Shown here piece by piece: positions 1 through 64,000 of a stretch of 64,000 bases of DNA. The position numbers were made by a program, and so were the translations under genes. Source of the DNA: Nocardioides pantholopis (GTDB lineage Bacteria > Actinomycetota > Actinomycetes > Propionibacteriales > Nocardioidaceae); the NCBI RefSeq assembly GCF_003710085.1, contig NZ_CP033324.1:992001-1056000 (forward strand). The letters are read 5' to 3'. Under the pieces are notes generated by a model that worked only from the letters and a program-made list of their open reading frames with translations, made no database searches and was not told the DNA's origin. Every line of letters begins with the position of its first letter. The first letter of the stretch is position 1.

Positions 1-558
1 GGCCAGGTCCCGCGGGTGCGCCGGCTCGAGCGAGGGGTCGGCCGCGGCGGCGCTGACCCAGAACAGCTCCTCCTCGTAGAGGGCTACCTCGCCGGGTCGC
101 TCGCGGTCGTCGTCGCGGAAGAGCACCGCGAGGTCCAGGCGGCCCCGGCCGAGCAGCTCCTGGATGTAGCCGCTCATCGACTCGAACAGCTCCAGGCGGA
201 CGCCGGGGTGCCGCTCGCGCACCAGCGGGACCAGCTCGGGGACCAGGCCGGCGGCCACCGTCGCCGGCAGCCCGACCGAGACGCTGCCGCGCAGGTCGCG
301 GGTGCCGCCCCCGAGGGACTCGCCGAGGCGGTCGACCTGACGCACGATCTGCTGGGCGCCGCGGTAGAGCTCGAGCCCGGCGGCGGTCGGCTCCACCCCG
401 CGCGGCCCGCGCTCGAGGAGCCGGCGGCCGACCTCCTTCTCCAGCTGCGCCATCCGCTGGCTCATCGCCGGCTGGGAGACCCCGGCCCCGACCGCGGCGC
501 GGGACAGGCTGCCGGCGTCGACGACCCGGATGAAGTCCCTCAGCGGGCCGATGTCCAT
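1..558 (-). CDS. LysR-family transcriptional regulator (3' end outside window)
   Basis: The first 186 residues of a LysR regulator are visible; the gene runs off the left edge. The N-terminus (MDIGPLRDFIRVVDAGSLSR) and the following SQPAMSQRMAQLEKEVGRRL helix are the classic LysR winged helix-turn-helix (residues about 1-60). The start of the periplasmic-binding-like effector domain (LRGSVSVGLPATVAAGLVPELV) begins near residue 90. It lies 31 nt downstream of the GntP permease on the same strand, so it is probably co-transcribed with it and regulates it, perhaps through the dyad at 2049-2065. The effector cannot be predicted. Confidence 0.9.
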   Translation of the reverse strand, partial: MDIGPLRDFIRVVDAGSLSRAAVGAGVSQPAMSQRMAQLEKEVGRRLLERGPRGVEPTAAGLELYRGAQQIVRQVDRLGESLGGGTRDLRGSVSVGLPATVAAGLVPELVPLVRERHPGVRLELFESMSGYIQELLGRGRLDLAVLFRDDDRERPGEVALYEEELFWVSAAAADPSLEPAHPRDLA

Positions 559-589
559 GCCCGGCCTCCGGCGGCGTACCGGCGCCGCG

Positions 590-1945
590 TCATGCGGGCA
601 CCAGGAACCCCAGCACGATGATGATCGGCAGCGCGATCAGCGACGCGAGGCCGGTGACCAGCGTCAGGGCCTTGAGCGCTCCCTGGGTCGAGACGCCCAG
701 CAGGCTCTGGAACATCCAGAAGAAGTTGCTGTTCACCTGCAGGGCGAACAGGGCGCCGGCGCCGATGGCCAGGGCGACGACGACCGGGGCCACGTCGAGC
801 GAGCCCAGGACCGGCGTGATGATGCCGGCGGCAGCGATCGCGGCGACCGAGATCGAGCCGATCGCGAAGTGCAGCAGGGCCGCGATCAGCCAGGCCAGCA
901 GGATCGTGAGCACCACGGGGGCGCCCGCCTCGGCCGAGAACAGGTCGCCGAGCACGTCGGCCAGGTCGGTCTCGCCGATCACCGCGCCCAGCGAGCCGCC
1001 GACGCCGGTGATCAGCAGGATCTGGCCGGTGGTGTTGAGGCCACGGCCGATCGCGTCGTCGGTCCGCTCGCGGCCCAGGCTGGTGCGGGACAGGACGTAG
1101 GCCCCGACCAGGCCGACGAAGAGCGCGAAGACCGCGTTGCCGACGAACGCGGTGACCTCGTTGTCGAAGCCGGCGGTCTCGGCGATCGCGCCGAAGGCGA
1201 TCATCAGCAGCGGCACCAGGATCGGCAGCAGCGACACGGCCAGCGGCGGGGTGGAGGCGCGGGTCTCCTCCTGCTCGGCCTGCACCTGCTCCTCCTCCAG
1301 GAGCGCGGCGCTCGCGTGCTCGTCACGCTCGGGCTTCCAGAAGCCGGCGTCGAGGATCAGCTTGAAGGCGAACGTCGTGAGGACCGCGGTCAGCGGCGCC
1401 ACGATCAGGCCGAAGAGCAGCATCTCGCCGAGCGGGATGTCGAGCAGACCCGCGATCGAGAGGGTCCCGAGGCCGGGGATCATGAAGACGTAGCCGACCA
1501 GGATGCCGGCGGTGAGCGAGCCGGCCAGGAGCGGCAGGCCGTTCTTGCCCAGCTGCGGCGCGGCGGACCGGGCCAGCGGCGCGGCCAGGACCAGCTGGAC
1601 GTCGACGTAGATCGAGGGGAACAGCGTGGTGAGCGCCGCGCTGATCGCGTACGGCAGCCGGCGCGCGCCGAGCAGGCGCAGCAGCAGGCCGACGAGGTTC
1701 TGCAGCGCGCCGAGCGCGAAGAGCAGCGACCCGACCAGGACGCCGAAGCCGATCAGCAGCCCGACCTCGGCCATGATCTCGCCGAACCCGAGGGCGATCG
1801 CGTCCAGGGTCCCGGTCAGGCCGACACCGGCCGCGAGGCCGAGGTAGAGCGAGCCGACCACCAGCGCGATGACGGGCTCGACCTTGACCCAGATGATGAG
1901 GACCAGCACCGCGGCGATGGCGATGCAGGCGTGCAGGATGGTCAT
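590..1945 (-). CDS. GntP-family proton symporter (gluconate-type permease)
   Basis: A 451-residue integral membrane protein made almost entirely of hydrophobic helices (about 12-14 segments). A charged cytoplasmic loop (KPERDEHASAALLEEEQVQ) sits near residue 210. Overall pattern and length match the GntP/gluconate:H+ symporter family, which imports sugar acids such as gluconate, hydroxy acids or glycerate. It starts with ATG and its stop is 31 nt before the LysR start codon, giving a permease-regulator operon. No catabolic gene adjoins it, so the substrate is unknown. A perfect dyad (2049-2065) lies about 100 nt upstream. Confidence 0.85.
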   Translation of the reverse strand: MTILHACIAIAAVLVLIIWVKVEPVIALVVGSLYLGLAAGVGLTGTLDAIALGFGEIMAEVGLLIGFGVLVGSLLFALGALQNLVGLLLRLLGARRLPYAISAALTTLFPSIYVDVQLVLAAPLARSAAPQLGKNGLPLLAGSLTAGILVGYVFMIPGLGTLSIAGLLDIPLGEMLLFGLIVAPLTAVLTTFAFKLILDAGFWKPERDEHASAALLEEEQVQAEQEETRASTPPLAVSLLPILVPLLMIAFGAIAETAGFDNEVTAFVGNAVFALFVGLVGAYVLSRTSLGRERTDDAIGRGLNTTGQILLITGVGGSLGAVIGETDLADVLGDLFSAEAGAPVVLTILLAWLIAALLHFAIGSISVAAIAAAGIITPVLGSLDVAPVVVALAIGAGALFALQVNSNFFWMFQSLLGVSTQGALKALTLVTGLASLIALPIIIVLGFLVPA

Positions 1946-2048
1946 GAGGCTCCTTCTCGATCACCTGGCGGCCCCGTCGGCGGCCGTGACGAGGGTCGAG
2001 GGAACCATGCTTCGCAGGACGGCGGTAGAGCACCCCGGCCGGGGGAGG

Positions 2049-2065
2049 TATCAGCAATGCTGATA
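2049..2065. promoter_or_regulatory. Perfect dyad upstream of GntP permease, likely LysR operator
   Basis: TATCAGCA-A-TGCTGATA is a perfect 8-bp inverted repeat around one base. Its ATC-N9-GAT form fits the T-N11-A type sites bound by LysR proteins. It sits between the divergent GntP and M14 peptidase genes. That the LysR at 1-558 binds it is inference. Confidence 0.5.
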
Positions 2066-2114
2066 TCTCGGCCTTGACGTGCGCGGCCCCGATGGGGTTC
2101 GGTGCGCTTAGCGA

Positions 2115-2132
2115 GTGTGATCCGGGTCACAC
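2115..2132. promoter_or_regulatory. CRP/GlxR-type operator
   Basis: GTGTGA-TCCGGG-TCACAC contains an exact TGTGA-N6-TCACA core, the consensus of cAMP-receptor-protein regulators including actinobacterial GlxR/Crp. It lies 23-40 bp upstream of the M14 peptidase start codon, so it could activate or block that promoter. It is about 170 bp from the divergent permease. Confidence 0.6.
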
Positions 2133-2154
2133 TCATCGAAGCGAGAGGCTCGGC

Positions 2155-5100
2155 ATGTCTCCTTCCTCCCTCCCTCACCGTTCCCCGCACCGACCCGCCC
2201 GCCGGTCCCGCCTCGGACTCGCCGTGACCGCGATGGCGCTCGCCGGCCTCGCGGCCGCCGGCGTCCCGGGCCAGGTCTCCGCGGCGGCCCCCGGCAGCTC
2301 CTCCTCGGCCCAGGACCCGCCGGTCCTGCAGCGCGACGCCGGTGAGACCCCCGACGTCGTCGAGGTCCGGCTCTCCGGCACCGCGGAGCTCGACCGGCTG
2401 GTCGCAACGGGCGTCGACCTCGACCACGGCGTGCGCCAGGACGCGGACGGCCTCCAGGTGCGCGCGGTCGTCACCCCGAGCGAGGTCGCGACCCTCGAGG
2501 GCCTCGGGTTCGACATCGGCAAGGTGCTCCACACCGAGCAGGACACCCAGGACGCGCTCGCCGAGCGGCGGGCGACGATCCAGGCGAACCGCGCCGAGAA
2601 CCGGGCCTTCGCCGCCGACGCGACCAACCCCGACGTCTCCGACGTCCGGATCATCCGCGCGGACTACTACACGAGCTTCGGCACCCCGATGCTCTCGGTC
2701 GAGGCGAAGTGGGCCTCCGGTCAGACCGACGCCGCGCCCCTGACCGTCGAGCGCGACAGCGGGCCGGGCACCGAGCTCGGCAGTGGCGGCACCCAGACCA
2801 TCGACCGGTTCGTCGACGCCGGGGTCTACCTCTACCACCGCGGCGCGAGCCCGGTGACGACCAGGCCCGACCGGGTGCGGATCACCAGCCCCAGCGGCGA
2901 CGTGGCCATCGCCAAGGTCGAGGAGTGGCTGCCCGCGCCGGGCGACGACCCGTTCAAGGGGCCCGGCTACCAACAGGACTTCGTCCGCTCCTACCTCACC
3001 CCGACCGAGCTCTACGACCGGATCGGGCAGCTCGCCGCGGACTTCCCGCAGCTCGCCGAGCGCGTCACGCTGCCTCACCAGACCAACGGCTACCGGCGGC
3101 AGGCCCAGGGGCTGCTCGGGACCACCGACGCCGACCGGGTCGGCCTGGACTCGGTGGCCTGGGGGCACCAGGGCGGGAACGACGTGCGCGTGACCGTCGT
3201 ACACCCCGGAACGCCCGACGCGCCGCTCACCGTGACCGTGAGCGGCTCGGAGATCACGGTCTCCTCGGCGACCGACGCCGCCGGTGCCGCGACCAGCACC
3301 GCGGCGCAGGTGGTCGCGGCCATCGACGCGAACCCGGCGGCCGCCGCCCTGGTGAACGCCTACACCTACCGCGGCTCGACCGGGACCGGCATTGTGCCGG
3401 CGGGTGCGGTGCAGCTCAGCGACGGGCTGAACGCGCCGGCCACGGTCTCCCGCGACCCGCACCCGGTCTACGCCCTGAAGCTCGGCAAGGTCCGGGACGG
3501 CTCCAAGCCGGGGGTGTTCTTCTACGCCCAGGAGCACGCCCGGGAGTGGGTGCCGCCGCTGGTCAGCATCGAGACCGCCGAGCGGCTGCTGCGCAACTAC
3601 GCGACCCACGAGCCCACCCGCGAGCTGCTGGACAACCTCGAGGTCTGGATCATGCCGTCGGTCAACCCCGACGGTGGGCACTACTCCTTCTACGACTTCG
3701 CCTCCCAGCGCAAGAACCTGGTGCGCTACTGCGGCGAGGGGCAGGCCAACGACGCGAACGCCCGCACCTCGTGGGGTGTCGACGTCAACCGGAACTACGA
3801 CCAGTACAGCCTCTTCGACGGGTACGCCGGAGCCTCCCCGCTCTGCACCAGCGGCACCTTCGCGGGCCCGGGCGAGCTCTCCGAGTCGGAGTCGCGCAAC
3901 GTCGACTGGGTCGCCGCGCGGCCGAACATGACGTTCTCGATGAACGTGCACAGCTCGGGCAACTACTTCATGTGGTCCCCGGGTGCCTACCGCCAGGAGG
4001 GCCGGGTCACGGCACCGCGCCCGACGCTGGAGGAGGAGGAGTTCTTCTGGGGCGCCTCGTCGCGGATCCTCACCGCTATCAAGCGGCACCGGGGCATGTC
4101 GGTGACCCCGGCCCGCACCGGTCCGGTCGCGGACGTGCTCTACTCCGCGGCCGGAAACTCCGGTGACATGAACTGGTACAAGCACGGCATCTACGCCTGG
4201 AACTTCGAGGTCGGCACCCAGTTCCAGCCGCCGTTCGAGAGCCCGGACCCCAACGGCGCCTCGGCCCACGAGGAGACGATGGAGTACGCCAACGGCCTGG
4301 TGGAGATGCTCCGGGTCGCCCGGGACCTCGACACCGACCGGGTCGACCCGTTCAGCACGGTGAAGGTCACCGAGAGCTCCGAGGCCGGCAAGGTCAACGT
4401 CGAGTTCGAGACCAACGAGCCGGCGGCGGTGTTCTACACACTCGACGGCACGGTCCCGAACCTGAGCTCGACCATGTACGCCGCGGCCGGCGTGCGCGAG
4501 GGCGGCGAGCGGATCCGGGTGCCGATCGGCACCGAGATCCGCTGGATCACTGTCGACAGCGCCGGCAACGTGGAGCGGAACTTCGTCCCGGGCCGGGAGG
4601 GCAACTACCGGACCTGGATCGCCCAGGTCGGGTGGGAGCCGCCGCTCGCCGGCTCCGCGGTGACGCTGAAGCTCGACCGCAAGCGCGTCACCGCCGGCAA
4701 GGCGGGGGTGCGCGCCCAGGTGCAGGTGACCGCGACGGGCGCCGGCGACCAGCCGGTCCCGACCGGGGTCGTGGACGTGCGCGCCGACGGCGTCCGGGTC
4801 GGCTCGGCTCGGCTCGACGGGTCCGGGCGGGCGACGGTCCGGCTCGACGCGTTCAAGACAGCTGGCACCCGGCTGATCACCGCGGCGTACGGCGGTGACG
4901 CGGCGCTGGCGCCGAGCACGTCGACGCCGGTCGGGCTGCGGGTCACCAAGGCCGCGGCCACCGTCCGGGTGATCTCGGTCCGGCCGAACCCGGTCCGCAC
5001 CAGCGGTCCGCCCGCGCGGACCCGGGCCCGCCTGGTCGCGGCGGTGCGCGCTTCCGGCGTACCGGTGCGCGGCCAGGTGCTGGTGCAGCAGGGCAACCGG

Positions 5101-5256
5101 GTGCTGGCCGCGGGGACCGTCAACCCGCGGGGCCGGATCACGTTCCGGCTGCCGCGTTTCGCCAGCCCCGGTCTGAAGGTGCTGCGGGTGGTGTTCCGCG
5201 GCAACGACAACCTCGAGGGCGACCGCGCGGTCGTGCGCCTGCGGGTGCGCCGCTGA
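2155..5256 (+). CDS. Secreted M14 zinc carboxypeptidase with Ig-like C-terminal domains
   Basis: A 1033-residue exported protease. The start ATG has a GAGAGG ribosome site 6 nt upstream and opens a long signal peptide (basic n-region, cleavage near VSA-43). The peptidase domain starts near residue 280. Zinc ligands are H461 and E464 (EHAREW) and H599 (NVHSSGN); the catalytic Glu is E685 (NFEVGTQ), and VDVNRNYD is also typical of M14. About 100 residues (about 340-440) are inserted between the first helix and the catalytic core. After the protease comes a chitobiase-like domain (AVFYTLDGTVPN) and two Ig-like repeats (about 835-1033). It likely cleaves extracellular peptides. A strong hairpin terminator follows. 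No cell-wall sorting signal is visible. Confidence 0.9.
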   Translation: MSPSSLPHRSPHRPARRSRLGLAVTAMALAGLAAAGVPGQVSAAAPGSSSSAQDPPVLQRDAGETPDVVEVRLSGTAELDRLVATGVDLDHGVRQDADGLQVRAVVTPSEVATLEGLGFDIGKVLHTEQDTQDALAERRATIQANRAENRAFAADATNPDVSDVRIIRADYYTSFGTPMLSVEAKWASGQTDAAPLTVERDSGPGTELGSGGTQTIDRFVDAGVYLYHRGASPVTTRPDRVRITSPSGDVAIAKVEEWLPAPGDDPFKGPGYQQDFVRSYLTPTELYDRIGQLAADFPQLAERVTLPHQTNGYRRQAQGLLGTTDADRVGLDSVAWGHQGGNDVRVTVVHPGTPDAPLTVTVSGSEITVSSATDAAGAATSTAAQVVAAIDANPAAAALVNAYTYRGSTGTGIVPAGAVQLSDGLNAPATVSRDPHPVYALKLGKVRDGSKPGVFFYAQEHAREWVPPLVSIETAERLLRNYATHEPTRELLDNLEVWIMPSVNPDGGHYSFYDFASQRKNLVRYCGEGQANDANARTSWGVDVNRNYDQYSLFDGYAGASPLCTSGTFAGPGELSESESRNVDWVAARPNMTFSMNVHSSGNYFMWSPGAYRQEGRVTAPRPTLEEEEFFWGASSRILTAIKRHRGMSVTPARTGPVADVLYSAAGNSGDMNWYKHGIYAWNFEVGTQFQPPFESPDPNGASAHEETMEYANGLVEMLRVARDLDTDRVDPFSTVKVTESSEAGKVNVEFETNEPAAVFYTLDGTVPNLSSTMYAAAGVREGGERIRVPIGTEIRWITVDSAGNVERNFVPGREGNYRTWIAQVGWEPPLAGSAVTLKLDRKRVTAGKAGVRAQVQVTATGAGDQPVPTGVVDVRADGVRVGSARLDGSGRATVRLDAFKTAGTRLITAAYGGDAALAPSTSTPVGLRVTKAAATVRVISVRPNPVRTSGPPARTRARLVAAVRASGVPVRGQVLVQQGNRVLAAGTVNPRGRITFRLPRFASPGLKVLRVVFRGNDNLEGDRAVVRLRVRR

Positions 5257-5265
5257 GTCCGGCAA

Positions 5266-5303
5266 GGGCCGGTGACGGCGTCCGCGGACGCCGTCACCGG
5301 CCC
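5266..5303. terminator. Strong hairpin terminator
   Basis: An 18-bp perfect inverted repeat (GGGCCGGTGACGGCGTCC and its complement) is separated by only GC, 10 nt after the M14 stop codon. It has no U tract, as is common for actinobacterial intrinsic terminators. Confidence 0.75.
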
Positions 5304-5326
5304 CGCGTGCGTGCGAGAGTGGCGCG

Positions 5327-5935
5327 GTGAAGGTCGACCTCAAGAAGACCCTGGACGGCTACCGGGCGCGCCCGGGCGAGTTCCGGGTCCTCGATGTCCC
5401 GCCGCAGCAGTACCTGATGGTCGACGGGCACGGCGACCCGAACTCGGCGCCGGAGTACGCCGAGGCGGTCGCGGCCCTCTACCCGGTCGCCTACACGCTG
5501 AAGTTCGCCAGCAAGCGGGACCTCGGCCGGGACTACGTAGTGCCGCCGCTGGAGGCGCTGTGGTGGGCGGCGAGCATGGCGGCGTTCACGTCGGCGCGGG
5601 ACAAGTCCCAGTGGGACTGGACCGTGATGCTCCTGGTGCCCGACTGGATCTCCGCGGAAATGGTCGACGGTGCGCTCGCCACCGTGGCCGAGAAGAAGCG
5701 CCCGCCCGGGCTCGACCGGGTGCGCCTGGAGACGCTCCACGAGGGGCGCTGCGTGCAGACGCTGCACATCGGGTCCTACGACGACGAGGCCAGCGTGCTC
5801 GCCGAGCTGCACGACGAGTTCCTCCCCGGCGCCGGCCTGCGGATGACCGGCCGGCACCACGAGATCTACCTCAGCGACCCGCGGAAGGTGGAGGCCTCGA
5901 GGCTGCGGACGATCCTGCGGCAGCCGGTGGAGTAG
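5327..5935 (+). CDS. GyrI-like small-molecule-binding domain protein
   Basis: A 202-residue soluble protein beginning with GTG (MKVDLKKTLDGYRARPGEFR). The sequence resembles stand-alone GyrI-like/SOUL-superfamily proteins: an N-terminal VPPQQYLMVDGHG strand, a central WWAAS...WDWTVMLLVPD segment and the C-terminal HIGSYDDEASVLAELHDEFL motif. Family members bind or hydrolyse small toxic molecules or act as effector-binding modules. There is no DNA-binding domain. It begins 23 nt after the M14 terminator and is convergent with the OsmC gene. The exact ligand is unknown. Confidence 0.75.
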   Translation: MKVDLKKTLDGYRARPGEFRVLDVPPQQYLMVDGHGDPNSAPEYAEAVAALYPVAYTLKFASKRDLGRDYVVPPLEALWWAASMAAFTSARDKSQWDWTVMLLVPDWISAEMVDGALATVAEKKRPPGLDRVRLETLHEGRCVQTLHIGSYDDEASVLAELHDEFLPGAGLRMTGRHHEIYLSDPRKVEASRLRTILRQPVE

Positions 5936-5950
5936 CCGCGACTGTCCGCC

Positions 5951-5980
5951 GAAAAACTGGTGGGGTGGTGCGGCCCCACC
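5951..5980. repeat. GAAAAACTGGTGGGGT repeat copy with hairpin
   Basis: GAAAAACTGGTGGGGTGG (5951-5968) recurs in near-identical form at 62843-62966. The copy folds into a GGTGGGG/CCCCACC stem (5959-5980) inside an outer CCGAAA/TTTCGG pair. It sits between two convergent genes, so it may serve as a bidirectional terminator and also be a member of a dispersed repeat family. Confidence 0.6.
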
Positions 5981-6018
5981 CGCCTTTCGGACCGACGCCG
6001 AGGCCGAGCGCGAGCCGG

Positions 6019-6501
6019 TCAGCTCCCGTCCCCGGCTGCGCGGATCGTGACCTCGTGGCGGATGGGGAAGTTCACCGACCGGGCGACGAAGCAGTACGAG
6101 CCCACCTGGTCGTGGAGCTCGTGGGCCCGGGTGGAGTCCTCCGCGTCGGTGATCGTGACCTCGGGGCGCAGCGTGACCGACACGAACTGACCCGCGCCGT
6201 CGGCGTGCTCGGTCATCAGGCCGGTGGCCTGGTCGGCGTACTCGACGACGGTGATCCCCGCCGAGACGGCCAGGCTGAGGTACCAGAGCATGTGGCACTG
6301 GGCGACCGACGCGAGCAGCAGCTGCTCGGGGTTCCAGCGCGCCGGGTCGCCGCGGAAGGAGACGTCGGAGGACCCGGCGATCGGGGCGACTCCCTCGACG
6401 GTGACCTCGTGGTCGCGGCTGTAGGACCCGTGGCCCTGGGTGCCGGTGCCGAGGTTGCCGGTCCAGGCGAGGGCGACGGCGTAGCGGTGGTCCCTGTTCA
6501 T
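6019..6501 (-). CDS. OsmC/Ohr-family peroxide-detoxifying protein
   Basis: A 160-residue OsmC-like protein. Both redox cysteines of the family are present: one in ASVAQCHMLWYL and one in GSYCFVARSVNFP. An Arg-bearing N-terminal sheet precedes them. OsmC/Ohr proteins reduce organic hydroperoxides using thiols. Its ATG overlaps the stop of the upstream hydrolase (ATGA), so the two are translationally coupled. A MarR-family regulator heads the same strand, as in ohr/ohrR loci. Confidence 0.9.
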   Translation of the reverse strand: MNRDHRYAVALAWTGNLGTGTQGHGSYSRDHEVTVEGVAPIAGSSDVSFRGDPARWNPEQLLLASVAQCHMLWYLSLAVSAGITVVEYADQATGLMTEHADGAGQFVSVTLRPEVTITDAEDSTRAHELHDQVGSYCFVARSVNFPIRHEVTIRAAGDGS

Positions 6502-7532
6502 CGTGCGCTCCGTTCGCTGGGGCCCGGGGTCTCCCAGGCATCCTGTCGCCGGAGCCCGGAGGAGGACACCCCCATTTCCGCCAGTTGTCGCGGACTTGGC
6601 GGCATCGTGACGCGGTCCGTCGTACGCCGGGGCGATCCGGCCGGATGGACTGCCTCGGCGAACCGCCGGGTCGCGGCGAGGACCTCCCCGTCCCGCAGCA
6701 CGCCGGCGTGCCCGGAGCCGTCCCGCAGCATCAGCCGCGAGCCCGGCCACCCGCGGACGAGCTCGTCGGTGTCCCGGGCCAGCGTCTGGACGTCCCCGCG
6801 GTCGTGGACGGCGAGCATCGGCGGGGGATCGCGGGGGTCGAGGCGGCCCAGCATGTCCGTGACATCGAAGTCCCGCAGCGAGCGACCCAGGGTGCGCTCG
6901 ATCCGGGCTCCCAGGCGCTGGATGGTGCGCGGACCCGCGCCGACCGCTCGCCCCAGGAACTCGATCATCGGCTCGGTCCGCACCGCGGGGGAGTACAGGA
7001 GGAAGGCCCGGGCCGGGGTCCCGGACTCGTGCGCCCACATCACCGCCATCGCGCCGACGGAGTGCGCGAGGGTGAGGTGGCTGGGGCCGAACCGCTCCAC
7101 GATCAGCTCGTGCGCCCGGGCCATCTCCATCACCCGGGTGCTGGCGCCGTAGCGCCCCGGCCCGGAGTCGCCGTGGCTGGGCGCGTCGTACGCCACGACG
7201 CGGTAGCCGGCGTCGACGAGCACGGGTACGACGGACGCGAACTGCTGCCACCAGCCGCCCCAGCCGTGCACGAGGTAGGCGGTCGGCGCGTCCGGGGCGC
7301 CGAAGACGTGGACGGCGAGGTCGAGCCCCTCGGGCCGCACCCGGAGGGGCTGCCCGCGCTGGTGGACGTGCCGGTTCCGGCGCGCGGGGGGCGGGGGCGT
7401 CGGGATCCGCCACCACAGCCGCTCCGCGACCCGGGCGGCCAGGTCCGGCGCGAGCCGTTCGCCGTACCCGAGGGCTCGCGCCGTCCAGGGCCGGGCGGAA
7501 AACATGGGAGCGGTGCCGCGATTCGTAGCCAT
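6498..7532 (-). CDS. Alpha/beta hydrolase
   Basis: A 344-residue soluble alpha/beta-hydrolase-fold protein. The oxyanion-loop HGWGGWWQQ motif, the nucleophile elbow AHSVGAMA (Ser; the first Gly of GxSxG is Ala), a late Asp (LAVHDRGD) and a catalytic His (GSGHAGVLRD) are all visible. A roughly 50-residue C-terminal extension rich in Ser/Arg follows the domain and looks disordered. It is coupled to osmC by a 4-nt overlap. The start codon lies 8 nt from a 20-bp palindrome. The substrate is unknown; the context suggests a stress or xenobiotic role under MarR control. Confidence 0.85.
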   Translation of the reverse strand: MATNRGTAPMFSARPWTARALGYGERLAPDLAARVAERLWWRIPTPPPPARRNRHVHQRGQPLRVRPEGLDLAVHVFGAPDAPTAYLVHGWGGWWQQFASVVPVLVDAGYRVVAYDAPSHGDSGPGRYGASTRVMEMARAHELIVERFGPSHLTLAHSVGAMAVMWAHESGTPARAFLLYSPAVRTEPMIEFLGRAVGAGPRTIQRLGARIERTLGRSLRDFDVTDMLGRLDPRDPPPMLAVHDRGDVQTLARDTDELVRGWPGSRLMLRDGSGHAGVLRDGEVLAATRRFAEAVHPAGSPRRTTDRVTMPPSPRQLAEMGVSSSGLRRQDAWETPGPSERSAR

Positions 7533-7539
7533 CCGTAGA

Positions 7540-7559
7540 TCGTCTACATATGTAGACGA
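7540..7559. promoter_or_regulatory. Perfect 20-bp palindromic operator (MarR)
   Basis: TCGTCTACATATGTAGACGA is a perfect 10+10 bp palindrome immediately upstream of the hydrolase start codon and 45 bp downstream of the marR stop. Its size and symmetry fit a MarR dimer site that would repress the hydrolase-osmC operon. Confidence 0.7.
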
Positions 7560-7604
7560 AATGGCAACCGTGAATCGACGGCTTGGGGCGGCGGCTGCTC
7601 CGGC

Positions 7605-8024
7605 TCAGTCCCGGGTGAGGCTGGTGAGCAGCCGCCGGAACTGCTGCGCGTCATCGGTCGAGAGGCCGCCGAGGACCGTGTCCTCGGCCTCCGTGATCCG
7701 CTCGTGGCAGCGGCCCAGGACGGCGCGCCCGGCCTCGGTGAGCGTGACCACGTGCAGGCGGCGGTCCTGCGGGTTGGGCGTCCGGGTGATCAGGCCGCGG
7801 GCCTCGAGGGCGTCCAGGTGCCGGATGAGCCGGGTCTTGTCACGCCCCGTCGCCTCGGCCAGCTCGGCCTGCGACGCGGCGGCCCCGGCGCGCAGGGCGT
7901 AGAGCACCGCGTGGTCCCACATGCCGAGGTCGTGCTCGTCGAGCACCGCCTGCTCGGCAGCGGCCACGCGCCGCAGCAGCGTCGACAGCATCGCGCCCAG
8001 CTCGACTCCGACCTCGCCCGCCAC
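7605..8024 (-). CDS. MarR-family transcriptional regulator
   Basis: A 139-residue MarR protein starting with GTG. The winged helix is clear: SQAELAEATGRDKTRLIRHL (recognition region) then the wing TPNPQDRRLHVVTLTEAGRA with the family DxRxxxxxLT signature. Long N- and C-terminal helices would form the dimer interface. The only cysteine is in GRCHERI, not at the N-terminal position used by OhrR, so peroxide sensing by that mechanism is not supported. It lies just upstream of the hydrolase-osmC genes and the palindrome at 7540-7559. Confidence 0.9.
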   Translation of the reverse strand: MAGEVGVELGAMLSTLLRRVAAAEQAVLDEHDLGMWDHAVLYALRAGAAASQAELAEATGRDKTRLIRHLDALEARGLITRTPNPQDRRLHVVTLTEAGRAVLGRCHERITEAEDTVLGGLSTDDAQQFRRLLTSLTRD

Positions 8025-8245
8025 GGCCGCAGGATATCGGCCTCCGGGCCGAGGTGGCCGGCGCCGAGCCGGGCCGCTGACGGCCGGTCGCGCCTGTCCC
8101 CAGGGGGACTTTCCCGCTCAGGAATGCCCCATCCGGCTCAGTCGTCCCACTGCTCACAGGTTGTCCACAGATTCGCTGCGGGGCCTGCCCGGCGTCCGGA
8201 GATTCCTTTACGTTGAGGCAGGACTCGACCCGGGACTGGGACCAC

Positions 8246-9529
8246 ATGACGCTGACCCGCCACCATCACGCGGCGAGCCGTGACGCGCTCGTCGACGAGC
8301 TGGCCGAGCGGGTCCGCGACGCGATCCGCCGCGAGGGGGTCGACCCGCAGCGCGAGCCGGGCGTCGTACGCCGGATCGCGACCGCGGAGGTGCGCGCCCA
8401 CGACGAGCGGAGCCTGACCGGCCAGGTGGCGCCGGTGGCCGAGCCGGAGGCAGTGGTCGGGGAGCTGGTGGCCCGGATCTCGGGGTTCGGGCCGCTGCAG
8501 CCGTTCCTCGAGGACCCGGAGGTCGAGGAGATCTGGATCAACGATCCGTCCCGGGTCTTCATCGCCCGCAACGGGCGCCACGAGCTGACCAACCTGATGC
8601 TCACCGCGGCGCAGGTGACCGAGCTGGTGGAGCGGATGCTGAAGTCGAGCGGGCGGCGGGTGGACCTGAGCCGGCCGTTCGTGGACGCGATGCTGCCCGA
8701 GGGGCACCGGTTGCACGTGGTGCTGGAGGGCATCAGTCGGGGGTTCTCGGCCGTGAACATCCGCAAGTTCGTGCTCCGCGCCAGCCGGGTCACCGACCTG
8801 GTTGAGCTCGGCAGCCTCTCGGCGCGAGCCGCGGCGTTCCTGGAGGCCTCGGTGCGCGCGGGCCTGAACATCCTCGTCGCCGGCGGCACCCAGACCGGCA
8901 AGACCACGATGCTCAACTGCCTCGCCGCCGCGATCCCTGGCGGCGAGCGGGTGGTCTCCGCGGAGGAGGTCTACGAGCTGCGCTTCCCGCACCCCGACTG
9001 GGTGCCGCTGCAGACCCGGCAGGCCGGGCTGGAGGGCACCGGCGAGATCCGGCTGCGCGACCTGGTCAAGGAGAGCCTGCGGATGCGGCCCAGCCGCCTG
9101 ATCGTCGGCGAGGTCCGCGCCGAGGAGTGCCTGGACCTGCTGCTGGCCCTCAACGCGGGCTTGCCCGGGATGTGCACGATCCACGCGAACAGCGCCCGCG
9201 AGGCGCTGGTCAAGGTCTGCACGCTGCCGCTGCTGGCAGGCGAGAACATCTCGGCCCGGTTCGTGGTGCCCACCGTCGCGGCGTCCCTGGACCTGGTCGT
9301 CCACCTCGGCATCGACGAGCACGGCGTACGCCGGGTCAACGAGATCGTCGGCGTCCCGGGCCGGGTGGAGAGCGACGTCATCGAGACCCAGCCGCTCTTC
9401 GAGCGCCACGGCGGGGAGCTGCGGCGTACGCCGGGGGTGCCGCCACGGGTGGAGCGGTACGAGCGGATCGGGATCGACGTGCACGGCCTGCTCAGCGACC
9501 CCGCGCCCGGACCGCGGGAGGCCGTCTGA
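8246..9529 (+). CDS. Tad/Flp pilus assembly ATPase (CpaF/TadA)
   Basis: A 427-residue secretion ATPase of the TadA/CpaF branch. The Walker A motif GGTQTGKTT is at about residues 213-221, Walker B is RLIVGEVRAEE near 285, and the His box is CTIHANSA near 310. The N-terminal domain carries the family's EVEEIWINDPSRVFIA segment. It powers assembly of Flp pili at the cytoplasmic membrane. ATG 8246 is preferred over an upstream in-frame TTG. The preceding 221-nt gap has a -10-like TACGTT at 8209-8214 and one DnaA-box-like TTGTCCACA at 8161-8169. No TadZ-like septum-site gene precedes it here. The stop overlaps tadB (TGATG). Confidence 0.93.
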   Translation: MTLTRHHHAASRDALVDELAERVRDAIRREGVDPQREPGVVRRIATAEVRAHDERSLTGQVAPVAEPEAVVGELVARISGFGPLQPFLEDPEVEEIWINDPSRVFIARNGRHELTNLMLTAAQVTELVERMLKSSGRRVDLSRPFVDAMLPEGHRLHVVLEGISRGFSAVNIRKFVLRASRVTDLVELGSLSARAAAFLEASVRAGLNILVAGGTQTGKTTMLNCLAAAIPGGERVVSAEEVYELRFPHPDWVPLQTRQAGLEGTGEIRLRDLVKESLRMRPSRLIVGEVRAEECLDLLLALNAGLPGMCTIHANSAREALVKVCTLPLLAGENISARFVVPTVAASLDLVVHLGIDEHGVRRVNEIVGVPGRVESDVIETQPLFERHGGELRRTPGVPPRVERYERIGIDVHGLLSDPAPGPREAV

Positions 9530-10380
9530 TGGGCGCCCTGGTCGGGCTCGGCGTGGGGGTCGGGCTGCTCCTGGTGTGGTCGGCGTTCGCGCTGCCCCGT
9601 CCGCCGGCGCGACCGCGGGGCGAGGGCCGCACGGCAGTGCTTCTGGCCCGGGCCGGGATGGCGGAGGTGTCCCTGCCGGGCTTCGTCGCCCTGTGCCTGG
9701 CGACCGGCGCCGTGGCGGGCGCGGTGCTCCAGGTCGTCTCCCGCACGCCGCCGGTGGCGGTGGCGTTCGGGCTGATGGGCGCCTACCTCCCGGTGGCGCT
9801 GGTCGCCGGGCGGGCGCGGCGCCGGCAGCGCGAGCTCGCCGAGGTGTGGCCCGAGGCGGTCGACAACCTGGCCTCGGCGGTGCGCGCCGGCATGTCCCTG
9901 CCCGATGCCCTGTCCGCGCTCGGCACCCGCGGCCCGGAGCCGCTGCGGCCGGCGTTCGCGGCGTTCGCGCTGGACCACCAGGTGACCGGCCGGTTCGGGG
10001 AGTCCCTGGACCGGCTCAAGGACCGGCTGGCCGACCCCGTCGGGGACCGGGTGGTCGAGGGGCTGCGGGTGGCCCGCGAGGTCGGCGGCGGCGACCTCGG
10101 CCGGCTGCTGCGCAACCTGTCGGGCTACCTGCGCGAGGAGGCCCGGACCCGCTCCGAGCTCGAGTCGCGCCAGTCCTGGACCGTCAACGGCGCCCGCCTC
10201 GCCGTCGCCGCGCCCTGGCTGGTGCTGCTGATGATGTCGTTCCAGACCGAGGTGATCCGGCGCTACTCCTCGCCGGCCGGGGTGCTGGTCCTGGCGGTCG
10301 GCGCTGTCGCCTGCGTGGCCGCCTACCGGCTGATGATGCGCCTGGGGCGGCTCCCGGTCGAGCAGCGGATCCTGTCGTGA
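9529..10380 (+). CDS. Tad pilus inner-membrane protein TadB (type II secretion F domain)
   Basis: A 283-residue membrane protein with hydrophobic segments near residues 1-20, 45-65, 68-85 and two at the C-terminus (about 220-270). The central cytoplasmic F domain (VWPEAVDNLASAVRAGMSLP, then RVAREVGGGDLGRLLRNLS) is characteristic of TadB. It forms the pilus assembly platform with TadC. Both ends overlap its neighbours: TGATG with cpaF and GTGA with tadC. Confidence 0.9.
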   Translation: MGALVGLGVGVGLLLVWSAFALPRPPARPRGEGRTAVLLARAGMAEVSLPGFVALCLATGAVAGAVLQVVSRTPPVAVAFGLMGAYLPVALVAGRARRRQRELAEVWPEAVDNLASAVRAGMSLPDALSALGTRGPEPLRPAFAAFALDHQVTGRFGESLDRLKDRLADPVGDRVVEGLRVAREVGGGDLGRLLRNLSGYLREEARTRSELESRQSWTVNGARLAVAAPWLVLLMMSFQTEVIRRYSSPAGVLVLAVGAVACVAAYRLMMRLGRLPVEQRILS

Positions 10381-11318
10381 CGCTCGCGATGTGGGGAGCG
10401 GTCCTCGGCGCCGCCGCCGGCGCCGGGCTGCTCCTGGCCGGGGTTCGCGTGCTCGCGCTGCGGCGTACGCCGCTTGCCGACCGGGTGCTGCCCTACGTCC
10501 GGGACCTGCCGCCGGCCGGAGGCGCGGCCCCGCGCTTGGGCGTGGACCCGCGGCCGACCTCGGCCGTGGCCGGCGTCTTCGGGCCGGTCCTGCGCTCGGC
10601 CGCGGAGTCGGTGGAGCGGGTGCTGGGCGGCTCCGCGTCGGTACGCCGCCGGCTGGTCCGCGCCAACCTGGACCGGACCGTCCAGGAGTTCCGGGTCGAG
10701 CAGGTGGTGTGGGGGCTGGCGGCGTTCGCCCTCGCCGCGGCGTACGCCCTGCTCCGCGCGGTCACCGACCCCGGCCAGCTCGGTGCCGCGCTCGTGGTCT
10801 GCGCGATCGCGTTCGCGGTCGGGGTGCTGGCCCGCGACCAGCACCTGACCGGCCAGGTCCGGGCCCGCGAGCGGCGGATTCTGGCCGAGTTCCCCACCGT
10901 CGCCGAGCTGCTCGCGCTCGCGGTCGCGGCGGGGGAGAGCCCGGTCGCGGCGCTGGACCGCGTCGTACGCCGCAGCGGCGGCGAGCTGTCGGCCGACCTG
11001 GCGCGGGTGCTGGCCGCCGTACGCACCGGCGAGCCGGTGGCGTCCGCGTTCGAGTCGCTCGCGGCCACCACTGGGCTGCCGCTGGTGGCCAGGTTCGCCC
11101 AGGGCATCGCCGTCGCGGTGGAGCGCGGCACCCCGCTCGCCGACGTGCTGCACGCCCAGGCCGCCGACGTGCGCGAGGCGGGACGCCGCGAGCTGATCGA
11201 GGTCGCCGCCCGCAAGGAGGTCGTGATGATGGTGCCGGTGGTGTTCCTGGTGCTTCCCATCACTGTGCTCTTCGCGTTCTGGCCAGGCGTCGTCGGCCTG
11301 TCCCTGACCACCCCCTGA
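10377..11318 (+). CDS. Tad pilus inner-membrane protein TadC (type II secretion F domain)
   Basis: A 313-residue paralogue of TadB starting at an overlapping GTG. It has an N-terminal membrane segment, a pair of helices near 120-155, an F domain (AEFPTVAELLALAVAAGESP) and C-terminal helices (VVMMVPVVFLVLPITVLFAF). It pairs with TadB as the platform protein of the Flp pilus. Forty-three nt separate it from the pilin gene, leaving room for a separate ribosome site. Confidence 0.9.
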   Translation: MTLAMWGAVLGAAAGAGLLLAGVRVLALRRTPLADRVLPYVRDLPPAGGAAPRLGVDPRPTSAVAGVFGPVLRSAAESVERVLGGSASVRRRLVRANLDRTVQEFRVEQVVWGLAAFALAAAYALLRAVTDPGQLGAALVVCAIAFAVGVLARDQHLTGQVRARERRILAEFPTVAELLALAVAAGESPVAALDRVVRRSGGELSADLARVLAAVRTGEPVASAFESLAATTGLPLVARFAQGIAVAVERGTPLADVLHAQAADVREAGRRELIEVAARKEVVMMVPVVFLVLPITVLFAFWPGVVGLSLTTP

Positions 11319-11361
11319 CCCCCCGATCCACTCAGATCCGGACACCCGAACGGAGCACTCC

Positions 11362-11574
11362 ATGGAACACCTCCTCCACTCCCTCCTCCACTCCCTCCTC
11401 CGTCTCCACGCCGCAGTCACCGGAATGCGGCACCGGCCCCGCGACGACCGCGGCGACGTGCCGGGCTGGGTCATGGTGACCGTGATGACCGCGGGTCTCG
11501 TCGCGGTGCTGACCGCGGTGGCAGGCCCGGCGCTGCAGCAGATGCTCACCAGCGCGCTGAACTCGGTGAAGTAG
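11362..11574 (+). CDS. Flp-type pilin
   Basis: A 70-residue precursor. A charged leader (GMRHRPRDDRGDVPGW) precedes one hydrophobic helix (VMVTVMTAGLVAVLTAVAGPAL), the form of small Flp/TadE-like pilins of actinobacteria. It would be processed at the membrane and polymerised by the CpaF-TadB-TadC machine. The first 14 codons contain an in-frame repeat (HSLLHSLL). The tadE-like gene begins at GTG overlapping its TAG stop. Confidence 0.8.
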   Translation: MEHLLHSLLHSLLRLHAAVTGMRHRPRDDRGDVPGWVMVTVMTAGLVAVLTAVAGPALQQMLTSALNSVK

Positions 11575-11960
11575 TGCCGCGGCGCCGCCGGGGCGAGGGC
11601 GGCGCGGCCGTCGTCGACTTCGTGCTGGTGCTGGTCATCCTGGTGCCGCTGTTCCTGGGGATCCTGCAGGTCGCGCTGGTGCTGCTGGTCCGCAACACGC
11701 TGGCCGCGGCGGCCTCCGAGGGGGCCCGGTACGCCGCCACGGCCGACCGTGGCCCAGAGGAGGGGGCCGCCCTGACCCGACGGCAGATCGACGACGCGGT
11801 CTCGGGCCGGTTCGCCGGCGACGTCACCGCCCGCCAGGAGGGCGTCGGCGGGCAGCAGGTCGTGGTCGTCACGGTGCGGGCCACGGTCCCGGCTCTGGGA
11901 CTCGGCGGACCGGGGGTCGACCTGGAGGTGGCCGGCCGGGCCGTGGAGGAGCCGCCGTGA
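11574..11960 (+). CDS. TadE-like minor pilin
   Basis: A 128-residue protein with a short basic N-terminus (RRRRGEGGAAVVDFVLV) leading into a single transmembrane helix containing the TadE-type Glu/Asp-phi motif, then an extracellular domain beginning RNTLAAAASEGARYAA, the TadE signature. Minor (pseudo)pilins of this kind support Flp fibre assembly. GTG start overlaps the pilin stop; its own end overlaps the next gene by 4 nt. Confidence 0.85.
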   Translation: MPRRRRGEGGAAVVDFVLVLVILVPLFLGILQVALVLLVRNTLAAAASEGARYAATADRGPEEGAALTRRQIDDAVSGRFAGDVTARQEGVGGQQVVVVTVRATVPALGLGGPGVDLEVAGRAVEEPP

Positions 11961-12406
11961 TCGCGCGCCCCCGTCGGCGCGGGGAGGACGGCAGTGCCCT
12001 GGTCGAGGTGGTCTGGCTGGGGATCCTGCTGCTGGTGCCGCTGCTGTGGATCGTGCTGTCGGTCTTCGAGGTCCAGCGCGGGGCCTACGCCACGACTTCG
12101 GCGGCTCGGGCCGCCGGACGCGCCTACGCGCTGGCGCCGGATGACGCCGAGGGCCAGCGCCGGGCGCTGGCCGCGGCCCGGCAGGCGTTCGCGGACCAGG
12201 GGATCGCGGAGGTACCGCTCACGCTGCGGGTCACCTGTACGCCGTACCCCGCCGACTGCCACCAGGGGACCTCGGTGATCACGGTCAGCATCGACTCCTC
12301 GGTGCGGCTGCCGCTGCTGCCCGACGTGCTCGGCGCGGGGGAGCCGCGGTTCGCGCTGGACGCGACGCACACGGTGCCGATCGGGCAGTACCAGGAGGTC
12401 CGGTGA
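11957..12406 (+). CDS. Second TadE-like minor pilin
   Basis: A 149-residue TadE-like protein: basic start (ARPRRRGEDGSALVEVVWLG), one membrane helix, then RGAYATTSAARAAGRAYALA. A CTPYPADC loop carries two cysteines that could form a disulphide outside the cell. The 3' end is duplicated at 15212-15306, where only the last 31 codons survive. It overlaps both neighbours by 4 nt (GTGA). Confidence 0.85.
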   Translation: MIARPRRRGEDGSALVEVVWLGILLLVPLLWIVLSVFEVQRGAYATTSAARAAGRAYALAPDDAEGQRRALAAARQAFADQGIAEVPLTLRVTCTPYPADCHQGTSVITVSIDSSVRLPLLPDVLGAGEPRFALDATHTVPIGQYQEVR

Positions 12407-12864
12407 GGCCGCCGCGCTCGGGGGAGCGGGTACGCCGCGACGAGCGCGGCCAGGTCTCGGTGCTGATCATCGGGTTCGCGCTGGTGCTCACGATCGGGCT
12501 GGCCGTGGTGGTGGACGCGTCCGCGGCGTACCTGCAACGCTCCGGGCTCAACAGCCTCGCCGACGGCGCGGCCCTGCACGGCGCCGACCTGGGCGCCACC
12601 GGCCGCGACGTCTACACCGAGGGGCTGCCGACCGAGCGGCTGCGGCTGACCAGCGCCGAGGTGCGGTCCTCGGTGGCGGAGTACCTGCGCGCCACCGGGG
12701 CGCACGAGAAGTACCCCGGCCTCACCTTCACCGTCAGCGTCAGCGCCGACCAGCGGGTCACGGTCGAGCTCTCCGCACCCCTCGAGCTGCCCCTCCACGT
12801 CCCCGGCGGCCCGTCCACCGCGAGCATCGGCGCCACCGGCTCTGCCGTCTCCACCGTCGAGTGA
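12403..12864 (+). CDS. TadG-like pilus assembly protein (copy 1)
   Basis: A 153-residue protein of the actinobacterial Rv3654c/TadG-like type: cytoplasmic ERGQVSVLIIGFALVLTIGL runs into one transmembrane helix, followed by DASAAYLQRSGLNSLADGAA, the conserved TadG N-terminal signature, and a small extracytoplasmic domain. It closes the Tad operon. A second copy, about 90 percent identical by eye, lies at 15303-15761. Its stop overlaps the GTG of the cpaF fragment that follows. Confidence 0.85.
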   Translation: MRPPRSGERVRRDERGQVSVLIIGFALVLTIGLAVVVDASAAYLQRSGLNSLADGAALHGADLGATGRDVYTEGLPTERLRLTSAEVRSSVAEYLRATGAHEKYPGLTFTVSVSADQRVTVELSAPLELPLHVPGGPSTASIGATGSAVSTVE

Positions 12865-13262
12865 CCCCAACGCGGTTCAATCCCCTGACCGAGTCCGCTC
12901 TCGTGGGGGAGTTGGTCGCCCGTAACGGTTGCCACGAGCTGACCAACCTGATGCTCACCTCGGCGCAGGTGACCGAGCTGGTTGAGCGAGTGCTGAAGTC
13001 GAGCGGGCGGCGGGTCGACCTGAGCCAGCCCTTCCTGGACGCGATGCTGCCCGAGGGCCACCGGCTGCACGTGGTGCTGGAGGGCATCAGCCGTGGCTTC
13101 TCGGCGGCCAACATCCGCAAGTTCGTGCTGCGCGCCAGCCGGGCCTCCGACCTGGTCGAGCTCGGCAGCATGTCGGCGCGGGCGGCAGCCTTCCTGGAGG
13201 CGTCAGTGCGCGCCGGGCTGAACATCCTCGTCGCCGGCGGCACCCAGACCGGGAAGACCACG
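12861..13262 (+). pseudogene. Truncated second cpaF (ends inside Walker A)
   Basis: From GELVAR onward this stretch repeats cpaF (8246-9529) almost exactly, but it has an internal deletion: GELVAR joins directly to NGCHELTNLML, losing about 36 residues including the EVEEIWIN segment. Homology then runs to GGTQTGKTT and stops dead at 13262, where unrelated DNA begins. Without Walker B and the C-terminal lobe it cannot be a working ATPase. It is the left end of a decayed duplicate of the Tad locus. Confidence 0.88.
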
Positions 13263-13288
13263 CCTCCTCAACTAGTCGAGGAGGCGTG
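13259..13288. terminator. Intrinsic terminator at island junction
   Basis: CACGCCTCCTC and GAGGAGGCGTG form a perfect 11-bp stem with an 8-nt loop, followed on the + strand by TGTGTTTT. On the minus strand the stem is made by the last codons of the small gene 13272-13469, whose TAG stop sits in the loop. It can stop transcription from either side, exactly at the end of the cpaF fragment. Confidence 0.8.
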
Positions 13289-13469
13289 TGTTTTCACCGC
13301 CGAAGATGCGGACGACAGCGGTCGCCTGCGCCAGGGTGAACTCCGGTCCGTCCCATGGCTCGGCGGAGAGCGGCGCGATGCGGGCAATATCGAGCCTGTT
13401 GGACCACCTCGCCGAGTAGTCCGTCTGGGTGGTGGCCGGGGTCGTGCGGGTACGCGAAGATGCGTTCAT
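13272..13469 (-). CDS. Small hypothetical protein in island
   Basis: A 65-residue protein (MNASSRTRTTPATTQTDYSA..., ending VVRIFGGENTRLLD). It has a Thr/Ser-rich start, then a WSNRLDIARIAPLSAEPWDG segment. No family is recognised. The stop codon is within the loop of the terminator hairpin 13259-13288, which supports a real 3' end. An upstream ATG (13523) is possible. Lower GC than the flanking tad genes suggests transfer. Confidence 0.5.
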   Translation of the reverse strand: MNASSRTRTTPATTQTDYSARWSNRLDIARIAPLSAEPWDGPEFTLAQATAVVRIFGGENTRLLD

Positions 13470-13826
13470 GGTCTGGCGCTTCTGACAGCGTCGGTTCCTA
13501 GGCCCCGTTCGGTGTTGGCGCACCGGGCGGGGCCGCCCTCGTTATCGAGGGCATGGCTGAACCACGCCGTCCGCCGCCGACGTGCGCAACCACTTCGTTG
13601 CAAGCTCGACGCCCACGTGAACGGACAGATGAGAAAGTCGCCGTCTCGTGACCCCCAGTTAGATCCGGGACCTGCTGCCCCTCCTGGTCAGTTTGGAACC
13701 GCCCGCATCAAGTACTTGGCCGCACGGGACGACGAAGGCCGGCCGGAAATGACCCAAGAACAAGCTGCGGACATCGCGCGGATTCTCGGGCCGACGGTGA
13801 GAGAGCGCCTGTGCCGGTTGGCCATC
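13470..13826. other. 357-nt stretch without a well-supported gene
   Basis: Reduced GC compared with the flanks. A plus-strand frame from ATG 13629 (ARDDEGRPEMTQEQAADIAR) reads plausibly, but continues to 14063 across the 3' end of the opposite-strand gene, where it becomes Arg/Lys-rich. It may be a remnant of a transferred gene. Confidence 0.4.
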
Positions 13827-14750
13827 CTAGGTGGTGCGGGAGTCGCGATCAGTTGGGGGCAGGGGCTCGAGGGGCGACTCAAAAAGGGACGGATTCGTAA
13901 CGATGAAGGGATACTCGCGATACCTCGGAAACGGGGGTCCGGGCTCAGGGTCAGGAAAGAACCCACCGTCATCCGGACCAATGCCCGAGAGGACCGGGGC
14001 TGCCGCTCGCGTCGAATCAAGAGCAGCCAGAGCGGCGCGGTTGACGGCTCTAGATTCGGCTGAACTCGCCGCACGGAGTTCCCTTAGGCGGGTGATAGCG
14101 TGCGCCTTGTAGGTTCGGTAGTTCAGTTCGTTTCGAATAGCGCGGCGGTAACCTGCGACCGCCGCCGGCAGTCGTTCCTCAAGGTCGAGAGCTCGGACAC
14201 GCAGTTGTGCGACCTTGCGATCCAGTTCCGCAGAAGCCGAGCGCACCTCAGAGGCGAGCGAGAAGGCGTCGTCGAGCTCCCTGACCATTCCGGTAACTAA
14301 CGCATACTGCTCGAACCGTAGGGAGCGCTGAATTTCAATCGCTCGTTGCGTTCGGTTTAGGAGGCGTATGAGTGTCCGATACTCCCACCAGCGCCGGGGC
14401 GACCAGGCCAAAGCGTTGGCCAGAAGACCTGGATTGCGGGAGATGGCGAGGGCGGAGATGGGCCCGAAAATGATGATTACTGCGGCGTATGTTGCCGAAA
14501 TCTGCGTCACATGGGCCCAAGCGCGTCCTGGCGGACGGTCGTACAGCAGGGCGCCGAGAGCGGTTGAAGTCCCGGTCGCGAGTCCGATCGCTGCGAGTGT
14601 CCAGAAAAAGGAACTGAACACTCGAAACGCCTTGGAATATTGGAAGGCGAATGTCGAGGCGAGCGTTCGGACTTCCAGCACAAGGCCCACGCCTAGGACT
14701 GGCAACACTTGGGCAATAGCGGTCCAGTATGCCGCTTCCGACGACGTCAC
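13827..14750 (-). CDS. Hypothetical membrane protein with coiled coil
   Basis: About 307 residues from a GTG (VTSSEAAYWTAIAQVLPVLG); the start is uncertain because no clear ribosome site is seen. Three or four hydrophobic segments occupy the first 120 residues (AIAQVLPVLGVGLVLEV, VFSSFFWTLAAIGLATG, AAVIIIFGPISALAIS). A long charged helical region follows (LASEVRSASAELDRKVAQLR) that should form a coiled coil, then a Pro-rich C-terminus (PDPEPGPPFPRYREYPF). No known family is recognised. It is the largest gene of the insert in the second Tad copy, and its codon use is visibly less GC-biased than its neighbours. Confidence 0.65.
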   Translation of the reverse strand: MTSSEAAYWTAIAQVLPVLGVGLVLEVRTLASTFAFQYSKAFRVFSSFFWTLAAIGLATGTSTALGALLYDRPPGRAWAHVTQISATYAAVIIIFGPISALAISRNPGLLANALAWSPRRWWEYRTLIRLLNRTQRAIEIQRSLRFEQYALVTGMVRELDDAFSLASEVRSASAELDRKVAQLRVRALDLEERLPAAVAGYRRAIRNELNYRTYKAHAITRLRELRAASSAESRAVNRAALAALDSTRAAAPVLSGIGPDDGGFFPDPEPGPPFPRYREYPFIVTNPSLFESPLEPLPPTDRDSRTT

Positions 14751-14901
14751 CTGCGGAGAGTATCCAGTGGCGCCGGGCCTCGGCGAAGGATTGCGCTCGT
14801 GACAGGATGCTTTTAGTCCAGGACCTAGGAGCGGTTGATGGCGATGTAGGCCGCTCCCGTGGCGCTGGGCTGGGCCCACGAGCACGTCTTGGCGAACGGA
14901 T

Positions 14902-15087
14902 CTAGCTGGTCTCCACACCCCTGGTGTTCACCAGCAGCCCCAGCAACCCGGTGATCCCGGCCGGCGCAATCGCGCCGAGCTCGGAGGGCACGGAGGCACC
15001 GCGGATGGCGAGGATCCCGACGAGCACGAGGGCCACGAGGGTCGCGGTGCCGACGAAGCCGATGACGAGGCGAGTAGGGACGTTCAC
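14902..15087 (-). CDS. Small holin-like membrane protein
   Basis: A 61-residue protein starting with GTG (VNVPTRLVIGFVGTATLVAL). It has two hydrophobic helices (about 7-27 and 40-53) with a short polar tail. Size and topology resemble small phage holins or their relatives in actinophages. GTG overlaps the stop of the 36-residue gene just upstream (GTGA), so the pair is coupled. Function is inferred from shape and pairing only. Confidence 0.55.
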   Translation of the reverse strand: MNVPTRLVIGFVGTATLVALVLVGILAIRGASVPSELGAIAPAGITGLLGLLVNTRGVETS

Positions 15088-15194
15088 GGGTCTCTCCGTT
15101 CGTTGAGGTGGGTGGTGAGCCGGTCCTCGATGTCGTCGACCTGCCGGGCCAGGACCCCGTAGCCGACGGTCAGGCCGTGGAGGTCGTCCTTCAT
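15084..15194 (-). CDS. Micro-protein upstream of holin-like gene
   Basis: Thirty-six residues, starting MKDDLHGLTVGYGVLARQVD and rich in acidic and heptad-spaced hydrophobic residues, so probably one amphipathic helix. It overlaps the holin-like start by 4 nt. Small coiled-coil genes commonly sit beside holins in actinophage lysis cassettes; that this is one is inference. Confidence 0.45.
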   Translation of the reverse strand: MKDDLHGLTVGYGVLARQVDDIEDRLTTHLNERRDP

Positions 15195-15211
15195 CGAGGA
15201 CCCGTGGTTGT

Positions 15212-15306
15212 GGGTGCTGCCGGACGTGCTGGGCGCCGGGGAGCCGCGCTTCGCGCTCGACGCGACCCACACGGTGCCGATCGGCCAGTACCAGGAGGTC
15301 CGATGA
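15212..15306 (+). pseudogene. 3' remnant of a second tadE-like gene
   Basis: The last 31 codons (VLPDVLGAGEPRFALDATHT then VPIGQYQEVR, stop) match the end of the TadE-like gene 11957-12406. Homology begins abruptly near 15212. No start or membrane helix remains. It marks the right edge of the foreign insert. Confidence 0.85.
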
Positions 15307-15761
15307 GGCCGGCCCGACCCGCGTCGCGGGCGCCGCACGAGCGCGGCCAGGTCTCGGTGCTGATCATCGGGTTCGCGCTGGTGCTCGCGATCGGCGTCGC
15401 CGTGGTGGTGGACGCCTCCGCGGCGTACCTGCAGCGCTCCGGGCTCGACAGCCTCGCCGACGGCGCCGCGCTGCACGGCGCCGACCTCGGCGCCACCGGC
15501 CGCGACGTCTACACCGAGGGCGTGCCGGCCGAGCGGCTGCGGCTGACCAGCGCCCAGGTGCACGCCTCGGTGGCGGCCTACCTGCGCTCGACCGGCGCGC
15601 ACCAGAAGTACCCGGGCCTGACCTTCACCGTCGGCGTCAGCGCCGACCAGGGCGTCACCGTCGAGCTGTCCGCACCCCTCGACCTGCCGCTCCGGGTCCC
15701 CGGCGGCCCCGACACCGCGAGCATCGGCGCCACCGGCTCGGCCGTCTCCACCGTCGAGTGA
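15303..15761 (+). CDS. TadG-like pilus assembly protein (copy 2)
   Basis: A 152-residue near-copy of the gene at 12403-12864, intact from ATG to stop: RGQVSVLIIGFALVLAIGVA membrane helix, DASAAYLQRSGLDSLADGAA signature and a C-terminus ending GATGSAVSTVE in both copies. Because the rest of the second Tad locus is lost, it may be expressed only if an upstream promoter survives, or it may be a non-functional leftover. The ATG overlaps the TGA of the tadE remnant (ATGA). Confidence 0.8.
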   Translation: MRPARPASRAPHERGQVSVLIIGFALVLAIGVAVVVDASAAYLQRSGLDSLADGAALHGADLGATGRDVYTEGVPAERLRLTSAQVHASVAAYLRSTGAHQKYPGLTFTVGVSADQGVTVELSAPLDLPLRVPGGPDTASIGATGSAVSTVE

Positions 15762-15848
15762 GCGCAGACCCCGCAGGAGAGGTCGGGCCTGCGGACGCCC
15801 CTGCAGACAGGCCGGGCGGGGCAGGCCCGGGAGGGGAGGGGAGGGGCC

Positions 15849-16208
15849 TCAGTCCACGCACAGACAGAACGGGTGCCCCGCCGGGTCGAGGAAGACCCGG
15901 AAGGTCTCGCCCGGCTGGTGCTCGTGACGGGTGGCGCCGAGGGCCAGGACGGCCTGCTCGGCGGCGTCGAGGTCCTCGACGACCACGTCGAGGTGGACCT
16001 GCTGGGGGACGTCCTGGCTGGGCCAGGCCGGGGCCCGGTAGTCCTCCACCTGCTGGAAGGAGATGCACTGCTGGCCGTCCTCGGAGCGGAGGTCGACCCA
16101 GTCCGGCTCGGGCTGGGCCGACCAGCCGAGCAGCTCGCCGTAGAACCCGGCGAGCGCCATGGGATCGGGGCAGTCGATGACGAAGCTCGGGAAGCGTGCG
16201 ATGGCCAT
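15849..16208 (-). CDS. VOC (glyoxalase/bleomycin-resistance fold) protein
   Basis: A 119-residue single-module VOC protein: FPSFVIDCPDPMALAGFYGE opens the first beta-alpha-beta-beta-beta unit, HLDVVVEDLDAAEQAVLALG the second, ending FRVFLDPAGHPFCLCVD. Metal-site positions (His in VHLDV, Asp/Glu near the C-terminus) are partly preserved. Function is probably ligand sequestration or a small dioxygenase/isomerase-type role; not assignable. A TACCGT -10 element 6 nt upstream of the ATG suggests a leaderless mRNA. Confidence 0.8.
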   Translation of the reverse strand: MAIARFPSFVIDCPDPMALAGFYGELLGWSAQPEPDWVDLRSEDGQQCISFQQVEDYRAPAWPSQDVPQQVHLDVVVEDLDAAEQAVLALGATRHEHQPGETFRVFLDPAGHPFCLCVD

Positions 16209-16214
16209 GCCGGC

Positions 16215-16220
16215 ACGGTA
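16215..16220 (-). promoter_or_regulatory. -10 element, VOC gene (leaderless)
   Basis: TACCGT on the minus strand lies 6 nt before the ATG at 16208, placing the expected transcription start at or next to the start codon. Confidence 0.5.
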
Positions 16221-16322
16221 GACCCGCGCAGTGGCCTGCGTCACGGGTCGCTTACGACCCGGGGGACCGCCCCGCATACCGTGGCCCGGTCCTTCCCCCC
16301 CCGGAACCGGAGGATCTCTCGG

Positions 16323-16832
16323 ATGACCCCCTTCGCCAGGCTGATGACCGCGCTCCTGACCCTTGCCCTCCCGCTGACAGTCCTCGCCGGTACGCCGAGC
16401 GCCGCCGCGCCCCACGAGCCCAACGAGCCTGCCGCGACCGCGCCCGGCGACTCCCGGGCCGCGCCCAATGCCTACGAGAAGCAGACCCACCGCGCCACCA
16501 ACAAGCAGCGCGCCAAGCGCGGGCTGGTCAAGGTGCGTCGCGACGGCTGCCTGCAGCGGTTCGCCGACCGGCACGCCCGGCGGATGGCCCGCCAGCAGCG
16601 GATCTACCACCAGGACCTCGGCCCGATCCTGAGCCGCTGCGGTCTCCGGGCTGTCGGCGAGAACGTCGCGATGGGCTATCCCACCGGCCGCGCGGTCGTG
16701 AACCAGGGCTGGATGAGGTCGCCGGGACACCGGGCGAACATCCTGCGCGGGGAGTACCGGATCCAGGCGATCGGGTCGCACCGCGGCGCCGACGGTGCCC
16801 GGTACGCCTCGCAGGTCCTGGCCCGCCGCTGA
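16323..16832 (+). CDS. Secreted CAP/SCP domain protein
   Basis: A 169-residue exported protein. GGAGG lies about 10 nt before the ATG. The signal peptide (FARLMTALLTLALPLTVLAG) ends near AAA-28. The mature part is a CAP (SCP/PR-1-like) domain: NKQRAKRGLVKVRRDGCLQR, the HARRMARQQRIYHQD helix, GENVAMGYPTGRAVVNQGWM and SPGHRANILRGEYRIQAIGS, which carry the usual His/Glu cavity residues. Two cysteines may pair. Bacterial CAP proteins act outside the cell and their role is poorly known. Confidence 0.88.
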   Translation: MTPFARLMTALLTLALPLTVLAGTPSAAAPHEPNEPAATAPGDSRAAPNAYEKQTHRATNKQRAKRGLVKVRRDGCLQRFADRHARRMARQQRIYHQDLGPILSRCGLRAVGENVAMGYPTGRAVVNQGWMRSPGHRANILRGEYRIQAIGSHRGADGARYASQVLARR

Positions 16833-16875
16833 GCCCGCTCCGCGGCGCCCTTTCGACAGGCCTGTACGACCGCCG

Positions 16876-16881
16876 TAACCT
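16876..16881 (+). promoter_or_regulatory. -10 element, prfB (leaderless)
   Basis: TAACCT lies 8 nt upstream of the GTG start codon of prfB, with no ribosome-binding sequence between them. Confidence 0.5.
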
Positions 16882-16889
16882 TGTTCCTT

Positions 16890-18008
16890 GTGGCGGGCCC
16901 TGACTACGACGTAGAGATCAAGCAGCTCCAAGCGACCATGCGCACCATCGAGCAGGTGCTGGACGTGGACGCGATGCGCGTGGAGATCGCCGACCTCGCG
17001 GAGCAGGTGGCCGCGCCGGACCTGTGGGACGACCAGGCCAACGCCACCCGGGTGACCGGGCGGCTCTCGGACCTCCAGGGTCAGGTGGACCGGTTCACCG
17101 AGCTCTCCACCCGGATCGAGGACCTCGGCCTGATGGTCGAGCTCGGCCAGGAGGAGGGCGACGCGGAGACCCTCGCCGACGCCGAGCGCGAGCTCGGCAA
17201 GATCAAGAAGGCCGTCGAGGGCCTCGAGGTCCGCACCCTGCTCTCCGGTGAGTACGACGCGCGCGAGGCGCTGGTGACCATCCGCGCCGGCGCCGGGGGC
17301 GTGGACGCCGCCGACTTCGCCGAGATGCTGATGCGGATGTACACGCGCTGGGCCGAGCAGCACAAGTACCCCGTGGAGGTCTTCGACACCTCCTACGCCG
17401 AGGAGGCGGGCCTGAAGTCCGCCACCTTCGCGATCCACGCGCCGTACGCCTACGGCCACCTCAGCGTCGAGGCCGGCACCCACCGGCTGGTCCGGATCAG
17501 CCCCTTCGACAACCAGGGCCGCCGCCAGACGTCGTTCGCCGCCGTCGAGGTCGTCCCGGTGCTCGAGCAGACCGACGAGATCGACGTGCCCGACGAGGAG
17601 ATCCGCGTCGACGTCTACCGCTCCGGCGGCCCCGGCGGTCAGTCGGTCAACACCACCGACTCCGCGGTCCGGCTGACCCACATCCCCACCGGCACCGTCG
17701 TCTCCTGCCAGAACGAGAAGAGCCAGCTGCAGAACAAGGCCAGCGCCATGGTGGTGCTCAAGGCCAAGCTGCTGGCCCGCAAGAAGGCCGAGGAGAAGGC
17801 GCACCTCGACGACCTCAAGGGCGACGTGCAGGCCAGCTGGGGCGACCAGATGCGCAACTACGTGCTGAACCCCTACCAGGTCGTCAAGGACCTGCGCACC
17901 GGCTACGAGGTCGGCAACCCGAGCTCGGTCTTCGACGGCGACCTGGACGGGTTCCTCGAGGCCGGCATCCGCTGGCGCCGCGGCGCCGAGAAGGCCGAGC
18001 AGAACTAG
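16890..18008 (+). CDS. prfB: Peptide chain release factor 2
   Basis: A 372-residue class I release factor that recognises UGA/UAA and hydrolyses peptidyl-tRNA. The SPF codon-recognition tripeptide is at residues 204-206 and the universal GGQ is at 249-251 ([15 protein letters not shown]). GTG is the start ([16 protein letters not shown] follows). Unlike the E. coli gene there is no in-frame stop or programmed +1 shift; the frame is open throughout. It matters here because UGA is also decoded as Sec in fdhA, so RF2 competes with SelB at that codon. Confidence 0.96.
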
Positions 18009-18015
18009 CGCCGGT

Positions 18016-18044
18016 CCCGGGCGGGGCGTTTCCCCGCACCCGGG
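18016..18044. terminator. Hairpin terminator after prfB
   Basis: CCCGGG-CGGGG pairs with CCCCG-(CA)-CCCGGG around a CGTTT loop, starting 8 nt after the prfB stop. Confidence 0.5.
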
Positions 18045-18062
18045 CCGGGCTACTGCCTGCCC

Positions 18063-18899
18063 ATGGGTGAGATCCGGGTCGGCATCTCCGGCTGGACCTA
18101 CGCCGGGTGGCGCGGCGACTTCTACCCCGCCGGGCTGGTGCAGCGCCGCGAGCTCGAGTACGCCGCCGGGCGGCTGGGCAGCATCGAGATCAACGGCTCC
18201 TTCTACTCCCTCCAGCGCCCCACGTCGTACGCCCGCTGGCGCGCGGAGACCCCCGACGACTTCGTCTTCGCGGTCAAGGGCGGCCGGTTCGTCACCCACA
18301 TGCTGCGGCTGCGCAACGTCGAGACCGCGCTGGCGAACTTCTTCGCCAGCGGCGTGCTGGCGCTCGGGCCCAAGCTGGGGCCGGTGCTCTGGCAGCTGCC
18401 GGAGAACCTCGCCTTCGACGCCGCGGTGCTCGCCGACTTCCTGGCCCGGCTGCCGCGGACCCACGACCAGGTCGCCGAGCTGGCCACCCGCCACGACGGC
18501 AAACTCGCCCAGGACCGGGCGCTGACCACTGTCGAGCCGGGGCTGGGGGACCGGCGGGTACGGCACGCGCTGGAGTTCCGCAGCGAGTCGTTCTGCACCG
18601 AGGAGGCCTTCGACCTGCTGCGCGCCCACGACGTGGGCTGCGTGGTCGCCGACACCGCCGGGCGGTTCCCGAAGGCCGAGGTCGTCACCAGCGACCTGGT
18701 CTACGTGCGCCTGCACGGCGACACCGAGCTCTACACCAGCGGCTACTCCCGCGCCGCGCTGGAGGAGTGGGCCGCCAAGTGCCGTGACTGGGCGCGCTCG
18801 GGCGACGTGGTCGTCTACTTCGACAACGACGCCAAGGGCTTCGCCCCGCACGACGCCGAGGCGCTCCAGGAGCTGCTCGCCGACCGCCGGGTCGCCTAG
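18063..18899 (+). CDS. DUF72 (YecE-like) protein
   Basis: A 278-residue TIM-barrel-like protein of the DUF72/YecE family: RVGISGWTYAGWRGDFYPAG at the start, EINGSFYSLQRPTSYARW, FVFAVKGGRFVTHMLRL, LEFRSESFCTEEAFDLL and YVRLHGDTELYTSGYS near the end are the conserved blocks. The family is widespread and its biochemical role is unsettled; it has been suggested to bind nucleic acid or metal. It is convergent with the secreted protein gene that begins 8 nt downstream. Confidence 0.92.
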   Translation: MGEIRVGISGWTYAGWRGDFYPAGLVQRRELEYAAGRLGSIEINGSFYSLQRPTSYARWRAETPDDFVFAVKGGRFVTHMLRLRNVETALANFFASGVLALGPKLGPVLWQLPENLAFDAAVLADFLARLPRTHDQVAELATRHDGKLAQDRALTTVEPGLGDRRVRHALEFRSESFCTEEAFDLLRAHDVGCVVADTAGRFPKAEVVTSDLVYVRLHGDTELYTSGYSRAALEEWAAKCRDWARSGDVVVYFDNDAKGFAPHDAEALQELLADRRVA

Positions 18900-18906
18900 C
18901 TCCCGC

Positions 18907-19536
18907 CTAGTCCGCGGCGGCGGCGCTGGCGACGGCGACGCACCACCGGCCGGCCCGGTCCTCCAGGTCGGCGACCGCGACCGGGTCGGCGGTGGGCGGC
19001 TCGCCGAGGCTGCAGACCAGCCACGCGTCGCCGAACAGGCCGCGGAAGGAGACCACCGACTGCGCCTCGCTGGTGCAGACCAGGGCGCTCGACTCCGCGC
19101 CGTACGCCGGGGCGCCCGCGACCGGCGTGCAGCCCCGCGCCCGGGCGGCGCTGCGGCTCAGCTGCGCCGCGCGCTTCGCGGTGACCGGGGGAGCGAAGAC
19201 CCAGGCGGTGGCGGTGCGGGCGTTCGGACCGGTCCAGGAGCAGCCGTACTCGTGGACGATGTCGTCGACGCCGGGCGGCCCCTGGTCGCCCGGGGTCCAG
19301 GACAGCTCGTCGACCGGGTCGCCGCCGACCGCCTCGACCACCCGGTCCGGATCCACCCGGTCGCAGAAGCCGTCTCGGCGTACTGCCAGGCCGGTGGTGT
19401 CGAACTCGGCCAGCGGGATGCTCGGGACCGCGACCGGGCCCTCGTCCTCGCCGGGGTCGACCAGAACGGCGACGCCGACGGCGACCGCCACGACCGTCAC
19501 CGCGGACGCGGCGAGGAGCAGACGCAGCGTGGGCAT
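18907..19536 (-). CDS. Secreted or membrane-anchored hypothetical protein
   Basis: About 209 residues. An N-terminal hydrophobic stretch (LRLLLAASAVTVVAVAVGVA) acts as a signal anchor. The exported part has five cysteines (FCDRV, YGCSW, RGCTP, LVCTS, LVCSL) and ends WCVAVASAAAAD, resembling DUF3558-type actinobacterial envelope proteins, though I am not sure of the family. TATCTT 6 nt upstream of ATG 19536 supports this start over the GTG two codons before. Confidence 0.7.
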   Translation of the reverse strand: MPTLRLLLAASAVTVVAVAVGVAVLVDPGEDEGPVAVPSIPLAEFDTTGLAVRRDGFCDRVDPDRVVEAVGGDPVDELSWTPGDQGPPGVDDIVHEYGCSWTGPNARTATAWVFAPPVTAKRAAQLSRSAARARGCTPVAGAPAYGAESSALVCTSEAQSVVSFRGLFGDAWLVCSLGEPPTADPVAVADLEDRAGRWCVAVASAAAAD

Positions 19537-19542
19537 GAGCAC

Positions 19543-19548
19543 AAGATA
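19543..19548 (-). promoter_or_regulatory. -10 element, secreted protein gene (leaderless)
   Basis: TATCTT on the minus strand, 6 nt upstream of ATG 19536. Confidence 0.5.
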
Positions 19549-19582
19549 CGGAGCGCGTCCGCGCGCTCTCAGGCGCCTCGCG

Positions 19583-19588
19583 TACCGT
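19583..19588 (+). promoter_or_regulatory. -10 element, ftsE (leaderless)
   Basis: TACCGT lies 7 nt before the GTG of ftsE. The 59 nt between the two divergent start codons thus hold both -10 elements. Confidence 0.5.
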
Positions 19589-19595
19589 CGCTCGG

Positions 19596-20285
19596 GTGAT
19601 TCGCTTCGAGAAGGTCACCAAGAGCTATCCCGGGACCGGCAGCCCAGCCCTCGACCAGGTCTCGGTGGACGTCGACAAGGGCGAGTTCGTCTTCCTGGTG
19701 GGCACCTCGGGCTCCGGCAAGTCGACGGCCCTCCGCCTCGTGCTGCGCGAGACCCGACCCACCAGCGGGCGGGTCTACGTCGCGGGCAAGGAGATCAACC
19801 GGCTGGCCGGCTGGAAGGTGCCGCGGCTGCGCCGCCAGATCGGCACGGTCTTCCAGGACTTCCGACTGCTGCAGAACAAGACGGTCACCGAGAACGTCGC
19901 GTTCGCGCTCCAGGTGATCGGCAAGCCGCGCGCCGAGATCCGGCGGCTGGTGCCCGAGACCCTCGAGCTGGTCGGCCTGGAGGGCAAGGGGGACCGGCTC
20001 CCCGACGAGCTCTCCGGTGGCGAGCAGCAGCGGGTCGCGGTCGCGCGGGCCTTCGTCAACCGGCCGATGATCCTGATCGCCGACGAGCCCACCGGCAACC
20101 TCGACCCGACCACCTCGGTCGGCATCATGAAGCTCCTCGACCGGATCAACCGGACCGGCACCACCGTGCTGATGGCCACCCACGACCACGGCATCGTCGA
20201 CCAGATGCGCAAGCGGGTCATCGAGCTGGACCACGGTCGCGTGGTGCGCGACCAGGCCCAGGGCAGCTACGGCTTCCAGCACTGA
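19596..20285 (+). CDS. ftsE: Cell-division ATP-binding protein FtsE
   Basis: A 229-residue ABC ATPase. Walker [11 protein letters not shown]-loop FQDFRLL, signature LSGGEQQR, Walker B ILIADEP and H-loop ATHDH are all present, and [20 protein letters not shown] is the FtsE N-terminus. It works with FtsX at the divisome; ATP hydrolysis switches on a periplasmic or extracellular peptidoglycan hydrolase. GTG start. ftsX follows after 49 nt and the M23 hydrolase follows ftsX, so the three probably form one unit. Confidence 0.96.
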
Positions 20286-20334
20286 CCCACCGCCGGACCT
20301 CGACGCTTCCCGATCCCAGGAGAACCTCACTTCC

Positions 20335-21252
20335 ATGCAGCTGCGCTATGTCTTCTCCGAGCTCCGCCAGGGGCTGCGCCGCAACCTGTCCATGCATCTG
20401 GCCGTGGTGCTCACGCTGTTCGTGTCCCTGACCCTGGTCGGGCTCGGGGTGCTGCTCAACCAGCAGGCCGACCGCGCCGCGGAGCGGTACGGCAACGCGC
20501 TGCAGGTGGTGGTCTACCTGTGCCGCGACGACGACCCGGAGGCGGCCTGCACCTCGGCGGTCACCGACGCCCAGCGCGAGCTCGTGCAGCAGACCGTCGA
20601 CGACAACCCCGAGGTCGAGTCCTCCCGGTTCGAGAGCAGCGCCGAGGCCTTCGACAAGGTCAAGGAGCTCTACGGGTTCCCCGAGGACTACTTCGAGGGC
20701 TCCGACCCGGTGCTGACCCCCGAGGACATGCCCGAGGCCATCTGGATCACGCTGAAGGACCCCGACGAGTTCGAGGGCATCACCAGCGCGGTCGCGGGCC
20801 TGGACGGCGTCTCGAAGGTGGTCGACAACCGGGAGTACGTCAGCCAGATCTACGACACCCTGGACGTGCTGCAGACCGGTGCGCTGGTCGTGGCGGCGTT
20901 CCTGGTGCTCGCCGCGCTGATGCTGGTCGCCAACACGATCCGGCTCACCGCCTTCGCCCGGCGCAAGGAGATCGGCATCATGCGGCTGGTCGGCGCCTCC
21001 ACGCTCTACATCACGCTGCCGTTCCTGCTCGAGGCGCTGGTCACTGCCCTGGTGAGCGTGGTGCTGGCCGGCGGGGCCCTGGTCGCGCTGATGAAGTTCG
21101 GCGTACGCGACAAGCTCCAGGAGTCCCTGCAGTTCCTGCCCTGGATCGGCTGGAGCGAGCTGACGACCGCCGTGCTCGTGGTCGCGGTCCTCGGTCCGCT
21201 GCTCACGCTGATTCCGACACTCCTGCTGACGCGCAAATACCTCAAAGTCTGA
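20335..21252 (+). CDS. ftsX: Cell-division permease-like protein FtsX
   Basis: A 305-residue, four-helix membrane protein. Helix 1 (LAVVLTLFVSLTLVGLGVLL) is followed by a large extracytoplasmic domain with two cysteines (YLCRDDDPEAAC), then three C-terminal helices (about 180-203, 227-252, 277-298) with the FtsX loop ARRKEIGIMRLVGAS. It transmits the FtsE ATPase cycle to an outside hydrolase, most likely the coiled-coil M23 protein encoded next. AGGAG precedes the ATG. Confidence 0.95.
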   Translation: MQLRYVFSELRQGLRRNLSMHLAVVLTLFVSLTLVGLGVLLNQQADRAAERYGNALQVVVYLCRDDDPEAACTSAVTDAQRELVQQTVDDNPEVESSRFESSAEAFDKVKELYGFPEDYFEGSDPVLTPEDMPEAIWITLKDPDEFEGITSAVAGLDGVSKVVDNREYVSQIYDTLDVLQTGALVVAAFLVLAALMLVANTIRLTAFARRKEIGIMRLVGASTLYITLPFLLEALVTALVSVVLAGGALVALMKFGVRDKLQESLQFLPWIGWSELTTAVLVVAVLGPLLTLIPTLLLTRKYLKV

Positions 21253-21308
21253 TCCGCGGCACCTACGGTTGAAGAGTTCACCACCCCCGAACACCGAAGG
21301 TTGACCCG

Positions 21309-22562
21309 GTGCGCTTCTTCCCCAGCGCCTCGCGCCCTCGGCTGGCCGCAGTCACACTTGCCTGCGCGCTCGCCACGGGTTCCGCGGCAGTTCCCCTGGC
21401 CCACGCCGACGACGACCTCAAGAAACGCCAGCACCAGGTGGAGAAGCAGGTGGAGGCGGCCCACGACGAGCTGGAGCACTCCAGCGCGCAGGCCCGCCGC
21501 GCCACCCGCCGTCTGGAGGTCGCGCTCGGCAAGCTGCGCGAGCGCCGGGCCGGGCTCGCCTCCGCCCGGGCCCAGGTGCAGGCCGCCCGCGCGGTCGACA
21601 TCTCGATGCGCGAGAAGCTCGCCGCCGCCGAGCAGGCGCTGGTGGAGGCGAGCGCCGCTGTCGTCGCCGGCCAGAAGGCCGTGGCGGAGCAGCGCAGGTC
21701 CGTCGTCGACACCGTCACCACGATCTACCAGGACGGCGACCCGCGGATGATGGCGCTGTCCTCGATCCTGGACTCCGCCGACTCCACCGACCTGATCCGG
21801 CGTACCGAGGTCGGTGACGTGCTCGTGAACCGCGAGGCCGCCGACCTGGACAAGCTGCGCGCCACCGAGGTGCTGCTGCGGGTCCGCGAGGACCGGGTCG
21901 AGAAGGCCAAGGTGGCCGTCGCCGAGCAGCGCGCCGCCGCCGCCGCCCACCTGCGCGAGATGGCCCAGCTGCGCGACGCCGCGGCCCAGGCCCGGGCCGA
22001 GGTGCGCACCTACGTGGTCCAGGCGAAGTCGGTCCGGGAGGTCGCCGACCGGGCCCGGGAGCGCGACCAGGCGGTGCTGGCTCGCCTCGAGCGCCAGGAG
22101 CAGACGATCCGGGCGAAGATCCTCGCCCAGGCGCGCCGTGCCGGCGCCGGCTACCGGGGCAAGTCCGGCGGGTTCTTCGACCACCCGGTCGCGGGCTCGG
22201 TCACCTCGCCCTACGGCTACCGCAAGCACCCGATCTACGGCTACTGGGGCCTGCACGACGGCACCGACTTCGGCGCCGCGTGCGGCACCCCGCTGCACGC
22301 GGTCGCGACCGGCACCGTGGCCTCGAAGTACTTCTCGGCCGTCTACGGCAACCGGCTGCACCTCAACGTCGGCAACGTCAACGGCCGCTTCATCACCGCG
22401 GTCTACAACCACGCCACCCACTACACAGTGGGCCCCGGCGACCGGGTGCGCCGCGGCCAGGTGATCGGGTACGTCGGCTCGACCGGCTGGTCCACCGGCT
22501 GCCACCTGCACTTCACCACGCTGGCCAACGGCGACACGACCAACCCGATGAACTACCTGTGA
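21309..22562 (+). CDS. Coiled-coil M23 peptidoglycan endopeptidase (FtsEX partner, RipC/PcsB-like)
   Basis: A 417-residue exported protein. The signal peptide ends near AHA-33. Residues about 35-270 are almost continuous heptad-rich coiled coil (KKRQHQVEKQVEAAHDELEH...). The C-terminal M23/LytM domain has the zinc ligands H316 and D320 (HDGTD) and H399/H401 (CHLHF), so it looks catalytically active. Coiled coil plus M23 directly downstream of ftsEX matches EnvC/PcsB/RipC-type hydrolases or activators that split septal wall. GTG start with a modest ribosome site (GAAGG). Confidence 0.92.
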   Translation: MRFFPSASRPRLAAVTLACALATGSAAVPLAHADDDLKKRQHQVEKQVEAAHDELEHSSAQARRATRRLEVALGKLRERRAGLASARAQVQAARAVDISMREKLAAAEQALVEASAAVVAGQKAVAEQRRSVVDTVTTIYQDGDPRMMALSSILDSADSTDLIRRTEVGDVLVNREAADLDKLRATEVLLRVREDRVEKAKVAVAEQRAAAAAHLREMAQLRDAAAQARAEVRTYVVQAKSVREVADRARERDQAVLARLERQEQTIRAKILAQARRAGAGYRGKSGGFFDHPVAGSVTSPYGYRKHPIYGYWGLHDGTDFGAACGTPLHAVATGTVASKYFSAVYGNRLHLNVGNVNGRFITAVYNHATHYTVGPGDRVRRGQVIGYVGSTGWSTGCHLHFTTLANGDTTNPMNYL

Positions 22563-22631
22563 CCGCACCCGGTCGCGGCCCGTGCCGTCGGCAGGTGTTT
22601 TCGAATTGCGCGCGGCTGCGAGAATGACGCC

Positions 22632-23111
22632 ATGGCCAAGGAGCAGGGCAGCAAGCTGATCGCCCAGAACAGGAAGGCGCGTCACGACTACGCCATCGAG
22701 GACACCTTCGAGGCCGGGCTGGTGCTCCAGGGCACCGAGGTGAAGTCGCTGCGCCAGGGCCGGGCGTCCCTGGTGGACGGGTTCGTCGACATCGACCGCG
22801 GCGAGGCCTGGCTGCACGGCGTCCACATCCCGGAGTACTCCCAGGGCACCTGGACCAACCACGCCGCCCGGCGCAAGCGCAAGCTGCTGCTCAACCGCGT
22901 CGAGATCGACAAGATCGAGCGCCGGGTCAACGAGAAGGGCCTGACCGTCGTGCCGCTCGCGCTGTACTTCAAGGACGGCCGCGCGAAGATCGAGATCGGC
23001 CTGGCCAAGGGCAAGAAGTCGTGGGACAAGCGGCAGAGCATCGCCGAGCGCACCGCCAACCGGGAGAAGGAGCAGGCCCTGGGCCGGCACCTGAAGGGCA
23101 TGCGTGACTGA
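22632..23111 (+). CDS. smpB: SsrA-binding protein SmpB
   Basis: A 159-residue OB-fold protein that binds tmRNA and carries it into stalled ribosomes. Hallmarks: [57 protein letters not shown] and the basic C-terminal tail [20 protein letters not shown]. Its RNA partner ssrA lies 3 kb downstream (26132-26499). The last 8 nt overlap the next gene's GTG. Confidence 0.96.
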
Positions 23112-24000
23112 TCCGGCCGGCGCCCCCGACGGGGACGTCGAGCCGGTCCGGGCGTTCTGGAACGAGCTCGGGCTGCCCGGCCTGATCGACCTGCACGTCC
23201 ACTTCCTGCCGCCGCCCATCCAGCGGGCGGTGTGGGCGGTCTTCGACGCGGCCGGCCCGAAGATCGGGCGGGACTGGCCGATCCGCTACCGCGGCTCCCA
23301 CGAGGAGCGGGTCGCGACGCTGCGCGCGATGGGGGTACGCCGGTTCCCGACGCTGCCCTACGCCCACAAGCCCGGCGTCGCGGCGTACCTCAACGACTGG
23401 GCCCGCGACTTCGCCGTGACGGTGCCCGAGGCGCTGTGGTCGGCGACGTTCTACCCCGAGCCCGGAGCGGGTGCCGACGTCGCCGACCTGGTCGCCGGCG
23501 GGGTCGAGGTGTTCAAGGTGCACCTGCAGGTGGGGGAGTTCCTGGCCAACGACCCGCTGCTGGACCCGGTCTGGGGCGTGCTCGAGGACGCCGGGACCCC
23601 GGTCGTCCTGCACGCCGGCTCCGGCCCGGTCGGCAACGACTTCACCGGCCCCGCGTCGGTGCGGCGGCTGCTGGCCCGGTTCCCGCGGCTGACGCTGGTG
23701 ATCGCCCACCTCGGTGCCCCGGAGTACGCCGAGTTCCTGGCGCTGGCGGAGCGCCACGACCGGGTGCACCTGGACACGACGATGGTGTTCACCGACTTCT
23801 TCGAGGCGGACGCGCCGTACCCGCGCGAGCTCCGCCCGCGGCTGCTCGACCTGCAGGAGCGGGTCCTGCTCGGCACCGACTTCCCGACGATCCCCTACCC
23901 CTACGCCCACCAGTTGGAGTCGCTGGCCCGCCTCGATTTGGGCGACGACTGGCTGCGGGCGGTGTGCTGGGAGAACGGGGTGCGGCTGCTCGGCGAGTAG
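23104..24000 (+). CDS. Amidohydrolase-2 family metal-dependent hydrolase
   Basis: A 298-residue TIM-barrel amidohydrolase. Metal ligands appear in order: LIDLHVHF (HxH), [16 protein letters not shown] and the C-terminal GTDFPTI Asp. The family hydrolyses or decarboxylates small organic acids; no substrate is indicated by the context. The GTG start overlaps smpB by 8 nt, so it is translated from the same mRNA. Confidence 0.88.
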
Positions 24001-24014
24001 GCGCACACTGGGCC

Positions 24015-24647
24015 ATGACCGACCTGTGGCGGACCGTCGCCGACGAGCGGCTCGCGTTCGTCGCACTGCTCGAGGGACTGGGCCCCGAGCAGTGGGACGT
24101 GGCGAGCCTGTGCCCGGCGTGGACGGTGCACGGGGTCCTCGCGCACCTCGTCAGCGCGCAGGACAGCGGGGTCCGGCAGAAGCTCCTCGCAGCGGTGCGC
24201 GCCGGCGGTTCGCCGGCCCGCACCACCGAGCTGCTCGCCGAGCAGTACGCCGACCGGTCGCCCGGGGAGCTGGTCGCGTGGGTGCGCGCCCACGTCGACA
24301 GCCGGTTCGCCCCACCGGGGATGGGGCCCCGGGCGCCGCTGACCGACGTCATGGTGCATCGGGTCGACATCGCGGTGCCGCTGGGGATCGCCCTGGACCG
24401 GCCGCCGCGCTCCTGGGTCCCAGTGCTGGACTTCCTCGTCGGGCACACCCCGATGCTCGGCGTGCTGCGCCGCGGCTTCCCGGCGGCGACCTACCGGGCC
24501 ACCGACGTCGGGTGGCAGCACGGGGCGGGCCCGGAGGTGGCCGGCCCGGCCGGGGCGCTGGGCCCGGCCCTCGCCGGGCGGGCCGCGCTGGTCGACGAGC
24601 TGACCGGCCCGGGCGTCCCCGCGATGCGGGACTGGGCGACGGCCTGA
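24015..24647 (+). CDS. Maleylpyruvate isomerase-like (mycothiol-dependent DinB fold) protein
   Basis: A 210-residue member of the MDMPI/DinB four-helix family: DLWRTVADERLAFVALLEGL, then CPAWTVHGVLAHLVSAQDSG with the helix-2 His, and VMVHRVDIAVPLG with the second metal His. Such actinobacterial proteins use mycothiol as cofactor in isomerase or transferase reactions. The partner substrate is unknown. It starts 14 nt after the amidohydrolase. Confidence 0.8.
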   Translation: MTDLWRTVADERLAFVALLEGLGPEQWDVASLCPAWTVHGVLAHLVSAQDSGVRQKLLAAVRAGGSPARTTELLAEQYADRSPGELVAWVRAHVDSRFAPPGMGPRAPLTDVMVHRVDIAVPLGIALDRPPRSWVPVLDFLVGHTPMLGVLRRGFPAATYRATDVGWQHGAGPEVAGPAGALGPALAGRAALVDELTGPGVPAMRDWATA

Positions 24648-24696
24648 CCGCCTCGGCGCCGGGGGCACGGCGTACTCGCTCTCGACGGCTCCTGGC

Positions 24697-24702
24697 TACG
24701 GT
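24697..24702 (+). promoter_or_regulatory. -10 element, CorC-like gene (leaderless)
   Basis: TACGGT ends 6 nt before the ATG at 24709. Confidence 0.5.
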
Positions 24703-24708
24703 GGCGGC

Positions 24709-26034
24709 ATGGATTCCGGAACCGCTGTGGACATCCTGCTGGTCATCGCCTTCATCCTGATGGGCGGGGTCTTCGCGGCCACCGAGATCGCCCTGGTGTC
24801 GCTGCGGGTCGGCCAGGTGGACCGGCTCGACTCGGAGGGCGGCCGTGGCGCGGCCGTGGCCCGGCTGGCCCGGGACCCGAACCGGTTCCTCTCCGCCGTG
24901 CAGATCGGCGTGACCGTGGCCGGCTTCTTCTCGGCGGCGTTCGGCGCCTCGACGCTGGCGCCCCAGTTCGCGCCGACGTTCGAGAGCCTCGGCCTGCCGG
25001 CCGCCGAGACGGTCTCGCTGGTGGTCACGACGCTGGTCGTGTCCTACCTGTCGCTGGTGCTGGGCGAGCTGGTCCCCAAGCGACTGGCGCTGCAGCGGTC
25101 CGTGGGCTTCGCGCGGATCCTGGCCCCGCCGCTGGGCAGGTTCGCGACCGTGATGACCCCGGTCATCTGGCTGCTCTCGATCTCCACGAACGCGCTGGTC
25201 CGGCTGCTGGGCGGGAACCCGGACGCGACCAACGAGGAGATCGACGAGGAGGAGCTGCGCGGCCTCATCTCCGGGCACCAGGGCATCCCCGCCGAGGAGC
25301 GGGAGATCGTCGAGGACGTCTTCGCCGCCGGCGACCGCTCGGTGAAGGAGGTGATGCGCCCGCGCGGCGACGTGGTCTTCCTGGAGGGCGCGATGACGCT
25401 GGCCGAGGCGGCCCGGGTGCTCGCCCGGCAGCCGTACACGCGCTTCCCGATCACCGGGCGCGACTTCGACGACATCCTCGGCTACCTGCACCTGCGCGAC
25501 GTGCTGGGCCACGGGGAGGACCAGGAGCACACGGTGGCCGACCTGCGCCGCGAGGTGCTGCTGCTGCCGGCGACGAACCGGGTGCTGCCGTCGCTGAACC
25601 GGATGCGCCGCGACGGCGTACACCTGGCCGTCGTCGTCGACGAGTACGGCGGCACCGACGGCATCGTCACCCTCGAGGACCTGGTGGAGGAGCTGGTCGG
25701 CGACATCCGCGACGAGTACGACGAGTCGGCGCCGCCGCCGTCGCTGGGGCCGGGGGAGGAGCTCACGGTCGAGGGCAGCCTGAGCCTCGAGGACTTCGCC
25801 GACCGCACCGGCATCGAGCTGGAGGACGGCCCGTACGAGACCGTCGCCGGCTACCTGCTGGAGCGCCTGGAGCGGATGGCGGCCCAGGGCGACCGGGTCG
25901 CGGTCGACGGGGTGGTTCTGGAGGTCGCCGAGGTCGTGGACCACCGGATCACCCGGGTCGCGGTCTGGTCGACGGCGGCTCCCCCCGCCGAGCCGGAGGC
26001 CGGTCAGGAGGCCCCGCGGGAGTCCGCGAGGTGA
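24709..26034 (+). CDS. CNNM/CorC (HlyC) family CBS-domain membrane protein
   Basis: A 441-residue protein with a DUF21/CNNM transmembrane domain (residues about 1-190; LLVIAFILMGGVFAATEIAL), a CBS pair (VMRPRGDVVFLEGAMTLAEA and VLPSLNRMRRDGVHLAVVVD) and the C-terminal CorC/HlyC domain (VEGSLSLEDFADRTGIELED). Members are linked to Mg2+/Co2+ efflux; the old name hemolysin C is misleading. It stands between the MDMPI gene and tmRNA with its own leaderless promoter. Confidence 0.93.
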   Translation: MDSGTAVDILLVIAFILMGGVFAATEIALVSLRVGQVDRLDSEGGRGAAVARLARDPNRFLSAVQIGVTVAGFFSAAFGASTLAPQFAPTFESLGLPAAETVSLVVTTLVVSYLSLVLGELVPKRLALQRSVGFARILAPPLGRFATVMTPVIWLLSISTNALVRLLGGNPDATNEEIDEEELRGLISGHQGIPAEEREIVEDVFAAGDRSVKEVMRPRGDVVFLEGAMTLAEAARVLARQPYTRFPITGRDFDDILGYLHLRDVLGHGEDQEHTVADLRREVLLLPATNRVLPSLNRMRRDGVHLAVVVDEYGGTDGIVTLEDLVEELVGDIRDEYDESAPPPSLGPGEELTVEGSLSLEDFADRTGIELEDGPYETVAGYLLERLERMAAQGDRVAVDGVVLEVAEVVDHRITRVAVWSTAAPPAEPEAGQEAPRESAR

Positions 26035-26131
26035 GGGACCGGACGGGGTCCGGGGGAATGCCTGGTGCGTCGGGCTGGTTGGACCCCCTAGACTGAGGCG
26101 CAGGCGGCCTCGGTCGTCGTACAACTCAAGA

Positions 26132-26499
26132 GGGGCTGATCGGTTTCGACTTGGGACGTTAGTTCCAGGGGAAGCGGGTCGAGGAGCCAGCGTCATCTCG
26201 TAAACGCTCGCTGGAAACCTATAACTGCCAACGCTAAGCGCAGTTCCTTCGCTCTCGCCGCCTGAGCGGTGATCGAAGCGTCAGACCGGGCATCCGTCTC
26301 CGTCCCGGACCCTGGCGTCATCTAGGAGACTTGCTGCTCATCCCGCGTCGCGGAGGGTGAGCGGGACTATTCCGTGACTGAGCCTGTCGGGGACGTGTTC
26401 GTGCGAGCCCTGGGGCCGAGAAAAGCGATATCACGAACTGCACCCGGAGAAGACCTGGTTCGACGCTCGAGGACGCGGGTTCGATTCCCGCCAGCTCCA
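26132..26499 (+). ncRNA. ssrA: tmRNA (transfer-messenger RNA)
   Basis: The 5' end GGGGCTGATCGGTTTCGACT and 3' end GGGTTCGATTCCCGCCAGCT-CCA form the tRNA-like half (GGGGCTG pairs with CAGCTCC, T-loop TTCGATT). The tag frame resumes at GCC 26227 and reads ANAKRSSFALAA to TGA 26263-26265, a typical actinobacterial degradation tag. It rescues stalled ribosomes together with SmpB. The genome reads ACCT after the acceptor stem, so the 3' CCA is not fully encoded and must be added by tRNA nucleotidyltransferase. Confidence 0.96.
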
Positions 26500-26557
26500 C
26501 CTCGAGGTCTTCGCAGAATTCAGCGGAGATCTTCGCAGAATTGCCGGTCCCGGTGAC

Positions 26558-26597
26558 GGTGGTTGAGGAGGTCGCGCAGCGATCGTCTCGAAACCCC
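26558..26597 (-). repeat. 40-bp dispersed intergenic repeat, copy A
   Basis: Read on the minus strand this 40-mer begins GGGGTTTCGAGACGATCGCT and ends CTCAACCACC. It aligns without gaps to 34970-35009, which begins GGGGTCTCGACACGCTCGCT. It sits between tmRNA and its downstream terminator. Confidence 0.6.
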
Positions 26598-26619
26598 ATC
26601 GAGAGCCAGCCCTCTTGAA

Positions 26620-26654
26620 CGAGAGCCGGCCTGACATCGTCAGGCCGGCTCTCG
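26620..26654. terminator. Bidirectional hairpin terminator
   Basis: A 16-bp perfect stem (CGAGAGCCGGCCTGAC and complement) with an ATC loop, followed on the + strand by TGTTCTGTCT. It separates ssrA from the convergent AraC-type gene. Confidence 0.8.
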
Positions 26655-26679
26655 TGTTCTGTCTGCGCGTGCAGAATCC

Positions 26680-27556
26680 CTACGCGGGCTCCACCGGCAG
26701 CCACAGCTCGCAGGTCGCCGTCCCTGCAGCGGCGTCGAAGGCGAGCATCGCCACGATCTCCGGCCCGGGGCGCAGCCGCCAGGGCTGGGAGGGGAACCAG
26801 GTCGTCGCCGTCGCCGCCCAGGCCTCCTGCAGTGCGGCCGGGTGCGGGCCCTCGGTGCGGAACACCGCCCAGGTGCCCGCCGGGACCTCGATCACGTCGA
26901 GCCCCGCTGGCGGGTCGGCCGTGGTCGCCACGCCGTGCAGGTAGGTCAGCTCGCTGCCCTCGGCCCGGTCCGGGTCGAGGTCGTCGCTGACGGCGAGCAC
27001 CCCGGATGGCTCGGTGTCGTTCAGGTCCTTGAGTCGCCGAGTCTCCTCAGCCGGGATCGCGGCGACGTGCGCGGCGATGTGGGGATTCTCGCCGGTGTGG
27101 ATCAGCGGGACGCGGACCGCGTGCCCGATGAGGCGCACGGCGGGCAGGGTGGCGATCCGGGTGTCCATGGGGACACTCCCTTTCGACGGTCAGGTGGAAC
27201 CTGATCCGCGGTTGTGTGCGTAGCGGGCCTCCGTCACGCCGTACGTCGCCGGGGCCGCCACCGTGGACGGCACGGAACGCGCGCCCGAATGCCTCGGTCG
27301 AGCCGTAGCCGTACCGGACGGCGACGGTGAGCACGCTGTCGTCCGCGCCCACCAGGTCGGCGGCCGCCGCAGCCATCCGGCGCCGCCGGACGTACTCCGA
27401 GAGCGGCATGCCTGCCAGCGACGCGAACATCCGGCGCAGATGGTGCTCGGTCGTGCCCGTCCGCGCGGCGAGGCCGGCGACATCCACGGGGGTCGAGGGG
27501 TCGGCTGCGAGCTGTGCCTCGATGTCATCGACGACGAGGTTGAGATCGGCGATCAT
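26680..27556 (-). pseudogene. AraC-type regulator with GyrI-like domain, frameshifted
   Basis: The N-terminal part from ATG 27556 (AGGAGGG ribosome site) is an AraC double helix-turn-helix: VDVAGLAARTGTTEHHLRRM and AVRYGYGSTEAFGRAFRAVH. The frame then runs on as unlikely Arg/His-rich sequence. From ATG 27168 a second frame encodes a complete GyrI-like effector domain (RIATLPAVRLIGHAVRVPLI... to GTATCELWLPVEPA). In homologues these are one chain. Reading GAAAGGGAG near 27183 with one A fewer joins them as FHLTVE-GSVPMDTRI. So a single-base insertion, or a sequencing error, splits the gene; the two halves could still be made separately. Confidence 0.8.
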
Positions 27557-27601
27557 CTGGAGTCCCTCCTTCCGCGCTCCAGCCTGCGGGGTTCGAGGCG
27601 C

Positions 27602-27646
27602 GCTGCGCCCGATCATTGCGGCTCGATGCGGTCGCGTGTGTCCGGA
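27602..27646 (+). repeat. 45-bp direct repeat, left copy
   Basis: Begins GCTGCGCCCGATCATTGCGG and matches 28508-28552 at about 40 of 45 positions. The pair brackets the micro-ORF and CGNR gene. Confidence 0.6.
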
Positions 27647-27678
27647 CCGGTGCGGGCCCGCGAGCGGGCACCCGACCG

Positions 27679-27783
27679 CTACCCGAAGAGCCGCGCCCAG
27701 CCGATCGCGACCAGCAGCTCGCTCAGCCGGTCCAGCAGGCTGCGCTGCTCCTCGGGGTCCGGGTCCTTCAGCGCGTCAGGCAT
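27679..27783 (-). CDS. Possible 34-residue micro-protein divergent from CGNR gene
   Basis: Starts MPDALKDPDPEEQRSLLDRL and continues SELLVAIGWARLFG, a good amphipathic helix. GGGAAGGG lies about 13 nt before the ATG, a little far. It would be transcribed divergently from the CGNR gene, sharing the operator region 27806-27883. No homologue is recognised. Confidence 0.4.
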   Translation of the reverse strand: MPDALKDPDPEEQRSLLDRLSELLVAIGWARLFG

Positions 27784-27805
27784 GACGCCACCACCCTTCC
27801 CGCCT

Positions 27806-27883
27806 ACACCGGTCAAAGTGGTTTGCCGGTGTTGTCAGCGTGCACTCCTGGACTCACACCGGTCAAGTGCCTATGTTGGTGTG
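27806..27883. promoter_or_regulatory. Two repeated inverted-repeat operators upstream of CGNR gene
   Basis: ACACCGGTCAA occurs at 27806-27816 and 27856-27866. Each starts a dyad: ACACCGG-N13-CCGGTGT (27806-27832) and CACACC-N17-GGTGTG (27855-27883). The second ends just before the GGGAGG ribosome site of the CGNR gene. Spacing and duplication suggest a dimeric repressor controlling both divergent genes, perhaps the CGNR protein itself. Confidence 0.6.
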
Positions 27884-27898
27884 AAGAAGGGAGGCGTC

Positions 27899-28474
27899 AT
27901 GACCTCGTTGGAGATTGAGCCGCCCCCGGCGCTGGGCCTGCTGCGGGACTTCGTCAACACCCGGGAGCCCCAGCAGGGCACCGACCAGTTGACGAGCGCC
28001 GCGGCCCTGCGGACCTGGCTGGTCGACCGGGGCCTGCTCCCGGTGGACGCCGACCTGCGCGACTCCGACCTCCGGCGTGCCGTCGAGGTCCGCGAGGGCC
28101 TGCGCGCGGTGCTGCAGGCCCGCGGTGGAGCCGACGTCGATGCCGTCGACCCCGTCGACACCGCCGCGATCGAGCAGCTCAACCGGACGCTCGCCGACCT
28201 CCCGGTCGTGCTGCGCTTCGACGCCGAGGGCTACGCGCTCGACGCGGCTGCCCGGGACCCCTTCGACCAGGCCATGCGCGGTCTGCTCGACGCGGTCCGG
28301 CGCTGCCACGAGGACCAGACCTGGGACCGGCTCAAGGTCTGCGTCCGGGAGACCTGCCGGTGGGCCTTCGTCGACGCCTCGCGCAACAAGGTGCGGCGCT
28401 GGTGCTCGATGGCCGGGTGCGGCAACCACGTAAAGATGAAGCGCGCCTACGCCCGCCGCCAGAGCCCGTCCTGA
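27899..28474 (+). CDS. CGNR zinc-finger (ABATE-domain) putative regulator
   Basis: A 191-residue protein. The N-terminal ABATE/stress-response-like domain opens PALGLLRDFVNTREPQQGTD. The C-terminal CGNR finger has CVRETC and WCSMAGCGNHVKMKRAYARR, with all four cysteines present. Such proteins are thought to be transcriptional regulators. The ATG follows GGGAGGCGTC closely and the ribosome site abuts the second operator dyad, so autoregulation is plausible. Confidence 0.88.
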   Translation: MTSLEIEPPPALGLLRDFVNTREPQQGTDQLTSAAALRTWLVDRGLLPVDADLRDSDLRRAVEVREGLRAVLQARGGADVDAVDPVDTAAIEQLNRTLADLPVVLRFDAEGYALDAAARDPFDQAMRGLLDAVRRCHEDQTWDRLKVCVRETCRWAFVDASRNKVRRWCSMAGCGNHVKMKRAYARRQSPS

Positions 28475-28507
28475 TCGTCGCCCGGGACTGGCCGAGCGCG
28501 GCCGGAA

Positions 28508-28552
28508 GCTGCGCCCGATCATCGCGGCCGGATGCGGTCGGGTGTCCAGACC
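28508..28552 (+). repeat. 45-bp direct repeat, right copy
   Basis: Begins GCTGCGCCCGATCATCGCGG; partner of 27602-27646. Lies 33 bp after the CGNR stop codon. Confidence 0.6.
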
Positions 28553-28596
28553 CGGTGGGCGCCATCTGGTCGCGGTGCGAGCCCGGGGAAGTGTCG

Positions 28597-28602
28597 TAGC
28601 AT
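28597..28602 (+). promoter_or_regulatory. -10 element, small conserved protein (leaderless)
   Basis: TAGCAT ends 7 nt before the GTG start at 28610 and helps choose that start. Confidence 0.5.
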
Positions 28603-28609
28603 CCGGCGG

Positions 28610-28831
28610 GTGGGTGGTCGGCCGGAGGGATTCGCGTACGTCGTTCGCGCCGACGGCAGCGTGCTCATCACCCACCACGGCCGGACGGCCGCGAAGCTGC
28701 GGGGCGGCCGGGCCGCCGAGTTCCTCGCCGAGGTCGAGGACGATCCCCAGCTGGCCATGGCCCGCTGGACCGGGAACTACCGGCACGGCAACGAGCGGGT
28801 GGCTCGCCAGCATCCTCGCAACCGGCGCTGA
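28610..28831 (+). CDS. Small conserved hypothetical protein
   Basis: A 73-residue protein from GTG: VGGRPEGFAYVVRADGSVLI, then HHGRTAAKLRGGRAAEFLAE and ARWTGNYRHGNERVARQHP. Strong third-position GC and a leaderless -10 support it. I recall similar short proteins in actinobacterial genomes but know no function. It is basic and may bind nucleic acid. Confidence 0.65.
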   Translation: MGGRPEGFAYVVRADGSVLITHHGRTAAKLRGGRAAEFLAEVEDDPQLAMARWTGNYRHGNERVARQHPRNRR

Positions 28832-29048
28832 CCGACGCGCCACGCCCGCAGGCGAGGGCGAGTGCATCTCGTGGCGCGCTCCGGCCTGAGCCGGCGCAGG
28901 TTCAGGGCGCGTCCCACGGGGCATGGTGTGAGCGAGGGTGCTGCCGGGAAGCCGCCGGCGGCGCACCCAGCCAGGCCCATCCCCTCGAGCCCCGGGAGCA
29001 CCTGATGGCTACTGCGAGTGCCGGTCACCCGGCCGAGAGGGCCTGATC

Positions 29049-29273
29049 ATGGGGGAGGTGATGCCGTTGCTCGCCCTCGTCGGCTTCCTCGCCGCTGTCG
29101 TGGTCGGCTGCGTCCTGGGGCTGTTCGTGTGGGTGATCCTCAAGTTCCGCCGCGGCGAGCTCCAGGCTCGCAGCCCACGCTCCGAATCGCGGTTCCATTC
29201 GTCGCAGGACGACGCCTACAGCTGGACGGACACCTGGTCCTCGGGCGGGTCGGACCACACCGGCTCGTCCTGA
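29049..29273 (+). CDS. Small single-pass membrane protein
   Basis: A 74-residue protein with one N-terminal transmembrane helix (LLALVGFLAAVVVGCVLGLF) and a cytoplasmic basic/Ser-rich tail (FRRGELQARSPRSESRFHSS, ending SWTDTWSSGGSDHTGSS). GAGAGGG lies about 8 nt before the ATG. Unknown role; the tail looks disordered and phosphorylatable, which is inference. Confidence 0.6.
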   Translation: MGEVMPLLALVGFLAAVVVGCVLGLFVWVILKFRRGELQARSPRSESRFHSSQDDAYSWTDTWSSGGSDHTGSS

Positions 29274-29395
29274 GCCCCGCCTCCGCCCGCCGCGAGAACC
29301 CCTGGTGATCATGGGTGGTCCAGAGGCGTCACCGGCCTCCTCAGGACGTGGTGGTCTCGCGGGCGGCCTCGTCGATCATCCGGTGGCCGGACCGG

Positions 29396-29488
29396 TCCGG
29401 GCTACCTGGTCGGCCCCCGCGACACCGCCGATCCGACCGCCTGGCGCACCGAGATCGGCTGGCCGGTCTTCCGGGTGGGCCCGCACTG
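29396..29488 (+). pseudogene. Possible C-terminal gene remnant
   Basis: One frame reads GYLVGPRDTADPTAWRTEIG-WPVFRVGPH followed by TGA, with strong GC third positions and a native-looking C-terminus, but has no start or domain upstream; sequence before 29396 loses coding character. The rest of 29274-29660 shows no convincing gene. Most likely the tail of a deleted gene. Confidence 0.35.
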
Positions 29489-29669
29489 ATCGGATCCCGT
29501 GCGGGGCCGGCGTCCTCGAAAAGCGCCGAGCGGACCCGCGTGTTTTCACCCTTTAGGGGGGACCGGTTCGTTCGAGAGTTCCTCAACTCCGCGCTTCCCG
29601 GCACCCTCGCGGATCCCCTCGGACGGGGTTCGCGACGGGGAGGGCGCTTCCCCGACGAGAGGTACGACC

Positions 29670-29759
29670 ATGCCGGACCTGAGCCCGAACCCGACCCCGA
29701 CTGCCGCCGTACGGTGCACGCTTGCCCGACCCAGCGGACCCGGCGCTCGCACGAGGTGA
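29670..29759 (+). CDS. Short leader-like ORF
   Basis: Twenty-nine residues (MPDLSPNPTPTAAVRCTLAR...) from an ATG with an excellent GAGAGG site 7 nt upstream. It ends TGA, overlapping a GTG (29756) that opens the next frame. It may be a translational leader, or the true start of the next gene separated by a frameshift. Confidence 0.3.
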   Translation: MPDLSPNPTPTAAVRCTLARPSGPGARTR

Positions 29760-30346
29760 GCAGCCAGCGCCGGCGGGCGCTCGTGGCGACACTGATCTCG
29801 CCGGACTTCCTCAGGAGGCAGGTCGGCACGAAGAGGTCCTCGCGCAGACCGCCGAGACCGCTCCCCGGACCACGCGCCGTCCCGGACCGCCCCGGCGTGG
29901 TCCTGCGCGGTCCGTGGCCGGCCGCCGCGTCGGGGGAGCCGGCCGCCGAGCCGACCCAGGTCCGGGTCCGCGGCGCGCGCTCCGGTGACCTGGAGCGCCA
30001 GGCGCACCTGGTCGCCCGCTGGCTCGGACTCTCCCGCAGCCTGGCCGCCACGGGCGCCCACGGCGACCGCGACGGGCTGCTGTCGCGGGAGGAGGAGCTG
30101 CTCGCGGCGCTGGACGCCATCGAGATGCTGATCGCCGAGCAGGTCGCCGACGCGGGCGCCCTGCTCGACGGGCTCGCGGGCTGGGCGGCCGGGCTGCTGC
30201 ACGTCGACGCGGGTGGCGACCGGGCGGCCTGCCTGTCCTGCCGCCGGGCGGCCTCGGCATCCGGCGGCCACGCCGACGATCTCGCCTGGGCCCGGGAGCT
30301 GGTGCTCGAGCACGGCGGTCCCGGACCGGAGCCGTCCGGGCGCTGA
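29756..30346 (+). CDS. Hypothetical protein, helical
   Basis: Up to 196 residues from GTG 29756; the start is uncertain. The second half (GDLERQAHLVARWLGLSRSL, LLSREEELLAALDAIEMLIA, AACLSCRRAASASGG) has consistent GC third positions, predicted helices and a CLSC motif. The first 70 residues are Arg/Pro-rich and less convincing. No family recognised. If the 29-residue frame before it belongs to the same protein, a frameshift lies near 29750. Confidence 0.45.
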   Translation: MSSQRRRALVATLISPDFLRRQVGTKRSSRRPPRPLPGPRAVPDRPGVVLRGPWPAAASGEPAAEPTQVRVRGARSGDLERQAHLVARWLGLSRSLAATGAHGDRDGLLSREEELLAALDAIEMLIAEQVADAGALLDGLAGWAAGLLHVDAGGDRAACLSCRRAASASGGHADDLAWARELVLEHGGPGPEPSGR

Positions 30347-30379
30347 CCCGCGCCGGTCGCAGGAGCGGCGCCGCCGCCC

Positions 30380-30385
30380 TAGGGT
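30380..30385 (+). promoter_or_regulatory. -10 element, AlkZ-like gene (leaderless)
   Basis: TAGGGT ends 5 nt before the ATG at 30391. Confidence 0.5.
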
Positions 30386-30390
30386 CAGGC

Positions 30391-31512
30391 ATGGTCACCA
30401 TCCACCGGCTGAGCCGCGCGGAAGCCCGCCGGATCGCCGTCCGCGCGCAGCTGCTGACCCAGGAGCGGTCCACCGACCTGGCCGAGACCGTCCGCCGGCT
30501 GTGGCTGGTGCGGCTCGAGCCCACCAGCGCGATCGCGCCCAGCGCGGACCTGGTGCTGTGGAGCCGGATCGGGGCGGCGTACGACCCCCAGGACCTGCGC
30601 GACGCCCTGGACGAGCAGCGGCTGGTCGAGCTCCGCGGCACCGTGCGCCACCCCGACGACCTCGCCGCCCACCGTGCCGAGATGGCGATCTGGCCGGGGG
30701 AGGAGCCGCTCCGGGACTGGCAGGAGCGCCGGCGCGACTGGCTGCTCACGAACGACGAGTGCCGTCGCGACGTGCTGGGCCGGCTGCGCGCCGACGGTCC
30801 GCTGCCCACCAGCGAGCTCCCCGACACGTGCGTGCAGCCGTGGCGCTCCTCGGGCTGGAACAACCAGCGCAACCTGGTCATGCTCCTCGGGCTGCTGGTC
30901 GAGAACGGCGAGGTCGCTGTCGCCGGGCGGAACGGGCGCGACAAGCTCTGGGACCTCGCCGACCGGGTCTATCCCGACGACCCGGTGCCGGACCTGGCCA
31001 CCGCCCGTCGGCTGCGCGCGGAGCGCCGGCTGGCGGCGCTCGGACTGGCGCGCGCGGCGGCCGCAGAGATGCCGGGGGAGCCGGTCGACGTGGGCCCGAT
31101 CGGCGAGCCGGCGGTCGTCGAGGGTGTCCGGGGCCGGTGGTGGGTCGAGCCGGGCCAGCTGGACCGGGTCGCGGAGCCCCTCGCGGGCCGGGCCGTGCTG
31201 CTCTCGCCGTTCGACCGGCTGCTCTATGACCGCAAGCGGGTCGCGGAGCTCTTCGAGTTCGACTACATCCTGGAGATGTACAAGCCGGCCGTGCAGCGCC
31301 GCTGGGGCTACTACGCGCTGCCGATCCTGTACGGCGACCGCCTGGTCGGGAAGCTCGACGCCCGCTTCGACCGGGACGAGGGGGAGCTGCTGGTGCACGC
31401 CGTGCACCGCGACGAGCCGTTCGACGCGGCGACGCGCGACGCCGTCGACGCCGAGATCGAGAGCCTGCGCGCCTGGCTGGTCCAGAGCGCGTCAACGGCG
31501 CCGCGCATATGA
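30391..31512 (+). CDS. AlkZ/YcaQ-like winged-helix DNA-binding protein (HTH_42)
   Basis: A 373-residue protein of the HTH_42 superfamily, which contains AlkZ and YcaQ, glycosylases that unhook DNA crosslinks and bulky lesions. Landmarks: IHRLSRAEARRIAVRAQLLT, a winged-helix block (DVLGRLRADGPLPTSELPDT), and the C-terminal barrel LLSPFDRLLYDRKRVAELFE then YYALPILYGDRLVGKLDARF. The usual catalytic Q-phi-Q/D position, before SADLVLWSRIG, reads VRLEPTS, so the family catalytic Gln appears to be Arg. It may be a non-catalytic or differently acting member. Confidence 0.85.
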   Translation: MVTIHRLSRAEARRIAVRAQLLTQERSTDLAETVRRLWLVRLEPTSAIAPSADLVLWSRIGAAYDPQDLRDALDEQRLVELRGTVRHPDDLAAHRAEMAIWPGEEPLRDWQERRRDWLLTNDECRRDVLGRLRADGPLPTSELPDTCVQPWRSSGWNNQRNLVMLLGLLVENGEVAVAGRNGRDKLWDLADRVYPDDPVPDLATARRLRAERRLAALGLARAAAAEMPGEPVDVGPIGEPAVVEGVRGRWWVEPGQLDRVAEPLAGRAVLLSPFDRLLYDRKRVAELFEFDYILEMYKPAVQRRWGYYALPILYGDRLVGKLDARFDRDEGELLVHAVHRDEPFDAATRDAVDAEIESLRAWLVQSASTAPRI

Positions 31513-31548
31513 GCGGCGCTTTCGGGGTACGGGTCCCCCGTCACGTCC

Positions 31549-31575
31549 CGGGGCCTGGTCACGCACCAGGCCCCG
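31549..31575. terminator. Hairpin terminator before ABC transporter operon
   Basis: CGGGGCCTGGT and ACCAGGCCCCG form a perfect 11-bp stem around CACGC, 36 nt after the AlkZ-like stop and 32 nt before the binding-protein ATG. It could instead attenuate the phn-like operon, as it may lie in that leader. Confidence 0.6.
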
Positions 31576-31607
31576 AGACGTACCTTCGTCCACCGGGAGG
31601 CCACCCG

Positions 31608-32543
31608 ATGCGTTCCGACCACCGGGCCCGGTCCGGCCTGGGCAGCCTGCTGGTGGCCGGCCTCGTGTCCTGCACCCTCGCGGCCTGCGGCGGCGACGAC
31701 GCGGGCGCCGAAGGCGACGGCGACCGCCCGGTGCTGACGATCAGCGCGATCCCCGACCAGGACCCCGCCGAGCTGACCGCACGCGAGGAGGCGCTGGCCG
31801 ACTACCTGGGCGGGACCCTCGACGTCGAGGTGGAGTACGTCCCGGTCACCGACTACGCCGCCTCGGTCACCCTGTTCGGCTCCGGCGACCTCGACCTGGT
31901 CTTCTACGGCGGGCTCACCGGGGTCCAGGCGCGGCTGCAGACCCCCGGCGCGACAGTGCTGGCCCAGCGCGACATCGACGCGGAGTTCCACTCCGTATTC
32001 ATCGCCAACGCGGACGCCGGGATCGAGCCGATCGCCGACGTGGACGGCCTGGACTCGCTCGCGGGCACCCGGTTCACGTTCGGCAGCGAGTCCTCGACCT
32101 CGGGACGGATGATGCCGGCGTACTTCCTGGACCAGGCCGGGGTCGACCCCGCGGGCGACTTCGCCGGCGAGCCGGGCTTCTCGGGGTCCCACGACAAGAC
32201 CATCGACCTGGTGCAGGCCGGCTCCTACGAGGCCGGCGTCCTCAACACCCAGGTCTGGGACGACCGGCTCGCGGCCGGCACCGTCGACCAGAAGAAGGTC
32301 GTCGAGATCTTCCGCACCCCCAGCTACCACGACTACCACTGGATCGCCGGCCCGAGCACCGACGACCGGTTCGGTGCCGGGTTCACCGAGGAGCTCCGTG
32401 CGGCGCTGATCGCCCTCGACGGCTCCACGGACGAGGAGCGCACCGTGCTCGAGGGGTACGGCGCGGCCGCGGTGGTGCCCACCGAGCCGGAGAACTACGA
32501 CCAGGTCGAGGAGATCGCGCGGCAACTGGGGCTCGTCTCCTGA
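31608..32543 (+). CDS. PhnD-like ABC transporter substrate-binding lipoprotein
   Basis: A 311-residue lipoprotein: signal peptide with lipobox LAAC (residues about 22-25) and GGGAGG 7 nt before the ATG. The mature protein is of the phosphonate/phosphite PhnD type: LTISAIPDQDPAELTAREEA, DLDLVFYGGLTGVQARL and the oxyanion-binding SESSTSGRMMP loop matching the S-STSG motif of PhnD. It would deliver phosphonate, phosphite or a similar oxyanion to the permease. TGATG overlap with the ATPase gene shows an operon. Confidence 0.88.
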   Translation: MRSDHRARSGLGSLLVAGLVSCTLAACGGDDAGAEGDGDRPVLTISAIPDQDPAELTAREEALADYLGGTLDVEVEYVPVTDYAASVTLFGSGDLDLVFYGGLTGVQARLQTPGATVLAQRDIDAEFHSVFIANADAGIEPIADVDGLDSLAGTRFTFGSESSTSGRMMPAYFLDQAGVDPAGDFAGEPGFSGSHDKTIDLVQAGSYEAGVLNTQVWDDRLAAGTVDQKKVVEIFRTPSYHDYHWIAGPSTDDRFGAGFTEELRAALIALDGSTDEERTVLEGYGAAAVVPTEPENYDQVEEIARQLGLVS

Positions 32544-33304
32544 TGCCCGGCACGTCCGGCGAGGTCGTGCGCCTGCGCGGCGTCGGCGTCAGCTACCCCG
32601 GCGGCACCGCGATCGACGGCGTCGACCTCGCGGTCCGCTCCGGTGAGCGGGTGGCGCTGGTGGGCCCCAGCGGAGCCGGGAAGTCGACACTGCTGGGGCT
32701 GTGCTCGGCCGGCGTCCGGGCGGACCGGGGCGACGTCGAGGTCTTCGGCCGCTCGCTGGCCGGCCTGGGTGCCGGGGACCTGGCCGGCGTACGCCGGCGG
32801 ATCGGGACCGTGCACCAGCGCCTGCACCTGGTCGACCGGCTGCGGGTCGTGCACAACGTGAACGCCGGCCACCTGGGCTCATGGGGCACCTGGCGGGCGC
32901 TCGGCTCCCTGGTCCGACCGCGCGAGCCGGAGGCCGCCCGGGCCGCCCTGGCGCGGGTCGGGATCGCGGACCGGCTGCACCAGCGCACCGGCGACCTCTC
33001 CGGCGGGGAGCAGCAGCGGGTCGCGCTGGCCCGGGTGCTGGTGCAGGACCCGGACCTGGTGCTCGCCGACGAGCCGGTCTCCAGCCTCGACCCGGGCCGG
33101 GCCGAGGAGGTGATGCGGCTGCTGTGCGAGACGGTCGCGACGCCGGCACGGACGCTGCTGGTGAGCCTGCACGACTTCGAGCTGGCGGTCCGCTGGTGCG
33201 ATCGGGTGGTCGGGCTGCGGGCCGGCCGGGTGCTCTTCGACCTGCCCGCCGCCCGCGTCGACGCCGGGCTGCGCGAGGAGCTCTACTCCCTCTCCGGCCG
33301 ATGA
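32543..33304 (+). CDS. PhnC-like ABC transporter ATPase
   Basis: A 253-residue ABC ATPase: Walker A GPSGAGKST, Q-loop HQRLHLVD, signature LSGGEQQR, Walker B LVLADEP, H-loop SLHDFE. The RALGSLVRPREPEAARAALA insert after the Q-loop is typical of PhnC. It energises import with the fused permease downstream. Both junctions overlap (TGATG, ATGA). Confidence 0.92.
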   Translation: MPGTSGEVVRLRGVGVSYPGGTAIDGVDLAVRSGERVALVGPSGAGKSTLLGLCSAGVRADRGDVEVFGRSLAGLGAGDLAGVRRRIGTVHQRLHLVDRLRVVHNVNAGHLGSWGTWRALGSLVRPREPEAARAALARVGIADRLHQRTGDLSGGEQQRVALARVLVQDPDLVLADEPVSSLDPGRAEEVMRLLCETVATPARTLLVSLHDFELAVRWCDRVVGLRAGRVLFDLPAARVDAGLREELYSLSGR

Positions 33305-34962
33305 CGGACCTGGCCGGCATCACCTCCCTGGAGGGGAGCGGGCCGCGTGCCGCACCGCCCCAGCGCGCGGCGCCCGGACGCGGCCGCCGCCCGAGGCCGG
33401 GCCGCCGGCCCACGGGGCGGACCTGGGCCGTGCTGTGGCTGGTCGTCCTGGTCTGGTCGGTGCTGGGGCTGCTGCCCGAGGGCGAGGTCGTCAACCCGGG
33501 CGGCTGGTCCTTCTTCGCCGACTTCTGGGCGCACGCCGCCCGCCCGGAGCTCTCGGCGGACTTCCTGGCAGACACCCTGGACGCCACGCTGACCACTGTC
33601 GCCTTCGGCGTGCTCGGCACCCTCGCCTCGGTGGTGATCGGCCTGGTGCTGGCGCCGGTGATGAGCCAGACCTGGTGGGCGCCGGCCACCGGCTCCCCGG
33701 TGGCCCGGGCACTGCGCGGGGCGGGGCTGCTGCTCACCCGGGTCACGGTCGCGCTGCCGCGGGGCGTGCACGAGGCGGTGTGGGGGCTGCTGCTGATCGG
33801 CGTCCTGGGCCGCGACCCGCTGGTGGGGGTGCTGGCGATCGCGATCCCGTTCGGCGCGATCACTGCCAAGGTCTACTCCGAGCTGCTCGACGAGGCCGAC
33901 CACGCGCCGTACGAGATGCTGCGCCGCTCCGGGGCGGGTCGGGTCTCCGCTGCGGCGTACGGGCTGCTGCCGGGGCTGGTGCCGGCCGCGACGTCGTACG
34001 CGTTCTACCGCTTCGAGTGCTCGCTGCGCTCGGCGGTGATCCTCGGGATGATCGGCGCCGGGGGACTCGGCCTGCAGCTGAGCCTGGCCTTCGCGGGCCT
34101 GCAGTACGGCCAGATGTGGACCTCGATCTACGCGCTGATCGTGCTCGGTGCCGTGATCGACCGCTGGGGCGCCTGGCTGCGGCGCGGGGCGAACCCGCGC
34201 CGGTGGGGCATCTCGGGGGTGCTGGGCCTGGTCCTGGCAGTGGCAGCGGTCGGGCATCTGCGGCCGGACCCGGCGGCGTGGTTCTCCGCGGACACCGTGG
34301 ACCGGCTCGGCCGGCTGGTCGACGACCTGGTGCCGCCGGCGCTGCCGGCGGGCGGGCTTCCCGAGCTGGTCTCCCGGTCGGTGGAGACGCTGCAGATGTC
34401 GGTGCTCGCGATCTCGATCGCGGCCACGCTCGGAGTCGTGGTCGCGCTGGTCGCGGCCCGGGGCGCGACCTCCCCGGCCCGGCGGGTCGCCGCCTGGGCG
34501 GCCCGCCAGCTGCTCCTGGTCACCCGCGCGGTGCCGCCGCCGGTGTGGGCGCTGCTGGTGCTGTTCGTGGTGTTCCCGGGTCCGCTGCCGGGCGCGATCG
34601 CGCTCGGCATCTACACGTTCGGGATCCTCGGACGGCTCTTCGCCGAGGCCGTCGAGGAGCTGGACCCGCGGCCGCGGCAGGCACTGACCCAGCTCGGCGC
34701 CCCCGGCACCGCGTCGTTCGCGTACGCCTCGCTGCCGGCCGCGCTGGGCCAGCTCGTCTCGTTCACCCTCTACCGCTGGGAGGTGACGGCCCGCGAGACC
34801 GTGGTGGTCGGCGTTGTCGGCGCGGGGGGCCTGGGCCGGCTGCTGGAGGAGCAGCGGGCCGGCTTCGACTACCCGGCCATGGCCGGCACCGTGCTCGCCC
34901 TGATCGCGGTGTGCCTGCTCGTGGACCTGCTCAGCCTCGCGGTCCGGAGCTCGCTGCGCTGA
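33301..34962 (+). CDS. PhnE-type permease, two domains fused
   Basis: A 553-residue permease made of two tandem BPD-type transmembrane domains in one chain (about 90-300 and 355-550). Each carries an EAA-like coupling loop: EADHAPYEMLRRSGAGRVSA in the first and ELDPRPRQALTQLGAPGTAS in the second. The usual PhnE is a single domain of about 270 residues acting as dimer, or PhnE1/PhnE2 as separate chains; here they are covalently joined. A basic, Pro-rich cytoplasmic N-terminus precedes. The gene is convergent with selB. Confidence 0.9.
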   Translation: MTDLAGITSLEGSGPRAAPPQRAAPGRGRRPRPGRRPTGRTWAVLWLVVLVWSVLGLLPEGEVVNPGGWSFFADFWAHAARPELSADFLADTLDATLTTVAFGVLGTLASVVIGLVLAPVMSQTWWAPATGSPVARALRGAGLLLTRVTVALPRGVHEAVWGLLLIGVLGRDPLVGVLAIAIPFGAITAKVYSELLDEADHAPYEMLRRSGAGRVSAAAYGLLPGLVPAATSYAFYRFECSLRSAVILGMIGAGGLGLQLSLAFAGLQYGQMWTSIYALIVLGAVIDRWGAWLRRGANPRRWGISGVLGLVLAVAAVGHLRPDPAAWFSADTVDRLGRLVDDLVPPALPAGGLPELVSRSVETLQMSVLAISIAATLGVVVALVAARGATSPARRVAAWAARQLLLVTRAVPPPVWALLVLFVVFPGPLPGAIALGIYTFGILGRLFAEAVEELDPRPRQALTQLGAPGTASFAYASLPAALGQLVSFTLYRWEVTARETVVVGVVGAGGLGRLLEEQRAGFDYPAMAGTVLALIAVCLLVDLLSLAVRSSLR

Positions 34963-34969
34963 TGGCCGC

Positions 34970-35009
34970 GGGGTCTCGACACGCTCGCTGCGCTCGCGGC
35001 TCGACCACC
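34970..35009 (+). repeat. 40-bp dispersed intergenic repeat, copy B
   Basis: Begins GGGGTCTCGACACGCTCGCT and ends GCTCGACCACC. Gap-free partner of the 40-mer at 26558-26597 (opposite strand), about 80 percent identical. Its 3' end grows into the 20-bp tandem array. Confidence 0.65.
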
Positions 35010-35075
35010 GGGCTCGCGGCTCGACCACCGGGCTCCTGGCTCGACCACCGGGCTCCTGGCTCGACCACCGGGCTC
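34996..35075. repeat. Four 20-bp tandem repeats between phnE-like gene and selB
   Basis: GCGGCTCGACCACCGGGCTC occurs twice, then CTGGCTCGACCACCGGGCTC twice, head to tail with no spacer. The last unit overlaps the selB stop codon (35074-35076). It apparently arose by expanding the tail of the 40-bp repeat. It fills the convergent gap and may affect 3'-end formation of both operons. Confidence 0.85.
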
Positions 35076-36894
35076 AGCGGACCTCGCGCCGGTCGTCGGG
35101 GAGCCGGCGGGTCAGCCCGGCCCGGTCGAGCAGGTCGAGCAGCGGCAGCACCACCCGCCGGGTGGTGCCGAGCCGCTGCCGGGCCTCGCTGGTCGTGAAC
35201 GGCTGCGGCAGCTCGGCCAGCCAGGCTGCGGCGGTCCGGTCCGCCCCGGGGAGCAGCACGATGCCCGGGGCGACTCGCAGCAGCCGACCGGCCTTCGCGG
35301 CCGCGCCCACCCGGCGTACGTCGAGGCCGAGCTCCGCGAGCCGGTCCGCGGTGGGGGCCGCGAACGGCGCCCCGGCGAGGTCGGCCTCCAGCGCCGCCAC
35401 CGCGCGCTCCACCTCCGCCGGCAGGGCGGCCGTCGCCGCCGGAGCCCGGACCCGGCCACGGGCCACCTGCAGCGGCGCTCGTACGACGGCGGCCACCACC
35501 TCGGCGGCGGGAAGCCCGAGCCGATCGGCCAGCGCGGTCAGCGGCAGCCCGGGGTCGAGCGGGTCGGCGGCGTCGTGCTCGGAGACCAGTCGGGCGACCT
35601 CGGTGCCGAGCCGCTCGGCGCGCTCGGCGTCGAGCAGCCACCGGCCGGCGCGGACGGCGCCCGGTGGCGGCTCCGCGGTCGGGACCCCGATCCGGCGCAG
35701 CTGCGCGGAGTCCGCGAGGCCGCGGCGGGCGAGCTCGGAGGCGAGGTCGGGGTCCCCGGAGACCGCGCCGAGCGCCCGGGCCCGGGCGGCGCCGGCACCG
35801 CGGCGGCGCAGCGGCGGCGGGTCGGGGTCGAGCACCCGGGCTCCCCACACGGCGCGGCTGCCGGGGTCGCGGAGCAGGGCCCGGTCGCCGACCCGCAGCG
35901 GCAGCGGCCGCTCGAGGGTGAGTCGGACCAGGTCGGGGCCGAGGGGCCGGGTGCGCGCGGTGAGCGAGGTGGCGCCGACGTGCAGCTGGAGGTGGGCCGG
36001 CAGCGACGCTGGACCACTGACGGCACCGCCCGAGTTGCCAGAGCTGTCCGAGTTATCCGGGTGTCCCGGGCCCTCGCGGCCGGGAACTGCCCGGACGTCG
36101 ACGATCGCGGTGTGGTGCCAGGCCTCGGGGGTGACCAGCACGCCGCCGCGGTCCAGGCCGTCGACCCCGTCGCCGGTCACGTTGAGGGCGACCCGGGCCA
36201 CTCCGGTGGCGGCGTCCGCGGGACGCCCGAGCACCTGCACGCCGCGCACCCGCAGCAGCCCGCCCGTGGAGGCGAGCTCGTCGCCGCGGGCGACCCGGCC
36301 GGCCGGCAGGGTGCCGGTGACCACGGTCCCGGCGCCCTTCACGCTGAACCGCCGGTCCACCCAGAGCCGGACGTCGGCCCGGGGGTCGGGCTCCGGCAGG
36401 GCTGCGACCATCGCGCCGAGGTGGTCGCGCAGCGCGTCCAGACCCTCGCCGGTGCGGGCGGAGACCGCCACCACCGGCGCCCCGCGCAGCGAGGTGCGCG
36501 CCACCTCCTCGGTGGCCCGGCGCAGCGCCGGCCCCGGGTCGGCGAGGTCGCAGCGGGTCACGGCCACGACGCCGTGACGCACCCCGAGCGCGTCCAGCGC
36601 CGCCAGGTGCTCGGCGGCCTGCGGCATCCAGGGATCGTCGGCGGCGACGACCAGCAGCGCCGCCGGCACCGGCCCGACGCCGGCCAGCATCGTGGTCACG
36701 AACCGCTCGTGGCCCGGCACGTCGACGAATGCGACCTCGCCGTGGCCGGCCAGTGTCGTCCACACGTAGCCGAGCTCGATGGACAGCCCCCGCCGCCGCT
36801 CCTCCTCGAGCCGGTCGGAGTGCATGCCGGTCAGGGCGTCGACGAGCGTGGACTTGCCGTGGTCGACGTGGCCGGCGGTGGCGATGACGTGCAT
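35074..36894 (-). CDS. selB: Selenocysteine-specific elongation factor SelB
   Basis: A 606-residue GTPase that brings Sec-tRNA to UGA codons marked by a SECIS hairpin. The EF-Tu-like G domain is at the N-terminus: IATAGHVDHGKSTLVDALTG (G1), FVDVPGHERFVTTML (G3), VAVTRCDLAD (G4) and VSARTGEGLD (G5). Domains II and III follow, and the C-terminal winged helices that bind SECIS RNA occupy about residues 390-606 (ending VLPLLDLLDRAGLTRRLPDD). The ATG is 2 nt after the selA stop, so the two are coupled. Confidence 0.95.
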   Translation of the reverse strand: MHVIATAGHVDHGKSTLVDALTGMHSDRLEEERRRGLSIELGYVWTTLAGHGEVAFVDVPGHERFVTTMLAGVGPVPAALLVVAADDPWMPQAAEHLAALDALGVRHGVVAVTRCDLADPGPALRRATEEVARTSLRGAPVVAVSARTGEGLDALRDHLGAMVAALPEPDPRADVRLWVDRRFSVKGAGTVVTGTLPAGRVARGDELASTGGLLRVRGVQVLGRPADAATGVARVALNVTGDGVDGLDRGGVLVTPEAWHHTAIVDVRAVPGREGPGHPDNSDSSGNSGGAVSGPASLPAHLQLHVGATSLTARTRPLGPDLVRLTLERPLPLRVGDRALLRDPGSRAVWGARVLDPDPPPLRRRGAGAARARALGAVSGDPDLASELARRGLADSAQLRRIGVPTAEPPPGAVRAGRWLLDAERAERLGTEVARLVSEHDAADPLDPGLPLTALADRLGLPAAEVVAAVVRAPLQVARGRVRAPAATAALPAEVERAVAALEADLAGAPFAAPTADRLAELGLDVRRVGAAAKAGRLLRVAPGIVLLPGADRTAAAWLAELPQPFTTSEARQRLGTTRRVVLPLLDLLDRAGLTRRLPDDRREVR

Positions 36895-36896
36895 GC

Positions 36897-38228
36897 TCAG
36901 TCCCGCGCCCGGGCCGCCGCCCGGCGTACGGCGTGCGCCAGAGCGGCGTCGTCCTCGGGGTCCACCGCGATCAGGTCCAGCAGCAGCCGGCCCCGCTCGA
37001 CCCGGCCGACGACCGGCAGCTCGGCGTCCCGGCGCAGCGGCTCGGCGAGACCGGCCGGCAGGGCGACCGCCGCGCTGGGCAGCGGGACCTCCGGTGCCCC
37101 GCCGCCGCCGACCGCCGCCACGCTCTCGGCGACCTCGGCCCCGACCTCCGGGCCGAGGTCGGCGCAGATCCGCGCGGCCCGGGCGGCCAGGGCGGCCGGG
37201 GTGGTCGCCAGCGCGGCGGCGACCGGGGTCCGGGGGCCGGTCAGCGTCGCCTCGAGCGCCGCGAGCGTGAGCTTGTCGACCCGCAGCGCCCGCGCGAACG
37301 GGTGCCGGCGCAGCCCGTCGACCAGCTCGGCGGCGCCGAGCATCAGCCCGCACTGCGGTCCGCCGAGGAGCTTGTCGCCGGAGGCCGTGACCAGGTCCGC
37401 GCCGGCGCGCAGGGCGCTCGCGGCGTCGGGCTCGCCGGGCAGCCGGGGGTGCGGCGCGAGCAGTCCCGAGCCGATGTCGGCGACGACCGGGACCCCGAGC
37501 CCGGCGAGCTCGGCCACGCCGACCGAGGAGGTGAAGCCGGAGACCACGAAGTTGGACGGGTGCACCTTGAGCACGAACGCCGTCCGGTCGCCGACGGCGG
37601 CCCGGTAGTCCTCGAGCCGGACCCGGTTCGTCGTGCCGACCTCGCGCAGGGCCACGCCGAGCGACTCCAGCAGCTCGGGGATCCGGAAGCCGTCGCCGAT
37701 CTCGACCAGCTCGCCGCGGGCGATCACGACCTCGCGGCCGCCGTCCGGCGACGTCAGCGCGCAGGCGGCCAGCGCGAGTGCGGCGGCGCCGTTGTTGACC
37801 ACGTGCACCCCGCCGGCGTCCGGGACGGCCGCCGCCAGGGCCGCCAGCGCCGAGCGGCCACGGCGGGCCCGACGGCCGGTGGCCAGCTCCAGCTCCACGT
37901 CGGTGGCCCCGGCCGCGACCGCCAGGGCGTCGGCGGCCGCCGCGGAGAGGGGCGCGCGGCCGAGGTTGGTGTGCACCACGACGCCGGTGGCGTTGAGGAC
38001 CCGGCGCAGGCCGGTGGCGTGGGCCGGCACCGCAGCGCGGGCCGCGGCGACCACGTCCGCGGGCTCGAGCTCCCCGGCCCGGCACCGGTCCAGGGCCGCG
38101 GTGACGGCCAGCTTCACCAGCCGGTCGCCCACCCGTTCGGCGGCCTCCCGCAGTGCGGGGTCGGCCAGCACGGCGTCGGTGCGGGGCGTGGCGCGGCGCC
38201 GGTCCGCCTCGGTGTCCTGGTCCGGCAC
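36897..38228 (-). CDS. selA: L-seryl-tRNA(Sec) selenium transferase SelA
   Basis: A 443-residue PLP enzyme converting Ser-tRNA(Sec) to Sec-tRNA(Sec) with selenophosphate. The GTG start has GGAGG 6 nt upstream. The N-terminal tRNA-binding region (TPRTDAVLADPALREAAERV) is followed by LNATGVVVHTNLGRAPLSAA, GTTNRVRLEDY, VADIGSGLL and the catalytic-lysine motif TASGDKLLGGPQCG. It lies between tRNA-Sec and selB on one strand, so selC-selA-selB is probably one transcription unit. Confidence 0.95.
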   Translation of the reverse strand: MPDQDTEADRRRATPRTDAVLADPALREAAERVGDRLVKLAVTAALDRCRAGELEPADVVAAARAAVPAHATGLRRVLNATGVVVHTNLGRAPLSAAAADALAVAAGATDVELELATGRRARRGRSALAALAAAVPDAGGVHVVNNGAAALALAACALTSPDGGREVVIARGELVEIGDGFRIPELLESLGVALREVGTTNRVRLEDYRAAVGDRTAFVLKVHPSNFVVSGFTSSVGVAELAGLGVPVVADIGSGLLAPHPRLPGEPDAASALRAGADLVTASGDKLLGGPQCGLMLGAAELVDGLRRHPFARALRVDKLTLAALEATLTGPRTPVAAALATTPAALAARAARICADLGPEVGAEVAESVAAVGGGGAPEVPLPSAAVALPAGLAEPLRRDAELPVVGRVERGRLLLDLIAVDPEDDAALAHAVRRAAARARD

Positions 38229-38256
38229 GCAGGTCCTCCCGACCGTGGACTTCGAG

Positions 38257-38289
38257 GCGGTTGATTCCAAGCGGTTGATTCCAAGCGGT
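38257..38289. repeat. Tandem 14-bp repeat in selA leader
   Basis: GCGGTTGATTCCAA occurs twice head to tail (38257-38270, 38271-38284) plus a partial GCGGT. It lies between the 3' end of tRNA-Sec and the selA ribosome site, i.e. in the region where the tRNA is cut from the selA message. Confidence 0.75.
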
Positions 38290-38300
38290 GCTGGCGACGT

Positions 38301-38395
38301 TGGCGGAGGCGGACGGGAATCGAACCCGCCTGACCGAGATGCTCGGCCACAACGGTTTTGAGGACCGCGCCCGTCACCAGACGAGGAACGCCTCC
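38301..38395 (-). tRNA. selC: tRNA-Sec (anticodon TCA)
   Basis: A 95-nt tRNA. The acceptor GGAGGCG pairs with CGCCTCC; discriminator G and CCA are encoded. The anticodon loop is CCTCAAA (anticodon TCA, reads UGA) on a CGGT/ACCG stem. A long extra arm (GCCGAG-CAT-CTCGGT) and T-arm GCGGG-TTCGATT-CCCGT complete it. Length and long variable arm are diagnostic of tRNA-Sec. It lies directly upstream of selA-selB on the same strand. Confidence 0.96.
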
Positions 38396-38446
38396 CCGCA
38401 ACGTCGCGACCACTGTAGAGGCATCGACGCCCGAGCGGGGCGTGGC

Positions 38447-38452
38447 TAGTGT
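38447..38452 (+). promoter_or_regulatory. -10 element, selD (leaderless)
   Basis: TAGTGT ends 6 nt before the selD ATG. The 63-bp gap to tRNA-Sec must hold the divergent tRNA promoter too; a TACAGT hexamer on the minus strand (38412-38417) is a candidate. Confidence 0.55.
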
Positions 38453-38458
38453 CGGTTC

Positions 38459-39472
38459 ATGACCGCGACCGCGCAGATCCGGCTCACCCAGTTCGCCGCG
38501 GGCGGCGGGTGCGCGTGCAAGGTTCCGCCGGGCGAGCTGGAGCGGGTCCTGGCCGGTCTGCCCGGCGGCCGGGCCGGCGCCGGGACCGACGCGGCGGGTG
38601 ACCTCGTCGTCGGCCTGGAGAACGGCGACGACGGCGCGGCGGTGCGGATCGAGGGCGGCCGGGCTCTGATCGCGACCGCCGACTTCTTCACCCCGGTCGT
38701 CGACGACCCGTACGACTGGGGCCGGATCGCGGCGGCGAACGCGCTCTCCGACGTCTACGCGATGGGCGGGGAGCCGGTGCTGGCCGTCAACCTGCTGGCG
38801 TGGCCGCGGGACCGGATCCCGTTCGAGCTGGCCCGCGAGGTGCTGCGCGGCGGCGCGGACGTGTGCGTCGAGGCCGGCTGCCACCTCGCGGGCGGGCACA
38901 GCATCGACGACCCCGAGCCCAAGTACGGCCTGGCGGTGAGCGGGCTGGGCGACGCCGACCGGCTGCTGCGCAACGACGCGGCCCGCCCCGGGACCCCGAT
39001 CACCCTGACCAAGCCGCTCGGCCTGGGCGTGCTGAACAACCGGCACAAGGCGACGGGGGAGCGGTTCGAGGAGGCGGTGGCGACGATGACCATGCTCAAC
39101 CGGGACGCCTCCCGCGCCGCGCTCGCGGCGGGACACACGGCCGCGACCGACGTGACCGGGTTCGGGCTGCTCGGCCACCTGTTCAAGATGGCCCGGGCCA
39201 GCGGCGTCACCGCGGTGGTGGACAGCGCCGCGGTGCCCTACCTCGACGGCGTGCGCGCGTCGTACGCCGCGGGCTACGTGCCCGGCGGAAGCCGGCGCAA
39301 CCTGGACTGGGTGCGCCCGCACCTCGCCGCGGACGTCGGCGAGGACGAGCTGGTGCTGCTCGCCGACGCCCAGACCTCCGGGGGACTGCTGGTGGCCGGC
39401 GAGCTGCCCGGGCACCCCGTGGTGGGCGAGTTCGTCGCCGCCGGAGACACGGCGGTGGTGGTCCGGGCATGA
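38459..39472 (+). CDS. selD: Selenide, water dikinase (selenophosphate synthase) SelD
   Basis: A 337-residue ATP-dependent enzyme making selenophosphate, the selenium donor for SelA. The catalytic Gly-rich loop GGGCACKVPP has Cys (not Sec) and the essential Lys. TDAAGDLVVG, ATADFFTPVVDDPYDWGRIA and the ATDVTGFGLLGH block are family signatures. Divergent from selC-selA-selB and 61 nt upstream of fdhA, so probably co-transcribed with the selenoprotein gene. Confidence 0.95.
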   Translation: MTATAQIRLTQFAAGGGCACKVPPGELERVLAGLPGGRAGAGTDAAGDLVVGLENGDDGAAVRIEGGRALIATADFFTPVVDDPYDWGRIAAANALSDVYAMGGEPVLAVNLLAWPRDRIPFELAREVLRGGADVCVEAGCHLAGGHSIDDPEPKYGLAVSGLGDADRLLRNDAARPGTPITLTKPLGLGVLNNRHKATGERFEEAVATMTMLNRDASRAALAAGHTAATDVTGFGLLGHLFKMARASGVTAVVDSAAVPYLDGVRASYAAGYVPGGSRRNLDWVRPHLAADVGEDELVLLADAQTSGGLLVAGELPGHPVVGEFVAAGDTAVVVRA

Positions 39473-39533
39473 AGGCCCCACACCCGGGTACAGCCCGGTC
39501 CTGAGGTAAGCGCGTCAGTACGGAGGAGAGCCC

Positions 39534-42500
39534 ATGGCCAAGGCGTTCTTGGACTGGCCGGTGCTGCGCCAGTTCCGCGGGGACGACGTCCTCGCCCGTG
39601 GCGTCGCTGCCCGCTCGCAGCAGACCGAGGAGCTCACCGCCCGCACCACGACGGCCGACCACGTCGCCCGCAGCGTGTGCCCCTACTGCGCGGTGGGCTG
39701 CGGTCAGAAGGTCTTCGTCAAGGACGGCGAGGTGACCCAGATCGAGGGTGACCCCGACAGTCCCGTCTCCCGCGGCCGGCTGTGCCCCAAGGGCTCGGCC
39801 AGCAAGAACCTCGTCACCAGCTCGCTGCGCCAGACCAAGGTCCGCTACCGCCGCCCCTACGGCACCGAGTGGGAGGACCTCGAGCTCTCCACGGCGATGG
39901 AGATGATCGCGGACCGGGTCGTGAAGACCCGCCGCGACTTCTGGCAGGAGCTCGACGAGAAGGGCCGCCGGGTCCGGCGCACGATGGGCATCGCCAGCCT
40001 CGGCGGCGCCACGCTGGACAACGAGGAGAACTACCTCATCAAGAAGCTCTTCACGGCGATGGGCGCTATCCAGATCGAGAACCAGGCCCGGATATGACAC
40101 TCCGCCACCGTCCCCGGTCTGGGGACCAGCTTCGGGCGTGGCGGCGCCACCGGGTTCCTGCAGGACCTCGCCAACGCTGACTGCATCATCATCCAGGGGT
40201 CGAACATGGCCGAGGCCCACCCGGTGGGCTTCCAGTGGGTGGTGGAGGCCAAGGCGCGCGGCGCCAAGGTGATCCACGTCGACCCCCGGTTCACGCGCAC
40301 CAGCGCGCTGGCCGACACGTTCGTGCCGCTGCGGGTCGGGTCCGACATCGCGTTCCTCGGCGGCATCGTCAACTACGTGCTCAGCAACGAGCTGGACTTC
40401 CGTGAGTACGTCGTGGCGTACACCAACGCCGCCACGATCCTCAGCGAGGACTTCGAGGACACCGAGGACCTCGACGGGCTGTTCTCCGGGTTCGACCCCG
40501 AGACCCGCACCTACGACACCCAGAGCTGGCAGTACGCCACCCAGGAGGGGGACGCGGCCGACGACAACGAGCCGATGCAGCGCGAGACCGCCAGCGCCAT
40601 GCAGCACGAGACGCACGGCGTCCAGGTGAAGGGCGAGCCGCCGCGCGACGAGACGCTCCAGGACCCGCGCTGCGTCTACCAGGTCCTCAAGCGGCACTAC
40701 TCCCGCTACACCCCGGAGATGGTCGCGCGCACCTGCGGGGTCAGCGAGGAGGCGTTCCTCGAGGTGTGCCGGGCCTGGACCGAGAACTCCGGGCGGGACC
40801 GCACCACCGCGCTGGTCTACAGCGTGGGCTGGACCCAGCACAGCGTCGGCGTGCAGTACATCCGCACCGGCGCGATCCTCCAGCTGCTGCTCGGCAACAC
40901 CGGCCGGCCCGGCGGCGGGATCATGGCGCTGCGCGGGCACGCCAGCATCCAGGGGTCGACCGACATCCCGACGCTGTTCAACCTGCTGCCCGGCTACCTG
41001 CCGATGCCGAACGCCGCGGAGCACACCTCCCTGGAGGAGTGGCTCGACGCGGTCCGCCAGCCCGGGGCGAAGGGGTTCTGGTCGAACGCCGACGCCTACG
41101 GGGTCAGCCTGCTCAAGGCCTACTGGGGGGAGAAGGCGACGGCGGAGAACGACTACTGCTACGACTACCTGCCCCGGATCACCGGCGACCACGGCACCTA
41201 CCGCACGGTGCTGGACATGATCGACGGCAAGGTGAAGGGCTACTTCCTGCTCGGCCAGAACCCGGCCGTCGGGTCCGCCCACGGGCGCGCCCAGCGGCTC
41301 GGCATGGCCAACCTGGACTGGCTGGTGGTGCGCGACCTGTTCGAGATCGAGAGCGCCAGCTTCTGGAAGGACTCCCCGGAGGTGGAGACCGGCGAGATCG
41401 TGCCGGAGGAGTGCGCCACCGAGGTGTTCTTGATGCCCGCGGCCTCGCACGTCGAGAAGGAGGGCACCTTCACCCAGACCCAGCGGATGCTCCAGTGGCG
41501 GGAGAAGGCCGTGGAGGCGCCCGGGGACTGCCGCTCGGAGCTGTGGTTCTTCTACCACCTGGGCCGGATGCTGCGCGAGCGGCTGGCCGACTCCACCGAC
41601 GAGCGGGACCGGCCGCTGCTGGACCTCGCGTGGGACTACTCCACGCACGGGCTGCACGCCGAGCCCAGCGCGGAGGACGTGCTGATGGAGATCAACGGCT
41701 ACGAGATCGCCACCCGGCGTCCGCTGTCGTCGTTCACCCAGATGCGCAACGACGGCAGCACCGTGGGCGGCTGCTGGATCTACACGGGCGTCTTCGCCGA
41801 CGGCGTCAACCAGGCGGCCCGGCGCAAGCCCGGCAAGGAGCAGTCCTGGGTGGCGCCCGAGTGGGGCTGGGCGTGGCCGGCGAACCGCCGCACGCTGTAC
41901 AACCGCGCCTCGGCCGACCCCGAGGGCCGGCCGTGGAGCGAGCGCAAGGCCTACGTGTGGTGGGACGAGGCGGCCCAGGAGTGGACCGGGCACGACGTGC
42001 CGGACTTCGAGAAGACCAAGCCGCCGTCGTACCGCCCCGGTCCCGAGGACGACGGCGTGGCCGGCATCGCCGGCAACGACCCGTTCATCATGCAGGGCGA
42101 CGGGAAGGGCGCGCTCTACGTGCCCCAAGGGCTGCTCGACGGCCCGATGCCCACGCACTACGAGCCGGTGGAGTCGCCGTTCCCGAACCCGATGTACGGC
42201 CAGCAGGCCAACCCCATCCGCAAGGAGTACACCCGGGCCGAGAACCGGATGAACCCCAGCCCGCCGGAGGACCACAGCGAGGTCTTCCCGTTCGTCTTCA
42301 CCACCAGTCGGCTCACCGAGCACCACACGGCCGGCGGGATGAGCCGCTACGTCGCGCGGCTGGCCGAGCTCCAGCCGGAGATGTTCGTCGAGGTCTCCCC
42401 GGAGCTGGCCGGCGAGCGCGGGCTGGAGAACGGCGGCTGGGCCACGATCGTCACCGCGCGCGCCGCGATCGAGGCCCGGGTGATGGTCACCGACCGGCTC

Positions 42501-42857
42501 TCGCCGCTGCGGGTCGAGAACCGGACCGTGCACCAGGTCTGGCTGCCCTACCACTGGGGACAGGGCGGGATCGTCACCGGCGACTCCGCCAACGACCTCC
42601 TCGGCATCTCGCTGGACCCCAACGTGCTGATCCAGGAGTCCAAGGTCGGCACCTGCGACGTCCGGCCGGGGCGGCGCCCGACCGGTGTGGCGCTGACCGC
42701 CCTGGTCGCGGGGTACCAGCACCGCGCCGGGGTGGACCACGACCTGGAGCGGCCGATCGTGACCACGGGGGCGGGTGCCTTCACCGCCGACGCCGGCGAC
42801 GAGACGCCCAACCCCGAGGGCGAGCCCGACCACGACCAGGGAAGCGGAGCATCCTGA
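39534..42857 (+). CDS. fdhA: Formate dehydrogenase catalytic subunit, selenoprotein (in-frame TGA = Sec188)
   Basis: Read through TGA 40095-40097 as selenocysteine, this is one 1107-residue molybdo/tungsto-bis-PGD formate dehydrogenase of the FdnG/FdoG type. The N-terminal [4Fe-4S] ligands are C49, C52, C56 and C84. ENQARI-Sec-HSATVPGLGTSFGRGG is the active-site motif; Sec188 would ligate the metal and the next His is the catalytic partner. Frames before and after the TGA are the same and homology is continuous. CGGAGGAG precedes the ATG. No twin-arginine signal is present (starts MAKAFLDWPVLRQFRG), unlike E. coli FdnG, so it should stay cytoplasmic. The stop overlaps fdhB. Confidence 0.95.
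40095..40143 (+). promoter_or_regulatory. Sec codon (TGA) and bacterial SECIS element
   Basis: Exactly 18 nt after TGA comes the apical loop GGTCT, closed by GTCCCC/GGGGAC (40110-40126). The outer arm CGCCAC (40103-40108) pairs with GTGGCG (40138-40143). The E. coli fdhF SECIS has the same GGUCU loop at the same distance, from memory. SelB (35074-36894) should bind this hairpin and recruit Sec-tRNA. Confidence 0.92.
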
Positions 42858-43822
42858 TGATCGGTGGCAAGAACAGCCTCTTCGGCCCGGTCGACGCGAC
42901 CGCCAACTCCGGGTACGGCGACGACCATCCGCCGCGGAAGGGGTTCTTCACCGACACCAGCATCTGCATCGGCTGCAAGGCCTGCGAGGTGGCGTGCAAG
43001 GAGTGGAACGACGTCCCTGCCGACCACTTCGACATGACCGCCAGCTCCTACGACAACAGCCACTCGCTGAACGCCAACCAGTGGCGCCACGTGGCTTTCA
43101 TCGAGCAGCCCAAGCGGCTCGGCGCCCAGGACCCCGGGCTCCGGGCGCCGCAGGTCACGGACCTGGGGATGCCGACCGCCCGCCCGTCCGACACCCTGAC
43201 CGTCGAGGAGGGCGAGCAGACGGATGACACGAAGCCGGACTTCCGGTGGCTGATGTCCTCCGACGTGTGCAAGCACTGCACCCACGCCGCGTGCCTGGAC
43301 GTGTGCCCGACCGGGTCGCTGTTCCGCTCGGAGTTCGGCACGGTCGTGGTCCAGGACGACATCTGCAACGGCTGCGGCTACTGCGTGGCCGCCTGCCCGT
43401 ACGGCGTGATCGAGCGCCGCCGCGCGCCGGACGGGGCGAAGAACGTCGGGATCGCCCAGAAGTGCACGCTGTGCTACGACCGGCTCGGCGCCGGGCAGAC
43501 CCCGGCCTGCGCCCAGGCGTGCCCCACCGAGTCCATCCAGTTCGGCGACGTGGAGGAGCTGCGGGAGCGGGCCAGCACCCGGGTCGCGCAGCTGCACGAG
43601 GCCGGCATCATGGACGCTCGGCTCTACGGCAACGACCCCGAGGACGGCGTCGGTGGCGCCGGCGCGTTCTTCCTGCTCCTCGACGAGCCCGAGGTCTACG
43701 GGCTGCCGCCGGACCCGGTGGTGACCACCAAGGACCTGCCGCAGATGTTCAACCGCGCCTCGACCGCCGCGTTCACGCTGCTGGCCGGTGCCGCGCTGGC
43801 GTTTGTGGGGAGGCGGCGATGA
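42857..43822 (+). CDS. fdhB: Formate dehydrogenase iron-sulfur (beta) subunit
   Basis: A 321-residue electron-transfer subunit with four [4Fe-4S] motifs: CIGCKACEVACKEW, CKHCTHAACLDVCP, CNGCGYCVAACP and CTLCYDR...PACAQACP. A C-terminal hydrophobic helix (TAAFTLLAGAALAFVG) could anchor it to the membrane. It passes electrons from FdhA to the NrfD-like subunit. It overlaps both neighbours (TGATG, ATGA). Confidence 0.94.
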   Translation: MIGGKNSLFGPVDATANSGYGDDHPPRKGFFTDTSICIGCKACEVACKEWNDVPADHFDMTASSYDNSHSLNANQWRHVAFIEQPKRLGAQDPGLRAPQVTDLGMPTARPSDTLTVEEGEQTDDTKPDFRWLMSSDVCKHCTHAACLDVCPTGSLFRSEFGTVVVQDDICNGCGYCVAACPYGVIERRRAPDGAKNVGIAQKCTLCYDRLGAGQTPACAQACPTESIQFGDVEELRERASTRVAQLHEAGIMDARLYGNDPEDGVGGAGAFFLLLDEPEVYGLPPDPVVTTKDLPQMFNRASTAAFTLLAGAALAFVGRRR

Positions 43823-44931
43823 GCGAGACCACCGACCGCAACGGGACCGGCCCGGCCGCGGCCCGCGACGAGCGGCAGACCACCGCCGTCATCGGGTCCG
43901 CCGGTGGCCGACGGATCGGCGGCGGCCGCCGGGGCGGACGGCGGCCCGGCGGGCGACGCAAGCACGGCCCGGGAGCAGAGCAGCAGATGGTCCCCGAGGC
44001 GGAGTTCACCTCCTACTACGGGCGGCCGATCGTCAAGCCGTCGCCGTGGGAGAAGGACATCCCGATCTACCTGTTCGCCGGCGGTCTGGCCGCCGGCTCC
44101 TCGCTGCTGGCCGCCGGCGCGGACCTCACCGGGCGGCCCGCCCTGCGGCGTACCGGCCGGTTCGGCGCGCTGGCCGCCCTGAGCGTCTCGATGGTCGCGC
44201 TGGTCCACGACCTCGGCAAGCCCTCCCGGTTCCTCAACATGCTGCGGGTGGCGAAGCTGACCTCCCCGATGTCGGTCGGCACCTGGATCCTGTCGATCTA
44301 CGGCCCGTTCGCCGGCGCGGCGGCGGCTGCGGAGGCGGTCGCGATGCTGCCGCCGGGACGCCGGGTCGGCCCGCTGCGGCTGCTTCCGCTCCTGCACCGG
44401 CCGGCCGGGCTGATGGCCGGGCTGGCCGCGCCCCCGGTCGCGGCGTACACCGCGGTGTTGCTCGCCGACACCGCGACGCCGTCGTGGCACGCGGCCTTCA
44501 AGGAGCTCCCGTTCGTCTTCGTCGGGTCGGCCGCCGCCGCCTCCGCCGGCCTGGGCCTGGTCGGGGCTCCGGTCGCGGAGACCGGACCCGCGCGCCGGCT
44601 GGCGGTGGGCGGCGCGGTGCTGGAGCTGGCCGCGGAGCAGCAGATGGAGCGGTCGATGGGCATCACCGCCGAGCCGCTGCACGAGGGCAAGGCCGGGCGG
44701 CTGATGCGGGCCGCGAAGGCCCTCACCGTCGTCGGCGCGATCGGGGCGGCGGTCTCCGGTCGCAGCCGCGCCCTCTCGGCGCTCTCGGGCGCCGCGCTGA
44801 TGGCCGGCTCGGCGTGCACCCGTTTCGGGATCTTCGAGGCGGGGCAGGCGTCGGCCCTGGACCCGAAGTACATCGTCGTACCGCAGCGCGAGCGCCTGGC
44901 GCGCGAGGGCCCCGTTCGCTACGAGGAGTGA
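43819..44931 (+). CDS. NrfD/PsrC-like membrane subunit of formate dehydrogenase
   Basis: A 370-residue protein. A disordered Gly/Arg-rich cytoplasmic start (about 1-55) precedes YYGRPIVKPSPWEKDIPIYL, the NrfD signature, then about eight transmembrane helices (SLLAAGADLTGRPALRRTGR loop, HDLGKPSRFLNML with the conserved quinone-site region). NrfD proteins pass electrons to menaquinone without haem, replacing the FdnI cytochrome b of E. coli. Together with FdhA and FdhB it forms a respiratory formate:quinone oxidoreductase. Confidence 0.9.
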   Translation: MSETTDRNGTGPAAARDERQTTAVIGSAGGRRIGGGRRGGRRPGGRRKHGPGAEQQMVPEAEFTSYYGRPIVKPSPWEKDIPIYLFAGGLAAGSSLLAAGADLTGRPALRRTGRFGALAALSVSMVALVHDLGKPSRFLNMLRVAKLTSPMSVGTWILSIYGPFAGAAAAAEAVAMLPPGRRVGPLRLLPLLHRPAGLMAGLAAPPVAAYTAVLLADTATPSWHAAFKELPFVFVGSAAAASAGLGLVGAPVAETGPARRLAVGGAVLELAAEQQMERSMGITAEPLHEGKAGRLMRAAKALTVVGAIGAAVSGRSRALSALSGAALMAGSACTRFGIFEAGQASALDPKYIVVPQRERLAREGPVRYEE

Positions 44932-44940
44932 GGTGTCGGC

Positions 44941-46242
44941 ATGAGCAACACCGGGACGAACAGTGGGGCCGCCAGCGCGGAGGCCGGGGGCGAGACCGGG
45001 ACGAACCGCTGGCTGCTCGTGGCCGCGGCGCTGCTCCTGCAGTTCTCGATCGGCGCCGTGTACGCGTGGAGCGTCTTCTCCAAGGCCCTCCAGGACGCCT
45101 CGGCGTTCGAGCTGAGCTCGGTCGAGGCGGCCATCCCGTTCGAGGTCACGATCGGGATGATCTTCATCGGCACCTACATCGGCGGCCGGATCCAGGACCG
45201 GCGCGGGCCGCGGGTGGTGGCGATGGCCGGCGGCGTGATCTACGGCCTGGGCGTGCTGCTGGCCGGCTTCGCGGAGAGCAAGGACGACTTCTGGCTGGTC
45301 GTGCTCGGGTACGGCGTGATCAGCGGCTTCGGGCTCGGCGTGGCCTACATCGTGCCGATCGCGATGCTGCAGAAGTGGTTCCCCGACAAGCGCGGCCTGA
45401 TCACCGGGCTGGCGGTCGGTGGCTTCGGCTTCGGTGCGGTGCTCACCTCGCCGGTGGCGAACTGGCTGATCGACCGTGACCCGGACATCCCGACCAAGGC
45501 GTTCATCCCGCTCGGCATCGCCTACCTGGTGATGTCGCTGATCGGCGCCTCGCTGTTCAAGAACCCGCCCGAGGGCTACACCGTGGCCGGCCACGAGGCG
45601 GTCGGCGGCTCCGGCGCGGACGCCGCCACCCGCGACTACACCCAGGGCGAGGCCCTGCGCACCCCGCAGTGGTACCTGCTCACCGCGATCCTCACCCTCA
45701 ACGTCGCGGCCGGCATCTCGCTGATCTCCCAGGCCGCGGCCAGCGCCACCGACATCGCCGGGTACTCCGCTGCCGGGGCGGCCACGCTGGTCGGCGCCCT
45801 GGCGATCTTCAACGGCGCCGGGCGGATCGTGTGGGCTGCGGCCTCGGACAAGATCGGGCGGATGCGGGCCTTCGCCGCGATGCTCGCGCTGTCCGGTCTG
45901 TGCCTGATCGCGATCCCGCACGCGGAGAGCGCCGTGCTGTTCGCCCTGCTCGCCGCGGTCATCTACCTCTGCTACGGCGGCGCCTTCGGCACCATGCCCG
46001 CCACCGCCGGCGACTACTTCGGGGTGCGCCACGCGGGCGCGATCTACGGGCTGATGCTGATCGGCTGGAGCATCGGCGGCGTCGCGGGGCCGCTGCTCGC
46101 CTCGGCCCTGATCGGCGAGGACGAGGCCTACACCACGGCGTACACGGTCATCGGCGTGGTCGCCGTGGCCGCCGTCGCGCTGACGTTCCTCACCAAGGTC
46201 CCGAAGGGCCGCGAGGCGGAGGCCGTCGACGCTCGGGGGTAG
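44941..46242 (+). CDS. MFS transporter, oxalate/formate antiporter-like (OFA)
   Basis: A 433-residue, 12-helix MFS carrier of the OFA family: LLLQFSIGAVYAWSVFSKAL in helix 1, IGGRIQDRRGPR between helices 2 and 3, and FGFGAVLTSPVANWLIDRDP in the N-terminal half. E and D residues flank the helices as in OxlT-like carriers. Only 9 nt separate it from the NrfD-like gene, so it belongs to the fdh operon and likely moves formate or a related carboxylate. Confidence 0.9.
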   Translation: MSNTGTNSGAASAEAGGETGTNRWLLVAAALLLQFSIGAVYAWSVFSKALQDASAFELSSVEAAIPFEVTIGMIFIGTYIGGRIQDRRGPRVVAMAGGVIYGLGVLLAGFAESKDDFWLVVLGYGVISGFGLGVAYIVPIAMLQKWFPDKRGLITGLAVGGFGFGAVLTSPVANWLIDRDPDIPTKAFIPLGIAYLVMSLIGASLFKNPPEGYTVAGHEAVGGSGADAATRDYTQGEALRTPQWYLLTAILTLNVAAGISLISQAAASATDIAGYSAAGAATLVGALAIFNGAGRIVWAAASDKIGRMRAFAAMLALSGLCLIAIPHAESAVLFALLAAVIYLCYGGAFGTMPATAGDYFGVRHAGAIYGLMLIGWSIGGVAGPLLASALIGEDEAYTTAYTVIGVVAVAAVALTFLTKVPKGREAEAVDARG

Positions 46243-46335
46243 GCGGGGGCTCCGGCTCGCCGCCGGGTTTCTCGGTGGGGGGATGGATACCGGTCTGGGT
46301 TCGCAAACTGGATCCGACCCACGAGAGGTACCACC

Positions 46336-46722
46336 ATGTTGAACCTGCGCAGGACCACCGCCACGGTCGGAGCCGCCGTGCTCCTGGCCACCCCGCTCGT
46401 CGCGCTCAGCGCGACGCCCGCCCAGGCCGCGGACCGGAACTTCCGGTGCAGCGGCGCCCGGGTCGACTTCGACGTCGAGCGCGACGACGGCAGGTACGAG
46501 GTGGCCGTCGACATCGACCGGGCTCCGGCCGGCAGCCGGTGGCGGGTCACGCTGCGCCAGAACGGGAAGCGGTTCTACCACCGGGTCCGGGTCGCCGACC
46601 GCGAGGGAGACGTCGAGGTCGACCGCAACCGGCCCAACACCCGGGGGCGCGACACCTTCAAGCTCCGGGTCAAGCGGATCGGCGGGGCCCCCGCGTGCAG
46701 GAGCACCATCCGGGTGCGCTGA
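46336..46722 (+). CDS. Small secreted hypothetical protein
   Basis: A 128-residue exported protein; GAGAGG lies 7 nt before the ATG, and the signal peptide (VGAAVLLATPLVALSATPAQ) ends near AQA-33. The mature 95 residues are beta-rich, very basic (FYHRVRVADREGDVEVDRNR) with two cysteines (FRCSGA, PACRST) likely in a disulphide. Unknown function; the form suits a wall or polymer-binding protein. Confidence 0.75.
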   Translation: MLNLRRTTATVGAAVLLATPLVALSATPAQAADRNFRCSGARVDFDVERDDGRYEVAVDIDRAPAGSRWRVTLRQNGKRFYHRVRVADREGDVEVDRNRPNTRGRDTFKLRVKRIGGAPACRSTIRVR

Positions 46723-46794
46723 CGGTCCGAAGCCTTCGGGCCCGGCGCTGTCGCCGGGGTGCCGAGTTCGGGCCCGCCCGGGCCGGCCGACCGC

Positions 46795-46800
46795 TAGGTT
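46795..46800 (+). promoter_or_regulatory. -10 element, VOC gene (leaderless)
   Basis: TAGGTT ends 8 nt before the GTG at 46809. Confidence 0.5.
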
Positions 46801-46808
46801 GACCGACC

Positions 46809-47573
46809 GTGGACCAGCCCCGGATCGTCGCGCTCAACCACGTCGGCGTCAGCGTCGCCGACCTCGACCGGGCCCGGGCCTTCTGGGTCGGAGGGCTCGG
46901 CGCGCTGGAGCACGGCGGCTGGAGCTGGCCGGTGGGGACGGCGCCCGCTGACGAGTCCCTGGCGACACCGGGCACCGCTGCCGACGTGGCACTGCTGCGC
47001 ACCGACACCGCGTTCCTGGAGCTGTTCGCGTTCTCCGCACCACGGCCCGAGCCCCGGTCCGACCGCGCGCCGGGCGTGGCCGCGCTGGCTTGGGCAGTGC
47101 CCGACGTCGCCGCGGCCCGGGAGCGGGGGCTCGCAGCGGGAGGGGCAGCGGACCCGCGCGACCCGGCCGCCCTGCGCTGCCCGGACGGCACGCCGGTCCG
47201 GCTGGTCGCCGCTCCCGAGGGCCCGACCGGGCTGGTCGGCGTGACGGTGCGGGTGCCGGACCCGGCGGCGCACGTCGTCCGGGAGGTGCTGGGACCGGTC
47301 GCCCACGAGGTGGTCGGCGGCGCCGACGCGCCGCCCGCCCGACCGGTCGACCTCGGGGTCAACCACGTCTGCCTCGACGTCGCCGGGATCGCCGCGGTCC
47401 GCGCCCACCTCGACGGGGTGCGCTGGCACCACGACGTCACCGAGTCCAGCGGCGGCATCGCCGCCGTCTGCTACGGCACCACCGCCGACGGGGTGCTCGT
47501 CGAGCTGCTGGAGAGCCGCAGCCCGGAGGCGTTCCTGTCCCGCTGCCGGCTGGCCCGCCCCGGCCCGGCCTGA
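46809..47573 (+). CDS. Two-module VOC-family protein
   Basis: A 254-residue protein from GTG. The first VOC module opens IVALNHVGVSVADLDRARAF and the second LGVNHVCLDVAGIAAVRAHL; each begins with a potential metal His. The C-terminus GVLVELLESRSPEAFLSRC holds the second-module Glu. Such proteins include ring-cleavage dioxygenases and isomerases; no substrate can be named. It is convergent with the MFS gene 25 nt downstream. Confidence 0.82.
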   Translation: MDQPRIVALNHVGVSVADLDRARAFWVGGLGALEHGGWSWPVGTAPADESLATPGTAADVALLRTDTAFLELFAFSAPRPEPRSDRAPGVAALAWAVPDVAAARERGLAAGGAADPRDPAALRCPDGTPVRLVAAPEGPTGLVGVTVRVPDPAAHVVREVLGPVAHEVVGGADAPPARPVDLGVNHVCLDVAGIAAVRAHLDGVRWHHDVTESSGGIAAVCYGTTADGVLVELLESRSPEAFLSRCRLARPGPA

Positions 47574-47598
47574 GCGGCCGGACGGGGCCGGGCGAGGG

Positions 47599-48852
47599 TC
47601 AGGCGATGACCGGGTCGCCGGCGCCCGCCGCCGCGGACCGCTCGTCGGCCTCCCGCAGGGCCTGCCGTGCGGGCCGCTGCAGCACCACCGCCAGGGCCAG
47701 CGCGAGCACGGTCGCGCCCACCGTGACCATGAACGCGGCGCCGTACCCGTGCAGGTCGGCGAGCCGGCCCGCGGTGGTCGAGCCGATGGCGTACCCGATC
47801 CCGGTGGCGCCGGCCAGCAGCGTCATCGCCAGCCCGACCCGGGCCAGCGGCACCGCGCGCTCGGCGATCGAGAAGTTCGCGATCATGTACGGCGCGACGC
47901 CGAAGCCGATCAGCAGGACCGCCAGCACCAGCGTGGGGACCGAGTCGACCAGCAGGAACGGCACCGAGAGCACCAGCAGGAACGCGGCCGAGACCAGGAC
48001 CCGGCGCTCGTGGCCGAACCGCTCCGGCAGCGCGACAGTGGCGAGCCCGGCGACCACGCTGCCGATCCCGAGCAGCGCGTGCACGAGGCCCGCGAGCCCG
48101 GGCTGACCGGCGTCGGTGGTGAGCGCGGTCGTGCCGGTCTGGATCGAGCCGAACAGCAGGCCCACGCAGAGCTGGGCGCCGAACAGCGCGACGAACAGCC
48201 CGGTGACCACCCGGCCGCCACCCGCAGCGCGGCCGCCGCCGCCGGTCAGCAGCGCGGTGGGGTGCAGGGCGAAGGCGCACCCGAAGACGGCCAGCAGGCC
48301 GGCGGCGAACAGGATCGCCGCGCTGGGGGAGACCAGGGCCACCAGCGCGCCGACCACGGCCGGGCCGAGGACGAACGACGCCTCGTCGGCGGCGCCCTCG
48401 TAGGAGAAGGCGGCGCCCATCAGCCGGCCCTGCTGGGCCCCGGCGGGCGCGGTGATCGGCCGCCAGCGGACCCGCGCCAGGGGACCCACCGTGGGCAGCA
48501 CCAGCCCGGCCGCGGCGGCGGTGGCGACGAGCGCGCCGCCCGGCGCCCCGGAGGACGTGAGCGCGACCAGGGCGGCCAGCCCGGCGGCACCGGCGAGGGA
48601 CTGGACCAGGACCACCGAGCGCTGGCCGATCCGGTCCGCGAGGGCGCCGGCGAACGGCGAGCCCACGGCGTTCGCGACCGCGAGGGCGCCGGCGGCGAGG
48701 CCGCCGGTCCCGTAGCTGTCGGTGGCGCTGGAGACCAGCAGCATCGTGCCGATCTGGCTCATGCTCAGCGGCAGTCGCCCGACGAAGGCGACGGCGACGT
48801 ACATCGGTCCGACCAGGTCGAGCAGTCGGGCGTACGAGGCGAGGGGTGACAC
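47599..48852 (-). CDS. MFS transporter (drug-efflux type)
   Basis: A 417-residue, 12-helix MFS protein from GTG (SPLASYARLLDLVGPMYVAV). The cytoplasmic loop ALADRIGQRSVVLVQSLAGA between helices 2 and 3 is the MFS motif A region. Helix pairs are Gly/Ala-rich. No substrate evidence; efflux of a small molecule is the likely role. Confidence 0.85.
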   Translation of the reverse strand: MSPLASYARLLDLVGPMYVAVAFVGRLPLSMSQIGTMLLVSSATDSYGTGGLAAGALAVANAVGSPFAGALADRIGQRSVVLVQSLAGAAGLAALVALTSSGAPGGALVATAAAAGLVLPTVGPLARVRWRPITAPAGAQQGRLMGAAFSYEGAADEASFVLGPAVVGALVALVSPSAAILFAAGLLAVFGCAFALHPTALLTGGGGRAAGGGRVVTGLFVALFGAQLCVGLLFGSIQTGTTALTTDAGQPGLAGLVHALLGIGSVVAGLATVALPERFGHERRVLVSAAFLLVLSVPFLLVDSVPTLVLAVLLIGFGVAPYMIANFSIAERAVPLARVGLAMTLLAGATGIGYAIGSTTAGRLADLHGYGAAFMVTVGATVLALALAVVLQRPARQALREADERSAAAGAGDPVIA

Positions 48853-49032
48853 AGGTGGGTTCCTTCAGGGTAGGCGCGGACCGCGCGCCGTACCCACCAC
48901 CAAGAACGCGCCGAACCCTGTGCGCCGAGGATGCTAGCCGCCCTCCGGGGTGCCGTGGGCATCCGCGACCGGCCGGGTGACCGGCCTCACCTGGGTCGCC
49001 GGGGCCGGTCCCGGCCGGGCACACTGACGCCC

Positions 49033-50517
49033 ATGCCTCTCGGGTCGCCCTACTCCGTCCCCGTCCGCCGCGCCGCCGCGCACCGACCGCAAGGAGGGGG
49101 CGCCGGCCGGGTGCTGACTGTGGTCCTGGCCCTGATCCTGGGCGTGGCCGGGACGGTCGCGATGGTCGCTCTGCCCGCCCACGCGGCGCCGGCCGCGACG
49201 ACCCTCGTGCTGAGCGGCACCGGCGGCACGGCCGGTGCCACCACGACGCTCGCGCTGGAGCTGCGCACCACCGACGGTCGGCCGGTGGCCGGCGCGACGG
49301 TCCTGGTCGAGCGGGCGTCGGGCGGCGGGGGATGGGCGCCGGTGGGCACGGTCGGCACCGACGCCGCGGGCCGGGCCACCCTGCCGGCCACGATCGACCG
49401 GGTCCCCGCCCGGAACGCCTTCCGGGCGAGCTGGGCCGGCGACACGACGTACGCCGGGGCGGCCGCCGCCACCCAGGTCCGCCTCACCCGGCTGGGCAGC
49501 AGCCTGGCCGTCACCGGCCCGGGCAGCGTGACCGACGGCGCGAGCGTTGACCTCCAGGTGACCTGGCGGACCGTCGACGGCCAGCCGGTCGCGGGCCCGG
49601 TGCGGCTCCAGCGGCGCAACGCGGGCGGGAAGTGGCGCACCGTCACCACCCTGCGCACCGGGCCCGACGGCACGGCCCGGCTCCGGGTCCGCCCGCGGGT
49701 GGACACCGCCTGGCGTGCCCGGGCCGCGGCGCTGGCCTGGGTCGAGGCGGCGCGCAGCGGCATCCGCAGCCTGGACAACCGCCCGCCGGGCGACCGGGTC
49801 CGGCTGCCGAAGCGGGCGCCGCGGCCCCGGGTCCGGCTGCCGCGGCAGCGGCGCGCGGTCGACGAGGGCGCCAACCTGGCAGTCACCCGGATCCCCGCGG
49901 GGGTCTGGCGGCAGATGACCGGGCGCAGCTGGCGCCGGGGCTGCCCGGTCGGCCGCGCCGGCCTGCGGCTGGTCCGCGTCAACTACTGGGGCTACGACGG
50001 CTACCGCTACCGCGGGGAGCTGGTCGCCAATGCCCGCGCGGCCCGGGCCATGGGCGGCGCGCTGGCCGAGATGTACGCCGCGGGGCACGCCGTCCGCTCC
50101 ATGTACCGGGTCGACCGGTTCGGCTGGTCCAAGCGGCTCAGGGGCGCCGACGACTACCGCTCGATGGCGGCCGGCAACACCTCGGCGTTCAACTGCCGCC
50201 ACGTCGTCGGCCGGCCGGGGGTCCGCTCGCCGCACTCCTACGGCACCGCCCTGGACGTGAACACCTGGGAGAACCCCTACCGCTCCGCGCGCGGCATCGT
50301 GCCGAACCGGTTCTGGCAGGCCCGCTCGCACCCGAACGTCGCCTGGCGCTCGCGCAACCACGCGGTGGTGCGGATCATGGCGCGCCACGGGCTGCGCTGG
50401 ACCTACGGGCTCGGCGACACCCAGCACTTCGACTACGTCGGCCCCGCGGGCACGGCCGGTGCGGGCCGGTCCGTCGCCCACCTGCACCCGCAGTGCACCG
50501 GGTTCATCTGCGAGTAG
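49033..50517 (+). CDS. Secreted M15 (VanY-like) peptidase with Ig-like domains
   Basis: A 494-residue exported protein. After an N-terminal signal segment (VLTVVLALILGVAGTVAMVA) come two Ig-like repeats (about 55-160 and 160-250) and a basic linker (RVRLPKRAPRPRVRLPRQRR). The C-terminal M15 domain has zinc ligands H401 and D408 (SPHSYGTALDVN) and H465 (GDTQHFDYV). It likely trims peptidoglycan stem peptides outside the membrane. The TAG stop is part of the -10 of the next gene. Confidence 0.87.
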   Translation: MPLGSPYSVPVRRAAAHRPQGGGAGRVLTVVLALILGVAGTVAMVALPAHAAPAATTLVLSGTGGTAGATTTLALELRTTDGRPVAGATVLVERASGGGGWAPVGTVGTDAAGRATLPATIDRVPARNAFRASWAGDTTYAGAAAATQVRLTRLGSSLAVTGPGSVTDGASVDLQVTWRTVDGQPVAGPVRLQRRNAGGKWRTVTTLRTGPDGTARLRVRPRVDTAWRARAAALAWVEAARSGIRSLDNRPPGDRVRLPKRAPRPRVRLPRQRRAVDEGANLAVTRIPAGVWRQMTGRSWRRGCPVGRAGLRLVRVNYWGYDGYRYRGELVANARAARAMGGALAEMYAAGHAVRSMYRVDRFGWSKRLRGADDYRSMAAGNTSAFNCRHVVGRPGVRSPHSYGTALDVNTWENPYRSARGIVPNRFWQARSHPNVAWRSRNHAVVRIMARHGLRWTYGLGDTQHFDYVGPAGTAGAGRSVAHLHPQCTGFICE

Positions 50518-50520
50518 CGT
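50515..50520 (+). promoter_or_regulatory. -10 element, HIT gene (leaderless), overlapping upstream stop codon
   Basis: TAGCGT, whose first three bases are the stop codon of the M15 gene, ends 7 nt before GTG 50528. Confidence 0.45.
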
Positions 50521-50527
50521 GCCGTCC

Positions 50528-50941
50528 GTGCCCGACTGCGCCTTCTGCTCGATCGTGGCCGGGACGGCCGCGGCCGACCTGGTGCTCGAGGACGACGACC
50601 TGGTGGCCTTCCTGGACCGGCGGCCGGTCTTCAAGGGGCACGTGCTGCTGGTGCCGCGCGAGCACGTGGTCACGCTCCCGGACCTGCCCGCCGGGCTGCG
50701 CGACGGCTTCCTGGCCGCCGCGCAGCGGCTCGCCACCGCTGTCGTGACCGGGCTGGGAGCCCAGGGCAGCTTCGTGGCGCTGAACAACGTGGTCAGCCAG
50801 TCGGTGCCGCACCTGCACCTGCACGTCGTGCCCCGGACCAAGGGCGACGGGCTGCGCGGGTTCTTCTGGCCGCGCACCGGCTACGCCGACGACGCCGAGC
50901 GTGGCGAGTACGCCGCGCGGTTGCGCGCGGCCCTACAGTGA
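50528..50941 (+). CDS. HIT-family nucleotide hydrolase
   Basis: A 137-residue histidine-triad protein: CAFCSIVAGTAAADLVLEDD at the start (two Cys of the zinc-type HIT), GHVLLVPREHVVTLPDLP, and the triad SVPHLHLHVVPR. HIT enzymes hydrolyse nucleoside phosphoramidates or AppppA-like compounds. GTG 50528 is chosen by the -10 spacing; GTG 50519 is an alternative three codons upstream. Confidence 0.9.
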   Translation: MPDCAFCSIVAGTAAADLVLEDDDLVAFLDRRPVFKGHVLLVPREHVVTLPDLPAGLRDGFLAAAQRLATAVVTGLGAQGSFVALNNVVSQSVPHLHLHVVPRTKGDGLRGFFWPRTGYADDAERGEYAARLRAALQ

Positions 50942-50989
50942 TCGCCGGATGCTGAGGGCAGCGTCCCACCGAGCAGAGGAGACAGGAAC

Positions 50990-51757
50990 ATGGGTCGATT
51001 CGACGGGCGCGTCGCCGTCATCACCGGCGCCGCACGAGGCATCGGCTTCGGGACCGCCACCCGGTTCGCCGAGGAGGGCGCCTCGATCGCGATCGTCGAC
51101 CTCGACGAGACAGCTGCCGCCGAGGCCGCCGCCAAGCTGCCCGTCGTCGAGGGCGCCCGGGCGATCGGGATCGGGGCCGACGTCAGCGACGCCGCCTCGG
51201 TCGACGCCGCGATCGCGCGGGTCGTCGCGGAGCTCGGCGGGCTGCACGTGCTCGTCAACAACGCCGGCATCACCCGCGACAACCTGCTGTTCAAGATGTC
51301 CGAGCAGGACTGGGACCTGGTCATGAACGTGCACCTCAAGGGCGCCTTCCTGATGACCAAGGCCGCCCAGAAGCACTTCGTGGAGCAGAAGTACGGCAAG
51401 GTCCTCAACCTCTCCAGCGTCTCCGCGCTCGGCAACCGGGGCCAGGCCAACTACTCCGCCGCCAAGATGGGCATCCAGGGGTTCACCCGCACGCTCGGCA
51501 TCGAGCTGGGCCCCTTCGGCATCAACGCCAACGCGATCGCGCCGGGCTTCATCGCCACCGAGATGACCGACGCCACCGCCGCCCGGCTCAAGATGGACGT
51601 CGAGGACTTCCGCAAGCTCAACGCCGAGGCCAACCCGGTCAAGCGGGTCGGCTTCCCCGAGGACATCGCCGCGGCCGCGGCGTTCCTCTGCAGCGACGAG
51701 GCCTCCTACATCACCGGCCAGACCCTGTACGTCGACGGCGGCGCTACCCTGGTCTGA
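50990..51757 (+). CDS. SDR-family 3-oxoacyl-ACP reductase-like (FabG-like)
   Basis: A 255-residue short-chain dehydrogenase: GAARGIGFGTATRF (NAD(P) loop), NNAGITRDNLLFKM, catalytic Ser/Tyr/Lys in LNLSSVSALGNRGQANYSAAK, and the C-terminal YITGQTLYVDGGATLV. Such enzymes reduce beta-keto acyl thioesters or similar ketones. GAGGAGACAGGAAC precedes the ATG. It may be a housekeeping FabG or a beta-oxidation paralogue. Confidence 0.92.
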   Translation: MGRFDGRVAVITGAARGIGFGTATRFAEEGASIAIVDLDETAAAEAAAKLPVVEGARAIGIGADVSDAASVDAAIARVVAELGGLHVLVNNAGITRDNLLFKMSEQDWDLVMNVHLKGAFLMTKAAQKHFVEQKYGKVLNLSSVSALGNRGQANYSAAKMGIQGFTRTLGIELGPFGINANAIAPGFIATEMTDATAARLKMDVEDFRKLNAEANPVKRVGFPEDIAAAAAFLCSDEASYITGQTLYVDGGATLV

Positions 51758-51891
51758 GAGCGCCACCGGCGGCCGCCGGTGCGGTGACCCGCTCATCGGG
51801 ACCCGCCCATCGCGGCCCGGCCGCTCCTGGCGCGCCTCCCGGCCTCCGGGCCGCGCGCGCCCCACACTGAAGTCGACCAGTTCACTGCACC

Positions 51892-52923
51892 ATGTCCCGA
51901 TCTCGAAACGGAGCCCGCCTCGTGCGCCGCACCCGCCTGTTCACCGCCACCGCCCTGGCTGCGTGCCTCGTCCTCACCGCCTGTGGCGGCGAGGAGGACC
52001 CGAAGAAGCCGGCGTCCCAGGACGTCGCCGAGGGCTCGGTGCTCGACTCCACCTGGCCCCTGACCGGGCTGCCGGTCACCGGCGACGACAGCGCCTCCCA
52101 GGAGCACCCGGTGATGGTCGTCAAGATCGACAACACCGCCTCCAGCGCGCCGCAGGTCGGCCTCGGCAAGGCGGACCTGGTCGTCGAGGAGCTCGTCGAG
52201 GGCGGGATGACCCGGCTCGCGGCGTTCTTCTACTCCGAGCTGCCGGGCAAGGTCGGGCCGGTGCGCTCGATGCGCGCCAGCGACATCGGCATCGTCGCCC
52301 CCTCCGAGGGCGCCATGGTGACCAGCGGCGCCGCCGGGGTCACCATCGACCGGATCAAGAAGGCCGGGATCGAGTTCTTCGCCGAGGGCGCCAAGGGCAT
52401 CAGCCGCGACAGCTCGCGCAGCGCGCCGTACAACCTGTTCTCGAACCTGCCCCAGACCGCGACGCTCGCGAAGGTCGAGGAGTCCCGCCCCGACGACTAC
52501 CTGGAGTGGGGGACTGCCGAGGACCTGCCGAAGGGCCAGCCCGCCAAGCGGATCACCGCCAGCTTCTCCGGCGGCCACACCACCGAGTGGTCCTACGACG
52601 GCAAGACCTACAGCAACGTCAACACCCACGCCGCCGAGGGCGACCAGTTCCAGGCCGACACCGTCCTGGTGCTGCGGGTCCCGGTCGGCGACGCGGGCTA
52701 CACCGACCCGGCCGGCAACCCGGTGCCGGAGACCAAGCTCGACGGCAAGGGCCAGGCGCTGCTCTTCCACGGCGGGCGCCTGGTGCGCGGCACCTGGACC
52801 AAGAACGGGCTGGACGCCCCGATCCGGCTGGCCACCAAGGCCGGGGACCTCACGGTCCCGGCCGGCCACACCTGGGTCGAGCTGGTCCCGAACTCCGGCG
52901 GCAACGTCACGTTCGGCAAGTAG
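51892..52923 (+). CDS. DUF3048 (YerB-like) lipoprotein
   Basis: A 343-residue lipoprotein with lipobox LTAC (CLVLTACGGEE). Two DUF3048 blocks are visible: WPLTGLPVTGDDSASQEHPV with VMVVKIDNTASSAPQVGLGK, then the Tyr/Thr-rich second part (TTEWSYDGKTYSNVNTHAAE). Function unknown; B. subtilis YerB is the family namesake. A strong hairpin follows the stop. Confidence 0.9.
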   Translation: MSRSRNGARLVRRTRLFTATALAACLVLTACGGEEDPKKPASQDVAEGSVLDSTWPLTGLPVTGDDSASQEHPVMVVKIDNTASSAPQVGLGKADLVVEELVEGGMTRLAAFFYSELPGKVGPVRSMRASDIGIVAPSEGAMVTSGAAGVTIDRIKKAGIEFFAEGAKGISRDSSRSAPYNLFSNLPQTATLAKVEESRPDDYLEWGTAEDLPKGQPAKRITASFSGGHTTEWSYDGKTYSNVNTHAAEGDQFQADTVLVLRVPVGDAGYTDPAGNPVPETKLDGKGQALLFHGGRLVRGTWTKNGLDAPIRLATKAGDLTVPAGHTWVELVPNSGGNVTFGK

Positions 52924-52930
52924 CAGCGAG

Positions 52931-53641
52931 CTATCCGACGCCCGGGCGGTCCTGCGGGACCGACCCGGGCGTCGGCACGTCCACGCCGGTGTCGGCGAGG
53001 ACCTGGAAGCCCTGGAGGATGAACGTGATAGCGGTCTCGACGCGCTGGGCCGCGGCGAGCGGGTCCGTGGCGGTCGCGACGCACTCGCCGGCCGAGGACA
53101 TCGCGCCGAAGAAGATCCGCGAGAAGGTCTGCAGCATCTCCTCCTCGACCTCCCAGGTGCCGGCCGTGGTCACCGAGCGCACGATCTCCACCACGTTCGC
53201 GAAGGTGGAGCGCTCCTCCTGCTCCCGGTAGCGCTCGTGGCCGAGGACGGCGGGTCCCTCCTGGACGACGATGCGCCGGTAGCGCGGCTCCTGCACGACG
53301 GCCAGGAACGCCCGCAGGCCGGCGACCGCCTTCTCCCACGGGTCGGCCTTGCCGCGCACGGCGCGCTGGATGGTCCGGGAGGCGTCGGACTCGACCCGCT
53401 CGAAGACCGCCTCGAAGAGCGCCTGCTTGCCGGTGAAGTGGTGGTAGAGCGCGCCCTTGGTCACCCGGGCGCCGGCCACGATCGTGTCCAGCGACGTGGC
53501 GGCGTACCCGTGCTGGGTGAAGAGGTCCTCGGCCACGTCCACGAGGGCCCGCTTGGTCGAGGCGGAGTACTGCTGGCGCCGGCTCGGCCCGGCGCGGCCC
53601 GGGCCCGCCGGAGCCGGCTGCGGCACGCGCGAGGTCGACAT
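52931..53641 (-). CDS. TetR-family transcriptional regulator
   Basis: A 236-residue TetR protein: VDVAEDLFTQHGYAATSLDT and IVAGARVTKGALYHHFTGKQ are the helix-turn-helix. The C-terminal ligand domain has WEKAVAGLRAFLAVVQEPRY. The last codons (GSVPQDRPGVG) are part of a terminator stem. A dyad 15 bp upstream of the ATG is a probable operator. Confidence 0.92.
   Translation of the reverse strand: MSTSRVPQPAPAGPGRAGPSRRQQYSASTKRALVDVAEDLFTQHGYAATSLDTIVAGARVTKGALYHHFTGKQALFEAVFERVESDASRTIQRAVRGKADPWEKAVAGLRAFLAVVQEPRYRRIVVQEGPAVLGHERYREQEERSTFANVVEIVRSVTTAGTWEVEEEMLQTFSRIFFGAMSSAGECVATATDPLAAAQRVETAITFILQGFQVLADTGVDVPTPGSVPQDRPGVG
52936..52974. terminator. Bidirectional terminator overlapping tetR 3' end
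   Basis: CGACGCCCGGG-CGGTCC pairs with GGACCG-(A)-CCCGGGCGTCG around TGCG: 17 bp with one bulge. It serves the convergent DUF3048 and TetR genes while encoding the last residues of TetR. Confidence 0.8.
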
Positions 53642-53655
53642 TCCGACAGCATAGG

Positions 53656-53668
53656 ACCGACCGTCGGT
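53656..53668. promoter_or_regulatory. TetR operator candidate
   Basis: ACCGAC-C-GTCGGT, a 6-bp dyad with one central base, lies between the divergent tetR and YqgE genes, 15 bp from the tetR ATG. Confidence 0.5.
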
Positions 53669-53727
53669 ATGGGCGGGTGCGATCGGGCATCGTGCGGCCG
53701 GCCCGGGGCGGGTGTCAGGATGGCGCC

Positions 53728-54315
53728 ATGGCATCGGTGGGACCACGGCCGGGCACGGCCCCGGAACCGGCGGCGGGGATGCTGCTGGTCGCGTCCCCGG
53801 CGCTGCTCGACCCGAACTTCGCCGACGCCGTCGTGCTGGTCCTCGACGCCGATTCCGACGGTGCCGTCGGCGTCGTGCTGAACCGGCCCTCGCCGGTCCC
53901 GGTCGCCGAGGTGCTGGCCGGCTGGGGCGAGGTCGTGGCCGAGCCGGAGGTGCTCTTCCAGGGCGGCCCGGTCGGGCCGGAGGGGGCACTCGCGGTGGGC
54001 CTGCTCAAGGCCGGCATCGAGCCCCCGGTCGGCTTCCGGCCCGTGCACGCCGCCCTCGGCGTCCTGGACCTGGACACCCCCGTCGAGCTGGTCGCGGGCG
54101 GCCTCGACGGCCTGCGGATCTTCGCCGGGTACGCCGGCTGGGGCGCCGGCCAGGTGGAGGCCGAGATCGAGGAGGGCAGCTGGTACGTCGTGCCCGGCAC
54201 CGCCGCCGACGTCTTCCGCGCCGACCCGACCGACCTGTGGCGCGAGGTGCTGCGCCGCCAGCCGGGCGAGCTGGCCTGGCACGCCACCCGTCCGGTGGAC
54301 CCGGACCTCAACTGA
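53728..54315 (+). CDS. YqgE/AlgH family protein
   Basis: A 195-residue protein with the YqgE fold signatures: GMLLVASPALLDPNFADAVV, GAVGVVLNRPSPVPVAEVLA, LFQGGPVGPEGALAVGLL, FAGYAGWGAGQVEAEIEEG and the acidic WREVLRRQ end. AlgH proteins are widespread, with an uncertain regulatory role. ATG 53728 is preferred over upstream in-frame starts that would overlap the TetR operator. Confidence 0.92.
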   Translation: MASVGPRPGTAPEPAAGMLLVASPALLDPNFADAVVLVLDADSDGAVGVVLNRPSPVPVAEVLAGWGEVVAEPEVLFQGGPVGPEGALAVGLLKAGIEPPVGFRPVHAALGVLDLDTPVELVAGGLDGLRIFAGYAGWGAGQVEAEIEEGSWYVVPGTAADVFRADPTDLWREVLRRQPGELAWHATRPVDPDLN

Positions 54316-54361
54316 TCGCGGCGCACCTCCTCTCGGCTCACCCGATCGGGACGGCCTCGCG

Positions 54362-54367
54362 TACCCT
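54362..54367 (+). promoter_or_regulatory. -10 element, DUF3039 gene (leaderless)
   Basis: TACCCT ends 7 nt before GTG 54375. Confidence 0.5.
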
Positions 54368-54374
54368 TGACGAC

Positions 54375-54644
54375 GTGAGCAGCATCGGATTCGGCACCGG
54401 CACGTCCCTCGACGAGCGAGTGCGCGAGGACCAGCGCACCGTCCCCACCGACGACGGTGACCACGAGCGGTTCTCGCACTACGTCGAGAAGGAGAAGCTC
54501 ACCGAGGCGATGGTGATGGGCACCCCGGTCGTGGCGCTGTGCGGGAAGGTCTGGGTGCCCAGCCGGGCGCCGGAGAAGTTCCCGGTCTGCCCGGATTGCA
54601 AGGAAGTCTGGGAGAGCCTGAACGGCCCCGAGGGCGAGGAGTGA
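54375..54644 (+). CDS. DUF3039 protein
   Basis: An 89-residue actinobacterial protein with a C-terminal zinc-ribbon-like end: ALCGKVWVPSRAPEKFPVCP-DCKEVW holds CxxC and an isolated Cys. It overlaps the helicase start (GTGA), an arrangement that is conserved in actinobacteria to my knowledge, suggesting joint function in RNA or DNA metabolism. Confidence 0.88.
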   Translation: MSSIGFGTGTSLDERVREDQRTVPTDDGDHERFSHYVEKEKLTEAMVMGTPVVALCGKVWVPSRAPEKFPVCPDCKEVWESLNGPEGEE

Positions 54645-56452
54645 CTGCGGCCGACGAGCCGCTCCCCGAGCCCAACGCACTGACTCCGGCCTGGCCGGAG
54701 CGTGCTGCCTGGGGCACGGCCACGTCCCTGCGTGCGTGGCAGACCGCCGCGATGCAGAAGTACTTCACCGATCACCCGCGCGACTTCCTCGCGGTCGCCA
54801 CGCCCGGGGCCGGCAAGACCACGTTCGCGCTCTCGGTGGCCGCCGAGCTGCTCGGGCGCCGGATCGTGGACCGGATCACGATCGTGGCGCCCACCGAGCA
54901 CCTCAAGCTCCAGTGGGCCCAGGCCGCGGCCCGCGCCGGGATCCCGATCGACCCGACGTACGCCGCCGGGAAGGGCCGCACCTCCGGGGACTACGTGGGG
55001 ATCGCTGTCACCTACGCGGGCGTCGCGGTGAACCCGCTGGCGATGCGGATCCGCACCGAGCGCTTCAAGACCCTGGTGATCCTCGACGAGGTGCACCACG
55101 CCGGCGACGCGCTGTCGTGGGGCGAGGGCGTGCGGGAGGCCTTCGAGCCGGCGTCGCGGCGCCTGGCGCTGACCGGCACGCCGTTCCGCTCCGACATCAA
55201 CCCGATCCCGTTCGTCACCTACGCCCCGGGGCACGACGGCGTGCCGCGCTCGGTCGCGGACTTCACCTACGGCTACGGGCAGGCGCTGGCAGACCACGTG
55301 GTGCGGCCGGTGCTGTTCATGGCCTACTCCGGCGACATGACCTGGCGCACCCGCGCCGGCGACGAGGTGGTCGCCCGGCTGGGCGAGCCGCTGACCAAGG
55401 ACCTGACCAACCAGGCGCTGCGCACCGCCCTGGACCCGCACGGCTCCTGGATCCCGTCGGTGCTGGCCGCTGCCGACACCCGGCTCTCGGAGGTACGCCG
55501 GCACGTGCCGGACGCCGGGGGACTGGTGATCGCCACCGACCAGGACTCGGCGCGCGCGTACGCCAAGACGCTGCGCCAGATCACCGGCGAGGCGGCGACC
55601 GTGGTGCTCTCCGACGAGAAGCTGGCCTCGAAGAAGATCTCGGAGTTCTCCGCCGGCGAGAGTCGCTGGATGGTCGCGGTCCGGATGGTCTCCGAGGGCG
55701 TCGACGTGCCGCGGCTCTCGGTGGGCGTCTACGCGACCACCACCTCCACGCCGCTGTTCTTCGCCCAGGCGGTGGGCCGCTTCGTGCGGGCCCGGGCCCG
55801 CGGCGAGACCGCCTCGGTGTTCCTGCCCAGCGTCCCCGGACTGCTCACGTTCGCCGCGGAGATGGAGGTCGAGCGCGACCACGTCCTGGGCAAGAAGGTC
55901 AGCGAGGACGGCGACCTGTTCGCACCCGAGGACGACCTGCTGCGCCAGGCCAACCAGGGCGAGGCCGCGTCCTCGGACCTGGAGGGGCTGTCCTTCGAGG
56001 CGCTCGGCTCCGAGGCCCGCTTCGACCGGGTGCTCTTCGACGGCGGCGAGTTCGGCCACGCCGGCGAGGTGCACGTGGGCTCGGAGGAGGAGATGGACTT
56101 CCTCGGCATCCCCGGGCTCCTGGAGCCCGACCAGATGCGCGACCTGCTGCGCCGCCGGCAGAGCGACCGCGCGCAGAAGCAGCAGTCCGCGCTGACCGCG
56201 CGCGGCGAGGAGGCGCGCCAGTCCGCGGACTCGGTCGCCGAGGTGACCACCCACGAGCAGCTGGCAGTGCTGCGCCGCGAGCTCAACGGGCTGGTCGGCG
56301 CCTGGCACCACCGCACCGGCCAGCCGCACGGGATGACCCATGCGACGCTGCGCAAGGAGTGCGGCGGCCCCGCGGCCGCGGTGGCCAACGCCGAGCAGCT
56401 GCGGGCGCGGATCGACCGGGTCCGCGAGTGGGCGGCCCGGCGTACCTCCTGA
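54641..56452 (+). CDS. DEAD/DEAH-box superfamily 2 helicase
   Basis: A 603-residue SF2 helicase. Motif I ATPGAGKTT is near residue 55, motif II ILDEVHHAGD near 150, motif III LALTGTPFRSD, and the helicase C motifs MVAVRMVSEGVDVPRLSVGV and FFAQAVGRFVRARARG (VI). A charged C-terminal helical domain (RRRQSDRAQKQQSALTARGE) follows. It likely unwinds DNA or RNA; partner is the DUF3039 protein encoded immediately upstream. Confidence 0.92.
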   Translation: MTAADEPLPEPNALTPAWPERAAWGTATSLRAWQTAAMQKYFTDHPRDFLAVATPGAGKTTFALSVAAELLGRRIVDRITIVAPTEHLKLQWAQAAARAGIPIDPTYAAGKGRTSGDYVGIAVTYAGVAVNPLAMRIRTERFKTLVILDEVHHAGDALSWGEGVREAFEPASRRLALTGTPFRSDINPIPFVTYAPGHDGVPRSVADFTYGYGQALADHVVRPVLFMAYSGDMTWRTRAGDEVVARLGEPLTKDLTNQALRTALDPHGSWIPSVLAAADTRLSEVRRHVPDAGGLVIATDQDSARAYAKTLRQITGEAATVVLSDEKLASKKISEFSAGESRWMVAVRMVSEGVDVPRLSVGVYATTTSTPLFFAQAVGRFVRARARGETASVFLPSVPGLLTFAAEMEVERDHVLGKKVSEDGDLFAPEDDLLRQANQGEAASSDLEGLSFEALGSEARFDRVLFDGGEFGHAGEVHVGSEEEMDFLGIPGLLEPDQMRDLLRRRQSDRAQKQQSALTARGEEARQSADSVAEVTTHEQLAVLRRELNGLVGAWHHRTGQPHGMTHATLRKECGGPAAAVANAEQLRARIDRVREWAARRTS

Positions 56453-56480
56453 GGGGCCAGGCGGCCGGCTCGGGCGCCGG

Positions 56481-58242
<1,762 letters not shown>

Positions 58243-58268
58243 GCGGCCCCCGGGGCGCCCCGGTGCCC

Positions 58269-58274
58269 TAGGCT
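58269..58274 (+). promoter_or_regulatory. -10 element, SDR gene (leaderless)
   Basis: TAGGCT ends 8 nt before ATG 58283. Confidence 0.5.
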
Positions 58275-58282
58275 CGCGCCGC

Positions 58283-59116
58283 ATGAGCCAGCGTGAGCGG
58301 GACCTCAGCACCCTGTCCTTCGTCGTCACCGGGGGCGCCCGGGGCATCGGCCGGGCCACCGTCGAGCGGCTCGCCCGCCGTGGCGCCCGGGTCGCGGTCG
58401 GCGACCTCGACGCGGACCTGGCCCGTGAGGTCGCCGCGCCCCTCGGCCCGCGGGTGGTGGCCGCCGGGCTCGACGTCACCGAGCGTGGCTCCTGGGAGGC
58501 GTTCCTGGCGTCGACGGCCGCGGTCGGGCCGGTCGACGTGCTGATCAACAATGCAGGCATCATGCCGCTCGGCCCGGTGCTGGCCGAGCCCGACGAGCTG
58601 GCCCGCCGGATCGTCGACGTGAACCTGCACGGGTTGGTCCTCGGCACCAAGCTCGTCGTCCCGGGGATGGTCGAGCGGGGCCGGGGCCACGTCGTCAACG
58701 TCGCCTCGGCGGTCGGCCGGGTCGCGCTCGCCGACGGCGCGACGTACTCGGCCTCGAAGTTCGCAGCGGTCGGGTTCAGCGAGGCCACCCGCGCCGAGCT
58801 GGCGCCGTACGGCGTGGAGGTGAGCGTGGTGCTGCCGACGATCGTGCGCACCGAGCTCGCCGCCGGGGTCCCGGCCACCCGCGGGGTGCGGCCGGTGAGC
58901 GCCGACGACGTCGCCCGGGTGATCGAGGCGACCGTGCGTCGCCCGCGCGCCGAGGTGTGGGTGCCGCGCTACGCGCAGGCGGTCGCGAAGGGCTCCCAGC
59001 TGCTGCCCCGGCGGGTGCAGTCCGTGCTCGCCCACGCGTTCCGGGCCGACGCTGCGCTCTCCGGTGCCGACCCGGCGGCCCGGGCGGCGTACGAGGAGCG
59101 GGTGCGTCGGGGCTGA
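58283..59116 (+). CDS. Short-chain dehydrogenase/reductase
   Basis: A 277-residue SDR: VVTGGARGIGRATVERLARR, NNAGIMPLGPVL, NVASAVGRVALADGATYSASK (Ser-Tyr-Lys) and a C-terminal extension (VWVPRYAQAVAKGSQLLPRR) typical of larger classical SDRs of actinobacteria. Substrate unknown. It follows hpd after 40 nt but has its own leaderless -10. Confidence 0.88.
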   Translation: MSQRERDLSTLSFVVTGGARGIGRATVERLARRGARVAVGDLDADLAREVAAPLGPRVVAAGLDVTERGSWEAFLASTAAVGPVDVLINNAGIMPLGPVLAEPDELARRIVDVNLHGLVLGTKLVVPGMVERGRGHVVNVASAVGRVALADGATYSASKFAAVGFSEATRAELAPYGVEVSVVLPTIVRTELAAGVPATRGVRPVSADDVARVIEATVRRPRAEVWVPRYAQAVAKGSQLLPRRVQSVLAHAFRADAALSGADPAARAAYEERVRRG

Positions 59117-59148
59117 GCCGGCGGTCCCGCTGCGGTTGAATGCCTGGC

Positions 59149-59676
59149 ATGGCGACGTACATCGGGTTCCTGCGCGCGATCAACCTGGGTGCCACCCGGA
59201 AGTTCCCCAAGGAGGCGATCGTGGCGGCGGCCGAGGGCGCCGGGTTCACCGGGGTGGCCACCCACATCAACACCGGCAACGTCCGCTTCGAGACAGCGAT
59301 GCGCTCGCGGGCACGGATCGAGACCACGCTCGAGGACGCGTTCCGCGAGGCGGCCGGGTTCGAGGTGCCGACGATGGTGTTCACCCCTGCCGAGCTGCGC
59401 GCGGTGCTCGCCGAGGCGGAGGCCTTCGGGCACGGCGGGCGGCACTACGTCTCGTTCCTCAAGGCCGAGCCGTCGGCCGACCTGGTCGCGCAGCTCGAGG
59501 CGGGGAGCACCGCCGAGGAGGTCGCGAAGGTGGGCGGCCGGGCCGTGCACCTGATGCTCGGCGAGAACTACCACCAGGCGAGGCTGACCAACGCCACCGT
59601 TGAGAGGGCCCTGGGGCCCTCGACGAACCGCAACCTCACGGTGCTGCGGGCGATCGTGGCGAAGTGGGCGAGCTGA
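59149..59676 (+). CDS. DUF1697 protein
   Basis: A 175-residue protein of the DUF1697 family: ATYIGFLRAINLGATRKFPK, GVATHINTGNVRFETAMRSR and ATVERALGPSTNRNLTVLRA. Widespread, no firm function. ATG 59149 follows a -10-like TTGAAT by 7 nt; an in-frame ATG three codons earlier is less likely. Its 3' end overlaps the convergent MFS gene by 41 nt. Confidence 0.88.
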   Translation: MATYIGFLRAINLGATRKFPKEAIVAAAEGAGFTGVATHINTGNVRFETAMRSRARIETTLEDAFREAAGFEVPTMVFTPAELRAVLAEAEAFGHGGRHYVSFLKAEPSADLVAQLEAGSTAEEVAKVGGRAVHLMLGENYHQARLTNATVERALGPSTNRNLTVLRAIVAKWAS

Positions 59677-60889
59677 CCCGGGGGAGGGTCCGCACCGCCC
59701 GGGAGGTCAGCACCAGGGCGACCACGACGGCGTACGCGATCCCGGCCGCGAGGATCGTGCGCTGCACGCCGTACGCCGCGGCGATCGGGCCGGCGGCGAG
59801 CTGGCCGACCGGGATCGCGGCGAAGGAGCCCAGGGCGTCGTAGGAGTAGGCGCGGGAGAGCATCTCCTCGGGGACGTTCTCCTGCATGGCCAGGTTCCAG
59901 CCCAGCGAGAAGGCCTCGACCCCCATGCCGGCGAGGAAGGCGGCGACGATCACCGGCGCGACGTGGCCGGTCGCGCCGAGCGCGACCAGCGGCAGCGCCC
60001 CGCAGAGCATCCCGAGCATGCCCCACAGCAGCGGCCGCTCCAGGCGGACCCGGGCCAGCACCAGCCCCATCACCAGGAACCCGACGGCCTCCGCGGAGAG
60101 AATCAGGCCCCAGCCGCGCTCGCCGATGTCGCCGGCCTTCGCCAGCACCGGGCCGAGCGTGTAGAAGGCGCCGCTCTCCAGCGCGTTGATGAGCGCGAAG
60201 CCGAGCACCACCGCCCACAGCCAGGTGGTGCTGACGAAGAGCCGCCAGCCGTCGCGCAGCTCGACGAGCATCGACTCCTCCGCGCCGGTGCGCTCGCGGG
60301 CGGGGATCCGCACGCCGAGCAGGAGCAGCGCGGCGAGCAGGTAGGTGGTCCCGTCGATCGCGAGCGCCCAGCCGGGGCCGAGGGTGACCACGAGGACCCC
60401 GGCGGCGGACGGGCCCAGGACGGTCAGGCTGCTGCGCATCAGCGAGAGCAGCACGTTGGCGGCCTGGAGCTCCTCGCGCGGGACCAGGGCCGGGACCACG
60501 CTGCCGAGGGCGGGCAGGCTGATCGCCGCGGCGGTGCCGTTCACCGCGGTCAGGACCACCAGCTGCCAGATCTCGGCGGTCCCGGTGACGACCAGGCCGG
60601 CGATCACGAGCTGGGACAGACCGGCCATCACGTTGCTCGTCTGGATCACCCGGGTGCGGCCGAACCGGTCGGCGATCACCCCGCCGGCGAGCAGGAACAC
60701 CACCAGCGGGATCGAGTGCGCGGCCAGCACGGTGCCGAGCGCGCCGGGGGAGTCGCTGACCTCGAGCACCGCGAACGCGGTGGCGACACCGGCCATCGTC
60801 GAGCCGAGCATGTTCACGCCCCGGCTGAGGAAGTAGTAGCGGAAGCCGCGCTCGCGCAGCGGGGCCAGCGCCCGGCCGCGCTCGCTCAC
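59636..60889 (-). CDS. MFS transporter (ArsR-associated)
   Basis: A 417-residue MFS protein: RALAPLRERGFRYYFLSRGV, then GVIADRFGRTRVIQTSNVMA (motif A) and 11-12 helices. Its GTG overlaps the stop of the ArsR-type gene upstream (GTGA), so the two form an operon and the regulator probably controls export of its ligand. Resembles MFS_3-type efflux carriers. Confidence 0.87.
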   Translation of the reverse strand: MSERGRALAPLRERGFRYYFLSRGVNMLGSTMAGVATAFAVLEVSDSPGALGTVLAAHSIPLVVFLLAGGVIADRFGRTRVIQTSNVMAGLSQLVIAGLVVTGTAEIWQLVVLTAVNGTAAAISLPALGSVVPALVPREELQAANVLLSLMRSSLTVLGPSAAGVLVVTLGPGWALAIDGTTYLLAALLLLGVRIPARERTGAEESMLVELRDGWRLFVSTTWLWAVVLGFALINALESGAFYTLGPVLAKAGDIGERGWGLILSAEAVGFLVMGLVLARVRLERPLLWGMLGMLCGALPLVALGATGHVAPVIVAAFLAGMGVEAFSLGWNLAMQENVPEEMLSRAYSYDALGSFAAIPVGQLAAGPIAAAYGVQRTILAAGIAYAVVVALVLTSRAVRTLPRVSSPTSPRSPAAP

Positions 60890-61398
60890 GGCTGCATCCC
60901 GAACGCCGCGATGCTCAGGTTCACCCGCCGCGTCCCCTCGGTGCGCGGCGGGCGCGCCGCGTCGTGCACGAGCGCGCCGGCCTGCTCCACCAGGGCCAGG
61001 GCCTGCGACCAGACCTCGTCGTCCACCCAGAGCTCGGCGTCGCAGTAGTACCCCCGGCCGTGCTCCGGGGTGCGCAGGGCGTGGCGGCGTACCAGCTCCT
61101 GGGCCAGGGCCCGGACGTCGAGGCTGCGCGTCCCGGGCAGCTCGGCCTCCTGCGCGGCCACCTCGCGCCAGCGGTGGCGGTACCGCTTCGCCACCCCGCC
61201 GCGGACCTTCTCCTCCCCGGAGACCATCACCTCCCCGGCCCGCGCCAGCAGCCGCAGGTGGTAGGAGGCGTTGGCATGGGTGACCCCCAGCTCCCGGGCC
61301 ACCTCGGCGGCGCTCAGGTCTGCGCCGGTCAGCAGGGACAGGATCCGCAGCCGCAGCGGGTGCGCGGTGGCCCGCAGCGATCGGGTGGGCTCGTCCAC
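60886..61398 (-). CDS. ArsR-like winged-helix transcriptional regulator
   Basis: A 170-residue regulator; GTG with GGGAGG 6 nt upstream. The ArsR-like HTH: TAHPLRLRILSLLTGADLSA, then AAEVARELGVTHANASYHLR. The C-terminal half (WDDEVWSQALALVEQAGALV style helices) is unlike metal-binding ArsR and may sense an organic ligand. ACACTTGCTTGTCAGTGT (61445-61462, minus strand) is a candidate operator. Heads the MFS operon. Confidence 0.87.
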   Translation of the reverse strand: MDEPTRSLRATAHPLRLRILSLLTGADLSAAEVARELGVTHANASYHLRLLARAGEVMVSGEEKVRGGVAKRYRHRWREVAAQEAELPGTRSLDVRALAQELVRRHALRTPEHGRGYYCDAELWVDDEVWSQALALVEQAGALVHDAARPPRTEGTRRVNLSIAAFGMQP

Positions 61399-61480
61399 GG
61401 CGTACCTCCCCAGGGCTGTTGGCGAGCCTGCCGGGTGTCCGGCCACACTGACAAGCAAGTGTTGGGGAGGGTGGTGACCC

Positions 61481-62251
61481 TTAGGCCCCGCGGAACCCCG
61501 GCCGCCGCCGCTCGGCGAAGGCGCGGATGCCCTCGGCGGCGTCGGCGGTGCGCAGCAGGACGGCCTGGCCGGTGCGCTCGCGCTCCAGCGCCGCCTCGAG
61601 CTGGTCGAGGGTGGCCGCGTTGACTGCCTTCTTGGCGGCGGCGAGGGCCAGCGGCGGGCCGGCGGCCAGCCGGCGTACGACGGTCGCGACCAGGTCGGCG
61701 AAGCCGTCGTCGGCGACCACGTGGGTGGCGAGCCCGGCCTCGTGCGCCTCCCGCCCTGAGAGCGGCTCGGCCAGCAGCGCCATCCGCATCGCCCGGGCCC
61801 GCCCGACCGCGGCCGCGACGGTGGCCGTGGCCCCGCCGTCGGGCATCAGGCCGACCCGGGCGAACGCGAGGAGGAACGAGGCCGACTCGGCGGCGATCAC
61901 CAGGTCCGCGGCCAGCGCGGCCGAGCAGCCCACGCCGGCGGCGACGCCGTTGACAGCGGCGACCACCGGCTTGTCGAGGTTCACGATCGCCCGGATGATC
62001 CGGTTGGCGGCGTCGAGCGCGCGGACGTCGAAGCGCTCGGGGGCGTCCTCCCCGGACAGGTCGGCCCCGGTGCTGAACGCCGGCCCGGTCCCGGTGAGCA
62101 CCACGACCCGCACGTCGTCGCGGGCCCGGGCGCCCTCCAGCTCAGCGGCCAGGTCGGCGGCCATCGACGCGCTGAGGGCGTTGAATACCTCCGGGCGGTT
62201 CAGGGTCAGCCAGAGCGCGCCGTCCTCGAGGCGGACCTCGAGGTCAGCCAA
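61481..62251 (-). CDS. Enoyl-CoA hydratase/isomerase family protein
   Basis: A 256-residue crotonase-fold enzyme: EVRLEDGALWLTLNRPEVFN, GTGPAFSTGADLSGED (oxyanion hole 1), NGVAAGVGCSAALAADLVIA (oxyanion hole 2), FARVGLMPDGGATATVAAAV with the catalytic-loop Asp. The start is most likely TTG 62251, overlapping the nicotinamidase end by 8 nt. Role in fatty-acid or aromatic acyl-CoA degradation is inferred. Confidence 0.88.
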   Translation of the reverse strand: MADLEVRLEDGALWLTLNRPEVFNALSASMAADLAAELEGARARDDVRVVVLTGTGPAFSTGADLSGEDAPERFDVRALDAANRIIRAIVNLDKPVVAAVNGVAAGVGCSAALAADLVIAAESASFLLAFARVGLMPDGGATATVAAAVGRARAMRMALLAEPLSGREAHEAGLATHVVADDGFADLVATVVRRLAAGPPLALAAAKKAVNAATLDQLEAALERERTGQAVLLRTADAAEGIRAFAERRRPGFRGA

Positions 62252-62798
62252 CGTCGATCCCGGCGCCGCGCATCTCCTCCAGGGCCGCGGTTGTGGTCGC
62301 GGGCGCCACCCCGGCGCACAGGTCGAGGAGCACCCGGGTGCCGAACCCGTTCGCGGCGGCGTCCAGCGCCGTGGCCCGCACGCAGTGGTCGGTCGCGATG
62401 CCGCAGACGTCGACCTCGCCCACCTCGTGGCGGCGCAGCCAGTCGGCGAGCCCGGTGCCGTCCGGGTCGGCCCCTTCGAAGCCGGAGTACGCCGCGGCGT
62501 ACTCGCCCTTGCGGAACACCGCCTCCAGGGGGCCCTGGTCCAGCTCGGGGTGGAACTCCTCGCCGGGCGTCCCGACCGCGCAGTGGACCGGCCAGGAGTC
62601 GACGAAGTCCGGCTCCGCTGACCAGTGGCCGCCGGGGTCGTGGTGGTGGTCCTTGGTGGCGACCACGTGGTCGTATCCGGCACCGCCGCGCAGCAGCGCG
62701 CTGATGTCCCGGGCGACCTGGGCGCCGCCCGTGACGGCCAGCGAGCCGCCCTCGCAGAAGTCGTTCTGGACGTCGACGACGATCAGGGCCCGCTTCAT
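62244..62798 (-). CDS. pncA: Nicotinamidase / isochorismatase-fold hydrolase
   Basis: A 184-residue cysteine hydrolase: catalytic D in VVDVQNDF, metal residues in TKDHHHDPGGHW, and nucleophile Cys in GIATDHCVRATALDAA. Converts nicotinamide to nicotinate in NAD salvage. Leaderless -10 at 62806-62811. Overlaps the enoyl-CoA hydratase gene. Confidence 0.9.
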   Translation of the reverse strand: MKRALIVVDVQNDFCEGGSLAVTGGAQVARDISALLRGGAGYDHVVATKDHHHDPGGHWSAEPDFVDSWPVHCAVGTPGEEFHPELDQGPLEAVFRKGEYAAAYSGFEGADPDGTGLADWLRRHEVGEVDVCGIATDHCVRATALDAAANGFGTRVLLDLCAGVAPATTTAALEEMRGAGIDVG

Positions 62799-62805
62799 GC
62801 GCGTG

Positions 62806-62811
62806 AGCCTA
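62806..62811 (-). promoter_or_regulatory. -10 element, pncA (leaderless)
   Basis: TAGGCT on the minus strand, 7 nt from the ATG at 62798. Confidence 0.5.
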
Positions 62812-62842
62812 GTGGGCTGGTGTCCGTGCGCCGACCGTCGAG

Positions 62843-62966
62843 GAAAAACAGGTGGGGTGGGTGGCGTACGGCGAACAACTGGTGGGGTCGAGCCGAATTC
62901 GGAGCTCGAAATCGCCCCGACCCCACCAGTTGTTCCGGGGAGGCCGGCGGACCCCACCAGTTTCTC
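62843..62966. repeat. Nested inverted repeats of a GAACAACTGGTGGGGT element
   Basis: Four copies of an 18-mer: 62843-62860 (+), 62873-62890 (+), 62918-62935 (-) and 62949-62966 (-). The inner pair, GAACAACTGGTGGGGTCG and its complement, is a perfect 18-bp stem around 27 nt; the outer copies (GAAAAACAGGTGGGGTGG and GAGAAACTGGTGGGGTCC) pair imperfectly around it. A fifth copy is at 5951-5968. It fills most of the 296-bp gap between pncA and the next gene. Confidence 0.85.
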
Positions 62967-63094
62967 GTCGGACCGGACCCGTGCCGGCACGGAAGCGGGC
63001 CGCCGGCCGTCCACCGGCGCCCTCGGGGCCGGGCTTCTCCCCAGGCGCGGGCCCGGCCGGTGCGGGGGTCGGCGCCCGCCGCGACCGTGGCGGG

Positions 63095-64000
63095 ATGAGA
63101 GAAACCCGGGAGGTGGTGCGCGGCCGCAGCCCGGGCGCGGGCTGGTCGCGCGTCGCGTGGGGGCTGCACCGCCGCGGCGGTCCGTCGCCGTCGGCCGACC
63201 TCGCGGCCTGCGCGGAGCTGCTGCCGAGGCTCGCGGCGTTCACGCACCTCACCAGCGCGCGGGCGCGCGGCTGGTGGCTGCCGCCGCTGCCCGAGCCGCT
63301 GCCGTTCTGGGCGGCGCAGATCACCTCGCAGAACGCCTCCGAGCGGGCCGGGCTCATCGTGAGCCGGCACCGGGCGATCCCCGAGAGCGAGCTGGTCGAC
63401 GGCATCCGGCTGGCTCTGCCCGGCGAGACGCTGCTGGCCTGTGCCCGAGACCTGGGGCTGGTCGACCTGGTGGTGCTCGTCGACTGCGTGCTGCAGCGGC
63501 GCGAGGCGTCGTACGCCGAGCTGGCGCGGGTGGCCCGGCAGCACCGGCGCGGGGCGCCCCGGCTGCGCGAGGCGCTGGCGCTCGCCGACGGCCGGGCCGA
63601 GTCGCCCTGGGAGACGCTGCTGCGGCTTCTGCACGTGGTGAGCGGCATCCGGGTCGAGCCGCAGCGGGTGCTGCGCGACGAGGACGGCGCGTTCGTGGCG
63701 CGGGCCGACCTGCTGCTGACCGGCTCCCGGGTCCTCCACGAGTACGACGGCGCTCACCATCTGGAGCGGGCCGAGCAGCGCCGCGACCTGGAGCGGGACC
63801 GGCGGCTGGAGCGGGCCGGATGCCGCCGGCACGGCTACACCCGCGAGGACGTCCTGCACCAGGGCGTGCTCATCCTCCGCGACGCCGATGCCGCGGTCGG
63901 GCGGCCGCACGACCCGGGGACGATCACCCGCTGGCACGACCTGCTGCGCGAGTCGCTGTTCACCCCGGCCGGGACCGCCCGGTTCCGGGCTCGGCTGGGG
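63095..64000 (+). CDS. DUF559-like (PD-D/ExK) hypothetical protein, 3' end outside window
   Basis: At least 302 residues, open at the right edge. The N-terminal half is alpha-helical (LAACAELLPRLAAFTHLTSA). From about residue 195 the sequence DEDGAFVARADLLLTGSRVLHEYDGAHHLERAEQ shows the Asp-x(n)-Glu-x-Asp pattern of DUF559/VSR-like nuclease domains common in large actinobacterial families. Function unknown; AbiEi-like antitoxin annotations are sometimes attached. The start ATG has no strong ribosome site. Confidence 0.7.
   Translation, partial: MRETREVVRGRSPGAGWSRVAWGLHRRGGPSPSADLAACAELLPRLAAFTHLTSARARGWWLPPLPEPLPFWAAQITSQNASERAGLIVSRHRAIPESELVDGIRLALPGETLLACARDLGLVDLVVLVDCVLQRREASYAELARVARQHRRGAPRLREALALADGRAESPWETLLRLLHVVSGIRVEPQRVLRDEDGAFVARADLLLTGSRVLHEYDGAHHLERAEQRRDLERDRRLERAGCRRHGYTREDVLHQGVLILRDADAAVGRPHDPGTITRWHDLLRESLFTPAGTARFRARLG

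What the first reader, a model, noticed from the sequence alone, without database searches (positions are those of the whole stretch)
40095..40143. In-frame TGA and E. coli-like SECIS in an actinobacterial formate dehydrogenase
The frame before (39534) and after (40206) the TGA is the same, the residue before His in the active-site motif is Sec, and 18 nt after TGA sits a hairpin with a GGTCT loop. A standard gene caller would report two truncated proteins. The window also contains selA, selB, selC and selD.
Basis: partly seen in the sequence, partly recalled or inferred. Interest (0 to 1): 0.75.

Follow-up and report, generated by a model that had tools for sequence, protein, structure and literature searches.

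The report
Selenocysteine-coding formate dehydrogenase gene
An actinobacterium carries a formate dehydrogenase gene interrupted by a stop codon that is likely read as selenocysteine with the help of a conserved RNA hairpin just after it; this is a well-known arrangement shared by many related bacteria, so it is real but ordinary.

Summary
TGA 40095-40097 lies in frame within 39534-42857 (1107 codons), at the Sec position of an actinobacterial formate dehydrogenase alpha subunit (NF041513, 1959 bits over residues 5-1064). selB, selA, selC (UCA anticodon) and selD lie directly upstream. In 81 genes (the best 80 of 210 relatives found, plus the window) the codon is UGA in 66, UAG in 15 and never sense. 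Of 129 loci read in all, three have Cys, and there the loop is altered and three of six hairpin pairs fail. The hairpin (stem starting 12 nt, GGTCT loop 18 nt after TGA) is supported by covariation: 98.0% of cells pair, with 42 cells changed on both sides against 7.0 in shuffles. E. coli fdhF and fdnG have the same loop spacing. Against it, the window's own RNA is predicted to prefer a competing fold with longer flanks. The Sec-site pattern occurs in 87 of 341 genomes of the family, and actinobacterial Sec-FDHs are in print. It is a new member of a known kind. Side result: UAG-Sec relatives do not form one clade (p-AU 0.0002).

The parts
35074..36894 (-). selB, Sec-specific elongation factor (606 aa), GTPase domain plus C-terminal winged helix
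   Evidence: TIGR00475 266 bits (cut-off 242), PF09107 SelB-wing_3 and PF25461; ATG at 36894 read, whereas searches used the frame from 36900
36897..38270 (-). selA, L-seryl-tRNA(Sec) selenium transferase
   Evidence: TIGR00474 391 bits
38301..38395 (-). selC, tRNA-Sec, anticodon UCA
   Evidence: ARAGORN, RF01852 75.2 bits
38459..39472 (+). selD, selenophosphate synthetase, Cys form (GGCACK)
   Evidence: TIGR00476 380 bits; N-terminus read
39534..42857 (+). fdhA, formate dehydrogenase alpha subunit, 1107 residues if the TGA is read as Sec
   Evidence: NF041513 1959 bits over residues 5-1064 as one stretch; one in-frame TGA inside
40095..40097 (+). in-frame UGA, codon 188, at the Sec/Cys position of formate dehydrogenases
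   Evidence: aligns with the corresponding position of a solved Sec-FDH (the tool shows Sec as C)
40110..40126 (+). SECIS-like hairpin, 6 bp stem, GGUCU loop
   Evidence: covariation in 102 sequences; same loop spacing as E. coli fdhF and fdnG
42857..43822 (+). fdhB, iron-sulfur beta subunit
   Evidence: TIGR01582 173 bits, below its cut-off of 334.7; four C..C motifs; a crude hydropathy scan finds no membrane segment
43819..44931 (+). fdhC, NrfD-type gamma subunit
   Evidence: PF03916 54 bits over cut-off; a crude hydropathy scan finds three hydrophobic segments
44941..46242 (+). MFS transporter of the lactate and oxalate/formate antiporter kind
   Evidence: NF049980 426 bits, over its cut-off; TIGR00890 234 bits, below its cut-off

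Best explanation
The gene at 39534-42857 encodes a formate dehydrogenase alpha subunit whose in-frame UGA (40095-40097) is likely translated as selenocysteine. Shown by sequence: one continuous family match across the UGA, sel genes next door, a covarying hairpin after the codon, and Sec (UGA/UAG) or Cys at this position in relatives. Inferred from the established bacterial pathway: SelA and SelD charge the UCA tRNA-Sec with selenium; SelB-GTP carries it and binds the GGUCU hairpin as the ribosome reaches the UGA; Sec is inserted in place of termination. The Sec would then coordinate Mo (or W) of the bis-MGD cofactor, with FdhD (encoded at G000:1998023-1998763) needed for maturation. Electrons would pass through the Fe-S clusters of FdhA and FdhB to the NrfD-type FdhC and probably menaquinone. 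FdhA has no RR pair in its first 60 residues, so a cytoplasmic active site is more likely than the exported arrangement of E. coli FdnG (the latter recalled).
For: NF041513 match 5-1064 as one stretch. selA, selB, selC and selD adjacent. 66 UGA and 15 UAG of 81. Phylum search: of 67 one-piece matches over the cut-off, 65 hold an in-frame TGA; the two without were read and have TGC. Hairpin covariation: 98.0% of 612 cells paired, 42 cells changed on both sides versus 7.0 +/- 2.2 shuffled; slid controls reach at most 62.6% paired and 12 such cells. Two of the covarying pairs join third codon positions (Val with Gly; Pro with Leu). In the three Cys relatives (L089, L090, L133) three of six pairs fail and the loop is GGGCT or GGCCT. 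The loop spacing of 18 nt is identical in E. coli fdhF and fdnG. The alignment-based model finds one significant site in the 4.04 Mb genome. Literature: Actinomycetospora chiangmaiensis Sec-FDHs with selenite-dependent formate removal (PMC7176365, passages).
Against: Alone, the window's hairpin does not fold unusually well. With 48-103 nt after the TGA its pairs have probability 0.20-0.30, and at most 0.01 when the RNA starts at 40107, because a competing fold wins. At 51 nt only 64 of 102 relatives show at least five of the six pairs in the minimum-energy fold, against 93-95 of 102 at 36-45 nt. The model's score is not a clean SECIS test: it gives the Cys genes 20.9-37.4 bits, E. coli fdnG 39.0 and fdhF 16.9, because conserved protein sequence adds to it. 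No Se, protein or enzyme data exist for this genome. Insertion efficiency, Mo versus W, electron acceptor and membrane side are inferred.
Confidence: 0.96

Rival explanations
1. The TGA is a true stop: the gene is a decayed pseudogene, or two separate proteins (187 and 883 residues).
For: The protein collection holds an 883-residue piece for this genome.
Against: A stop (UGA 66, UAG 15) at the same codon in all 81 genes compared; GC3 of 0.96 and 0.99 on the two sides of the TGA, as in intact genes of the window; sel genes adjacent.
Confidence: 0.02
2. The TGA is a sequencing or assembly error for a Cys or Trp codon.
For: Cys relatives exist in the phylum (3 of 129 loci).
Against: The SECIS loop and stem are intact here, while in the Cys genes three of six pairs fail; the 36 best-listed relatives (L007-L042), from other assemblies, all have TGA.
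Confidence: 0.01
3. UGA is read through as another amino acid by an ordinary tRNA rather than as Sec.
For: None found; the tools cannot exclude low-level read-through.
Against: A dedicated UCA tRNA-Sec and selA, selB, selD are adjacent. Where relatives use UAG, the four Geodermatophilaceae genomes whose tRNA-Sec I read have a CUA anticodon; in two further UAG bins this was not so (one UCA, one with no tRNA-Sec found).
Confidence: 0.01

Closest known systems
Actinomycetospora chiangmaiensis FDH1 (and FDH2) (PMC7176365)
   Same: Actinobacterial membrane-bound Sec-FdhA (1078 and 1089 residues); FDH1 is listed with beta and gamma subunits, a permease, SelA and SelB; bSECISearch was used there to find the SECIS; formate removal depends on selenite (passages read)
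   Different: Different organism with three Sec-FDH systems; SelD is listed outside the FDH1 group there, while selD is directly before fdhA here
Corynebacterium aurimucosum fdnG and sel region (PMC2830990)
   Same: Sec-UGA in the FDH alpha gene, in a cluster with sel genes (passages read)
   Different: Gene numbers there imply another order (fdnG, fdxH, then selD, selA, selB); an additional thiol FDH gene is present there
NCBIfam NF041513 formate_DH_Act
   Same: 1959 bits against a cut-off of 1400
   Different: No difference noted
E. coli fdnG and fdhF SECIS
   Same: UGA-CAC and a loop starting 18 nt after the UGA: GGTCT in fdhF, AGTCT in fdnG; in the actinobacterial set the first loop base is G in 80 and A in 22 of 102
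   Different: Stem sequence differs; the bulged U and longer lower stem of the E. coli element (recalled) were not demonstrated here
UAG-Sec FDHs of Geodermatophilaceae (PMC5330540)
   Same: Same enzyme kind, with the hairpin kept
   Different: UAG codon with CUA tRNA-Sec (passages); the window uses UGA with UCA

Membership tests
Actinobacterial formate dehydrogenase alpha (NF041513) | score over the curated cut-off across the full length | tested here: met
   1959 bits vs 1400, residues 5-1064 of 1107
Actinobacterial formate dehydrogenase alpha (NF041513) | Fe4S4 domain, molybdopterin domain and dinucleotide-binding domain | tested here: met
   PF04879, PF00384, PF01568 all over cut-off
Bacterial selenoprotein gene | in-frame UGA at a redox position where relatives have Sec or Cys | tested here: met
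   111 TGA, 15 TAG, 3 Cys in 129 of 130 loci read
Bacterial selenoprotein gene | SECIS hairpin at the right distance, conserved as structure | tested here: met
   covariation; spacing as in E. coli
Bacterial selenoprotein gene | hairpin is the favoured fold of this very RNA | tested here: inconclusive
   forms at 40-42 nt, probability 0.20-0.30 with longer flanks and at most 0.01 from 40107 on
Bacterial selenoprotein gene | selA, selB, selC, selD in the genome | tested here: met
   all in the window
Bacterial selenoprotein gene | Se in the purified protein | not testable with these tools
   needs 75Se labelling or mass spectrometry
FdnG-type exported respiratory FDH (E. coli FDH-N; defining features recalled) | twin-arginine signal on the alpha subunit | tested here: not met
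   no RR in the first 60 residues
FdnG-type exported respiratory FDH (E. coli FDH-N; defining features recalled) | cytochrome b gamma subunit | tested here: not met
   the gamma position holds an NrfD-family protein

The most novel reading that the evidence does not exclude
In this enzyme family the Sec codon follows the host, not the gene. When an fdhA of this kind moves into a Geodermatophilaceae host whose tRNA-Sec has a CUA anticodon, its UGA is converted to UAG while the SECIS hairpin stays, so Sec codon identity can switch repeatedly after horizontal transfer. L066 (Modestobacter, host with CUA tRNA-Sec) groups with a UGA gene of Pseudonocardia, and one clade of the 14 UAG genes is rejected.
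Probability: 0.5. Interest if true: 0.4.

Novelty: new member of a known kind. Interest (0 to 1): 0.17.

Why it matters
It joins a gene that the protein collection holds only as an 883-residue piece among the rows listed, and shows that the Sec-FDH site is common in this family: 87 of 341 genomes have an exact match to the UGA-site pattern. Formate oxidation in these mostly aerobic actinobacteria (lifestyle recalled) would then depend on selenium supply. The recoding itself is textbook; the broader value lies in the alignment of 102 natural SECIS variants with clear covariation, and in UAG relatives that show the codon can change while the hairpin stays.

Tried and rejected
Possible second selenoprotein: the alignment-based model run over the whole genome gives the fdhA site (E 1.1e-13) and then eight sites with E from 1.2 to 8.9. 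Two of the eight begin with TGA (L173, L178), but in both the frame with coding-like composition is another one: in L173 a 2220-base frame on the opposite strand (third-position GC 0.97), in L178 an 810-base frame on the same strand (0.94). The model was built from fdhA genes only, so it would miss unlike SECIS elements.

FdhD with '1 TGA' inside: the TGA is its ordinary terminal stop; the protein has CGVCG.

Relatives with '2 TGA', 'TGA plus TAG' or 'TGA plus TAA': I read nine such loci of those listed. In eight (L118-L124, L129) the second stop is the terminal stop 843-868 residues downstream, not a second Sec. L127 is the exception, with a TAG 59 codons after the site.

Chance: synonymous draws give stem plus loop in 1.2% of cases for the single sequence, so one sequence alone would not prove the hairpin; the comparison does.

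UAG in a Nocardioidaceae bin (L043): the bin's tRNA-Sec is UCA and the TAG starts 36 nt from a contig end, so it was not taken as evidence for a new code.

Rfam scan of seven of the 15 UAG loci found no tRNA-Sec in those stretches; in four of six UAG genomes searched, a CUA tRNA-Sec lies elsewhere in the genome.

In print: a search for Nocardioides + selenocysteine + formate dehydrogenase gave 0 papers in the held open library; the library lacks most subscription journals. A search for a paper on the bulged U of the E. coli SECIS gave one unrelated title, not read.

Full report
Observation. The TGA at 40095-40097 lies in frame between ATG 39534 and the terminal TGA 42855-42857, giving 1107 codons with the internal TGA at codon 188. 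The hairpin GTCCCC-GGTCT-GGGGAC occupies 40110-40126; its stem begins 12 nt and its loop 18 nt after the TGA.

Identity. Read with TGA as Sec, the protein matches NF041513 (actinobacterial formate dehydrogenase) at 1959 bits from residue 5 to 1064 in one stretch, and has the Fe4S4, molybdopterin and dinucleotide-binding domains. The nearest solved chains are selenocysteine-containing FDHs (Desulfovibrio by recall; the table names only the molecule) and E. coli FDH-N; residue 188 aligns with the corresponding position of the best one. Downstream follow an Fe-S beta subunit, an NrfD-type gamma subunit and an MFS transporter of the lactate or oxalate/formate kind. FdhA has no twin-arginine pair in its first 60 residues; a crude hydropathy scan calls three segments in FdhC and none in FdhB. 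FdhD is encoded elsewhere in the genome. A protein search of the genome with FdhA gives one match, the window's own gene.

Is the TGA a codon? The best 80 of 210 relatives found in species genomes, plus the window, give 66 UGA, 15 UAG and no sense codon. In 396 genomes of the phylum, 68 pass the family cut-off. Of 67 one-piece matches over it, 65 hold an in-frame TGA and 2 none; three more genomes pass only with neighbouring pieces. The two without stops carry TGC. Over everything fetched up to I read the site in 129 of 130 loci: 111 TGA, 15 TAG, 2 TGC, 1 TGT; L134 lacked the motif. In the family, 87 of 341 genomes have an exact match to the UGA-site pattern and 1 of 341 to the UAG pattern; the pattern demands much of the hairpin, so variants are missed.

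Is the hairpin real? On 102 distinct sequences (90 TGA, 12 TAG) the six-pair helix is 98.0% paired, with 42 cells changed on both sides (shuffles 7.0 +/- 2.2; 0 of 500 as high) and a covariation score of 0.329 (shuffles 0.147); slid controls fall to at most 62.6% paired. The weaker measures exceed shuffles less clearly (pairs with a change on both sides: 18 of 500 as high; further pair types: 15 of 500). The shuffles do not keep relatedness. The strongest pair joins the third base of the Val codon with the third base of the Gly codon (C-G 62, U-A 15, G-C 11, G-U 7, U-G 4, other 3 of 102), both free at the protein level. Another (Pro third base with Leu third base) flips from C-G to G-C in 6 of 102. 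A consensus fold predicted without naming a structure finds the same helix plus one G-U/A-U pair. The Gly/Ser codon in the loop ends in T in 81 of 81 genes, against 8.65% (GGT) and 2.1% (AGT) usage elsewhere in those genes. In the three Cys relatives three of six pairs fail and the loop is changed. E. coli fdhF and fdnG have their loops at the same 18-nt distance.

Results against. For the window alone, shuffles fold about as well (z -0.71, -0.31 and -1.26 for 49, 40 and 29 nt). With longer flanks a competing fold leaves the hairpin pairs at probability 0.20-0.30, and at most 0.01 when the RNA starts at 40107. Of 102 relatives, 93-95 show at least five of six pairs in the minimum-energy fold at 36-45 nt, but 64 at 51 nt. 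The model built on the alignment also scores the Cys genes (20.9-37.4 bits), so its score is not a SECIS test by itself. Ribosome occlusion and SelB binding could favour the hairpin in the cell, but that is inference, and the fold that starts at 40107 does not support it.

Databases. The protein collection holds this gene as an 883-residue piece (P0001, on the 4,041,717-base contig), and the 120 listed relatives (of 7996 scored) are 843-913 residues covering 76-81% of the query.

UAG side result. 13 of the 15 UAG rows carry names of Geodermatophilaceae strains; the other two are bins named Modestobacter (L077) and Marmoricola (L043). Of six UAG genomes searched, four have tRNA-Sec with anticodon CUA, one (L043's bin) UCA, and in one (L077's bin) none was found beyond a 48-bit match that reads as a serine-type tRNA. 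PMC5330540 (passages) reports CUA for three genomes of the family. In the 80 loci, ARAGORN calls a tRNA-Sec in 46, all UCA and none in a UAG locus; it labels the CUA form tRNA-Pyl. The UAG genes fall in four places of the FdhA tree. The UAG group was set by codon before the tree was built; after seeing it I dropped L043 as doubtful, and one clade of the remaining 14 is rejected (p-AU 0.0002; quick tree). L066 is the clean case: its host has CUA tRNA-Sec and its gene groups with a UGA gene of Pseudonocardia. L043 has TAG starting 36 nt from a contig end, is the only close fdhA in its bin, and lies on a contig whose katG is closest to Nocardioides among the ten other genomes searched, six of which had a match: misbinning, an assembly effect or a broken gene are all possible.

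Known work. PMC7176365 (passages) describes three Sec-FDH systems in Actinomycetospora chiangmaiensis, SECIS prediction there, and formate accumulation without selenite. PMC2830990 (passages) describes the clustered fdnG and sel genes of Corynebacterium aurimucosum. PMC1794560 (passages) found FdhA in 67 of 75 Sec-using bacteria and counts Actinobacteria among three phyla rich in selenoprotein families; PMC5029168 (passages) lists 1276 FdhA selenoproteins in 822 organisms. The present locus adds one member.

Verdict.

Noticed in passing
L043:1-180 (MAG Marmoricola RYN_217; G396:C80 = G491:C80): The only close fdhA of this Nocardioidaceae bin has TAG at the Sec codon, starting 36 nt from the contig end, while the bin's tRNA-Sec (L138) has anticodon UCA and sits near another contig's end. 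Misbinning, assembly effect, broken gene or a codon switch in progress.
   Followed up: partly
L066:9544-9594 and L077:5478-5528: UAG-Sec fdhA genes labelled Modestobacter that group with UGA genes of Pseudonocardia rather than with the main UAG clade; one UAG clade is rejected.
   Followed up: partly
L127 (G140:C16), 59 codons after the Sec site: A further in-frame TAG lies 59 codons after the Sec UGA in one relative; sequencing error, broken gene or something else.
   Followed up: no
L139-L142: ARAGORN labels the CUA tRNA-Sec of Geodermatophilaceae as tRNA-Pyl, a labelling trap for automatic annotation.
   Followed up: no
window 50116-50208 (+): ARAGORN calls a 93-nt tRNA-Gly (ACC) inside an ORF (48931-50517) with a D-Ala-D-Ala carboxypeptidase domain; likely a false call.
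   Followed up: no
window 26132-26502 (+): tmRNA gene, tag ANAKRSSFALAA.
   Followed up: no
window 31509-32543 and 32701-34962 (+): Phosphonate-type ABC transporter binding protein and a frame with a permease domain next to the sel genes.
   Followed up: no
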